38,238 nucleotides of DNA, from positions 1 through 38,238 of IMG/VR virus record IMGVR_UViG_3300035698_002549; one strand, 5' to 3'. This document shows, piece by piece, positions 1 to 38,238 of the stretch. Position numbers and translations under genes: made by a program. The notes below the pieces were generated by a model. That model searched no databases and was not told the DNA's origin. It worked only from the letters and a program-made list of their open reading frames with translations. Source of the stretch: a virus. Each line of letters begins with the position of its first letter. Position 1 is the stretch's first letter.

Positions 1-148
1 CACACTCGCAGAATTAAAATTGCAATTTTGATCCGTTAATACTGCGTTAACCCTAAATTTGAAAATGAATTCAAAAGTTTAAATCAGAATTTGGGTGGGG
101 TGTTAAGGGTGGCTTAACGGTTAAAAACGGGGCGAAATGAGGTTTAAA
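1..148. promoter_or_regulatory. Dyad-rich putative control region
   Basis: No gene is seen here. The stretch is AT-rich and full of inverted repeats. Two copies of GTTAA-N7-TTAAC lie at 35-51 and 102-118, the second extended to GTTAAG/CTTAAC. A perfect 14-bp palindrome AAAATTGCAATTTT lies at 16-29, a TTTGAA/TTCAAA dyad at 58-75, and TTAAC-G-GTTAA at 114-124 overlaps the second dyad. Repeated dyads of the same spacing are typical of binding sites for a dimeric regulator. I find no clean -35/-10 pair on either strand. If the molecule is circular, this would be the divergent control region between the leftward early genes and the rightward gene at 149; that is inference. Confidence 0.5.
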
Positions 149-385
149 ATGAATTTTACAAACCCGATGGGCGTCACAGTCAAGGAACTAAAAGATGCCA
201 TTAAGGATTGGCCTGAAACTGGCAGAGACGGTGAACCAACAGAGGTATGGATTGAAACCGGATGGTGCCTGACTTCGCCGGTCGTGGCTGTGAGCAGGCT
301 CAATCGTAGGACTGATGGTAAACGTGAATGGTTTGATATGGAATTAGAATCAAACGCTTTCCCAAATAAAATTAAACAGCCTTAA
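149..385 (+). CDS. Small phage protein of unknown function
   Basis: A 78-residue acidic protein that I do not recognise. It has a predicted helix early on (VKELKDAIKDWPE) followed by beta-like segments (EVWIETGWCLTSPVVAV). The ATG at 149 is preferred over the in-frame ATG at 137 because a GAGG Shine-Dalgarno at 139-142 lies six bases before it. It is the only rightward gene left of the packaging operon and converges tail-to-tail on the excisionase-like gene. Its TAA stop lies in the left arm of the TTAAACCGGTTT palindrome, whose complement supplies the stop of the opposing gene. No signal peptide or membrane segment is seen. Confidence 0.6.
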   Translation: MNFTNPMGVTVKELKDAIKDWPETGRDGEPTEVWIETGWCLTSPVVAVSRLNRRTDGKREWFDMELESNAFPNKIKQP

Positions 386-395
386 ACCGGTTTGT
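382..395. promoter_or_regulatory. 14-bp palindromic element, copy 1 (convergent junction)
   Basis: TTAAACCGGTTTGT matches the window consensus TTAAACCGGTTTAA at 12 of 14 positions. Its left TTAA supplies the TAA stops of both converging genes. An overlapping weaker TTAAAC-like copy begins at 372. Confidence 0.5.
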
Positions 396-555
396 TTTTC
401 AACCCCTCCTTGAATTTCAAAACCTCGGCCCTGTCAAACACCAAATCCCTCCCGAACTTTGTGGCCTTCAACCTGCCTGCCAGCTTGAACTGCCTGACCC
501 TGGACGTACTGACACCCAGAATGTCGGCGGCTTGTTTGGTTGTGAGCTTTTCCAT
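382..555 (-). CDS. Excisionase-type helix-turn-helix DNA-binding protein
   Basis: A 57-residue protein of the HTH_17/excisionase (MerR-like) type. It has the family pattern: LTTKQAADILGVSTSRVRQF forms the winged-helix recognition region, followed by GRLKATKFGRDLVF and an acidic-basic helix (DRAEVLKFKEGL). Such proteins bind DNA and act as recombination directionality factors or small transcription regulators. The ATG at 555 is chosen because a GTGGGG Shine-Dalgarno lies about six bases upstream; an ATG at 561 overlapping the preceding TGA is an alternative. It is the last gene of the leftward cluster and is coupled to the methyltransferase-like gene. Without a visible integrase, a transcriptional role is as likely as excision. 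Confidence 0.8.
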   Translation of the reverse strand: MEKLTTKQAADILGVSTSRVRQFKLAGRLKATKFGRDLVFDRAEVLKFKEGLKNKPV

Positions 556-557
556 TA

Positions 558-1118
558 TCATCCCCACTGTTCTGACATAGCATTTGCAATGCCTTGATAA
601 GTTTTGCTTCTCAGCTTGGATCGTTCCGGCGATGGTGCCATTTTCCATATAATCTGTTCGCGGCCCTCAACGATATCGGTCGGCAAAAGCCTTGGCAACC
701 CCTTGAGCCATAGACAAGTTGCTTTCGTTTCGCCATGCCCAAACTGCCACGGCTGAATGATCTGATCGGGTTTTCGGTATCTCGTGGACATGATACCTAC
801 TGGGTTTTCAATGGCTATTTTGGGACAATTCAGGCCAGTAAACAACATAAACAGGTTTATGCCTTCCTGTTGCCTCCCGTCTGCTACTTTCTGTTTGAAC
901 CATCTTGCACCGCTTGATGCCAGATGAGTACAAGGTGGAAAGGCGATTATTATATCCCACTTAGACCACAGCGGCACGGTGATATCTGCTTTGTAATGCC
1001 ACTCAGGATGCCCACCAGAACAGGACTGAACGTCACAGGAATAAGCCTCATGTCCTTTTGCCCTAAAGGCCTTGGTGACGGTTTGGCTTTCTTCACAGGC
1101 TATTAAAATCCGCATCAT
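558..1118 (-). CDS. Phage C5-cytosine methyltransferase-like protein
   Basis: A 186-residue protein of a family common in phages and usually annotated as DNA cytosine methyltransferase-like. An N-terminal Rossmann-like strand (RILIACEESQ) begins the fold. The motif IV-like PPC lies at residues 61-63 (FPPCTHLASSG), supplying the candidate catalytic cysteine, and the motif VI-like ENP at 104-106 (IAIENPVG). It is much shorter than a full C5 methyltransferase and lacks an obvious target-recognition domain, so its activity, and whether it acts on DNA or on nucleotides, is uncertain. The start overlaps the upstream stop as ATGA, with a GGGG Shine-Dalgarno just before it, and the end overlaps the HTH gene region. 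It could mark phage DNA against restriction. Confidence 0.7.
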   Translation of the reverse strand: MMRILIACEESQTVTKAFRAKGHEAYSCDVQSCSGGHPEWHYKADITVPLWSKWDIIIAFPPCTHLASSGARWFKQKVADGRQQEGINLFMLFTGLNCPKIAIENPVGIMSTRYRKPDQIIQPWQFGHGETKATCLWLKGLPRLLPTDIVEGREQIIWKMAPSPERSKLRSKTYQGIANAMSEQWG

Positions 1119-1288
1119 TCCCCCAATTCAAAAAGTGCCAGCCTAACCATGACTTCAACCTTATCCATGTAAATATCATCGGCTATCGGCTGGCCTTCTG
1201 TGTCTGTTTCGTCGTTTGTCATTTGCCTGATACGGTCCATGATGTGTTTGGCCTTGATATTCAGTATTTCCATTTTAGGGTTTTCCAT
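1115..1288 (-). CDS. Small unknown phage protein (57 aa)
   Basis: An unrecognised 57-residue protein starting MENPKMEILNIKAK and ending MVRLALFELGE. It is largely predicted helical and acidic. A perfect AGGAGG Shine-Dalgarno lies eight bases before the ATG at 1288, and its TGA overlaps the next ATG (ATGA), so it is very likely translated and coupled to the methyltransferase-like gene. No domain or membrane segment is seen. Confidence 0.7.
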   Translation of the reverse strand: MENPKMEILNIKAKHIMDRIRQMTNDETDTEGQPIADDIYMDKVEVMVRLALFELGE

Positions 1289-1306
1289 TTGTCAAACCTC
1301 CTATAA

Positions 1307-1492
1307 TTAGTTGATACCGTATTCGTCTTCGATCTTGGCTATCATGCTGGCAGTGGCATAGCAGTTGATGATCTTGCCACAGTCCAGAACGTCCAGTTCC
1401 TCATAGAAATCGTTCTGGCTCATTACCTCACCTTCGAAATCGTCCACGAAATAAACTCCATTGTTTCCGTCTGCCTGTAAGATTTGCACCAT
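1307..1492 (-). CDS. Small acidic phage protein of unknown function
   Basis: A 61-residue acidic protein that I do not recognise. It starts MVQILQADGNNGVYFVDDFEGE and ends in a predicted helix (ATASMIAKIEDEYGIN). AAGGAG lies seven bases before the ATG. A GC-rich hairpin at 1508-1527 lies directly upstream of this Shine-Dalgarno in the leftward transcript and could affect initiation or mRNA stability. Confidence 0.65.
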   Translation of the reverse strand: MVQILQADGNNGVYFVDDFEGEVMSQNDFYEELDVLDCGKIINCYATASMIAKIEDEYGIN

Positions 1493-1507
1493 TTGGTTTC
1501 TCCTTAT

Positions 1508-1527
1508 GCCCCCGGCGTACCGGGGGC
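1508..1527 (-). promoter_or_regulatory. Perfect GC-rich intercistronic hairpin
   Basis: The arms GCCCCCGG and CCGGGGGC form a perfect 8-bp stem with a 4-nt loop (UACG in the leftward RNA). In the leftward transcript it follows the stop of the 1738-1538 gene, and the AAGGAG of the next gene begins within a few bases of the stem. No U-run follows on that strand, so it is not a classical terminator. It is better read as an mRNA-stability or translation-control element. Confidence 0.7.
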
Positions 1528-1537
1528 GGTTTTGGGT

Positions 1538-1738
1538 TTAGTTCATCGCTTTTTTGAGGGTCATGCCGAAGGTGATTGCACAGGCTGATGGGATACCGGA
1601 AGAGAAGTTTGACGTTTTGTTGTCATGGGCTGTGAATGTGATCTCATGTCCGTCAAGATATGCGCTATATGCTGATCCGTTTGTTGCTATCTGGTATCCG
1701 GCTTTTTCCAGTCTGTTTAGCGCGTTTTCGAGTTTCAT
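1538..1738 (-). CDS. Small phage protein of unknown function
   Basis: A 66-residue protein that I do not recognise. It begins with a helix (MKLENALNRLEKAGYQIATNG) followed by strand-like segments, as in small phage proteins that read 'LxxLEKAGY'. The ATG at 1738 has AAGGAG seven bases upstream; the longer in-frame extension to 1801 would run through the promoter and is rejected. It is the first gene of the leftward cluster, directly behind the 1773-1801 promoter, and is therefore probably expressed early. Confidence 0.65.
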   Translation of the reverse strand: MKLENALNRLEKAGYQIATNGSAYSAYLDGHEITFTAHDNKTSNFSSGIPSACAITFGMTLKKAMN

Positions 1739-1772
1739 TTGTTTCTCCTTGTTAATCGTTAGCGTTAAATAC

Positions 1773-1801
1773 ACTATAACCCTTGAGTTACACCCTGTCA
1801 A
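1773..1801 (-). promoter_or_regulatory. Sigma70-type promoter for the leftward cluster
   Basis: On the minus strand, TTGACA (complement of 1796-1801) and TATAGT (complement of 1773-1778) are separated by exactly 17 bases. The -35 is perfect and the -10 is off by one base. The expected start site near 1766 falls in a GTTAAT/GTTAGC/GTTAAA triplet at 1751-1769, which may hold an operator. It drives the gene starting at 1738 and probably the cluster through 382. Confidence 0.8.
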
Positions 1802-1953
1802 GCATTATTTTATAATTTTATTATATTAATTTCAGCATACCAGATATAGGCATATCAACCCATATTTTATCAATATATAGCATATCATGCCAGATTTGGG
1901 TTGACTATAATTTTTTTATAGTGTATTCGTGGCCCATAAAGGAGGGGTTGGGC
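1802..1953. promoter_or_regulatory. AT-rich divergent intergenic region before the packaging operon
   Basis: No gene is seen. The region separates the leftward promoter from the terminase genes. An 8-bp inverted repeat TCAACCCA (1855-1862) / TGGGTTGA (1897-1904) flanks a 34-bp AT-rich spacer. Two related direct copies of AGCATA...CCAGAT lie near 1834-1845 and 1880-1895. A TATAAT at 1906-1911 could be the -10 of a rightward promoter, but I see no matching -35, so an activator or phage-specific factor may be needed. The Shine-Dalgarno AAAGGAGGGG at 1938-1947 belongs to the next gene. Confidence 0.45.
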
Positions 1954-2397
1954 ATGGCCAGTGGCGGTTTAAGATTCGGAAGCGGTGGAAAACCAATAAA
2001 CGATTACCACATTAATGGGGTGGTCTATGCTGGCTTAAAAGGCGCTGCTGCTGCCCATGGCGTATCCAAGGTGACTATCAGGAATTGGTGCCTGAGTAAG
2101 AACAAACCGGACTGTTGGTCAACGCCCAAGGGTGATGTGCCTGCCGATATAGTCAAAGCTGCGTCCAATATTGAAGGTGATCCAGATGCGAAGGCGTATC
2201 TTGAAGGGCTTTTGATGGCTCCAATAGCAGAGGTTGACCGTAAAACTAAGATCCTTGTGGCCAATATCTTATTGCCGTTTCAACATGCCAGGGCATCAGT
2301 CAAGGGCGTCAAGGACGGGAAGCAGGACAAGGCGAAGGGGGCGGCTTCGGGGCGATTTAAAGCGTCTGAACCGCCACATTTAAAGGCCGTTAAATGA
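1954..2397 (+). CDS. terS: Probable terminase small subunit
   Basis: A 147-residue basic protein directly before and overlapping (ATGA) the large terminase gene, the usual place for the small subunit that recognises packaging sites. Residues ~28-45 (LKGAAAAHGVSKVTIRNWC) look like a helix-turn-helix, as expected for DNA recognition. The middle is helical, and the C-terminal tail is Lys/Gly/Ala-rich and likely flexible. The ATG at 1954 has a strong AAAGGAGGGG upstream and is preferred over the in-frame GTG at 1921. Identification rests on position and the HTH rather than a diagnostic motif. Confidence 0.75.
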   Translation: MASGGLRFGSGGKPINDYHINGVVYAGLKGAAAAHGVSKVTIRNWCLSKNKPDCWSTPKGDVPADIVKAASNIEGDPDAKAYLEGLLMAPIAEVDRKTKILVANILLPFQHARASVKGVKDGKQDKAKGAASGRFKASEPPHLKAVK

Positions 2398-4121
2398 ACT
2401 GGACAACAGCCTGCCCAAACTGGGAGTCACGAATCCTTGCCGGTGAATCCCTAATCACCAACCCGCCACTTTTCCCGAAAGAAGCGGAACGGGCGCTTGA
2501 GATATTGGGCGAACTGGTTTTAGTTGACGTGCTTGGCCAACCCACTATGAAGGAGGCAAGTCGCCCATGGGTGGTAGACTTCGTTTCATCCATCTTTGGG
2601 GCCTACGATGCCAAATCCGGTAGGCGTTTAATATCTGAATTCTTTTTGTTGATTTCCAAGAAGAACGGTAAGTCTACGGACGCGGCGGCGATTATGTTGA
2701 CGGCTCTAATCCTGAACTGGCGGCAATCCGCTGAACTTCTAATCTTGGCTCCGACCGTCGAGGTCGCAAACAATTCATTTTATCCCGCTCGTGACATGGT
2801 CAAAGCCGATCCTGAACTATCCGACATCATGCACATACAGGAACACTACCGGCAGATAACAGATCGGCGCAACGGGTCAACCTTAAAGATCGTTGCGGCT
2901 GATTCAGAATCTGCTGCCGGTAAAAAGGCATCGTTTATATTGGTTGACGAGTTGTGGTTGTTCGGCAAGCGTAACGGCGCTGAGAATATGTTGCGTGAGG
3001 CTTGCGGTGGTTTAGCGTCACGGCCCGAAGGTTGTGTCATATTTTTGTCAACGCAAAGTGACGAAGCCCCTGCCGGTGTCTTCGCGCAAAAGCTGGATTA
3101 TGCAAGGGGCGTTCGTGATGGCCGGATAGATGATAACCGATTCCTACCGATCATTTACGAATTCCCTAAAAAGATTCTGGACGCAAAAGAACATATGCTG
3201 CCTAAAAACTTCTTTATGACCAATCCGAATCTGGGGGCATCGGTTGACGAGGAGTTTATTTTACGGGAACACCGTAAGGCCGAAGAAGGCGGCAAGGAAT
3301 CAATGGCCGGTTTTTTGGCCAAGCACCTAAACGTCCAAATGGCTATGAGCATGAAGAGCCAACGATGGGCCGGTGCTGATTTTTGGGAGTCGGCTGCTGG
3401 TACTGTCACACTGGAAATACTGATAGAGCGCTCCGAGGTGATCGTAGTCGGCATAGATGGTGGCGGCCTTGACGATCTATTGGGTTTTGCGGCGATAGGC
3501 AGGGACAAGGACACAAGGGACTGGCTTTTGTGGACTTGCGCATGGTGTCACCCCATAGCTTTGGAACGTAGAAAGTCCGAAGCGCCGAAATACAGGGATT
3601 TTGAAAAAGACGGCGATCTTGTTATCGTGGATCAGATCGGCCAAGACGTTTCACAAGTCGGAGACATTATAGAACAGCTTGATAAGACGGGATTGCTTGA
3701 CCGGATAGGCGTTGACCCGGTTGGGATTGGTGACGTTGTTGACGAGCTTGAACGACGCGGATTGGCAAAAACAAGGCCAAATGCTAAAGAGAATGACCGG
3801 ATTGTCGGTATATCGCAGGGCTGGCGTCTGAATGGTGCCATTAAGACGGCCGAGAGGCGCGTGGCTGGACAAGAAGAAGACGGACGGCGGTTGATCCATA
3901 GCGGGTCGGCACTCATGATGTGGTGCGTCTCAAACGCGAGGGCAGAGCCAAGGGGGAACGCTTTGATAATTACGAAACAGATTTCAGGTTCAGGCAAGAT
4001 TGACCCTTTGATGGCTACGTTCAACGCGGTGGCCTTGATGGCGATGAATCCAGAAGCCAGAACACAATCGGCCTATACAGACATGACCGAAGAACAGATG
4101 AAGGAACGCATGGCGCTTTAA
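2394..4121 (+). CDS. terL: Terminase large subunit (HK97-type, Terminase_1)
   Basis: The 575-residue packaging motor that translocates DNA into the procapsid and cuts concatemers. The Walker A-type motif SKKNGKST lies at ~88-95, typical of the HK97-like Terminase_1 family, and Walker B FILVDE at ~181-186. A C-terminal RNase H-like nuclease is indicated by VGIDGGGLDDL (~352-362) and IGVDPVGIGDVVDEL further on, which carry acidic metal ligands. The length is normal. The start overlaps the small-subunit stop and its own Shine-Dalgarno is weak, so it is probably translated by coupling. The TAA stop lies inside a copy of the 14-bp palindromic element. Confidence 0.95.
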   Translation: MNWTTACPNWESRILAGESLITNPPLFPKEAERALEILGELVLVDVLGQPTMKEASRPWVVDFVSSIFGAYDAKSGRRLISEFFLLISKKNGKSTDAAAIMLTALILNWRQSAELLILAPTVEVANNSFYPARDMVKADPELSDIMHIQEHYRQITDRRNGSTLKIVAADSESAAGKKASFILVDELWLFGKRNGAENMLREACGGLASRPEGCVIFLSTQSDEAPAGVFAQKLDYARGVRDGRIDDNRFLPIIYEFPKKILDAKEHMLPKNFFMTNPNLGASVDEEFILREHRKAEEGGKESMAGFLAKHLNVQMAMSMKSQRWAGADFWESAAGTVTLEILIERSEVIVVGIDGGGLDDLLGFAAIGRDKDTRDWLLWTCAWCHPIALERRKSEAPKYRDFEKDGDLVIVDQIGQDVSQVGDIIEQLDKTGLLDRIGVDPVGIGDVVDELERRGLAKTRPNAKENDRIVGISQGWRLNGAIKTAERRVAGQEEDGRRLIHSGSALMMWCVSNARAEPRGNALIITKQISGSGKIDPLMATFNAVALMAMNPEARTQSAYTDMTEEQMKERMAL

Positions 4122-4131
4122 ACCAGTTGAA
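4118..4131. promoter_or_regulatory. 14-bp palindromic element, copy 2 (after terL)
   Basis: TTAAACCAGTTGAA matches the consensus TTAAACCGGTTTAA at 12 of 14 positions and contains the terL stop codon. The next gene's Shine-Dalgarno follows directly. Confidence 0.4.
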
Positions 4132-4147
4132 AAATGGAGATTCAAAA

Positions 4148-4438
4148 ATGGCAAAACACAAAAGAGATAAAATCAGGATCGTTGATGATCAACCGATTGA
4201 TGGAGAAACCACTAAAACCGAAACGCCCGAACCGGAAATAGAATACGGGTTGCCAAAAAAGGATCTGTTTCGGGTTGACGAAGTGGCCGCGTATTTTAGC
4301 GTGTCTGATAGCACCATCCGGCGTTGGTTAGACCATAGCCATTTGAGTGCGGAAAAATACATGCATCAGATTCGGATCACGCGGTTGTCGATTATCAGAC
4401 TTCGGAAGTCGTCTATGCTTTCAAGGCGGTTTCGGTAA
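4148..4438 (+). CDS. Excisionase-family HTH protein between terminase and portal
   Basis: A 96-residue protein with a charged, probably disordered N-terminus (residues 1-40, with TETPEPEIE) and a C-terminal HTH_17-like domain: LFRVDEVAAYFSVSDSTIRRWLDH followed by a basic segment (IRITRLSIIRLRKSS). It is predicted to bind DNA. The ATG at 4148 is chosen for the GGAG eight bases upstream; a TTG at 4127 is a poorer alternative. Its place inside the structural operon is unusual. It might aid packaging, regulate late genes, or be a cargo gene. The C-terminus is short and basic, so the wing may be incomplete. Confidence 0.7.
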   Translation: MAKHKRDKIRIVDDQPIDGETTKTETPEPEIEYGLPKKDLFRVDEVAAYFSVSDSTIRRWLDHSHLSAEKYMHQIRITRLSIIRLRKSSMLSRRFR

Positions 4439-4460
4439 CATTTAGCTAAGAGGTGGTACC

Positions 4461-4679
4461 ATGGATCAATGGATAAGTGTTGATGACAGATTGCCAACGG
4501 GCGATGATAGCATACTTGTATTTGATCCATCGCTTGGTGTCACGCTTGGATGGCCACCAGGCGCGGACGGTATTTGGCTATTGGCTGAAAATCCAGATGA
4601 ATTTGCGGTGGAGCAACGCGGCTTATCATTTAATGTTACACATTGGAAGGCCAAACCCGAACCGCCATGCGGTAATTAA
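4461..4679 (+). CDS. DUF551-family phage protein
   Basis: A 72-residue protein matching the DUF551 pattern: MDQWISVDDRLPTGDDSILVFD at the start and VTHWKAKPEPP at the end. Both ends are the family's conserved blocks. The function of this family is unknown; it is widespread in phages and prophages. GAGGTGG lies upstream of the ATG. It sits between the HTH gene and the portal gene and looks like a small accessory gene. Confidence 0.85.
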   Translation: MDQWISVDDRLPTGDDSILVFDPSLGVTLGWPPGADGIWLLAENPDEFAVEQRGLSFNVTHWKAKPEPPCGN

Positions 4680-4718
4680 TCCGGGCCACCAACAGCCAAA
4701 AACCACGGTTCCAAAGTT

Positions 4719-4732
4719 TTAAACCCGTTTAA
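4719..4732. promoter_or_regulatory. 14-bp palindromic element, copy 3
   Basis: TTAAACCCGTTTAA matches the consensus at 13 of 14 positions and is the exact reverse complement of the copy at 38080-38093. It lies about 40 bases after the DUF551 stop and 10 bases before the TGATCA tandem repeat. Confidence 0.55.
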
Positions 4733-4742
4733 TCTGCCTAAA

Positions 4743-4769
4743 ATGATCAATTATGATCAATTATGATCA
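4743..4769. repeat. 10-bp tandem repeat carrying three TGATCA sites
   Basis: The unit ATGATCAATT occurs 2.7 times in a row, placing three TGATCA palindromes exactly 10 bp apart, about one helical turn. Each contains a GATC (Dam) site. The repeat lies in the 138-bp gap before the portal gene, just after a palindromic element, and could be a phased operator array; no promoter is evident nearby. Confidence 0.75.
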
Positions 4770-4817
4770 CTGTTGAAACTGTTTCTATCCGCAACACCTT
4801 GAAAGCCTAAGTTTTGC

Positions 4818-6221
4818 GTGTTTGGATATGCCCAACTTACAGGTGACGACTTGGGTATATTCAAAACCACGACAGCCGGTCAGATTGTTGACAGCCTGAA
4901 AAGTCTACATTTGGGTGGCAGAATTAAACGTTTTTTTAATCTATCGTTGACCGATCCAAAAGCATGGAATCCCTCGCTTTGGAATCTGTTTGGCTCCCGT
5001 TCCATGTCCGGTGAGGTTGTAACCGAAGAAACCGCCCTTACTTATTCAGCCTTTTGGAATGCCGTTGGCTTGATTTCTGGCACCATTGGCGCATTGCCTT
5101 TGAACCTGATGCGCCAAAGCGGTAAAACCAAGCTACCTGCCTACAAAGAAAAATCATACCCCGTTTTACACTCCAGGGCCAACCCTTACATGACCGCCAA
5201 GGCGCTTAGATCATGCCTAATGGCTCACATTCTAACGTGGGGCAATGGTTATGCGGAGATAGTAAGGAACGGATACGGCGAGGTGGTGGAGCTTTGGCCT
5301 ATACCTCCGAGCCGTGTCACTCCTGAAATGTCAGAAGGGAAACTTGTTTACAAAATATCCATGCCTGATGGTGGTGAAAAATATCTGCCATACGAACAGG
5401 TTTTGCATTTGCACGGACTTGGCTTTGATGGCTTCCAGGGTTACTCAATCGTTGCCATGGCGCGGAAATCCCTTGGCCTTGGCATGGCTATGGAGACGTT
5501 TGGGGCAACGTATTTCGGCAACGGGACGCATCCTGGCGTGATTGTATCCCATCCGCATAAGCTTGGCACAGAAGGCCATTCAAATCTGAAAAAATCCCTT
5601 ACGGAAACATATTCCGGCTTAGGCAATTCCCATCGGTTGATGTTGTTGGAAGACGGCATGGAAATCAAAAACGTTTCCGTGTCTCCCGAAGATTCGCAAT
5701 TTCTTGAAAGCAGGCAATTCCAGATTACAGACGTTGCAAGATGGTTTAATCTGCCAGTTCATAAGCTAAAGGAAATGTCGAAGTCCAGTTTTAACAACAT
5801 CGAATCGGAACAAATTTCGTTTGTCACTGATTCGATTTTGCCGTGGCTGGTTGAACTTGAACAATCCTATAACATGCAGCTTTTGACAGAGACACAGTTG
5901 AAAGCTGGTTTTTATTATCACCACATTGTCGAGGGTCTTTTACGGGCGAATTCTAAAGACAGGGCAGAATATTACAAGGCGCTGGTCGGTATTGGCATGA
6001 TGACTCCGAATGAAGGCCGAATGAAGGAGAATATGAACCCAAGTGACGATCCCTTGATGGATCAACATTGGATGCCGACAGGACTTATACCTGTCAATAT
6101 GTTTGAAGAATACCTTTCTAAAAATCAAGGCAACACACAGCCAGCCCAAATTGAAGAAACAACCGAAACGAAGCCAACGAACCTTATAGAGTTAAACCCG
6201 GTGAGCAAAGGGGGTCAGTGA
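4818..6221 (+). CDS. Portal protein (HK97-type)
   Basis: The 467-residue portal that forms the dodecameric DNA channel at the head vertex. Diagnostic segments are ETALTYSAFWNAVGLISGTIGALPLNLMR, a typical HK97-family N-terminal helix, then LMAHILTWGNGYAEI and GEVVELWPIPPSRV, and SRQFQITDVARWFNLPVHKL plus IEQISFVTDSILPWLVELEQ in the clip/stem region. The length is usual. The start is a GTG at 4818 without a clear Shine-Dalgarno; an in-frame stop lies just upstream, so this is the longest possible start and a later one is possible. Its stop overlaps the protease ATG. Confidence 0.93.
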   Translation: MFGYAQLTGDDLGIFKTTTAGQIVDSLKSLHLGGRIKRFFNLSLTDPKAWNPSLWNLFGSRSMSGEVVTEETALTYSAFWNAVGLISGTIGALPLNLMRQSGKTKLPAYKEKSYPVLHSRANPYMTAKALRSCLMAHILTWGNGYAEIVRNGYGEVVELWPIPPSRVTPEMSEGKLVYKISMPDGGEKYLPYEQVLHLHGLGFDGFQGYSIVAMARKSLGLGMAMETFGATYFGNGTHPGVIVSHPHKLGTEGHSNLKKSLTETYSGLGNSHRLMLLEDGMEIKNVSVSPEDSQFLESRQFQITDVARWFNLPVHKLKEMSKSSFNNIESEQISFVTDSILPWLVELEQSYNMQLLTETQLKAGFYYHHIVEGLLRANSKDRAEYYKALVGIGMMTPNEGRMKENMNPSDDPLMDQHWMPTGLIPVNMFEEYLSKNQGNTQPAQIEETTETKPTNLIELNPVSKGGQ

Positions 6222-7120
6222 TGATAACCGACCGAAAAATGGCCACAAGGTCAATCCAAAACAAAGTTGATATCAACGCGAAAGCGACCGAGGAAACGGT
6301 TTATTTATATGAGGACATCGGTGGGTATTGGGGTGTTGAGCATCAAGAGTGGGTCAAGGACTTTAATGCGATTGATGCCAGCACCATACATCTTCGTATA
6401 GACTCAGGTGGTGGTGACGTGTTTGCAGCAAGGGCCATGAAAACGGCAATCATGCAACACAAAGCCAAGGTAATAGCCCACATAGACGGGTTGGCTGCAT
6501 CTGCCGCATCTTTCTTGGCCATGGGTGCCGATGAAGTGGAAATCGTTGATGGTGGGTTTATTATGATCCACAAAGCCCTAAGCTTCATGGATATTTTCGG
6601 ATATTACAATGATGAAGATCTTGAAAGACTCGTTACCACCATTTCAAAAGAAAAAGAGTTGCACGGAAAAATCAACGAATCCATTGCAAACGATTACGCC
6701 AAAAAAACTGAAGGCACGAAGGACGAATACCTTGCCTTAATGGCGGCTGAAACGTGGTTCACGGCTGATGAGGCGCTTGAACAGGGACTTGTGGACCGGG
6801 TTTATGATGGTGATCCGGTTGAGGGCAGTTACGACCTTTCAACATTTAAAAACACGCCTGACACGATTAAAAACCGGGATGATTCAGTTTCCAAAAGAAC
6901 GCTTGAAAAGGCCCTACGGGACGCAGGGCTTTCCAACAAAGAGGCAAAGAGAGTCATTGCAGAAGGCTTTGACGGTGAGCTTCGGGACGATGCTACGCCG
7001 ATAGTGCCTGAACCTGTGATTCCTACGCCTGACGAAACGCAGCGGGACGCTGTGCCGGCTGAAGATGAAAAGGACAAGGTTATCGATCTATTAACCCGAG
7101 TAGCAGCTATCGCCCATTAA
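6221..7120 (+). CDS. ClpP-type (S14) prohead protease
   Basis: A 299-residue capsid maturation protease. The ClpP fold is marked by IHLRIDSGGGDVFAARAM, the nucleophile region IDGLAASAASFLAM (Ser ~94) and MIHKA (His ~117). It is expected to trim the capsid protein's N-terminal scaffold domain. The C-terminal ~100 residues (from ~195) are charged and helix-rich and may act as a scaffold or targeting extension. AAAGGGGG before the ATG at 6221 supports this start over the GTG at 6218. Its TAA is followed by the capsid gene's Shine-Dalgarno. Confidence 0.9.
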   Translation: MITDRKMATRSIQNKVDINAKATEETVYLYEDIGGYWGVEHQEWVKDFNAIDASTIHLRIDSGGGDVFAARAMKTAIMQHKAKVIAHIDGLAASAASFLAMGADEVEIVDGGFIMIHKALSFMDIFGYYNDEDLERLVTTISKEKELHGKINESIANDYAKKTEGTKDEYLALMAAETWFTADEALEQGLVDRVYDGDPVEGSYDLSTFKNTPDTIKNRDDSVSKRTLEKALRDAGLSNKEAKRVIAEGFDGELRDDATPIVPEPVIPTPDETQRDAVPAEDEKDKVIDLLTRVAAIAH

Positions 7121-7141
7121 GCCCAAAGGAGGGCAAACGAA

Positions 7142-8452
7142 ATGAAGACCATTACGCAAATCAAAGCAGAAATCAAATCGCTAATGAAAGCATCTGCCGA
7201 TATCGATGCAAAGTGCGTCAGTGAAAACAGAAACCCGGCGCCGGAAGAGCTTACGCTGAAAACCGAAATAATGGACACCGTTCAGGGACTCCAGAACGAA
7301 GTGACGGTCCGCGAGCGCGAAGAACGCATGGCCGCATTGCTGGAAGCTCCCGCTGCCGCTGTGACGGCTCCACGGCCTGCTGGATCGGTTCAAGTGGACC
7401 CCGACCGGAAGAAAGACCGGTTTAACAGCTTGGGCGAGCAGCTTGTAGCCGTCAAGAATGCGTCACGGGTTGGCGGGGCGGTTGATCCGCGCCTTTTCAA
7501 TGCCGCATCCGGCCTCAACGAAAGCGTTGGAAGTGAAGGGGCGTTTTTGGTGCAACAGGATTACACCAACGATCTGTTAAAAGAAGTCTTCGATACCGGA
7601 ATCCTGGCTGCCAGGTGCCGCCGTCAACAGATTTCCGGCAATGCCAACAGCATCAAAATCAACGGTGTTGACGAGACTTCCAGGGCCGCGACTCGATACG
7701 GTGGAATCAAGGGCTATTGGGCTGACGAAGCCGACGAGAAAACGGCCAGCAAGCCGAAGTTCCGCAAGATCGAATTGACTCTAAATAAGTTGATTGGCCT
7801 TTGCTACCTGACCGACGAGCTTATGGACGATGCCGCTGCTATTGAATCCTTTGTCAGAGACGCCTTTGTCGGAGAGTTTGGCTTTTTGATGGACGATGCC
7901 ATTTATAACGGCATCGGAGGTGGTCAACCATTGGGCATTATGAATGCCGGGTGCTTGGTTACGGTCCCCAAGGAAACCGGACAGGATGCCAAAACGGTTG
8001 TCTCTGAAAACATCGTCAATATGTATTCACGGCGATTCGCAACTATGACCGACAATTACATTTGGCTTTACAATCAGGACATAGAACCGCAGCTGTTTAC
8101 CATGAGCCTTGCCGTTGGAACCGGCGGTATTCCCGTTTACATGCCGCCTGGTGGACTTGCAGACACTCCATATGCCCGTATCCTTGGTCGGCCTGCCTTT
8201 GCCATTGAGCATTCCCCGACATTGGGCACGACCGGCGATATCGTGCTGGCCAACCTTCAAAACGGTTACATTCTGGCTGAAAAAGGTGGGATTAAATCCG
8301 ACATGAGTATTCATGTGAGATTTATCTATGACGAGCAGGTATTCCGTTTTATTCTCAGGGTGGACGGACAACCTGTCAGGGCGACAGCATTGACGCCGGC
8401 CAAGGGAGCAAGCGATCAGAGCCATTTTATTTCACTGGCAACCCGCGCATAA
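7142..8452 (+). CDS. Major capsid protein (HK97 fold)
   Basis: A 436-residue precursor of the icosahedral shell. Residues ~1-100 form a charged coiled-coil delta/scaffold domain (MKTITQIKAEIKSLMKAS...), expected to be removed by the upstream protease. The mature part begins around the LNESVGSEGAFLVQQDYTNDLL block that typifies this family, with the E-loop and P/A domains following. AAAGGAGG precedes the ATG; the sequence GCCC-AAAGGA-GGGC at 7121-7134 could place that Shine-Dalgarno in a small 4-bp hairpin. I cannot fix the cleavage site from sequence alone. Confidence 0.95.
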   Translation: MKTITQIKAEIKSLMKASADIDAKCVSENRNPAPEELTLKTEIMDTVQGLQNEVTVREREERMAALLEAPAAAVTAPRPAGSVQVDPDRKKDRFNSLGEQLVAVKNASRVGGAVDPRLFNAASGLNESVGSEGAFLVQQDYTNDLLKEVFDTGILAARCRRQQISGNANSIKINGVDETSRAATRYGGIKGYWADEADEKTASKPKFRKIELTLNKLIGLCYLTDELMDDAAAIESFVRDAFVGEFGFLMDDAIYNGIGGGQPLGIMNAGCLVTVPKETGQDAKTVVSENIVNMYSRRFATMTDNYIWLYNQDIEPQLFTMSLAVGTGGIPVYMPPGGLADTPYARILGRPAFAIEHSPTLGTTGDIVLANLQNGYILAEKGGIKSDMSIHVRFIYDEQVFRFILRVDGQPVRATALTPAKGASDQSHFISLATRA

Positions 8453-8465
8453 AACAATCTGGAAA

Positions 8466-8490
8466 GGGGCTTGGTAATACTGCCAACCCC
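8466..8490 (+). promoter_or_regulatory. Intercistronic hairpin after the capsid gene
   Basis: GGGG-(C bulge)-TTGG pairs with CCAA-CCCC around an 8-nt loop. It lies 13 bases after the capsid stop and is not followed by a U-run. It may protect the capsid mRNA 3' end or partly reduce read-through into the accessory genes. Confidence 0.55.
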
Positions 8491-8523
8491 TACCAGCGCA
8501 AGATCTAACAAGGAGGATTTGAA

Positions 8524-9198
8524 ATGATCGGACTCAATAATAAATACGCGGTTGTACCGCTTACGTTCCCAGTTGACCAAACGGCTGCATGGGCCAGCAA
8601 CATTATCAGCCTGAAAAATTATCACCAGGCCGAGGTTTATATCATGACAGGCGGCACGTTTGTCTTGACTGCGGCTGTCACTATGCAACAGGGCAACGCC
8701 GTTGATTCAGCGGCTACGGCCTTGGGTTTTACGCTTTACTATGAAACCGGCATGAAGCTTAAATACGACGGCGCGTCGACTACCACGGCGGCGGCTGCTG
8801 GCGAAACCGCAACCGGTGCGGCTGGTGGCATCTGTGTGGTAACTGAAGACCTTGGCAACAGCATCATGGGATATAAAGGCGATGACATTACTGCCTTTGT
8901 GGATAATGAAGTGCTGACCTTTTCCGGTGGAAAAACGGCGGTTGTCAATGGAGTTCTTTATGATGAAGATATCATGGTGCCGCGAACGGCCGCTTTAAAC
9001 ACGTTTAATATCACTCAGGTGTTGGACGTCAACAAAACGTATATGATCCCCATCAACTCTTCCATGCTGGCCGATGGTATGGATTGCATCGAATTGAATG
9101 TCGCGGATTGCGATACCGTGACAGTAGTGGCGGCTTTTGCAATTCTGAGCCAGACTCGCTATGCCGGAACCCCGATGCCAACAGCGATTTACAATTAA
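8524..9198 (+). CDS. Putative virion protein, tandem paralog A
   Basis: A 224-residue protein that I do not recognise by family. It is beta-rich with an Ala/Thr/Gly-rich stretch at ~82-100 (GASTTTAAAAGETATGAA). It is clearly homologous along its whole length to the next gene: both begin MIGLNN, and both share KYDGASTTT and EVLTFSGGKTAVVNG and end with a RYAG-PMP-AIY tail. An excellent AAGGAGG Shine-Dalgarno and its place just behind the capsid gene suggest high expression, and a role as a decoration or head-surface protein is plausible but inferred. No signal peptide. Confidence 0.75.
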   Translation: MIGLNNKYAVVPLTFPVDQTAAWASNIISLKNYHQAEVYIMTGGTFVLTAAVTMQQGNAVDSAATALGFTLYYETGMKLKYDGASTTTAAAAGETATGAAGGICVVTEDLGNSIMGYKGDDITAFVDNEVLTFSGGKTAVVNGVLYDEDIMVPRTAALNTFNITQVLDVNKTYMIPINSSMLADGMDCIELNVADCDTVTVVAAFAILSQTRYAGTPMPTAIYN

Positions 9199-9210
9199 GG
9201 AGGACTTCAA

Positions 9211-9888
9211 ATGATTGGACTCAATAATAAATGGGCGGTTGTACCGGGCTGGCATCCAGTTGATAAGGATGGTGGGGGTACGAGCGATATCATCAGCCTG
9301 AAAGACTACCATCAAGCTGAAATCTATATCATGACCGGCGCGGCGGTTGGTCAAACCGCTGCCGTGGTCTTGTATGAAGGGGTCAGCGTGTCCGATTGTG
9401 ATACGGCCCTTTCGTTTACCCTGTATTACGAAACCGGCCAAATGCTGAAGTATGACGGCGCGTCGACTACCACGGCCGCGGCTGCTGGTGAGACTGCAAC
9501 GGGTGCGGCAACCGGCGTGATGACAGTCTTCGAAGATCGTGGCAACTACATTGTTGGCAACAAATGGGATGCTTCACAGGTATTTGTTGATAACGAAGTG
9601 CTGACGTTCAGCGGCGGCAAAACTGCGGTGGTTAACGGCACCCTGTACAATGAAGACATTATGATCCCAACGGTGCTTGCGGCTGGTGTTGATACATTCA
9701 ACATTGCCGCGACTCTCGACGTCAACAAACTGTATTGCATTCCTGTCAACAGCTCCATGTTGAGCGAAGGGATGGACTGCATTGCGGTGCATATTGGCGA
9801 TCCGAATACTGCCCTAATGGCCTGCTGGTACGTTCTCAGCCAGCCCCGCTATGCCGGACTGCCGATGCCGTCTGCAATTTATGACTGA
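9211..9888 (+). CDS. Putative virion protein, tandem paralog B
   Basis: A 225-residue paralog of the preceding gene, 12 bases downstream, with its own AAGGAGG. Identity is strongest in the centre (KYDGASTTTAAAAGETATG, EVLTFSGGKTAVVNG) and at the C-terminus; the region around residues 40-60 differs. The shared DNA in the centre shows that the pair arose by duplication and has since diverged. The same function class as paralog A is expected, perhaps a decoration protein with two non-equivalent positions. Confidence 0.75.
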   Translation: MIGLNNKWAVVPGWHPVDKDGGGTSDIISLKDYHQAEIYIMTGAAVGQTAAVVLYEGVSVSDCDTALSFTLYYETGQMLKYDGASTTTAAAAGETATGAATGVMTVFEDRGNYIVGNKWDASQVFVDNEVLTFSGGKTAVVNGTLYNEDIMIPTVLAAGVDTFNIAATLDVNKLYCIPVNSSMLSEGMDCIAVHIGDPNTALMACWYVLSQPRYAGLPMPSAIYD

Positions 9889-9903
9889 TAAGGAGGGATT
9901 GAA

Positions 9904-10104
9904 ATGTTAAGAGAAGAACTTGAATCAGTCAAAGCCCATGCCAGAATCATTGCAAAGGAAGAAGTCGCAGCGATTCTGCCGGGACTTGAAAAGCGGCTTG
10001 ACACCATTGAAAAACGGTTGAGGAAACTTGAAGCCGTTCCGGTTCAGAAAGCGGAAAAGGCCGAACCGAAAGCAGTGGAACCCAAAGTGGTTAAAAAGAA
10101 ATAA
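9904..10104 (+). CDS. Small coiled-coil protein with basic tail
   Basis: A 66-residue protein predicted to be almost entirely helical: residues 1-44 carry heptad-like hydrophobics (LREELESVKAHARIIAKEEV, LEKRLDTIEKRLRKLE). A Lys/Pro/Ala tail (EPKAVEPKVVKKK) follows. A good AAGGAGG Shine-Dalgarno is present. I do not recognise it; it could be a small head or scaffold-associated protein that contacts DNA or the shell. Confidence 0.7.
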   Translation: MLREELESVKAHARIIAKEEVAAILPGLEKRLDTIEKRLRKLEAVPVQKAEKAEPKAVEPKVVKKK

Positions 10105-10118
10105 CAGGAGGCTCGAAA

Positions 10119-10562
10119 ATGTTTAATCAAAGCACAAGACAAATGCTGGCGAAAATGGGCGTAGGCCTGCGGGTTGACCGTGATGCCGCTGCTTTGGCTG
10201 CAACGACTGCCACCTTTTTTACTGTGACCGGGCGTGTGCAACTGACCGGCCTTTACGGGGTTGTTACGGTGGCCGCAGGTGGCGCGAATACTTGCCAGTG
10301 GACAATGAATCCGACTGCCGGGACCACGGCACCCATCTGCGGTGGTCTTGACATCGACCCTGCCCTGGTAGGTGACATTTTGGGCATTACCGGTGTCCTC
10401 GCAACGGCTATGACCTATGGCGGCGCTGCTGTTGGCATTATGCAGCCGATTACCCTTACCGCTGGTGCATTGCAGTTCATCGCTTCAGCGGTCGAGGGGT
10501 CCATCAGCACCCATCTGTATTATCTGCCACTGACAGCCGATGGCAGCGTTGTAGCGGCATAA
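10119..10562 (+). CDS. Putative small virion protein
   Basis: A 147-residue protein, rich in Ala, Gly and Thr and predicted mostly beta (TATFFTVTGRVQLTGLYGVVTVAAGG). I do not recognise a family. AGGAGG precedes the ATG. Composition and location resemble small capsid or decoration proteins, and it belongs to the same run of closely spaced genes after the capsid gene. No signal peptide is expected, despite its hydrophobic stretches. Confidence 0.65.
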   Translation: MFNQSTRQMLAKMGVGLRVDRDAAALAATTATFFTVTGRVQLTGLYGVVTVAAGGANTCQWTMNPTAGTTAPICGGLDIDPALVGDILGITGVLATAMTYGGAAVGIMQPITLTAGALQFIASAVEGSISTHLYYLPLTADGSVVAA

Positions 10563-10573
10563 GGGGGTGGATC

Positions 10574-10774
10574 ATGGCGCTTGAAAAAACGGCCACCATT
10601 AAAACCATGCAGGGTGTTTTGGCAGATATGGACGAGCTTACCGACACAGATAAATATCAAGTTGGTTCGACTTTCCACGCGATTGATACCGGAGACGAGT
10701 TTGTACGATCTGCTGGCGGCTGGTTGCCTGACTTGCGAAAAGCGCGAGCCATTAACGTAGCTGCAATGTTGTAA
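10574..10774 (+). CDS. Small phage protein of unknown function
   Basis: A 66-residue protein starting MALEKTATIKTMQGVLADMDELT. It contains YQVGSTFHAIDTGDEFVRSAGGWLPDL, which reads like the short 'head fibre' type segment (VGSTFHAIDTGDEFV...GGW) found in some phage appendage proteins. It is preceded by GGGGG. A virion role is inferred from context only. Confidence 0.55.
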   Translation: MALEKTATIKTMQGVLADMDELTDTDKYQVGSTFHAIDTGDEFVRSAGGWLPDLRKARAINVAAML

Positions 10775-10814
10775 TTGGTAAAACCCAGATTCAGAATCAG
10801 CAGGAGGAACTATC

Positions 10815-11426
10815 ATGTTTGCAAAAATCGGAAGAAACACCCCGGCATCGACCGGAACAAATCCACTTCGGGCCGATCAGCTTGGCGGTCTTATCGTCAG
10901 CGGCAACAACTATCAGGACTCCACCCAAGGCGGTGAAATGTTCTTCGCAAACTGCCTTGATATGGAAGTCGCTCTTTACTCTGCCACGGCTGGCATCGGG
11001 CTTATCGTTTACAATCCGCCCACATCTGGCGTCAACATGATCCCTTATCTTTGGGGAGTTCAGGTTTATGCTACTTCGGCAGCTATGACCGGGATGGTTT
11101 TGGCGGTTGGAACGCAGTTGACCCTGCCAACCACTGTCACGGCGGCTGCATTCACCGGTAAAACGCTTTTGACGGCCAGCACCGGGCTTACCGCTGGCAA
11201 GTGTGCTGCGTACAGTATTGCTACCATTCTGGCTCCCGTACTTGCATGGCCGTTGTTTCACAATACCGCTGCCATCAACACCGTGGGCGCCGAAGTCATT
11301 TCCGGCGATCTGAAGGGTGCAATCGGTTTCGCTCCCGGTACAACCTGCGTTATGGGCGCTTTGGCCGCTGCTGGTGTCAACGTGAATCTGGCCCTGACCT
11401 GGAAGGAAGTGCCGATTGGTCTGTAA
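10815..11426 (+). CDS. Putative virion protein
   Basis: A 203-residue Ala/Thr/Gly-rich, beta-predicted protein that I do not recognise. It begins MFAKIGRNTPASTGTNPLRADQLGG. AGGAGG lies before the ATG. Composition resembles the neighbouring genes at 10119 and 8524, suggesting virion surface proteins. It ends the first part of the accessory head block, being followed by a palindromic element and a strong hairpin. Confidence 0.65.
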   Translation: MFAKIGRNTPASTGTNPLRADQLGGLIVSGNNYQDSTQGGEMFFANCLDMEVALYSATAGIGLIVYNPPTSGVNMIPYLWGVQVYATSAAMTGMVLAVGTQLTLPTTVTAAAFTGKTLLTASTGLTAGKCAAYSIATILAPVLAWPLFHNTAAINTVGAEVISGDLKGAIGFAPGTTCVMGALAAAGVNVNLALTWKEVPIGL

Positions 11427-11430
11427 AATT

Positions 11431-11444
11431 TTAAACCTCTTTAA
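11431..11444. promoter_or_regulatory. 14-bp palindromic element, copy 4
   Basis: TTAAACCTCTTTAA matches the consensus at 12 of 14 positions, five bases after the stop of the preceding gene. A second TTTAAACGG half overlaps its right end. Confidence 0.45.
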
Positions 11445-11473
11445 ACGGCTTTTTGCCTGGTTTCGGTTTATCA

Positions 11474-11499
11474 CCCATCGGGGCGTTGACCTCGATGGG
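11474..11499 (+). promoter_or_regulatory. Strong intercistronic hairpin
   Basis: CCCATCG and CGATGGG form seven pairs, extended by GGG/CCT (one G-U) to about ten pairs around a 6-nt loop. It lies in the 119-bp gap between two late genes. There is no immediate U-run; the nearest run, AATTTT, is about 15 bases later. It is therefore an imperfect terminator candidate or a processing/stability element. Confidence 0.6.
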
Positions 11500-11545
11500 G
11501 GGCCAGGCGGTCCAATTTTCAGGCCTATTTTCCGAAAGGTAATCG

Positions 11546-11827
11546 ATGACGATCCGACGGGTGGCGAGGACTATATCAGGTAGCAATGTTTGGACTGACC
11601 GAGTTCAACTTGCTGGATATTTCAACATTTCCATATCCGGCACTTGGGCTGGAACGGTTACGGTTCAGCGGTCTTTTGACAAAGGGTCCACTTGGCATGA
11701 TGTGGACGAATGGGACGCTAACACTCAGGAATATGGCTTAGAACCGGAGCGAGATGTTTGGTATCAGGCCGGGTTTAAAGACGGTGATCATACATCAGGT
11801 GACGCGGTTGTGAGGTTGTCGCAATGA
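11546..11827 (+). CDS. Small beta-rich phage protein
   Basis: A 93-residue protein predicted as a beta-sandwich: WTDRVQLAGYFNISISGTWAGTVTVQRSFDKGSTWHDVDEW. This pattern (strand, GTWAGTVTVQRSFDxGxTW) recurs in phage structural or adhesin-like proteins. AAAGG lies before the ATG. Its stop overlaps the next ATG (ATGA). Function unknown; a virion role is likely. Confidence 0.65.
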   Translation: MTIRRVARTISGSNVWTDRVQLAGYFNISISGTWAGTVTVQRSFDKGSTWHDVDEWDANTQEYGLEPERDVWYQAGFKDGDHTSGDAVVRLSQ

Positions 11828-12018
11828 CGCATGTATTCAATGAGCGCACGAAGATCAAAGGGGTTGTTGACACCGGGGCTGATGTTGTTTCTGACGCCAT
11901 GTCGGTGGTCGATCTTAGGGCGATTGACCTGCTTGAACAGATGTTATCAACCTTGAAAAAAATCGAATACCATTTAATGTTGGCAAGTGATGCCGACTTA
12001 GAAAATCAGGAGGTTTAG
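11824..12018 (+). CDS. Small phage protein of unknown function
   Basis: A 64-residue acidic protein. The first half is mixed (TKIKGVVDTGADVVSDAMSVVD) and the second half is a helix (LRAIDLLEQMLSTLKKIEYHLMLAS) with coiled-coil character. It overlaps the previous gene by four bases and is followed two bases later by the next ATG, so all three are probably co-translated. I do not recognise it. Confidence 0.6.
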   Translation: MTHVFNERTKIKGVVDTGADVVSDAMSVVDLRAIDLLEQMLSTLKKIEYHLMLASDADLENQEV

Positions 12019-12020
12019 TT

Positions 12021-12566
12021 ATGCCAACACTCAATGATCCAGATGGGCCAGCAGCACGCGTTAGCGAGGGCATGCTGAAGTCGTTATGTGTGAGCGAATC
12101 GTTAGAAGGCCACACGAACAGGCATCACCAACAAGCGTACACTTGGCAGTTTTCAAATGATCCGGCTGCAAATGACGATTGCATCTTTTATATCAAAAAC
12201 AACGACGAATTGCCGCTTATCCTGGAAGGACTGAATCTTTTCATTACAGGCGCTTGCGAAGTCTATGTGAAGATTCGCGGGGCAGGCACTACCGCTGCTG
12301 GTACAGTCGTTACCGGTGTATGCGTGAACGGTGGGGGTGCAGATGATTCAGACGTAACTTGTCTTCATGCCGAAGATGTCGAAGCTGGCGGGACGTTTGC
12401 AGGGGCGGTTGAGTTTGACCGTTTTAAATACGCGGCAGCAGTAGACTCCTACGACCTCAATTTTCCAATGGATGTTACACTGCCGAAAAATGCAGTTTTT
12501 TCACTTTGGGTTGATACCGCTGGAGTCGTTATAACCGGCACCCTGTACGGATTTTTCCACGAATAG
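12021..12566 (+). CDS. Putative virion protein
   Basis: A 181-residue, predominantly beta-predicted protein with a GGAGG Shine-Dalgarno. Segments such as ILEGLNLFITGACEVYVKIRGAG and FPMDVTLPKNAVFSLWVDTAGVVITGTLYGFF suggest a jelly-roll or sandwich fold, as in decoration and adhesin modules. No family is recognised. It lies in the cluster ahead of the connectors. Confidence 0.65.
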   Translation: MPTLNDPDGPAARVSEGMLKSLCVSESLEGHTNRHHQQAYTWQFSNDPAANDDCIFYIKNNDELPLILEGLNLFITGACEVYVKIRGAGTTAAGTVVTGVCVNGGGADDSDVTCLHAEDVEAGGTFAGAVEFDRFKYAAAVDSYDLNFPMDVTLPKNAVFSLWVDTAGVVITGTLYGFFHE

Positions 12567-12574
12567 GATTTATC

Positions 12575-13675
12575 ATGTGGAAGCACCCGATAACAAATAG
12601 CGACGGCATATCAGCCGAAGTAAACCAAGATCCAGGCGAGGACGTTGGACTGGTCGTTGCTACGCGACCGCATAAGACTTTTTACCCGTTCACGGCGTTT
12701 TTCACAAATGACACATACGGACGGGAAATGGCACAAGACGGGGCATTCGGCGCAGGGGCTTTGCTGCTCCACAACGGCACCGATGATGTGGCGTGGACAA
12801 TGAGCAACGTAGTAGGCGGCAAGTGGCAGGCAGCATCAACTGAGAGGCCGTATGCTGGCACTAAATCTTTAAGGTGCGACAAACCTGCCGTTGACGACAT
12901 AATGCAAGTGATAAACAACGTCGGCCCTGGAACCGATGTTGATATGTCCGGTTATATCGCGCTGACCATGTGGATCAACGTTGACAAGGATTGGCTGGCG
13001 GGCGATTCGTTTTCTATATACGCCATGGTTGGCGGTGCCCAAGTCGGCACGAAGGTTTACTTAGAAGACTATTTTAATTATGACGATTACGACATTTATC
13101 AATTTATAAATATACCAATTACAGCCATGGGAATAAGCGCAAGCCTTGTTGATGCTTTTAGGATTGAAAACGAAGCGCGAGGCGGCGGCAAGTCTCCAAA
13201 GTTTTATATCGATGATTTTTACCTACAGACAACCGGTGTTCCGATAATTTATACCGTAAAACCGGACCCAGGAACATGGCTTCACGTTACGGCATTTCAA
13301 ACTACTTTCGTTGACGCTTTGGATACTACATTGGTAGCGGCTTCAATGCCAAGCTTGTCATATGACCAAATTTTAGGGGTGACTCCAACGACAGGCTATA
13401 TTTATAAACGGTACACCGAGTGCTGCACTAATCCTACGAATGAACAACGAATAACCAGCCTGCTTGATTTGTTGAGCCTTCCTTATTCAAGGCTGGTCAG
13501 TTCCGTATCGGATGGAACAAATACAATGATAAATATCACCAACGAATATCCAGACACCATCCCATTTGTTTTAAAGTCGGAGAACTTGGATAAGATGACA
13601 TTCACGGTTGAGGACAAGTTCGACGACTTTTTATTTTTCAGAATATCGCTAACGGGTTTCATGGAGTACCGATGA
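12575..13675 (+). CDS. Putative virion protein with carbohydrate-binding-like module
   Basis: A 366-residue protein. Residues ~80-220 resemble a beta-sandwich CBM-like module: YAGTKSLRCDKPAVDD, then IALTMWINVDKDWLAGDSFSIYAM, and a closing strand FYIDDFYLQTTG. The C-terminal ~140 residues are unlike anything I recognise. It may bind glycans on the cell surface or form a head appendage; this is inference from fold-like pattern. Its stop overlaps the start of the connector gene (ATGA). Confidence 0.6.
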   Translation: MWKHPITNSDGISAEVNQDPGEDVGLVVATRPHKTFYPFTAFFTNDTYGREMAQDGAFGAGALLLHNGTDDVAWTMSNVVGGKWQAASTERPYAGTKSLRCDKPAVDDIMQVINNVGPGTDVDMSGYIALTMWINVDKDWLAGDSFSIYAMVGGAQVGTKVYLEDYFNYDDYDIYQFINIPITAMGISASLVDAFRIENEARGGGKSPKFYIDDFYLQTTGVPIIYTVKPDPGTWLHVTAFQTTFVDALDTTLVAASMPSLSYDQILGVTPTTGYIYKRYTECCTNPTNEQRITSLLDLLSLPYSRLVSSVSDGTNTMINITNEYPDTIPFVLKSENLDKMTFTVEDKFDDFLFFRISLTGFMEYR

Positions 13676-14631
13676 AAGTAATTATAGCTACGGCCCCGAC
13701 CATTGAGCCTATAACTTTGGCAGAGGCAAAAAAGCATCTCTATGAAGACTCAGAGACGTTCGACGGCAATTTGACTATCACTCAGTCGCTTGCCCATGGC
13801 TCGCATATCATAGCTGACAACTATACCGTGCATGTTGGCACAGGGTTTGACGTTTTAGGGTACGAGGCCATTGTTCAACTTTCGGCTGGAACGAACGGGG
13901 CTACAGGAACGAATGAAACCAGAATAGAAGAATCTGACCAGCTTGCAATTGGATACACAGCATGGACCGGTGGCCTGTTTACTACGGTTACAACGGCAAA
14001 TGATAACGCCGATTATAAAATCCAATATACCGGAACGAAGCAATATATCCGCACAGCGTCGAAAGTTCTTTTAGCGGCTTGCGAGTTTTCAACGTCGATC
14101 ATCGTCAACGAGTCCACAACGGCCCAGGACGATGCTTTAGGCGATGACATACAAGCGGCAAGGGAACACGTTGAAGACGTCACCAGACGCGCCCTGCTTA
14201 CTCAAACGTGGGATTATTACCTTGACGCCTTTCCGGCTTACAACTCAATCAAAATACCGTTTGGGAGTTTGGCGAGTGTAACCCATATAAAATATACCAA
14301 CAGTTTGGGAACCGAAACCACCATGACAGTTACCACGGACTACATCGTGGAAACGAACGGGACGCAATGTGGGCGTATTGTTTTGCCTTATGGCAAGTCG
14401 TGGCCTTCATTCACGGCTTATACGTCAAAGCCGATTGTTATTAGGTTTATTTGCGGCTGGACAACGGCGGCATTACTGCCACGGCGAATCAAATCAGCGG
14501 TTAAAATGTACTTGACCGATCTTTGGGAGAATCGAGAATCACAGATATTTTCGACTACCATGCAGCCGTATGCTCAGAACGAATCGGTTGACGCTTACCT
14601 TGCACCTTTGCGCTTGTGGGACGAGTTCTAA
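13672..14631 (+). CDS. gp6-like head-tail connector with inserted domain
   Basis: A 319-residue adaptor that binds beneath the portal. The gp6 family pattern is split: EPITLAEAKKHL at ~12-23, then from ~155 DDIQAAREHVEDVTRRALLTQTW, IPFGSLASVTHIKY, IVLPYGKSWP, IVIRFICGW and the helix IKSAVKMYLTDLWENRES. Typical members are about 100 residues shorter. The extra segment, ~29-152, is beta-predicted and Thr/Gly-rich (NYTVHVGTGFDVLGYEAIVQL). The next gene starts immediately after its stop. Connector identity is firm; the insert is unidentified. Confidence 0.85.
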   Translation: MKVIIATAPTIEPITLAEAKKHLYEDSETFDGNLTITQSLAHGSHIIADNYTVHVGTGFDVLGYEAIVQLSAGTNGATGTNETRIEESDQLAIGYTAWTGGLFTTVTTANDNADYKIQYTGTKQYIRTASKVLLAACEFSTSIIVNESTTAQDDALGDDIQAAREHVEDVTRRALLTQTWDYYLDAFPAYNSIKIPFGSLASVTHIKYTNSLGTETTMTVTTDYIVETNGTQCGRIVLPYGKSWPSFTAYTSKPIVIRFICGWTTAALLPRRIKSAVKMYLTDLWENRESQIFSTTMQPYAQNESVDAYLAPLRLWDEF

Positions 14632-14949
14632 ATGAGAACTGGCCAGCTAAATAAAGTTATCAACTTCGAAGCACAACAGAAAGTGCCTGACGGCATGGGA
14701 TCGTTCACAACGACATGGACAGTGGTTGCCGCAAATGTGGCCGCTGCAATCTGGCCTAAAAGCGCAATGGAAACCATGCGTGCCGAATCTGTGACGATGA
14801 TTTCAACCATACGATTTAGGATTCGCTACCGGTCGGTTATGAGGGCGGCATGGCGTATTTCGTGGGCTGGAAAATATTATAATGTCGTTTCGTTCATTGA
14901 TCCACAAAAAGACCACAGGTGGATGGACATTGTTTGCAAGGAAGCGTGA
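14632..14949 (+). CDS. Head-tail joining / head-closure protein (SPP1 gp16 / HK97 gp7-like)
   Basis: A 105-residue protein of the Phage_H_T_join family. It has the expected beta-barrel signature: TGQLNKVINFEAQQKVPDGMGSFTTTW near the start, then SVTMISTIRFRIRYRS and a closing WRISWAGKYYNVVSF...DHRWMDIVCKEA. It stacks under the connector and closes the head. It follows the gp6-like gene without a gap, matching the standard gene order. Length is normal. Confidence 0.88.
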   Translation: MRTGQLNKVINFEAQQKVPDGMGSFTTTWTVVAANVAAAIWPKSAMETMRAESVTMISTIRFRIRYRSVMRAAWRISWAGKYYNVVSFIDPQKDHRWMDIVCKEA

Positions 14950-14986
14950 ATATGAAAAACAAAAACATCATAGAGGTTAGAAACCC

Positions 14987-15817
14987 ATGCAGGATCTAAA
15001 AAACAAGCATAAAAACCAGACCGCCTGGATCATAGGGTCCGGTCCGTCACTTGAACACCTTACCCAAGAAGACATTGGAGACGGGCCTGTCATTACATTG
15101 AACACTGCGATTATAGCCGTTGAACCCTTAAACCTATCTAATCCAGTTTATTCCATGCAAAAAGACGGTGGATCAAAGCGCAGACGGTCAACAGCAAACG
15201 GTGGGGATAATCTGTCTCCTGATTGTGATCATAGAAGTGAATGTGGGGTTGAATGTGGCGTCTTAACTATGCCAAAAAAGGCGACATTACTATTGCATGA
15301 TCTTGAATCAAAATACTGTTTTTCTGATTACCATGACCGCTATGTTTTAAATCTTAAAGAATTAGGATTGCCAAAGAATGTATTTTCACTAATTTTTGCC
15401 GTTAAAGCGGCTCAATATATGGGATGTGATGATTTTAAATTCATATCTTGTGACGCCCATACTATCGGAGACATGCGGACGTATATCCCAGGCAAAGGAA
15501 TATTCGAAGAAAATTATCTCGAACAGATAGGTAGGTTTAAAATCCATTTGATTGGCATACCGCACGAATTTATCACACCTGGTCGGTGGGACAAGGAGGT
15601 AAAGGTGGACGAAAAAAAATTCATAGAATACATCGAAGACATGAAAATAATGAAATTGAAAAAGGGTGATGTGGTTTTCGTTCGCGTCAACCATCCTATT
15701 GCAGCCGAAGTCGCGGTCAGCATTTCAAAAGGTGTATCGGAAAAATTGCCCAAGGGCATCAACGTCATTGTCTTTGACAGTGCTGCCGACATTGGAGTAA
15801 TGAGGGCTGGATCTTGA
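14987..15817 (+). CDS. MptE/DUF115-like protein fused to a small phage domain
   Basis: A 276-residue protein in two parts. Residues ~1-200 start with TAWIIGSGPSLEHLTQEDI; the GSGPSL loop typifies the MptE/DUF115 (Maf-like) superfamily associated with flagellin or surface glycosylation. FAVKAAQYMGCDDFKFISCDAH fits the family's later strand. Residues ~215-276 (MKLKKGDVVFVRVNHPIAAEV...LPKGINVIVFDSAADIGVM) resemble a free-standing small phage domain of the type 'LKxGDVVxVRV...VxVxDxxxDIGV'. An in-frame GTG at 15605 with its own AAGGAGG could express this C-terminal part alone. It opens a cassette of sugar-transfer genes. Family assignment is moderate. Confidence 0.65.
   Translation: MQDLKNKHKNQTAWIIGSGPSLEHLTQEDIGDGPVITLNTAIIAVEPLNLSNPVYSMQKDGGSKRRRSTANGGDNLSPDCDHRSECGVECGVLTMPKKATLLLHDLESKYCFSDYHDRYVLNLKELGLPKNVFSLIFAVKAAQYMGCDDFKFISCDAHTIGDMRTYIPGKGIFEENYLEQIGRFKIHLIGIPHEFITPGRWDKEVKVDEKKFIEYIEDMKIMKLKKGDVVFVRVNHPIAAEVAVSISKGVSEKLPKGINVIVFDSAADIGVMRAGS
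15605..15817 (+). CDS. Possible internal in-frame translation product (70 aa)
   Basis: AAGGAGG at 15594-15599 is followed five to six bases later by GTG at 15605, in frame with the larger gene. The product would be the 70-residue C-terminal domain starting (M)DEKKFIEYIEDMKIMKLKKGD. The strength and spacing of the site equal those of the genuine starts nearby. Either the larger gene arose by fusion and keeps the old start, or both proteins are made. Confidence 0.45.
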   Translation: MDEKKFIEYIEDMKIMKLKKGDVVFVRVNHPIAAEVAVSISKGVSEKLPKGINVIVFDSAADIGVMRAGS

Positions 15818-16227
15818 AAAACTTACTAACGGCTATTTTCGGTAAAACCGCAGGGTCTACGCTTTCGACTTCTGTTGGCGGTCGGATTTTCCTTGACGAA
15901 GCGCCTGCTGATTCAGAGTTTCCGTATGCGGTTTTTCAAGTTGTGAATACATCGCCCGAAAGAACGTTTACAGAAGACTTCGAAGAAACGTCAATCCAGT
16001 TTTCGATTTATTCCGATTCACTTTCAGCTACTGAGATTTCAACTATTCAAGGCTATTTAGACTCGCTGTTTGACGAAGGCTCGACTTTTGCAGTTACCGG
16101 GTCAACATTGATCTGGATGCGGCGAAACAATACGGTGACTATGACCGATAATATAACGACTGATTCAGGCACGTTCACGCTTCGGCATTGGGCAACTGAC
16201 TTCGACATTCTCGTATCAAAGGATTAA
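15814..16227 (+). CDS. Tail completion-like protein (DUF3168-like)
   Basis: A 137-residue protein with the pattern of DUF3168/tail-completion proteins: a hydrophobic N-terminal helix (LLTAIFGKTAGSTLS), then GGRIFLDEAPADSEFPYAVFQVVN and FTEDFEETSIQFSIYSDSLSATE, and a final strand FTLRHWATDFDILVSK. It would sit at the head-proximal tail end. The start is a TTG overlapping the preceding TGA (TTGA), with GAGGG upstream; no ATG is available. It is flanked on both sides by sugar-modifying genes, an unusual position. Confidence 0.75.
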   Translation: MKNLLTAIFGKTAGSTLSTSVGGRIFLDEAPADSEFPYAVFQVVNTSPERTFTEDFEETSIQFSIYSDSLSATEISTIQGYLDSLFDEGSTFAVTGSTLIWMRRNNTVTMTDNITTDSGTFTLRHWATDFDILVSKD

Positions 16228-16229
16228 CT

Positions 16230-17447
16230 ATGATATCAGTAATCATCCCGGTTTTAAATCAACACGAACTCACGGATATTTGCATCAACGAAGTTTTGCG
16301 AACTGTTGACGCAAAAGATCTTGAATTGATTATCGTTGACAACGGATCGGAACCGCCAATCAAACCGCCGTTTTCAGGGTTTGCCGAAACTAAGCTGATT
16401 CGGAACGAAGACAACAAAGGGTTTCCGGCTGCTGTCAATCAGGGGATGCGTGAAGCTACCGGTGACGTGATCGTGCTTTTGAATAATGACGTAATCGTGA
16501 CAAACGGGTGGGCTTTAAAGCTGGTATCTGCCCTTGAAGAATTCGATATAGTTGGCCCGGTGACTAACTATTGCGCTGGTATGCAAAAGGTTCAAGCCGA
16601 AACATACGAAGATATTGCAGATCTAAATAAAAGTGCTGGTGATTGGGCTGAAAATTGGGACGATTCGGTCGAGCCGGTAAATTTCATTATTGGTTTTTGC
16701 ATGGCATTTCGTAAATCGCTTTTTGACGAGCTTGGCGATTTCGACGAATCGCTATGGCCATGTTGCGGTGAGGAAGTTGATTTCTGTTTCAGGGCCAAGG
16801 AAGCTGGAAAGCATGTTGCCATTGTCAACGGATGCTATGTCCACCACGAAGGCAGCAAGACGTTTGCCGACTTGGAAGAGTCGGGCAAACTTGACTACGC
16901 CGCTGTTTGCAAAAAAACCGATGCCCACCTTTTCGAGAAATGGGGTGGTAATTTTTGGGAACGTCAAGCCATAAGTTCAAGTCCTGAACCGATCGGCATT
17001 TGCCTGAACCTTGGATGCGGATACCATAAATTAAACGGGTTTATAAATATAGACAATCGGGCAGAGGTTGGGCCGGATCTGGTTTGCGATGTTTTGGCTG
17101 GATTGCCCTATGAGGACGGCTCAGTTGACATGGTTCGGGCTTATGACTTCCTGGAACACATTCCTATTGGTTCAACGGTGGGTGTTGTAAGCGAGATTTG
17201 GCGCGTTTTAAAACCGGGCGGCGTCTTCGAAAGCTTAACACCTTCGACAGATGGCCGAGGGGCTTTCATGGACCCAACCCATGTAAGTTTTTGGAATTGT
17301 CATTCCTGGCTTTACTATTCAGACGATCAATACCGGGGGTTGTACGATATTAAAGCGAACTTTGAAATCGAATCAATCGAAGATAAAGAGATTATTTCAG
17401 GCATGGGAACAATCCATACTCACGTCATAGCAAAGGCGAAAAAATGA
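16230..17447 (+). CDS. Glycosyltransferase family 2 fused to a SAM methyltransferase
   Basis: A 405-residue bifunctional protein. Residues 1-~230 are a GT-A fold, family 2 type: SVIIPVLNQ, IIVDNGS (34-40), NKGFPAAVNQG, NNDV (85-88) as DXD-like metal site, and EEVDFCFRAKEAGK. Residues ~255-405 are a class I methyltransferase: LNLGCG (259-264), NID (273-275), DGSVDMVRAYDFLEHI and VLKPGG. It probably transfers a sugar and methylates it or a neighbouring group. It overlaps the next glycosyltransferase gene (ATGA). A TTAAACGGGTTTAT match to the palindromic element falls at the domain junction. The target is unknown: virion protein, DNA or host surface. Confidence 0.88.
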   Translation: MISVIIPVLNQHELTDICINEVLRTVDAKDLELIIVDNGSEPPIKPPFSGFAETKLIRNEDNKGFPAAVNQGMREATGDVIVLLNNDVIVTNGWALKLVSALEEFDIVGPVTNYCAGMQKVQAETYEDIADLNKSAGDWAENWDDSVEPVNFIIGFCMAFRKSLFDELGDFDESLWPCCGEEVDFCFRAKEAGKHVAIVNGCYVHHEGSKTFADLEESGKLDYAAVCKKTDAHLFEKWGGNFWERQAISSSPEPIGICLNLGCGYHKLNGFINIDNRAEVGPDLVCDVLAGLPYEDGSVDMVRAYDFLEHIPIGSTVGVVSEIWRVLKPGGVFESLTPSTDGRGAFMDPTHVSFWNCHSWLYYSDDQYRGLYDIKANFEIESIEDKEIISGMGTIHTHVIAKAKK

Positions 17448-18133
17448 AAATCAGCAACTTTAAACTTGGAATTGGAATTCCGCTGACATTCCCAACCGTG
17501 CCGTCTGGGTTTTTCTATTCTTTCGCACTTATGGATAAGCCTGATTTTACGTTGATCCACGAAGACAACGGGCCTATTGATACCCTTCGAAACAACATTG
17601 TTTTACGGGCGTTGAATGCGGGTTGCTCCCATGTTGTGATGATGGATACAGACATGGAATATCACCCTGAAACCATCCCGCGTTTACTGTCTCACAACCT
17701 ACCAATCGTGGGCGCTCTTTGTTATCGTCGATACCCTCCATTTGATCCGCTGCTGCTAAAGGGTGATCCGGTTGGTGGGTATGTAAGCCAAGACGAATGG
17801 GAAGAAGGCGAATTAAAAGAGGTTGACGCTACCGGTACAGGGTGCCTACTTTTCAAAATGGAAGTGTTCAGAAAAATGCCGCCTCCTTGGTTTCATTTTA
17901 GGGATAATCCAAATCAGGATATTGGCGGTGTGATTGGTGAAGATATCGGTTTTTGTTGGGACTTAAAAAAAGCAGGGCATAGAATTTTTGTGGATACCTC
18001 TGTACCATCAAACCATCTAACGACACTGGCCATAAACGATTCAACTTACCGCCTTTATAAGGCAATGAAAACGCGCCAAAAGGAACAGGCTATTTCAAAA
18101 GCACTATCCAGCGGCGACCAAAAAGGAGATTAA
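17444..18133 (+). CDS. GT-A type glycosyltransferase
   Basis: A 229-residue protein of a phage glycosyltransferase type. It has IDTLRNNIVLRALNAGCSHVVMMDTDMEYHPETIPRLL, with DTDM as the DXD metal-binding motif, then GALCYRRYPP, EVDATGTGCLLFKMEVF and IGEDIGFCWDLKKAGHRIFVDTSV, a usual acceptor-site region. It overlaps the preceding fusion gene, so the two are probably made together and act on the same target. It ends two bases before the tail tube gene, whose Shine-Dalgarno is inside it. Confidence 0.85.
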   Translation: MKISNFKLGIGIPLTFPTVPSGFFYSFALMDKPDFTLIHEDNGPIDTLRNNIVLRALNAGCSHVVMMDTDMEYHPETIPRLLSHNLPIVGALCYRRYPPFDPLLLKGDPVGGYVSQDEWEEGELKEVDATGTGCLLFKMEVFRKMPPPWFHFRDNPNQDIGGVIGEDIGFCWDLKKAGHRIFVDTSVPSNHLTTLAINDSTYRLYKAMKTRQKEQAISKALSSGDQKGD

Positions 18134-18135
18134 CC

Positions 18136-18567
18136 ATGGCAACCAGGGCAGTAGTTTTAAAAGGCGAATTTTGCAAGGTCACGATTGGCACCTATAAACT
18201 TCTGGGTGCTGGCACTTACTCAATTTCAGGCTTCACCAGAAACACTGAGGACGTTTCGGAGTTCGGAGACGACATCGACGTTTACGAATTCGTTACGGCC
18301 AACGGTGGCACCATTTCCATTTCGGATGTGCTTTACGATCCGACTGATACGACCGGCCAGGTGCTGCTTGATTCGGCTTGCCTGAATTATTCCAAGTTCG
18401 GGTCCGGTGGCATTTGCTTTTTTGTCAATTCCACGTCATTTCGAACCGTGGCCAGCGGTGGGCATTTACTCGTAACCAAGAGCCATGCGGTAGAAATGGC
18501 CCGAAACGGTTTGGGCAAATGTTCTTTTGAAGCGCAGGTTTCCGGTGGCGCAATGGTACTTGTTTAA
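18136..18567 (+). CDS. Major tail tube protein (probable)
   Basis: A 143-residue protein with AAAAGGAG before the ATG. Its position, directly before a frameshifting chaperone pair and the tape measure, is that of the tail tube protein. The sequence is beta-rich (GEFCKVTIGTYKLLGAGTYSISGFTR; GGTISISDVLYDPTDTTGQVLLDSAC; a final strand KCSFEAQVSGGAMVLV), consistent with the tube's beta-barrel. It is short for a tube protein but in range. No Ig-like extension. Confidence 0.8.
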   Translation: MATRAVVLKGEFCKVTIGTYKLLGAGTYSISGFTRNTEDVSEFGDDIDVYEFVTANGGTISISDVLYDPTDTTGQVLLDSACLNYSKFGSGGICFFVNSTSFRTVASGGHLLVTKSHAVEMARNGLGKCSFEAQVSGGAMVLV

Positions 18568-18584
18568 AACAAAGGAGATTAAAA

Positions 18585-19034
18585 TTGATATTTGATCTTG
18601 ATAAACGCGAAAAAGGTGATTGGTTCAAGTACTTCAAAAGCCACATTGACCCTGACACGCTGAAAGTGGTTTATGTCGAACCCGAACCGGATGCGGCAGA
18701 GTTCTGTATGCGGCCCATGGGTCCGTTCTTTTCAGAGCGCCGGAAGCTACGCAAGCGCGAATCCAAGATGGTGCTGAACCCTCAGACCAGGGGCATGGAG
18801 CGCGTGGCCTATCTGGTGGACCTGACAGCCGATGAAGAGGAAAAAGAGAACTCATTGGCTTGGGATTATGCCATTACCGGCTGGCGTGGCGTCTTCGTTA
18901 AAAAAGGCGTTGAGCTTGAATGCACGGCAGAGAATAAACTGCGGCTTTCGAACGTTCCTGAATTTGCCCGGTTTGCAACCCGTGTATTTGAAGTCATCAA
19001 CGGCGTTACGGGCGAACCGGAAAAAAACTCATAG
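18585..19034 (+). CDS. Tail assembly chaperone G (zero-frame product)
   Basis: A 149-residue, charged protein that by position is the gpG-like tail assembly chaperone. It starts at TTG 18585 with AAAGGAG eight bases upstream; no ATG is nearer. It contains basic and acidic helical blocks (ERRKLRKRESKM; DEEEKENSLAWDYAITGW). Near its end the codons GAA-AAA-AAC create a slippery heptamer just two codons before TAG. Such chaperones bind the tape measure during tail assembly. Confidence 0.82.
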   Translation: MIFDLDKREKGDWFKYFKSHIDPDTLKVVYVEPEPDAAEFCMRPMGPFFSERRKLRKRESKMVLNPQTRGMERVAYLVDLTADEEEKENSLAWDYAITGWRGVFVKKGVELECTAENKLRLSNVPEFARFATRVFEVINGVTGEPEKNS

Positions 19035-19345
19035 AGTGGGCGGTATGGCATGACGAATATGCGTCCACCTGTGACGGTTGCCGGGGAATGTATGCGGATA
19101 GAGTGCCACCCCAACAACCGCCTTGCGCGACTTGCAGGGTGGCACTCTTAGACGAAAATGAAGAAATTTCAAGGGTGTTTCTAATGGCCAGACGCCAAAT
19201 CATAACGATAGGACAAGACAACCGACCGGTGGATATTTCAATCCCGGCGGTCAAAGTCGTTATGGATTTATTCGGGGTTGAGGATCAAGTGGGGTGCCTG
19301 ACCAGTGTGGTCCGACTTTGGCGCGAAGTGGAGTTGAAAAAATGA
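18585..19345 (+). CDS. Tail assembly chaperone GT (-1 frameshift fusion)
   Basis: A 253-residue predicted product, join(18585..19028,19028..19345). After slipping at A-AAA-AAC, reading continues LIEWAVWHDEYASTCDGCRG through the -1 frame to the TGA at 19343. The T part has paired CxxC motifs (CDGC at ~19070, CATC at ~19127), consistent with a small zinc ribbon, and a helical end (VKVVMDLFGVEDQVGCLTSVVRLW). The T frame has no own start with a Shine-Dalgarno; the ATG at 19088 would lose the first CxxC. The frameshift is a conserved feature of siphovirus tails. Confidence 0.85.
19022..19028 (+). other. Slippery heptamer A-AAA-AAC for -1 frameshift
   Basis: The heptamer is in the proper phase of the G gene. 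Seven bases downstream, GTGG (19036-19039) can pair with CCAC (19065-19068) and GCAT (19048-19051) with ATGC (19059-19062), giving a candidate stimulatory stem at a typical spacer distance. Confidence 0.85.
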
Positions 19346-19791
19346 GGAAAAAGAACTGGAATCCTCAAAAGTACGATGGTGAATTGATGGACGCCAGTAT
19401 GGCGCGGCTCAAGAAGTGCGCCAATGTCGTCAAAGACAAGGCCAAAAGCAATTTGCTTCGGCAGATGGGTAGAGGTTGGGGATCACCCAAGAAACACAAG
19501 TTTAATATCACCCGTGGCGTTTACAAAATGGCCTACAGCAAGGGGAAATATCATAACACCGGGGCGAACTGGACGGCAAGAACAGCAGGTTCACTCATCA
19601 AGACAATTCGGGTAACTGAACAGCATGAAAGGTTCAATACCAATCTTGTCGGAGAGTTTCGAAACGTTAGAATCTATGCTGGAAACTATCTGGTGATGTA
19701 TGCGAAAATCTTTGAATATTATCGGCCATATATGAGAACAGCTTTAAACGCAAGCAAGCCGAAAATCAGGCAGATACTTTTAAACGGGTGA
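19342..19791 (+). CDS. HK97 gp10-like neck/tail protein (probable)
   Basis: A 149-residue basic protein with ATG overlapping the T-frame stop (ATGA). The family-like features are a first helix (ARLKKCANVVKDKAKSNLLRQ), TAGSLIKTIRV, and the C-terminal YAKIFEYYRPYMRTALNASKPKIRQIL, which matches the gp10 pattern 'YA-x-EYG-x-RP-xx-x-PAL'. Such proteins act at the neck. Its usual place is before the tail tube; here it lies after the chaperones and before the tape measure. Assignment is moderate. Confidence 0.65.
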   Translation: MRKKNWNPQKYDGELMDASMARLKKCANVVKDKAKSNLLRQMGRGWGSPKKHKFNITRGVYKMAYSKGKYHNTGANWTARTAGSLIKTIRVTEQHERFNTNLVGEFRNVRIYAGNYLVMYAKIFEYYRPYMRTALNASKPKIRQILLNG

Positions 19792-19795
19792 CACC

Positions 19796-22700
19796 ATGGC
19801 AGGCAAACCAGTAGGGACAATATATGCAGAGCTTGATCTGGATACGACCAAGTTCACCCGTGCGCAAAAAACCATCCTGAAAGAAGCCCAGGTGGTCACT
19901 ACTGGCGTTGAAAAGAATTACAAGACCTTGGGCGTCAAGTCTGCGGCGATGTTCAACGCCATGCGCGATCAGGCTGAAAACGCATATCAGGGGATTGCCC
20001 ATAGTTCCAGGGCTACGGCTGACGATATCGTTAGAGCTGAAAAAGCAAAGAACGCGAAAATCAAACAGTTGAATCAGCAACAGTTTGGCGATCAAAACAA
20101 GATGTTAACGCATCTGAAAAACAACTGGAAACTTTATGGGGCTGCTGCCGCTGCCGCTGTTGGCCTTGCGGTTAGATCATCCATAAAACAATACGAAGAG
20201 TTTGAGGTTGCTTTAAACAGGTTAGGCAATGTTTCCGATGATACCCTTGTCACTATGAAGGGGCGAATCATGGACGTTTCCCCGGTGCTTGGCTCAGTAA
20301 CCGAGTTGACCAAAGGTTATTATCAGGTCATGTCTGCCGGTGTTACCGAACCGTTAAAAGCCATGGAGCTTTTAAGGATTTCTGCCGGTGTCTCTAAGGA
20401 GTCAACTATTGAACAGGCCGATGCTGTCAAGGGTCTGGCCGCGTTAATGAGTACTTACAGCGACGAAGTAGAAAGCGCAGGGGCCGCTGCCGATTTGCTG
20501 TATGCCACAGAGCGATATGGTATTACAACAGTTGGCGAATTAACGCCCCTGATTGGAAACTTGGCTAATATGTCAAAAGCTGTCGGCCTTCATGCAAATG
20601 AAATGGCCGCTGCAATGGCTCAGATTTCCACTACCGGTGCCGGTACGTCTCAATCGGTAACGCAGTTACAATCCCTTTTAACTGCCCTGTCAAAGAAGTT
20701 TGAACTGCTCCCAGAATCCATTAAAAAATACGGATCATCTATTGCCGCCGTTGAAGACTTGGGGTTCGAAGGTGTTTTAAAGGAGATTTGGGACGCTACT
20801 GATGGGAACTCTTCAGCGCTTGTCAAAATGCTTGGACGGCAAGAAGCATACATGGCCCTGCTCCAATTATCCAAGAACGAATTTAAGGGGTATGAAGAGC
20901 GTCTCGTAGGCATGACGGATAAGGTAGGGGCTTTTGATGCCGCTTGGAAGCGATACGGACTTACGTTTAGGGCGACTAAAGAAGAGTTTCTAAATACCAT
21001 CGGGCGCGAAGCTGTCATGCTTGGCGAAGAGCTTGCACCGGCTTTAAAGGAGGTTATTGGTGACACTTCCGAATGGGTGGGTGAAAACCGGGGTCTGATA
21101 AATTCAAGCGTGGTCGGAACAATCAAAGCCATGACGATGGCGGCTAAAGCATACGCCACTGTTATGAATGCGGTTGGCGGTGTTTATAAATTTGCTGCAA
21201 CCGGTGGTGTTGGAGGGGCATTAGTAAGAGGCGTTGCCAGTGTAATTCCAGAAGTCGAACGGGTCACAGAAGAATTTGATAACATGCATGATGGTATTTT
21301 AACGGTTACTTCTGACGTTGAAGACTTTGGATATAGGTCTTCTGAATCTCTGCGGGAATCGGTTGAATACGGCAACAGGCTAAAGATAGAGGAAAACAAA
21401 CTTACAATTCGATTGAAAATAGCAGAACTTGAACAGAGAAAGGCAATAGCGAAGGAACAAAAAAAGATTGATGATGATTCTGCGTCTGAATATGAGAAGG
21501 TACTTAAAAAATCAATCAGCTATGGCGAGAAATTAAAAAGAGAGGAATTGGCACTTAAAATCAGGCTGGCCAAATTAGGAAACGAACAAACCGCTGATTC
21601 TTTAAAGGTTGATGCCGATGCACTTGCCGCCCACAACGCGCTGATCCTATCAAAAGATCAAAGCCTTGCACAAGACCGTCTTGACATTACAGAACGAAAC
21701 GCGGCTGCAAAAGCCAAAGCCGAAAAGACGTTTTTTGAGGGTTTCAAGGAAGGGCTTGAGAAATCACAAGAAGAAATGTATACTTGGGGCGAAGCTGGCG
21801 CGGACGTTGCCAAAGAAATGACAGACTCCATGACTTCAAGTTTATCGGATTTTATCAACCCGCTTTCAGATGAATTCCTAAGCCTAAGTTCTTTGGTCGA
21901 TACGGTTTTTGAGTCAATGGTAAATGCCGCTGCCGATGCGGTTTCGCGCATGGCTGTTGAGTGGGCCGTGGCTGAGGGTATGTCTTTTCTGCAAGACGTT
22001 ATGTTTTCGCATTCAGGTACTTGGGATATGAAGCCAGACGAAGCTGGCGTAGTAGTCCAAAAAGGCCAGATGATTATCCCAAGGGAAGCGTCAGAGAATA
22101 TCCGTGGGACGTTTGGGTCAATGGATGCGCTGGAAGCGTTTTCTAATTCCATGGCTGGCAAGGATCTATCCGGCCCTATATCCGATGCAGAACGGGCAGG
22201 GCTTGCATCTGCCGGTAGAACTATGGGACTCAGGGCGGCTACTGGCGCATCATTAATGGCTTCTGGCACGATAGACGCAAGCGGTTTTGCAAGGGGCATG
22301 ACTTCGCCGGGCGCCATGGTTGGATATGGGTCGGCGGCTGTTACCGGATACGCTACCAATGCGCTTGGCGTTCAATCTGGAAAGGTGTCGAACATTGGCG
22401 GCTTAATTGGCCAAATGGTAGGCGCTGCCGCTGCTGGCAAAGCTGGCGCTGTAGCTGGCGGGATACTTGGCCAAATGGTTGGTGACTTGGCCGCTGATAT
22501 TGCAAATGCAAGAGACAACGAAGACGTGCGGGACGCCATTGAAACCATGAACCCAGGGTACTTTGCAGGGAGACAGGCAACCCGTGGACTTCAAGGGATT
22601 GGCGAATTCGGATCGACCACGGCATGGGGCGGCATGGACCCAAGAGGTGGAGAATCGACCGGTGGTGGCGCTTCTGGTGGTGGCCGTGGCGGTAGCGGTG

Positions 22701-22999
22701 AAACGTCTTCTGATGCTTCGGGCGGTATGGGCGGCGTGCTTCATGGTGGGTGGACTTCCGGGCCGTTGTCTGGATACGATGTAAAGCATCATGGAACAGA
22801 GGTGACTCTTAATAAAAAAGAAGTTGATGTTTTAAGAAGCGTCATCGGTGGAAGCAACGACCGTCAATCACAATCAGGACCACAACAAATCAATATTATT
22901 TTCGATGGTCATACGGTTGGAACAATCATGGTAAACCAAATAAACGAAAACCCGGAAGTCGCAGACGCGATAGATATTCGGGTTGCTGCGGTGGCATAA
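19796..22999 (+). CDS. Tail tape measure protein
   Basis: A 1067-residue protein that sets tail length; at about 0.15 nm per residue it implies a tail near 160 nm. Residues ~130-340 match the PhageMin_Tail core (SSIKQYEEFEVALNRLGNVSDDT, ELTKGYYQVMSAGV, STIEQADAVKGLAALMSTY, ELTPLIGNLANMSKAVGL). Hydrophobic stretches occur at ~114-126 and ~870-920. A charged coiled-coil at ~520-600 contains a duplicated ~26-residue block. Residues ~945-985 are Gly/Ser-rich. The Shine-Dalgarno is weak, which fits the low amount needed. It ends one base before the next ATG. Confidence 0.93.
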   Translation: MAGKPVGTIYAELDLDTTKFTRAQKTILKEAQVVTTGVEKNYKTLGVKSAAMFNAMRDQAENAYQGIAHSSRATADDIVRAEKAKNAKIKQLNQQQFGDQNKMLTHLKNNWKLYGAAAAAAVGLAVRSSIKQYEEFEVALNRLGNVSDDTLVTMKGRIMDVSPVLGSVTELTKGYYQVMSAGVTEPLKAMELLRISAGVSKESTIEQADAVKGLAALMSTYSDEVESAGAAADLLYATERYGITTVGELTPLIGNLANMSKAVGLHANEMAAAMAQISTTGAGTSQSVTQLQSLLTALSKKFELLPESIKKYGSSIAAVEDLGFEGVLKEIWDATDGNSSALVKMLGRQEAYMALLQLSKNEFKGYEERLVGMTDKVGAFDAAWKRYGLTFRATKEEFLNTIGREAVMLGEELAPALKEVIGDTSEWVGENRGLINSSVVGTIKAMTMAAKAYATVMNAVGGVYKFAATGGVGGALVRGVASVIPEVERVTEEFDNMHDGILTVTSDVEDFGYRSSESLRESVEYGNRLKIEENKLTIRLKIAELEQRKAIAKEQKKIDDDSASEYEKVLKKSISYGEKLKREELALKIRLAKLGNEQTADSLKVDADALAAHNALILSKDQSLAQDRLDITERNAAAKAKAEKTFFEGFKEGLEKSQEEMYTWGEAGADVAKEMTDSMTSSLSDFINPLSDEFLSLSSLVDTVFESMVNAAADAVSRMAVEWAVAEGMSFLQDVMFSHSGTWDMKPDEAGVVVQKGQMIIPREASENIRGTFGSMDALEAFSNSMAGKDLSGPISDAERAGLASAGRTMGLRAATGASLMASGTIDASGFARGMTSPGAMVGYGSAAVTGYATNALGVQSGKVSNIGGLIGQMVGAAAAGKAGAVAGGILGQMVGDLAADIANARDNEDVRDAIETMNPGYFAGRQATRGLQGIGEFGSTTAWGGMDPRGGESTGGGASGGGRGGSGETSSDASGGMGGVLHGGWTSGPLSGYDVKHHGTEVTLNKKEVDVLRSVIGGSNDRQSQSGPQQINIIFDGHTVGTIMVNQINENPEVADAIDIRVAAVA

Positions 23000-23428
23000 A
23001 TGGCCGATTATGAAATGTACGATTACCTGACGACTATCGCGGCTGATGTGGATATTACGTTGACCGTCAAGCCGCAACAGGTGATCACTGAGTTTGGGGA
23101 AAAGAATCAGATAGTACACACCTCTGACGATGGCTCAGAGACTCGTATCAGCATTGGAGATGATGCGACATGGTTCTATGCCACCTTGCTATTTCCGGTC
23201 AAAGCATTTACGGCTGACGTGTCCACGATCTTCGATCTGTATCACGACACAGCCAAAGCAAACGGGATTGTTTCATCATTTAAATGGACGCATGTTGCCG
23301 AGGTTGGAACGGATCATACCTACGTTGTCCGGTTCGATTCGTCTATGGTGCGTACCATGGCCCGAACAGGAGTTCATGGCATACCGTCTATAAAGTTGCG
23401 AGTGCTTGGGAGAATTGTAGATGCTTAG
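23000..23428 (+). CDS. Distal tail-type minor tail protein
   Basis: A 142-residue beta-predicted protein directly after the tape measure, which is the place of the distal tail or hub-proximal protein. It contains WFYATLLFPVKAFTADVSTIFDLYHD and a final strand PSIKLRVLGRIVDA, as in small minor tail proteins. I cannot assign a family. It overlaps the hub gene by eight bases. Confidence 0.65.
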   Translation: MADYEMYDYLTTIAADVDITLTVKPQQVITEFGEKNQIVHTSDDGSETRISIGDDATWFYATLLFPVKAFTADVSTIFDLYHDTAKANGIVSSFKWTHVAEVGTDHTYVVRFDSSMVRTMARTGVHGIPSIKLRVLGRIVDA

Positions 23429-26294
23429 TCTTTCAGCCACAGCCACAGCTATATTAGCAGACATTAAAAAGTCAAGGTGGTTGTTTGATGTTACCACGGC
23501 TGCTGGTATTCGTTATTCATGGGCAACGGCGGCAACGACAACAACCGAAGCCGTGGTATGGGAGACTGATGTTGTATGGGAAGCCGATGTTGTATGGGAA
23601 ACTCAAGACGTAACCTACACGTCCTCTATTCTAAATTTTTCCGGTGTCACCATGAATCGGTCAAATACCGAATCAGGCCAAATGTCTTTCAATACAATGT
23701 CGTTTTCAGTTCCGAACAAAGCCAACACCATTGACGCTGCTGATTTTGTTGGCGCAACTATAACGGCTGGATGGTGGATCAATGATGGTTCAGATTCGGA
23801 AGTTGCCACTGAGTGGCAGTTCGTGGTTTCTGCTGGTGGCGTGACTGATAATCAACAGGTTTTGAGTTTTAAATGCGAAAGCCTGTTGAGCAAATACGTT
23901 AAAGGCGTTTATCCTAATGGGCAACTTGTATCGGCTATTGCCCCTGAATATAGTATGCTGGATGATTTAGCTTGTGTGCCTGAAATCTTTGGATCACCAT
24001 ATGCCAATATGTTCTGCCTGTTGGACACCAACACGACAACGCGCCATTATCTTTTAGGGCTGGCGTCTCATACCTACGCAATAACGAAAGTTCATTCTCC
24101 CGAAGAGGCTGACGGTTCAGACGAATACGATAGCGGATCGTATACTTTTACCCAGAAAAACTATACTTTCGGTGGTGTGTCTTATCGAGTTGTTGCTCCG
24201 GTTATCATGGACGCAGACGCAGACGGAACGGCAGACTCAACCGGTTTATGGGCAAGTGGCCAATCGTTTCTATCAGCTCCCATGAAGTTAACGCGAAACG
24301 ATACGGCCACTATGATTTCACCGGTCGATCAAATCAAATTCATTTTAGAGGATATGGGCGTTCCGACTTGGTACATTGACGGATCGGGAACGTTTACCGC
24401 TACAAAGGCCACGGTTGATGGTTGGGGTCTTGAGTGGAATTTAAATTTATCCAGAAAAGAGAATAGGAAAAACCTGCTTTCACGACTTTTAAACTCCTGC
24501 AATTGCTATATACTGGAAACCGATAAAATTGAAATCCATCCTTACATTAAAACAAGTCAAAAGACTTTTGACAATGCGCTGATAAAAAAGACCGGAAATG
24601 AGCCAACCGATCCGAGTTCGTTTAAAACATCGAATTCCTACACGTCTGAATCAGACAGCGGATATGTCAGATATTACGATAACACTAAACCTGATTATAT
24701 GTCTATCGTAGCCATAGCGGCACCGAATACAACAACAGCTACTATTGAATCTGGCGAGCTATTCGTACCGTCTAATGACTCACAAGTTGCGATTCGAATA
24801 GGCGAACTGCATTATATCCGAAGGATTTACAAAGACGGAAGTCGGTCGTTTAAGTCTCAAATTTCAGCAGCTATAATGCAGCCAAATGATGTGATTACAA
24901 TTAGTGGTGACAATTACGGCGGTATTTATGATGTTGTTGTGAGCAAGGTAACGATTTACAACAACATGGATCTGGCTTTTGACTGTGATAAATACAGCAT
25001 ATCGCTTGAAGACTTCGCAGATTCAACGCCTGGCGCTGTCACCCCGGCAACGGATATAACGACCGATTACTGGCGCATGATGCGGAATCATTATACAGTA
25101 AGGGCAGACGGAGGCGAGGAATTCAGAACTATCCAAGCCGCCTTAGCTGCGGTGCCAAGCGGTGGCGGTATGATATTTGTTTACAACGGAGATTATACCC
25201 TTGAAAATGGCGGGACAACAATTCCAAATGCAAATATAGACATATATGGAGAAAGTCGCAATGGGGTGCAAATTGGTAATTATGCCAGCAGTGAAGGGTT
25301 TATTTTATCAGGTGCATATTCTGACAAGCAATACAGGTTTAACAATTTTTCAGTAACTTCGAACAATGGAGCTGCAACATCAACCTCAATGTTTTTGTTT
25401 AGCGGTGGAACAGGAAGTCGTGATTGCAGGTTTCTGTTTAGCAAAATAAATATAGGTCTTTCTGATTCAGATTTTGGCATCTATGCCGGTGGCGGTTCAT
25501 CGGCTCCAACTGTTGGGACAGTATCAATAGATGATATTTACAGTAGCGGTGGAGATAGGTTTTTATATTTTTACACCGCCATAGGCAATCCAGACACAGA
25601 CCTTAAAGCGATTAACTGTAATATATTAAATTGTAATTACGCATTTTATAACAACAATGTTGATTTAGTATCAATAAACGACAACACTATGTCTGGCATA
25701 TTGAAAACGCCAGTTAACATACAAAGCTCTAACGGTACATCGTCAGTATCGAGAAACAAAATCGCCATAGAAACATCAGCAAATGATGCTTCTGGTGATT
25801 TAATTTACGGAATACTGTCAAATGCTGGGAGCATAGATATAAACGACAACCATATACTTTTTAACGACAACAGGACAACTGGGGTATGTATGGGTGTTTA
25901 CCATAACGACCATGACAGCACAATATCAGGAAACGAAATAAACATAAACACAGCGAAGGACTATGACACGATAGGGATAGAGCTTGGATCGACCGCAAGC
26001 GCACTTGCAACTGCAACCTCTATCCTTGGTAACAATATAAGAATTGACAACAAGGCTATATCAACAAACAGCAACGTAGGAATACGGTTACTTGGTACAG
26101 GATCAGGCAATGTTGTGAAAAACACTATCAACAGCAACATCATAAACGGAGTAAACAACGGAGCAAAAGACTATGGGATTACGCTTTATCTTGCTGATTA
26201 CAATTATGGCAGGGGAAATTTAGCTATCGACGGTGGAACGGCATACGTCGATACGGGTGGAACTGGCAATTCTATAACTATAGCGGCGGTATAA
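23421..26294 (+). CDS. Tail hub protein fused to a right-handed beta-helix spike
   Basis: A 957-residue protein. Residues ~1-550 look like a tail hub/baseplate protein: MLSLSATATAILADIKKSRWLFDV, then SPVDQIKFILEDMGVPTWYID and LLSRLLNSCNCYILETDKIEIHP. From ~560, RADGGEEFRTIQAALAAVPSGGGMI begins a pectate-lyase-like parallel beta-helix, with repeated short strands such as DLVSINDNTMSGI, VSRNKIAIET, IDINDNHILF and ISGNEININT. Such helices bind or cleave surface polysaccharide. Joining receptor binding to the hub in a single chain is unusual. Three VVWExD repeats occur at ~45-62. Confidence 0.82.
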   Translation: MLSLSATATAILADIKKSRWLFDVTTAAGIRYSWATAATTTTEAVVWETDVVWEADVVWETQDVTYTSSILNFSGVTMNRSNTESGQMSFNTMSFSVPNKANTIDAADFVGATITAGWWINDGSDSEVATEWQFVVSAGGVTDNQQVLSFKCESLLSKYVKGVYPNGQLVSAIAPEYSMLDDLACVPEIFGSPYANMFCLLDTNTTTRHYLLGLASHTYAITKVHSPEEADGSDEYDSGSYTFTQKNYTFGGVSYRVVAPVIMDADADGTADSTGLWASGQSFLSAPMKLTRNDTATMISPVDQIKFILEDMGVPTWYIDGSGTFTATKATVDGWGLEWNLNLSRKENRKNLLSRLLNSCNCYILETDKIEIHPYIKTSQKTFDNALIKKTGNEPTDPSSFKTSNSYTSESDSGYVRYYDNTKPDYMSIVAIAAPNTTTATIESGELFVPSNDSQVAIRIGELHYIRRIYKDGSRSFKSQISAAIMQPNDVITISGDNYGGIYDVVVSKVTIYNNMDLAFDCDKYSISLEDFADSTPGAVTPATDITTDYWRMMRNHYTVRADGGEEFRTIQAALAAVPSGGGMIFVYNGDYTLENGGTTIPNANIDIYGESRNGVQIGNYASSEGFILSGAYSDKQYRFNNFSVTSNNGAATSTSMFLFSGGTGSRDCRFLFSKINIGLSDSDFGIYAGGGSSAPTVGTVSIDDIYSSGGDRFLYFYTAIGNPDTDLKAINCNILNCNYAFYNNNVDLVSINDNTMSGILKTPVNIQSSNGTSSVSRNKIAIETSANDASGDLIYGILSNAGSIDINDNHILFNDNRTTGVCMGVYHNDHDSTISGNEININTAKDYDTIGIELGSTASALATATSILGNNIRIDNKAISTNSNVGIRLLGTGSGNVVKNTINSNIINGVNNGAKDYGITLYLADYNYGRGNLAIDGGTAYVDTGGTGNSITIAAV
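23553..23606 (+). repeat. 18-bp coding tandem repeat (x3)
   Basis: Three consecutive 18-nt units encode VVWETD, VVWEAD and VVWETQ in the hub protein. The units differ by a few bases, indicating an older duplication. They would extend or reinforce a strand near the N-terminus. Confidence 0.85.
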
Positions 26295-26295
26295 A

Positions 26296-26724
26296 ATGAA
26301 CTGCATAATCTACCACAAAAAGCATATAGACCACTACATAGAAAATGTTGCGGTTGATGGCCTGTCTTTTTGCGGTAGCAATAAAATGGTTGTTCTTGGA
26401 AGGCGGCATCCATTTGAAATCAAATTCACAACCGAATTTCTAACCGGCGATGTTTCCAAAGTCAATCCTGAATCAATATCAAACGCTCCAACATTCTCAG
26501 GCCAACCAGTTGACGGCAGAGACGCCGTAAGCGCCATTGTGCGCGATCAAATTGCAATGGCATACTCGCTATCGGATGAGGCTAAAATATCAAGACTACG
26601 GCTGTCTGGCAAGCTCAGTGACGATGATTGGAATAAATACGTTGGCGCAGTTGATGCGATAGTCGAATCAGGCAAGCAAATCAAAGATAAGGTTTTCCCA
26701 AAAGACAAAGAGGCGGTGAAATAA
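26296..26724 (+). CDS. Tail-associated protein of unknown function
   Basis: A 142-residue protein. The first half is mixed (IENVAVDGLSFCGSNKMVVLGRRHPFEIKFTTEFL) and the second half helical and charged (DAVSAIVRDQIAMAYSLSDEAKISRLRLSGKLSDDDWNKYVGAVDAIVESGKQIKD). It lies between the spike and the fibre-like gene and overlaps the next ATG (TAATG). It could be a chaperone or a small structural partner of the fibre; no family is recognised. Confidence 0.6.
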   Translation: MNCIIYHKKHIDHYIENVAVDGLSFCGSNKMVVLGRRHPFEIKFTTEFLTGDVSKVNPESISNAPTFSGQPVDGRDAVSAIVRDQIAMAYSLSDEAKISRLRLSGKLSDDDWNKYVGAVDAIVESGKQIKDKVFPKDKEAVK

Positions 26725-27902
26725 TGGCCACACGGAATACAACATGGTATCGATTCGGCAGAACGGGCGGGGTTGCCAATGTTGATATGGATGCGATTGA
26801 CGGTAACGACGCAACCCTGCACGATAAAGATCTTTGCATCGTCCTTGACGTTGACACGCTCATTGCCGAAGAGTTTGTCATGGACATTGACAACGCCGGG
26901 GCTGCTGATGGTGTTTTGATCGTTACACCAACCACAAACCCAGGCGATAAGCGGTGGCTGTTTACCCGTAGGCGATCAAGAACGATTATTGAAACGTTGA
27001 CAGGCACAAAGACAATGGGTCTTGGAGACATGGACGGCTATAATGTTTATGACCCTGGCGGTTCGACTCGTATCGTGCTTTTACCAGCCGAGGAAAAAGG
27101 GTTTGTTGTCATTCAAAATTCTGCCGATGCCGCTGAAAGTTTAACGGTTAAAGACGATTCAAACACAGATACAATCGGGACTTTACCGCAAAACGGCAGT
27201 GGTCTTTTTATTTGTGATGGTACGACTTGGCGGCAGTTTGCGAATACCGGGGCTATGGTTGCGACTACTGGCACCTTTTCAGGTGACATTGTAACAACAG
27301 AAGACGTGAAAATCGGTGACGGTAAATTCATCGGTTCCACTTCAGACCCTGACGCTATAGCCATTTCGGCCGGTGGCGATATTACGCTGACCCAAGATTT
27401 AATATTTGCCGTTGGTAAGCTCATTGGCGTTCTTGGCGATCTTGATCTGATCACCTTAACGGCAGACACAGTAACGGTAGCCGGGGCAGTGGCGGCAACG
27501 TCTGTAAGTGTGGGAGGCAATGTCATTGCCACCACGGCTGGCGCAGAATTTGCGGTGCAGAATCCGACAAACACTGCGGTTTTTCATGTCGGCGGGAGTA
27601 CTACTGTAAACCTTGCAGACAACGAGACGATTACGTTTGAGGTTGGTGGGAACATCTTTACAGTGGTCAATGGAACAACAGGAGCTGGCGCTGTGTTTTT
27701 CGCTGACTACGCGAGTGCGACGATAGTCAAATTGGCTGACCCGTCTGCGGAGTTTGAAATCACAGACACGGATACTGCAAAAATTGCGGTTTTCAAAGGC
27801 GCCGCAGATGGAACAGTTAGCATAAAAAACTATCAAAATGCTGTTCGGGCATTGCGTGTTAATAGCCTGGGCAAAGTTAACGCCGCGACCGCGCCAGCGT
27901 AG
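26724..27902 (+). CDS. Probable tail fibre or appendage protein
   Basis: A 392-residue protein. Residues ~1-170 form a mixed beta module (TWYRFGRTGGVANVDMDAIDG, IVLLPAEEKGFVVIQNSADAAESLTVKDDSNTDTIGTLP), like phage adhesin domains. Residues ~180-360 contain short repeated beta units typical of trimeric fibres (GTFSGDIVTTEDVKIGDGKFIGS, GDITLTQDLIFAVGKLIG, TADTVTVAGAVAATSVSVGG). Its place before the lysis genes fits a late-encoded fibre. The C-terminus ends in RALRVNSLGKVNAATAPA, without a chaperone domain. Confidence 0.72.
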   Translation: MATRNTTWYRFGRTGGVANVDMDAIDGNDATLHDKDLCIVLDVDTLIAEEFVMDIDNAGAADGVLIVTPTTNPGDKRWLFTRRRSRTIIETLTGTKTMGLGDMDGYNVYDPGGSTRIVLLPAEEKGFVVIQNSADAAESLTVKDDSNTDTIGTLPQNGSGLFICDGTTWRQFANTGAMVATTGTFSGDIVTTEDVKIGDGKFIGSTSDPDAIAISAGGDITLTQDLIFAVGKLIGVLGDLDLITLTADTVTVAGAVAATSVSVGGNVIATTAGAEFAVQNPTNTAVFHVGGSTTVNLADNETITFEVGGNIFTVVNGTTGAGAVFFADYASATIVKLADPSAEFEITDTDTAKIAVFKGAADGTVSIKNYQNAVRALRVNSLGKVNAATAPA

Positions 27903-27968
27903 CTGTGTTTTTGAGTCTGTAATGATAGGGATTTAAGACCAATGTAAAACAAGAGTAGAAAGTTCAAC

Positions 27969-27987
27969 CTGACCGGATCTGACCGGA
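27969..27987. repeat. 10-bp tandem repeat before the lysis genes
   Basis: CTGACCGGA occurs twice with a 10-bp period, the second copy running into the GGAGG Shine-Dalgarno of the XhlA-like gene. The 92-bp gap upstream holds no other structure that I can see. Confidence 0.6.
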
Positions 27988-27994
27988 GGACACC

Positions 27995-28189
27995 ATGAAC
28001 GATTTCAACTTGAAACTTTGTGAAGAAAAGCACCGAACCATTGACAAGGAGATTGAAACCGTGTGGAAACGAATTGACGACTTTGCAAGTAGCCTTGACG
28101 GTTACGGAAAGCTGATGGTTGGCGCTTTGGTTGGAATTATCTTTAATCTGGTGGGGATCATAGCCATTTTTCTGAAAGTGCCGAAATGA
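27995..28189 (+). CDS. XhlA-like lysis-associated membrane protein
   Basis: A 64-residue protein with an N-terminal charged coiled-coil (LCEEKHRTIDKEIETVWKRIDDFAS) and one C-terminal transmembrane helix at ~40-60 (LMVGALVGIIFNLVGIIAIFL). This is the layout of hemolysin XhlA-family proteins, which associate with holins and endolysins. GGAGG precedes the ATG, and the stop overlaps the endolysin ATG (ATGA). It may act as holin or holin partner. Confidence 0.78.
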   Translation: MNDFNLKLCEEKHRTIDKEIETVWKRIDDFASSLDGYGKLMVGALVGIIFNLVGIIAIFLKVPK

Positions 28190-28617
28190 GTTTTAACCAA
28201 TTCAAATTTGGCGAATCGTCCGAAAGTCACCTTGCCACGGTTGACCGCATGTTGACAATGGTTGCGCGTCGATCTTTGGCTTTGGGCATTATGGATATGG
28301 CCGTAATCGATGGCCGAAGATGTAAAGCCGTTCAAGACGATTATTTCATTTCAGGAAAGTCTAAAGTCAAATGGCCGGATTCAAAGCACAATGTTTTAAA
28401 ACCTGATGATCTGGCCATGGCGATTGACATTGTGCCGTATATCGACGGGAAACCATCGTGGAATAAGCTGCATTGTTGCGTCATGGGTGGGATTGTTTTA
28501 TCCGTGGCCGTTTCACTAAATGTTAAAATCAGGTGGGGCGGTAATTGGGATGGAGACGGCGAACCGATAACGGATCAAGACTTCCAAGACCTTGTGCATT
28601 TTGAACTTGTAGCATAA
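28186..28617 (+). CDS. Endolysin, peptidase M15 type
   Basis: A 143-residue peptidoglycan peptidase of the VanY/L-Ala-D-Glu endopeptidase type. Zinc ligands are evident as His68 (SKHN), Asp81 (MAIDIVPY) and His138 (LVHFEL), with the family's IRWGGNWDGDG block at ~115-125. There is no signal peptide and no wall-binding domain; it would rely on a holin for release. A single compact catalytic domain is typical of phages of Gram-negative bacteria. The downstream gene encodes a small candidate holin. Confidence 0.9.
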   Translation: MSFNQFKFGESSESHLATVDRMLTMVARRSLALGIMDMAVIDGRRCKAVQDDYFISGKSKVKWPDSKHNVLKPDDLAMAIDIVPYIDGKPSWNKLHCCVMGGIVLSVAVSLNVKIRWGGNWDGDGEPITDQDFQDLVHFELVA

Positions 28618-28628
28618 AGGAGGCTACC

Positions 28629-28793
28629 ATGGTGCCCACAGACGCCCAAATTATCGACTTCTTTTCAGGTCATGGCATGGTTACGGCCTTTTGTTTTGGT
28701 GCCGTTTTCGGTGCCTTTCCAGGCTATCTCAAAGGGGTTTGGCAACGAATGAAGAGCATGAAGAAGGCAAGGGCGAATGGTGATCAACCATGA
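28629..28793 (+). CDS. Small membrane protein, candidate holin (54 aa)
   Basis: A 54-residue protein with AAAGGAGG before ATG 28629. Residues ~10-35 (DFFSGHGMVTAFCFGAVFGAFPGYL) form one hydrophobic, Gly-rich segment, and a basic C-terminus (RMKSMKKARANG) follows. Its stop overlaps the next ATG (ATGA). Small size, one membrane segment, basic tail and position next to the endolysin fit a class III-like holin or pinholin, but this is inferred from context. Confidence 0.65.
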   Translation: MVPTDAQIIDFFSGHGMVTAFCFGAVFGAFPGYLKGVWQRMKSMKKARANGDQP

Positions 28794-29203
28794 CTAAAAT
28801 ACTAACTCCACTGGTGCTTGAATACATTGACGATCGATACGTTAGGCTTGTAATGCCATTTGGCTTTTACAGTACTGTTTTAAAGCGGCCTGTATTTGCG
28901 CCAATCGGTTTCGTATGTGATCTTGAATCCGTACCTGGCATCCGTGGTACAAGTCCCCGTGGCGGCGTTGCCCATGATTATACATGCCGGGTTGATTCCG
29001 TTCCTCGTATTACCAAAAAACAAGCCGCTGCTGTATATCGCGAAGTATCCGGTTATCTGTACCAACAAAGAGCCAAGGGCAAACCCGGGAAGTCATGGGG
29101 TTTTATCAAGGCATGGGCAAAGTGGGCAGTGGTACGGGTTGCCCCAAGATATTTCCACAAACATAAAGTCATGGCCAGTTATGAAGATGTGGCTGGTTTT
29201 TAA
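28790..29203 (+). CDS. DUF1353-family phage protein
   Basis: A 137-residue protein with the DUF1353 pattern: FAPIGFVCDLESVPGIRG at ~35-52, GVAHDYTCR at ~59-67, then KKQAAAVYREV. The conserved FxCDLxSVP and HDY residues are present; the last ~40 residues are basic and helical. The family is common near phage lysis or tail modules; its function is unknown. Its TAA stop is within the perfect palindromic element, and the opposing gene overlaps its last 35 bases. Confidence 0.82.
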   Translation: MTKILTPLVLEYIDDRYVRLVMPFGFYSTVLKRPVFAPIGFVCDLESVPGIRGTSPRGGVAHDYTCRVDSVPRITKKQAAAVYREVSGYLYQQRAKGKPGKSWGFIKAWAKWAVVRVAPRYFHKHKVMASYEDVAGF

Positions 29204-29513
29204 ACCGGTTTAATCCATATATGCGACATTCAACCTGAGAGCAACAACCGTATTCGTCTAATTTCGTGCATATGAATTTGCATTCGTGGAGCCCTTTCTC
29301 AGCGTTAGGCCGTGGTGGTGGCGGTGGTGGCGCTCCGGTTGGCCTTTCGGTCGGCATCTCCGGGTGAACGGTTTCACGGCTTAGGCATCTCGGCCGAACA
29401 ATGGCTTCGCTTGTAATCTTCCCACATCGAATACATTTCCATTCTCCAGCCATTCCACGACCATCCGTATTGACGCTGTTGTGGATTCCGATTTTACAAA
29501 GAATTGCTTTCAT
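29169..29513 (-). CDS. Cysteine-rich protein with proline run
   Basis: A 114-residue protein from ATG 29513, with GGGAGG six bases upstream inside the end of the preceding gene. Two Cys-rich parts are separated by a six-proline linker: WKCIRCGKI near the start, then HECKFICTKLDEYGCCSQVECRIYG. This suggests one or two zinc-binding modules. I do not recognise a family. It is the last gene of the leftward operon. Its coding sequence reads through the palindromic element and overlaps the 3' end of the DUF1353 gene by 35 bases. Confidence 0.65.
   Translation of the reverse strand: MKAILCKIGIHNSVNTDGRGMAGEWKCIRCGKITSEAIVRPRCLSRETVHPEMPTERPTGAPPPPPPRPNAEKGLHECKFICTKLDEYGCCSQVECRIYGLNRFKNQPHLHNWP
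29200..29213. promoter_or_regulatory. 14-bp palindromic element, copy 5 (perfect, convergent junction)
   Basis: TTAAACCGGTTTAA is a perfect 14-bp palindrome at the point where the rightward and leftward operons meet. It includes the DUF1353 stop codon. Confidence 0.65.
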
Positions 29514-29514
29514 T

Positions 29515-30090
29515 TTAAACCTCCCTATCATGCGTTAATATCCGCTTAATAGCCTTCACTCGTTCCGACCATATCCATACCTTCCACCTATACCGATTAA
29601 GCATCCTTGACGATCTGACAGCCCTGAACCTCCATTGCAGATACACCATAACGATTGGGGTCCGTGGATCATAGCATGGATTCGCTTCTATCCATTTAAG
29701 TGCCCAATCTAAAATCTCATGCTGATAATCCTTGTTGAGTTGCCCAAAGTGAAGATCTTTCCAAATTGCTATACGCTTCCACAGGTCGGGCGGTTTGCGT
29801 CGAACCTTGACCGCCTGGGGCCGCCCCCTGGCGTCTTTCGGTGCTATCATGCGGACTGCCTCCATCAATCCGCAATTATGAAACATCATTAGAAAATCGA
29901 ATGCGTCTCCTTTTTCATGACAACCGTAACAATAGAACCTTTGGCTTTCAGTATCAACTTGAAACGACGGTGTGTCTTCATCGTGAAACGGGCAACATGC
30001 CCATAGTTTACCGCCCTTTTCGGATAGGGTGATGTGGTTTCCGATTATGGTTACGATATCGGTTTGGGCTTTTAGGGTTGCGAGGTTCAT
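29515..30090 (-). CDS. CHC2 zinc-finger primase-like protein
   Basis: A 191-residue protein whose first ~75 residues are a DnaG-type CHC2 zinc domain: CPFHDEDTPSFQV (C33, H36) and FYCYGCHEKGDAFDFLM (C54, C57). In primases it recognises the template initiation site. The rest is a basic region rich in Arg and Trp (residues ~95-191), and no TOPRIM catalytic domain is present in this gene or elsewhere in the window. It may recruit a host primase or act in another initiation step. Its ATG overlaps the methyltransferase stop (TAATG). Confidence 0.85.
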   Translation of the reverse strand: MNLATLKAQTDIVTIIGNHITLSEKGGKLWACCPFHDEDTPSFQVDTESQRFYCYGCHEKGDAFDFLMMFHNCGLMEAVRMIAPKDARGRPQAVKVRRKPPDLWKRIAIWKDLHFGQLNKDYQHEILDWALKWIEANPCYDPRTPIVMVYLQWRFRAVRSSRMLNRYRWKVWIWSERVKAIKRILTHDREV

Positions 30091-31046
30091 TAGAAATCAA
30101 GTTCAAGTTGAGTTTGAACCGAATCCTTAGCACTTTCAACATTCTTTTTCGCTTGGTTGTAGTATGACGTTTTGAGTTCGGCACCGATTCCTTTTCTGCC
30201 GTTCATTATTGCACCATAAACTTCTGACCCAACACCCATGAACGGGGTCCATACTATTTCGCCTGGATTTGACCAAAGAATAATACACCTATTAATTACA
30301 TCAAGTTGAAGTGGGTGGACATGTTTCTCGTCCTCATCGTCCTTGGCTTCCTTAAATGGTAATACCTCATCAATCCTAACATCATCCCAAAATGCCGATG
30401 CATATTGACGCCAAATCCAATGCGAATACCTGTTTTTGATCTGGTTGCCTGGAAAGTTTTTCATTTTCAATAATTCAACAGGCATCTCCCTTGCCCCTGC
30501 GTATTCACTCAATCCGGTTGGATGGGCTATTGGTATTGGGTTGGTCCCTTTTTTTCTAAAAGCCAACAGGTAATCAGCAGACGCAACCGAACACCTTGAC
30601 GAATCTTCAACAATGGTTTTGTGAGCAAGGTTCTTCGCCATGGTTCTATTGCGAACGGCAAGAGGTTCTTTCCAAACCGAATATCTTGCGATATAATGAA
30701 ACCCAATCTTTTCATGGAGTCGGATTATATCGCCTGGAAAGTCTGTCAAATTGTCAATGCCACAATTGCCAGTTGGTACGTCCATGCAATGAACGCATGT
30801 GATTCTTCCAGGCATGGTTATTCTGTAATTTTCACGAACTATATATTCGTAATGTTCGAAAAAATCAACATAGTCTTTGCAGTTTGATAAGTCTCTGGCC
30901 GATGATGAATAGTGATACAGTCCACCGAACGGCGGCGAATAAACAGACAGATGAATTTTATTGTCTGGAAACTCTGACATGACTTCCATACAATCTCCGT
31001 GGTATATCGCGTATTCTTTTGTTATGTCCTGATTGATTACAGCCAT
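30090..31046 (-). CDS. N4/N6 DNA methyltransferase (beta class)
   Basis: A 318-residue amino-methyltransferase. Motif IV is SPPF at residues 37-40, early in the chain, and the SAM motif FMGVGS lies at ~269-274, followed by GAIMNGRKGIGAELK. This order is the beta class (N4-cytosine or N6-adenine). The central ~200 residues probably include the target-recognition part. SPPF often marks N4-cytosine enzymes, but the target cannot be fixed. It overlaps the helicase gene by 10 bases, implying linked function. No restriction endonuclease is seen, so it is likely protective or regulatory. Confidence 0.88.
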   Translation of the reverse strand: MAVINQDITKEYAIYHGDCMEVMSEFPDNKIHLSVYSPPFGGLYHYSSSARDLSNCKDYVDFFEHYEYIVRENYRITMPGRITCVHCMDVPTGNCGIDNLTDFPGDIIRLHEKIGFHYIARYSVWKEPLAVRNRTMAKNLAHKTIVEDSSRCSVASADYLLAFRKKGTNPIPIAHPTGLSEYAGAREMPVELLKMKNFPGNQIKNRYSHWIWRQYASAFWDDVRIDEVLPFKEAKDDEDEKHVHPLQLDVINRCIILWSNPGEIVWTPFMGVGSEVYGAIMNGRKGIGAELKTSYYNQAKKNVESAKDSVQTQLELDF

Positions 31047-32419
31047 TCCGGCACCATCCCTTTGTTTTTATGTCCATCGTTTATATCAATCTTCAATGCC
31101 TCATTCATAAAACCGACGAGCCTTGTAAACATTTTATCAGCGGCCTTTGATTTCTTTTGAAGGTTTTGAAGCACCGCCAATTCGCCCTCACTTGTTACAA
31201 TGTCAACCGTGACTGGCCTCAACTGGCCGAACCTCCAACACCTTCTGACGCCTTGGTAATACTGTTCGTAGCTATGGCTTGGGAAAGTTGTCATGTGGTT
31301 GCAGTGTTGCCAGTTCAAACCAAAGGCCCCTATTTTTGGTTTTGTTATAAGCACTCTTAAATTCCCGCTTGAAAACGCTTCAAAAGTTGCCTCCTTTTTT
31401 TCATCTGTCATTCCCGACCCTTTTACCTGCTTCGACCCTGGTATAAGTTTTTCGAGCAAATCTCCTTCTGGATTCAAGTGGCACCAAACAACAGCCGGTT
31501 CATTATGATTAACAATCTCAGCGGCCTTTTCGCATCGTTCGTTAATGGTGAATCTTCGTTCAAGCCTTTGATCTTTTAGGCATAGCGCAGGCTCTGCAAA
31601 TAGCTTGCCCGGCAACGGCCTTGAAACCGGTATAATGGTTTCCCTTTCCGTCAACGCTGGCAATACAAATCTATCATCGTCATATCCAATGTCTGATGGA
31701 TGACGCAACGCCTTTGCCCACGAACAAACCCATTGCCAAAAAACGTCTTCGGCATGTTTTTTGAATCGCCACTTCACAGGACTGCCACCTCCGGTTCTCC
31801 ACGCGCTTTTTGTCGAACAGTTGTTTAAATTGTTTTTGAAAAACCTGTTCAACATATCCATGTAGCCCATAGCACCTAACGCTTCGCTTGACGTTCCAAG
31901 TTCTGTATAATCGTTTGGTGCAGCGGTGGCGGTACAAAGCAATCTATACCGCATTGGGTTTAAAAACTCAGTTATGGCTTTTCGCCTTGATCCATCGAAG
32001 TTTTTTAATATACTTGATTCATCGCATACAACACCGATGTAATCATTCCGGTCGAACATATGTAATCGTTCGTAATTCGTAACAGTTATTTTTGCCTTTG
32101 GTTTTCCATCTTGTGATCGCTTGCATTCAATACCGAACTTTTCACCCTCTGATTCGGTTTGTTTTGATACTGCAAGCGGTGTCAATGTTAATATGTTTTT
32201 ATTTGTTTTCTCAACTATCTTTTGTGCCCATTCTAATTGCATTGGAGTTTTACCCAATCCACAATCGGCAAGAACGGCGCATCTTCCGGTTCTTATAGCC
32301 CACGAAACAATGGCCTTCTGCCAATCAAACAGCATCGGGTTTAAATCGGATTCATTAACTTCAAACCCTGATTCTGTATGCTGGATGATTTTCTTTTCCA
32401 GGAATTCAAGATAACTCAT
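31037..32419 (-). CDS. SNF2-type SF2 helicase
   Basis: A 460-residue helicase. It shows WQKAIVSWAI, Walker A ADCGLGKT (51-58), DESS (133-136) as motif II, CTATAAPND (162-170) as motif III, and a C-terminal lobe with GAFGLNWQHCNHMTTF and QGVRRCWRFGQ as motifs V and VI. The SNF2 helicase domain type is common in phages, often beside a DNA methyltransferase. It may remodel protein-bound DNA during replication or recombination. AAGGAG precedes the ATG. Its end overlaps the methyltransferase start. Confidence 0.88.
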   Translation of the reverse strand: MSYLEFLEKKIIQHTESGFEVNESDLNPMLFDWQKAIVSWAIRTGRCAVLADCGLGKTPMQLEWAQKIVEKTNKNILTLTPLAVSKQTESEGEKFGIECKRSQDGKPKAKITVTNYERLHMFDRNDYIGVVCDESSILKNFDGSRRKAITEFLNPMRYRLLCTATAAPNDYTELGTSSEALGAMGYMDMLNRFFKNNLNNCSTKSAWRTGGGSPVKWRFKKHAEDVFWQWVCSWAKALRHPSDIGYDDDRFVLPALTERETIIPVSRPLPGKLFAEPALCLKDQRLERRFTINERCEKAAEIVNHNEPAVVWCHLNPEGDLLEKLIPGSKQVKGSGMTDEKKEATFEAFSSGNLRVLITKPKIGAFGLNWQHCNHMTTFPSHSYEQYYQGVRRCWRFGQLRPVTVDIVTSEGELAVLQNLQKKSKAADKMFTRLVGFMNEALKIDINDGHKNKGMVPEWL

Positions 32420-32434
32420 ATCGCTCCTTTCATT

Positions 32435-32749
32435 TTATTCGTAAATGGTTTCCATGCCCAGTTCGTTTGCCCTGTCTATTTCGGCAATGGTACCGGTTGA
32501 TGGTTCGTAAAATCGGCAAACAACCACAATATCGCATCGTTCCATAAGCGTTATTGCACCTTCCAACCAAACGCTATCAGGCAAAGCGCCATCAAACAGC
32601 GCCGTGTTTTTATGAGGGCAGATAACCGCGTAACCAAGTCGCCAATATTTCAAGGCCACGGCTTCGGCCTTTCTGATATTTTCAACTGTGCCACGAATAG
32701 TGCTTGACCGATACGGGCCAGCTATGTATGCGACTTTTTGTTTTTCCAT
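32435..32749 (-). CDS. DUF4406 / nucleoside 2-deoxyribosyltransferase-like protein
   Basis: A 104-residue protein with the family marks: VAYIAGPYRSST at the start, NIRKAEAVALKYWRLGYAVICPHKNTALFDG, LMERCDIVVVCRFYEPSTGTIAEIDRANELGM. This resembles nucleoside 2-deoxyribosyltransferases, which exchange bases on deoxynucleosides, but many phage members are uncharacterised. It may adjust the nucleotide pool during infection. GGTGAG lies before the ATG. Confidence 0.85.
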   Translation of the reverse strand: MEKQKVAYIAGPYRSSTIRGTVENIRKAEAVALKYWRLGYAVICPHKNTALFDGALPDSVWLEGAITLMERCDIVVVCRFYEPSTGTIAEIDRANELGMETIYE

Positions 32750-32750
32750 A

Positions 32751-32936
32751 TCATCTCACCATTTCCATAAGTTTATTCATTGCTGAATTATAATCGGCGT
32801 CGTCGTGTATATCGTCACGACCTACCGACTCGGCAAATTCCATAAGAATATCCATAAACCTTGATTCTGGATATGTAAGTTCGTCCGTCCCGGTTCTATA
32901 TGCAAATGAGTCGTATTTTCTTGAAATGCTTTCCAT
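32751..32936 (-). CDS. Small acidic phage protein of unknown function
   Basis: A 61-residue acidic protein, predicted helical in its second half (SRFMDILMEFAESV and YNSAMNKLMEMV). It is tightly packed between the helicase and the DUF4406 gene: its ATG directly follows the helicase stop, and GATGGTGG upstream may serve as Shine-Dalgarno. I do not recognise it. Confidence 0.6.
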   Translation of the reverse strand: MESISRKYDSFAYRTGTDELTYPESRFMDILMEFAESVGRDDIHDDADYNSAMNKLMEMVR

Positions 32937-34730
32937 CTATGCCACCATCCTCCAAAAGTTGTTTTTCTTTATAACTCGTATTGAGTCGGGAATATTTGCC
33001 AAAACTGCCGATTTCATTTGCAGGGCGTCTTCGTCGTTTCGTGGCACCTTTCCGGCAAACCGTTGGAAAATCCTTGCCCCTTTTTTGTAAAGCAAAGTCC
33101 CTGGTGGCGAGTAGAATGAAAAATATTCATTGACGTATATATTCGTTCCGGTTCTGCCGTAGCATTTCAAAACCATTTTCAACATAATGTTTCCGCTTTT
33201 CGATTTGTGCCGTTTTATATCGCATCCAGACACAGCCACAACGACAGGTTTTTTATCAACGTCAACCTCGCCCATCTCATACCATTCGTTGTCCTCTTTG
33301 TGTTTTGGCTTTGGCTTTTTGATTAAATCCTTAAATGGTGCCCCGCAAACCTGGCAGAACGAATAACTGAATGGTCTGAATTGAGCCTTTTTGCAAACCT
33401 CGCAAATCCTAACGGTTGACTTTTTTTGCCACAAATCGCAACTATGATCAGGCTGGACAAAGTGTCTGTATTCTTTGGCCTGCTTATTGGCACAAATAAA
33501 GCGCTTTAAAATATCGTCATAGATTACGAACTTGCACTCTTCGCATACTTCGGTTTTATCTTTAAGGGCTTTTTTGGTTTTAACCGGAACGATGATTTCA
33601 GGGTCGTTCGGATTTCCGTGCGTTCTAAAAAGTGCAGCCATGTCGAGCATAAGGCAATTGACTTTTCCTTCATGCGGTCTTTTACCTCGCCCAAACATCT
33701 GTACGAAAAGGGCAGGGGACTGGGTTGGTCGCAAGAACAAAATACAATCAATGCAAGTTGAGTCAAACCCCGTGGTGAGAGATTCAACCGACACAAGGCA
33801 TCGACATCGGCCTGATTCAAATGCTCTGATAGCTGCGACATTATCATTCTCCTCTTTTTTGCTGTGTACGGTTTCGGCTGTTATATACTCTGCGGTTAAT
33901 GCTGTTTTAACAGCTTCAGCGTGCGCTATATCAACGCAAAAGACAGCTATATGCCTGCGCCCTTCTGCATAGTTTTTAACAGCCATGACGGCGCTTTGGA
34001 TGTGCCGTTTCTTTCTTAATCGTTCGGACAACTGCCCTGAAACATAATCGCCTGCGTTATTCTTAGGTACGTTTTCAATATCCGGCGCTATGTTTTTCAC
34101 TTCCAGGCAAATGTGCGGCACTAAATATGGTGGATCATGTTGTTCAAGTTCTTCCATTGTAATCTGGTAGTCCAAATCGTCAAACCAATTCGTGCAACCT
34201 GGCCGAACGCGATCACCATATATAAAACCGGAGCCTAACCGATATGGCGTGGCCGTAAAACCGACCACTTTCAGGTTTGGGTTTTTCGCTTCCTGTTCAA
34301 GCAAGAACTTCTGAATCTGTGACGCCTTGTCCCGAGTGTTTAGCTGATGCACTTCGTCAATCACGATTAAATCAAACGGTTTTTTCGGCTGGCAGTTTAC
34401 GAGCGTTTGAATCGTGGCTATCGTCACCGGTTTGTCAACTTCAACCGTGGCTGATATTTTCTTAGATGCTATACCAACAACGCCAAAAACCGAACCTGGA
34501 AACGCTTGCATGAATTTATCATGCGTCTGCATAACTAACGTCCCAATCCGCGTAATTATCGCAACTTTATTATGCGGATACTTTGCCAAATACCTTTGGG
34601 CGATTTCATTAAAGATTATAGTCTTGCCGCTGCCACATGGGCCACAGGCTAAAATATAATGCTTAATCAGCATCAAATCAAAAACAGTTTCAACGGTTTC
34701 TGTTTGATAGTAGCGTAGATCGAAGGCCAT
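32937..34730 (-). CDS. SF2 DEAD/H helicase with zinc ribbons and OB-like tail
   Basis: A 597-residue protein. Residues ~1-370 are an SF2 helicase core: LRYYQTETVETVF, Walker A GPCGSGKT (30-37), IDEVH (124-128), FTATPYRLG (~158-166), TTGFDSTCIDCILFLRP, and QMFGRGKRPHEGK as motif VI. Residues ~395-470 carry four CxxC pairs (CEECKF, CEVCKK, CQVCGA and another), a zinc-ribbon block. The last ~100 residues (VVVAVSGCDIKRHKSKSGNIMLKMVLKCYG) match the OB-fold pattern of phage DUF669-like single-strand-binding proteins. It is probably the replicative helicase. Its Shine-Dalgarno is weak. Confidence 0.88.
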   Translation of the reverse strand: MAFDLRYYQTETVETVFDLMLIKHYILACGPCGSGKTIIFNEIAQRYLAKYPHNKVAIITRIGTLVMQTHDKFMQAFPGSVFGVVGIASKKISATVEVDKPVTIATIQTLVNCQPKKPFDLIVIDEVHQLNTRDKASQIQKFLLEQEAKNPNLKVVGFTATPYRLGSGFIYGDRVRPGCTNWFDDLDYQITMEELEQHDPPYLVPHICLEVKNIAPDIENVPKNNAGDYVSGQLSERLRKKRHIQSAVMAVKNYAEGRRHIAVFCVDIAHAEAVKTALTAEYITAETVHSKKEENDNVAAIRAFESGRCRCLVSVESLTTGFDSTCIDCILFLRPTQSPALFVQMFGRGKRPHEGKVNCLMLDMAALFRTHGNPNDPEIIVPVKTKKALKDKTEVCEECKFVIYDDILKRFICANKQAKEYRHFVQPDHSCDLWQKKSTVRICEVCKKAQFRPFSYSFCQVCGAPFKDLIKKPKPKHKEDNEWYEMGEVDVDKKPVVVAVSGCDIKRHKSKSGNIMLKMVLKCYGRTGTNIYVNEYFSFYSPPGTLLYKKGARIFQRFAGKVPRNDEDALQMKSAVLANIPDSIRVIKKNNFWRMVA

Positions 34731-34745
34731 TTGATTAGGTCCGGT

Positions 34746-34910
34746 TTAGATGTAGGGTCGGTTTACCGATTCAAGCGAATCAATGCACGATTCAAGGTCA
34801 TAGATAGCATCATAAAACAGGTTCAATTTTGTCTGGCTGTATTGGCTGCCGTCAAGTTCGCTAATCGACTTCTGCTGGATTTTTAGTTCCTTGATAATAT
34901 CATCAAGCAT
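34746..34910 (-). CDS. Small helical acidic protein (54 aa)
   Basis: A 54-residue acidic, helical protein starting MLDDIIKELKIQQKSISELDG and ending IDSLESVNRPYI. GGGGAGGG lies directly upstream of the ATG at 34910. It lies between the RDF-like gene and the helicase and immediately follows a hairpin. The coding potential is clear from the Shine-Dalgarno and the filled gap. I do not recognise a family. Confidence 0.65.
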   Translation of the reverse strand: MLDDIIKELKIQQKSISELDGSQYSQTKLNLFYDAIYDLESCIDSLESVNRPYI

Positions 34911-34926
34911 AACAAACCCTCCCCAA

Positions 34927-34955
34927 CCGCACGACCACCACCGGTAGCCGTGCGG
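34927..34955 (-). promoter_or_regulatory. Intercistronic hairpin upstream of a Shine-Dalgarno
   Basis: CCGCACG and CGTGCGG form a 7-bp stem, with an inner ACC/GGT helix in the loop. In the leftward RNA it lies just before the GGGGAGGG of the 54-residue gene and after the RDF-like gene. No U-run follows. It resembles the 1508-1527 element in placement. Confidence 0.6.
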
Positions 34956-34966
34956 CGATTGTTGGT

Positions 34967-37300
34967 TTACGCCACTTTCCCCTTGTAAAACTCTGCAAAT
35001 TCCGATTGGATTTTTTGCGGTGTGCCGTGTGGCAGGCCGTTGGCAATTTGGATCGGCCCTGCCTGAAACTTTTCCATAAAGAATTCACGAACGATAGCTC
35101 CGAAAAGATCGTCAACTTCGACCCCAACTGTTGACGCGGCGAAGTTCACAGCACCACCAAAATTAGAGATTACCGGCAAGTCGGAAAGCTGTTGTTGTTC
35201 CGGTGCAGGTGGCTTGCCTTCGTTGCACCATTCGTCAAGATGAACCACGATTCGTTCACGGACGGGTTCCTGATACATGGTTTCGTAAAGGTGGGTCATT
35301 TGGCCGGTAATGGCAGGACTAAAGGCGCGGATGAATTCAATCGCTTTGCCCATGAGCGTTCCCGGTGCCAGCTTGGCAACTTTTTCCGTCTCGATGATGT
35401 GGTTTCGCAGCGCATGACACGGCGCAATATCCTCCAATAAAGTCTCAAAATGGTGGACATGCTGGAGCTGGATCATGTTCCGGCTTTCTATGTCAAACGG
35501 TTTAATCTTACCGTCTGTTTTGTCGTGTACGCTGAACAATCGCATTGCCAGTTTGACACCGGCATCGTCGTAGCCTTTTTCGCTGATCTGAGACATGATA
35601 CGTTTAATGGCTTTCCTTTCAGGGTCGGTGCCGATTGGGTCCGTGGGTTGACCGGAGAAAACGAATGCGGTTGTGCCGGCATTGTCGGCCAATCGTTTCA
35701 ATTCCAACCATGCGGCAAACCCGGGGTGGTCGGTCTGATATTTGAACTTATCGAACTTGGCCCATATCTGGTTGAGCACCGGGGCAGAGGTAACGGCCAT
35801 GCGCTGTTCATCTGAAATCAACAACAACATGCCCTTTTGTTTCAGCTTGTTCAGGTCTGCTGGTTGATACCCTACTGCACCGTTCTTCTCCGCCAGCGAC
35901 TTTTCAGCGGCCTGCCGTTCGGCTTCAACTGCCGGATCTGTTGACAGGCCGTTGGCGTCCAGGGGTGGTTTGGTTTGCAGGGCGGCCAATGTAATATCCA
36001 CAAATTCGCCTTGGCCTTCGCCGTTGACAGTTCGTTCAACCCTGAAAATGGGCGCGGCTTGGTCGGTGGCGTTGATGTCTGTGATCTTGACGGTTATGGT
36101 CTTTTTGAGTTTGGCCGAGTAGAACGCATAGTTACCGCCGACTTGATAGCCGAAAGCCACCTGGCAGGCTGCTGAATTGCCATTGTCGGGCGTTTCCGCT
36201 TCGGCCTGTGCATCGGTATGGGTTTCCGGTTCTGGACTCGTTGTGACAGCGCTGGCCCCTTGTGAGGCATTGGTTTTATATCCGGTGCCCCTGGCCGTCG
36301 GCGCCCCCACTGGTACAACGTCAACAGGTTCTTTTTTCTCCGGTTCGACGGTGCCGGGTTTGGGTTTCAAATCGTAGTTTGGCTTTTCGGTGGCGCCGTT
36401 TGCCACGGCGATATCATTTGCAGTTTTTTCTTTTTCCGGGTCAATCGTTTCGGTGCTGACTTGTTCAGGGTAGAATTCAGGCACCACATCTTCGTCCATC
36501 ATGTCGGAGTCGTAGGCAATCAGGCGTCGGGCATCTTTTTCAATGTCTTCCATCCTGATCTGGTGTTTCTGACGGTCAAGGGCCATCGTGTATCCTATTT
36601 CACGTAGCTTTTCAAACGTGCCACGGTATTCAAGGCCGACAACGTAAACCGTTTGGACTCTGTTTGTTCCAGGGGCTATAACGGTTTTGGGCGTGACTCG
36701 CAACATCAAAGGCACCCCTGCCAGCGGTCCACCTGTCACGGATTTGATAAGCGTCAATGAAGACAGGATACCAACAACAGAATTGTAAGAAGTGGTGCGA
36801 AACTTCCAGACACCGCCCACAGATTCGGCACCGTCGATAATGACCGAAAGTGCCCCGTTGATCTTGCACTTTTCCCGGCCATGATATTCTGGATTCTGAC
36901 GTTCACATGGGCATTCTACCATCTGATATTTTCCTTGACCGGCAACCCGCTTTGCCCTGATACCGTCACCGGTACACCATGCCACCATGCCCTGAAAACA
37001 TGAATACCGGCAAACGAAGTTGAGAAGCATGTCGTCATAGAGAAGTCGAACCGGTAATTCGGTTGGAGCGTCACCATAAAGCTGGTGGATTTCCTCGTCA
37101 CGGATAAAATTGTCATCCGGTCCCCGCATCATTCCAACAATACGGAAGTGGTCAAGTTTTTGCGGCGGTTGGAACTGGTTTCCCTGTTTCGACCGGATCA
37201 TTTCCCCCTTTTCACCGATCTTTATCTTGCCACGTTCCATCAATGCCGGGATAAGGTTTGCGATTTGGTTCGGTCTGAAATTACTCGCTTCGTTTTCCAT
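34967..37300 (-). CDS. RDF-like (phiC31 gp3-type) N-terminal domain, large phage protein
   Basis: A 777-residue protein. Residues ~50-265 match the recombination directionality factor-like family of phage proteins: YGDAPTELPVRLLYDD, WCTGDGIRAKR, CPCERQNPEYHGREKCKINGALSVII, WKFRTTSYNSVVGILSSL and VVGLEYRGTFEKLREIGY, with Cys pairs consistent with a zinc site. Residues ~270-400 are low-complexity and acidic (EPEKKEPVDVVPV). Residues ~405-777 are not recognised; they include HVHHFETLLEDIAPCHALR and a helix-rich end. The true RDF role requires a serine integrase, which is not seen. AAAGGA precedes the ATG at 37300. Confidence 0.75.
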   Translation of the reverse strand: MENEASNFRPNQIANLIPALMERGKIKIGEKGEMIRSKQGNQFQPPQKLDHFRIVGMMRGPDDNFIRDEEIHQLYGDAPTELPVRLLYDDMLLNFVCRYSCFQGMVAWCTGDGIRAKRVAGQGKYQMVECPCERQNPEYHGREKCKINGALSVIIDGAESVGGVWKFRTTSYNSVVGILSSLTLIKSVTGGPLAGVPLMLRVTPKTVIAPGTNRVQTVYVVGLEYRGTFEKLREIGYTMALDRQKHQIRMEDIEKDARRLIAYDSDMMDEDVVPEFYPEQVSTETIDPEKEKTANDIAVANGATEKPNYDLKPKPGTVEPEKKEPVDVVPVGAPTARGTGYKTNASQGASAVTTSPEPETHTDAQAEAETPDNGNSAACQVAFGYQVGGNYAFYSAKLKKTITVKITDINATDQAAPIFRVERTVNGEGQGEFVDITLAALQTKPPLDANGLSTDPAVEAERQAAEKSLAEKNGAVGYQPADLNKLKQKGMLLLISDEQRMAVTSAPVLNQIWAKFDKFKYQTDHPGFAAWLELKRLADNAGTTAFVFSGQPTDPIGTDPERKAIKRIMSQISEKGYDDAGVKLAMRLFSVHDKTDGKIKPFDIESRNMIQLQHVHHFETLLEDIAPCHALRNHIIETEKVAKLAPGTLMGKAIEFIRAFSPAITGQMTHLYETMYQEPVRERIVVHLDEWCNEGKPPAPEQQQLSDLPVISNFGGAVNFAASTVGVEVDDLFGAIVREFFMEKFQAGPIQIANGLPHGTPQKIQSEFAEFYKGKVA

Positions 37301-37320
37301 GGTTCAGTTTCCTTTCAAGG

Positions 37321-37740
37321 TTAATTGTCAAACCAGAATACCACCCTTACGGCATCCGCGCCTTTCGGTAGATATTCAGAATCGTCATAATGCTTGTGGT
37401 CGGTGAGGCCATTCCCGAACATAAACACGCCATTAAAGATGGCCGTTTCGATACAGAAATCATCTGTAACGGCCCTCAACCATAGCGATAGCTCGTCAAT
37501 TTCGTCCTCATTAAACCACGATGCGGTGTGCCAATCGCTTCGACCACGCTCCCAATCAAGCGCGGTTATCACCGACATATCAACCGGGATGCCCTTTGGT
37601 TCGACTATCGCTGGTCCATTGCCACGGACTCCGGCCATTCTATCGAAAAGTTCATACCATCGGTCAACACGAACGGCTGAATAGTGTTCCCATTTACCTT
37701 CGTATCTCAGTTCAATGTGGACGTGAATATCACAGCCCAT
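37321..37740 (-). CDS. Conserved phage protein, 'MGCDIH' type
   Basis: A 139-residue protein of a common phage family without assigned function. Diagnostic residues are the start MGCDIHVHIELRYEGKW, YELFDRMAGVRGN, and DWHTASWFNEDEI. The His/Cys/Asp arrangement suggests a metal-binding or enzymatic role but is unproven. The ATG at 37740 is preferred over the GTG at 37749 because GGGGAGG lies eight bases upstream of it, inside the previous gene. It precedes the RDF-like gene. Confidence 0.78.
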   Translation of the reverse strand: MGCDIHVHIELRYEGKWEHYSAVRVDRWYELFDRMAGVRGNGPAIVEPKGIPVDMSVITALDWERGRSDWHTASWFNEDEIDELSLWLRAVTDDFCIETAIFNGVFMFGNGLTDHKHYDDSEYLPKGADAVRVVFWFDN

Positions 37741-37745
37741 ACCAA

Positions 37746-38066
37746 TCACCTCCCCTTCCGATTAAACGGTTTCAAAATAACCATCGGCCCGAAGATTTCC
37801 ACGTTCTTTTTCCGGCGGGAAATCGTGATTTCCTTGCCACCTTTCAGGCGTAACTTGACGGCATGGACGTTGCTGTCCTTGATCACAACGCCAACACCGT
37901 ATCCACGTTTCGTAGTAAACCGGGCCATGCGTTCAAGTTTCATCGGCACGACTTCGACCGGTACGGCTTCGGGTTTGTCGATTTCTGCCAGCTTGAAACT
38001 TTCCCAGATTGTGCCGTGAAAAGGGGTTTCGTAGTCGCTGTTCGATGCTGCGAATATCAACTGCAT
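37746..38066 (-). CDS. Small basic phage protein of unknown function
   Basis: A 106-residue basic protein. The second half is strand-rich (GYGVGVVIKDSNVHAVKLRLKGGKEITISRRKKNVEIFGPMVILKPF), like a small nucleic-acid-binding barrel, but this is only a pattern impression. AAAGGAGG precedes the ATG. It is followed by the MGCDIH gene whose Shine-Dalgarno it contains. A palindromic element lies just upstream, between it and the next gene's stop. Confidence 0.65.
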   Translation of the reverse strand: MQLIFAASNSDYETPFHGTIWESFKLAEIDKPEAVPVEVVPMKLERMARFTTKRGYGVGVVIKDSNVHAVKLRLKGGKEITISRRKKNVEIFGPMVILKPFNRKGR

Positions 38067-38079
38067 GATGACCTCCTTT

Positions 38080-38093
38080 TTAAACGGGTTTAA
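38080..38093. promoter_or_regulatory. 14-bp palindromic element, copy 6
   Basis: TTAAACGGGTTTAA matches the consensus at 13 of 14 positions. It lies four bases after the stop of the partial gene and just before the Shine-Dalgarno of the gene starting at 38066 (leftward sense). Confidence 0.55.
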
Positions 38094-38096
38094 AAT

Positions 38097-38238
38097 CTAT
38101 TCTAAATTGCTTGGCATGTCACCATCTGCGTCACAGTGGGGCGGTGGGTATCCGTGCTTGTGGATATTGCGGTGCCTCAGTGCCCTGTTGAATGCCGTGA
38201 ATGGAGCCTTGAATAGTGCCTCTATAAGAATAGCGACA
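38097..38238 (-). CDS. Partial 'DADGD' small phage protein, 5' end outside window
   Basis: The last 46 residues of a small protein, ending HKHGYPPPHCDADGDMPSNLE. HGYPPPHCDADGD is a conserved block in short phage proteins of unknown function. The gene runs off the right edge of the window. If the ends are joined in a circle, the frame stays open to a GTG at 5..3, but no Shine-Dalgarno is evident there. The Cys/His/Asp cluster may bind metal. Confidence 0.7.
   Translation of the reverse strand, partial: VAILIEALFKAPFTAFNRALRHRNIHKHGYPPPHCDADGDMPSNLE

Follow-up and report, generated by a model that had tools for sequence, protein, structure and literature searches.

The window analysed here is the whole of IMG/VR virus record IMGVR_UViG_3300035698_002549, which comprises 38,238 bp of DNA from an uncultured phage. 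Three open reading frames (14987-15817, 16230-17447, and 17444-18133) are intact and lie between the head-closure and tail tube genes, which, together with their Pfam matches, confirms the cassette of three sugar-modification genes that an earlier note had described. The features of the locus are as follows.

14632-14949, + strand: head-closure protein (Hc1/Phage_HCP), upstream neighbour; Pfam PF05521, E 4.7e-25; phrog_25
14987-15586, + strand: DUF115-like domain, aa 1-200 of a 276-aa ORF (14987-15817); weak Pfam PF01973 match, relatives, and model
15611-15814, + strand: small C-terminal domain, aa 209-276 of the same ORF
15814-16227, + strand: tail terminator (DUF3168/gp17-like), left border of the slot; Pfam PF11367, E 9.4e-12; phrog_176
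16230-16979, + strand: GT2 glycosyltransferase domain, aa 1-250 of the fusion 16230-17447; Pfam PF00535, E 7.9e-24
16992-17444, + strand: class I SAM methyltransferase domain, aa 255-405 of the fusion; Methyltransf_11, E 1.1e-7; phrog_6636, E 1.2e-10
17444-18133, + strand: GT-A glycosyltransferase (A197/Anp1-like), directly before the tail tube gene; Pfam Anp1, AF2, and Foldseek
17645-17653, + strand: DxD metal motif D68-T-D70 of the GT-A enzyme
17936-17944, + strand: G165-E166-D167 motif of the GT-A enzyme
18136-18567, + strand: major tail (tube) protein of the bare core type, bounding the slot on the right and proposed as target; weak matches of relatives
18436-18438, + strand: Ser101 codon of the tail tube, candidate O-glycan acceptor in an NSTSF motif; column contrast
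18585-19034, + strand: tail assembly chaperone, downstream neighbour; phrog_313, E 1.1e-5

The DUF3168-like gene, which had been said to split the cassette, is the tail terminator (Tail_completion_gp17, 45.6 bits vs a Pfam cut-off of 24.5), and it separates the DUF115-like gene from the other two enzymes. The overlap or abutment with neighbours was also borne out by the measured joints: 37 bp from the head-closure stop to the DUF115 start, a 4-bp overlap of the DUF115 and tail terminator genes, the TTG start codon of the latter overlapping the preceding stop, 2 bp from the tail terminator to the GT2 start, an ATGA overlap between the GT2-methyltransferase and GT-A genes, and 2 bp from the latter to the tail tube start. 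The tail tube gene is followed by the tail assembly chaperone and then the tape measure. Promoter- and terminator-like sites showed no excess, being as frequent as in shuffled sequence.

The DUF115-like domain has a Rossmann-type fold, which is common to MptE, SteA, and the GT42/GT29 sialyltransferases. Its match to MptE/DUF115 (PF01973) is weak (16.5 bits, below the Pfam cut-off of 34.6), and a relative in L138 reaches 28.6 bits, likewise under this cut-off. Relatives are present in 43 viral loci, where they are located in the slot or adjoin sugar enzymes, and are fused to glycosyltransferases in L006, L126, and L090. According to the AF2 model, whose core is mostly above pLDDT 90, the predicted fold is about equally close to MptE and sialyltransferases (VIA Z of 11.2 for MptE, 9.7 for GT29, and 8.7 for GT42), and the sole coherent matches to PDB profiles were weak ones to GT42 (E 0.26-0.96). 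A sialyltransferase label, which came from Foldseek alone (best E 0.035), was not adopted because VIA-align ranks MptE first. The small C-terminal domain is an independent 67-aa protein in L001 and is also found in the L101 cassette; the L001 ORF had been considered a decayed DUF115 remnant, but is instead a separate small domain, which is fused to DUF115 in the window.

The GT2 domain scores 84.9 bits to PF00535 (cut-off 23.3), and its acidic motifs N86-D87 and G180-E181 are invariant across seven relatives; the methyltransferase domain of the fusion probably tailors the sugar. The GT-A enzyme is Anp1/GT62-like (PF03452, 31.3 bits, above the cut-off of 28.8), and in its AF2 model (pLDDT 95.8) the predicted fold is nearest to a viral glycosyltransferase, A197 of STIV (Foldseek E 2.5e-9; Z 19.5 over 171 residues with 18% identity), and to protein-directed glycosyltransferases. 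Other fold matches were LH3 (Z about 19), COLGALT1 (16.5), Mnn9 (15.9), and GalNAc-T2 (14.0), and many of the matches are enzymes acting on proteins or glycoproteins. Both Asp of the DxD motif and the complete G165-E166-D167 motif are invariant in 65 relatives; D167, counted along the profile alignment to 2c0n, is aligned with A197 D151, whose mutation delays STIV (PMC10551542). The likeness to STIV lies in the closest solved fold with an aligned GED motif and in a virus with a glycosylated coat protein (PMC10551542), whereas STIV differs in being archaeal and tailless, and A197 is a single glycosyltransferase without a methyltransferase.

According to the gene-neighbour survey, a check that had been suggested for the cassette, the slot between terminator and tube is kept across very divergent phages, indicating a system and not an accident. 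A glycosyltransferase is located in this slot in 69 of 72 complete loci, directly preceding the tube gene in 65 of the 69, and also in 18 of the 23 loci that were recovered via terminator or tube queries only. Over about 100 loci, 167 of 171 GT-labelled genes are in the slot, or consistent with it at contig edges, and all are on the structural strand, with terminator-to-GT and GT-to-tube gaps that are frequently -4 to +25 bp; slot, strand, and gene overlaps are retained in dozens of environmental phages. One IMG/VR scan matched 245 GT-A-encoding stretches, the enzyme also occurs on MAG contigs labelled Methanoperedens, Lutibacter, and others, and its relatives adjoin capsid or tail genes in other phages as well. 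The DUF115, terminator, and tube proteins gave no tblastn match among 50,697 phage records.

In the cassettes, the enzymes at either end are conserved and the middle genes are variable, including sugar O- and C-methyltransferases, radical SAM proteins, and other glycosyltransferases; among the best 25 of 37 families, RMNT_CmcI/Methyltransf_24, C-methyltransferase 13/14, GT17, GT92, and GT4 were present in the slot. This variation, as well as the homing-endonuclease-like NUMOD genes that also occur there, would be expected of an insertion hotspot in which the carbohydrate enzymes are passengers that share no function. However, the contents are overwhelmingly of one functional class, on one strand and in overlapping frames, and the conserved first and last enzymes, purifying selection on the glycosyltransferase genes (dN/dS about 0.03-0.24 in close pairs), and repeated fusions among cassette enzymes make a hotspot highly improbable.

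Modification of host surface glycans (O-antigen or exopolysaccharide), which would block superinfection or switch the serotype, was also considered, since many phage GT2s are so annotated, a weak GtrB-like match to phrog_841 was found, and methylated sugars are known from O-antigens. Yet neither a GtrA-like flippase nor membrane-bound glycosyltransferases were found among the slot ORFs scanned (best 25 of 37 families), and the window cassette enzymes have no hydrophobic segment of the O-antigen-conversion kind (19-residue mean of at most 1.3). GtrABC genes usually adjoin an integrase, whereas this cassette is locked in the tail operon, and a role on the host surface is regarded as quite unlikely. 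The enzymes could instead glycosylate phage DNA bases and so evade restriction, as virus-encoded glycosyltransferases are known to hypermodify DNA (a reference given in PMC12619734). However, a thymidylate synthase or dCMP hydroxymethylase gene (PF00303) was present in none of 14 records, which may be fragments, the cassette sits with structural genes, and the fold matches are protein or carbohydrate glycosyltransferases, so that DNA modification seems extremely doubtful. Virion glycosylation, which the earlier note had favoured over DNA modification, is thus supported by this absence as well as by slot conservation, the GT-A fold, and an enzyme kit resembling that of phage Che8.

From its gene content and position, the cassette is probably a virion-protein O-glycosylation module in the structural operon, acting most likely on the tail tube. 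The GT2 and GT-A (A197/Anp1-like) enzymes would put a sugar onto a virion protein and elongate the glycan while that protein is being synthesised; the methyltransferase domain would cap or tailor the attached sugar; the DUF115-like enzyme would probably contribute one more residue, in the manner of the related Maf enzymes that act on flagellin. The likeliest target would be the product of the tail tube gene, which starts 2 bp further on; Ser101, in a loop that would face outward, is a plausible site, and glycosylated tube subunits would then give a sugar coat over the whole tail. We infer late expression of the cassette and the glycan itself, as well as the enzymes' activity and sugar donor, the residue that accepts the sugar, and the purpose, which may be shielding or host interaction.

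Relatives of the tail tube protein have weak matches to Phage_tail_2 and lambda-like TTP. The Ser101 column is occupied by Ser or Thr in 61 of 65 dereplicated cassette MTPs vs 0 of 11 cassette-free MTPs, while L001 has a cassette and yet Gly at this position. Seven relatives with long tubes, which contain an extra C-terminal domain, have no glycosyltransferase before the tube. The loop of the Ser101 motif is presumed to be exposed, because about 190 aa are inserted directly after this motif in the L072 tube. These correlations with Ser101 and tube type depend on roughly two changes of label in a tree of poor resolution, and ancestry alone could therefore explain them. In the mirror-tree comparison of pairwise distances, the tube tracked GT-A distances no better than the chaperone (difference -0.02, 95% interval -0.19 to 0.15), and the correlation gave the tube no preference over the rest of the neighbouring genes. 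The Thr/Ala/Ser-rich virion proteins that the earlier note had pointed to as possible targets were dropped as obvious acceptors, as the Ser+Thr share of the window virion proteins is an unremarkable 12-20% and none is outstanding.

Virion glycosylation might also have a main target other than the tube, such as the major capsid protein, the head decoration proteins (8524-11426), or the 957-aa tail protein, the slot being a convenient site for late expression. GT-A relatives adjoin the capsid gene in the podovirus-like Manatee Spring and Microcystis phages, and therefore the target may differ; one study reports that capsid and tube are both modified in mycobacteriophages (PMC12619734), and the Ser101 contrast is phylogenetically thin. 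Nevertheless, the tube gene marks the end of the slot, and an altered tube type goes together with lack of the cassette, which renders another main target rather unlikely.

To our knowledge, glycosylated particles have so far been shown only in a few phages, among them a few mycobacteriophages. Virion glycosylation was reportedly described by Freeman et al. in 2023 for the mycobacteriophages Che8 (gp108-110), Corndog, and Myrna. In Che8, gp108 consists of GT2 and TylF/Methyltransf_24, gp109 is a GT2, and gp110 is a GT25, all in overlapping frames; Che8 and the window are alike in a GT2 fused to a sugar-type methyltransferase, further glycosyltransferases, overlapping frames, and a single operon. 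The slot GT2 profile matched gp109 (E 8e-9 in an 8-protein set) and left gp108 and gp110 unmatched. Unlike the window cassette in the tail operon, the Che8 genes are at the right genome end; no counterpart of the GT25-like gp110 was found by profile here, the trio is without a DUF115 partner, and the tail-tube family is different. Published studies report glycosylated Che8 proteins and name capsid and tail tube as the mycobacteriophage targets (PMC12363180, PMC11600133, PMC12619734), with glycans at subunit C-termini (PMC12619734). The C-terminus of the window tube is not Ser/Thr-rich, and Ser101 is internal. The suggestion of an undescribed module therefore holds only partly, since mycobacteriophages are known to glycosylate their virions; new are the fixed position between terminator and tube, the modular middle of the cassette, the presence of a DUF115 component, and the correlations with the tail tube, and our literature search found no description of this glycosyltransferase slot.

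The Maf flagellin glycosyltransferases belong to the DUF115 superfamily, in comparison with which the window domain is short and under the PF01973 cut-off. According to one report, Maf enzymes O-glycosylate surface Ser/Thr of the filament protein flagellin (PMC11339370).

A wider reading, which we hold only tentatively, is that uncultured tailed phages of one widespread lineage have a dedicated, modular tube-glycosylation locus, always between terminator and tube, which places a variable, often methylated sugar on one conserved Ser/Thr per subunit; relatives without the locus would carry an extra tube domain, sugar and protein decoration being interchangeable. If true, virion glycosylation would be common beyond actinobacterial phages, sugar coats and protein domains would be suggested as alternative decorations of phage tails, and the cassette supplies a small set of enzymes together with their likely substrate and a residue that may be the acceptor. 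The tail-tube decorations of lambda, SPP1, and lactococcal 936 phages (Ig-like and carbohydrate-binding extensions) are likewise located along the tube; these are protein, whereas a glycan is proposed for the window, and the extended-tube relatives are without the cassette. Naked and extended tail tubes have been found to coexist in one phage group (PMC6669499).

The window is the entire IMG/VR virus record (38,238 bp), and the sugar-enzyme genes that the earlier note placed between its head-closure and tail tube genes are present, in the following order:

13672-14631, head-tail adaptor
14632-14949, head closure
14987-15817, DUF115-like frame
15814-16227, tail terminator
16230-17447, GT2-methyltransferase fusion
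17444-18133, GT-A glycosyltransferase
18136-18567, tail tube
18585-19034, tail assembly chaperone
19796-22999, tape measure

Both domains of the GT2-methyltransferase fusion and the GT-A gene have strong Pfam and PHROGs support, whereas the Pfam match behind the DUF115/MptE label is weak (16.5 bits; cut-off 34.6). As described earlier, the cassette frames overlap (by 4 bp) or lie within 2 bp of each other, except for a 37-bp gap 5' of the DUF115 frame. Promoter- and terminator-like patterns in the cassette region showed no excess over their shuffled frequency, which is consistent with one operon. Elsewhere in the window, tandem duplicate proteins of 224 and 225 aa (8524-9198 and 9211-9888), encoded 3' of the capsid gene, are probably head decoration proteins, and a 777-aa protein (34967-37300, minus strand) has at its N-terminus a Gp3-like domain, resembling recombination directionality factors.

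Protein profiles from the window were iterated over loci taken from IMG/VR and GTDB genomes. In this neighbour survey, a check proposed earlier, at least one glycosyltransferase (GT) lies between terminator and tube or chaperone in 69 of 72 non-redundant loci covering this interval, and a GT is the last structural-strand gene before the tube or chaperone in 65 of these 69. In a set of about 100 loci, the structural strand encodes every one of the 171 GT-labelled genes, of which 167 are located in the terminator-to-tube slot or, where a contig ends, are compatible with it. Since many loci were found via the GT itself, those first found by terminator or tube queries (GT in the slot in 18/23) are less biased; these queries derived from cassette phages, so the slot statistics describe this lineage, not all phages. 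The slot is also filled in five MAG contigs labelled Methanoperedens, Lutibacter, Deltaproteobacteria, FCB bacterium and pseudomonadote. One window alone could not have revealed the size and regularity of this system.

The commonest constant parts of the cassette are a GT2 at the start and GT-A at the end, while the variable middle includes methyltransferases (Methyltransf_24/rhamnosyl-O-methyltransferase type, and C-methyltransferases of Methyltransf_13/14), radical SAM/SPASM proteins, and GT17, GT92 and GT4 domains. In some loci GT-A is replaced, likewise directly 5' of the tube, by a family without Pfam match (GTX), which is taken for a candidate GT from its sequence motifs, position and fusions. 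Repeated fusions, namely GT2+GT-A (loci L093, L077), DUF115+GTX (L006, L126), DUF115+GT+GT-A (L090) and DUF115+MT24 (L138), argue that the enzymes act in one pathway. A hotspot for passenger genes would fail to explain these fusions, the single functional class and the fixed end enzyme. Homing-endonuclease-like genes of the NUMOD kind have entered the slot on several occasions, with NUMOD3 insertions in or beside it in L006 (5432-6283), L008 (10413-11120), L038, L047, L052, L053 and L061. For the radical SAM proteins in the slot, some with SPASM (L034 5356-6015, L067 6843-7820, L022, L066, L070, L075, L083), the substrate could be either the sugar or the peptide of the tube.

Among solved structures, the fold nearest to the GT-A model (pLDDT 95.8) is that of STIV A197, an archaeal-virus protein (Foldseek E 2.5e-9, Z 19.5); next come the lysyl hydroxylase LH3 GT domain, mimivirus R699, COLGALT1, Mnn9, bacterial teichoic-acid GTs and GalNAc-T2. 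The DxD aspartates D68 and D70 and the G165-E166-D167 motif do not vary among 65 relatives, and D167 pairs with A197 residue 151, counted along the profile alignment. In STIV, A197 D151E delayed replication, and no virus was recovered upon loss of A197 (PMC10551542). In close pairs, dN/dS is about 0.03-0.24 for the GT-A and GT2 genes, indicating that both enzymes are maintained. GT-A relatives directly adjoin capsid or tail genes in podovirus-like and archaeal-virus records too. Those found after the major capsid gene of three podovirus-like phages (L121 4857-5486, L122 2367-3011, L123 5878-6573; MW202711, MW202496, PP438425), in two with one small gene between, suggest capsid glycosylation there.

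DUF115 relatives are encoded in 43 viral loci, usually within the slot in this lineage and often adjoining sugar-type methyltransferases or GTs in other phages. In the window, the DUF115 gene is directly 5' of the terminator and fused to a small 68-residue domain. This domain, which has no Pfam match, stays beside the cassette whether DUF115-fused (window 15611-15814) or free-standing (67 aa; L001 4478-4681), and lies inside the cassette in L101. The AlphaFold core of DUF115 has the fold common to MptE, SteA, thiamine pyrophosphokinase and GT42/GT29 sialyltransferases, with MptE nominally closest (Z 11.2 versus 9.7 for GT29 and 8.7 for GT42); a PDB sequence-profile search gave GT42 as the only coherent matches, at non-significant E-values. 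From context, we infer a transferase of the Maf type.

Glycosylated virions have been reported for mycobacteriophages Che8, Corndog and Myrna, the targets being the capsid and the tail tube (PMC12363180, PMC11600133, PMC12619734). The Che8 trio (56171-58673; gp108 GT2+TylF/Methyltransf_24, gp109 GT2, gp110 GT25; frames overlapping) is the same kit in kind, although its sequences are mostly non-homologous to those of the window beyond GT superfamily, and it sits outside the tail operon whereas the window cassette sits inside. By analogy, the cassette would work like these virion-glycosylation sets, as a variant in a new setting with predicted glycan and acceptor. DNA glucosylation fits poorly, as a modified-pyrimidine gene was found in 0 of 14 records, which may be fragments; modification of the host surface is likewise disfavoured, with no membrane partner recognised among the top 25 of 37 families in the scanned slot ORFs and no hydrophobic segment in the window's enzymes. 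Virion glycosylation, the reading favoured in the earlier note over DNA modification, is well supported by the conserved slot, the Che8-like kit and the poor match of the rivals.

Two observations from tube sequences point to the tube as the target, phylogenetically weak as they are. First, the tubes of cassette-free L104 (10438-11172) and L097 (1289-1969) have 226-244 residues, against mostly 137-150 in cassette phages, and share a C-terminal domain (motif LIVEGSTSNDG) with L166-L173; a scan for long tubes found L167-L173 and L104's own contig. In six independent long-tube loci with a recognised terminator, the terminator ends 12-29 bp 5' of the tube, and in L172 an unlabelled 145-aa gene occupies that position, 12 bp 5' of the tube; GT profiles matched nowhere in L167-L173. 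Long tubes with this domain were found only in the absence of a GT cassette, and protein decoration was possibly exchanged for glycan decoration. Second, when 65 dereplicated cassette tubes were compared column by column with 11 cassette-free ones, the column of window Ser101 (motif NSTSF) held Ser/Thr in 61/65 versus 0/11, the latter having mostly Asp (difference 0.94; next-best column 0.58). L001 has Gly there although its cassette is present. On the tree of tubes, which has long branches, the cassette label switches only about two times, so Fisher values for these contrasts are not readable as probabilities. A different virion target is the serious rival, and a mirror-tree test gave no support for the tube. 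The loop at the Ser101 motif probably faces outward, since the 327-aa tube of the likewise cassette-bearing phage L072 (10659-11642) carries an insertion of about 190 residues right after its DSTSYW motif. Tandem pairs of tail-tube genes occur in L021, L037, L041, L053, L054, L061 and L097.
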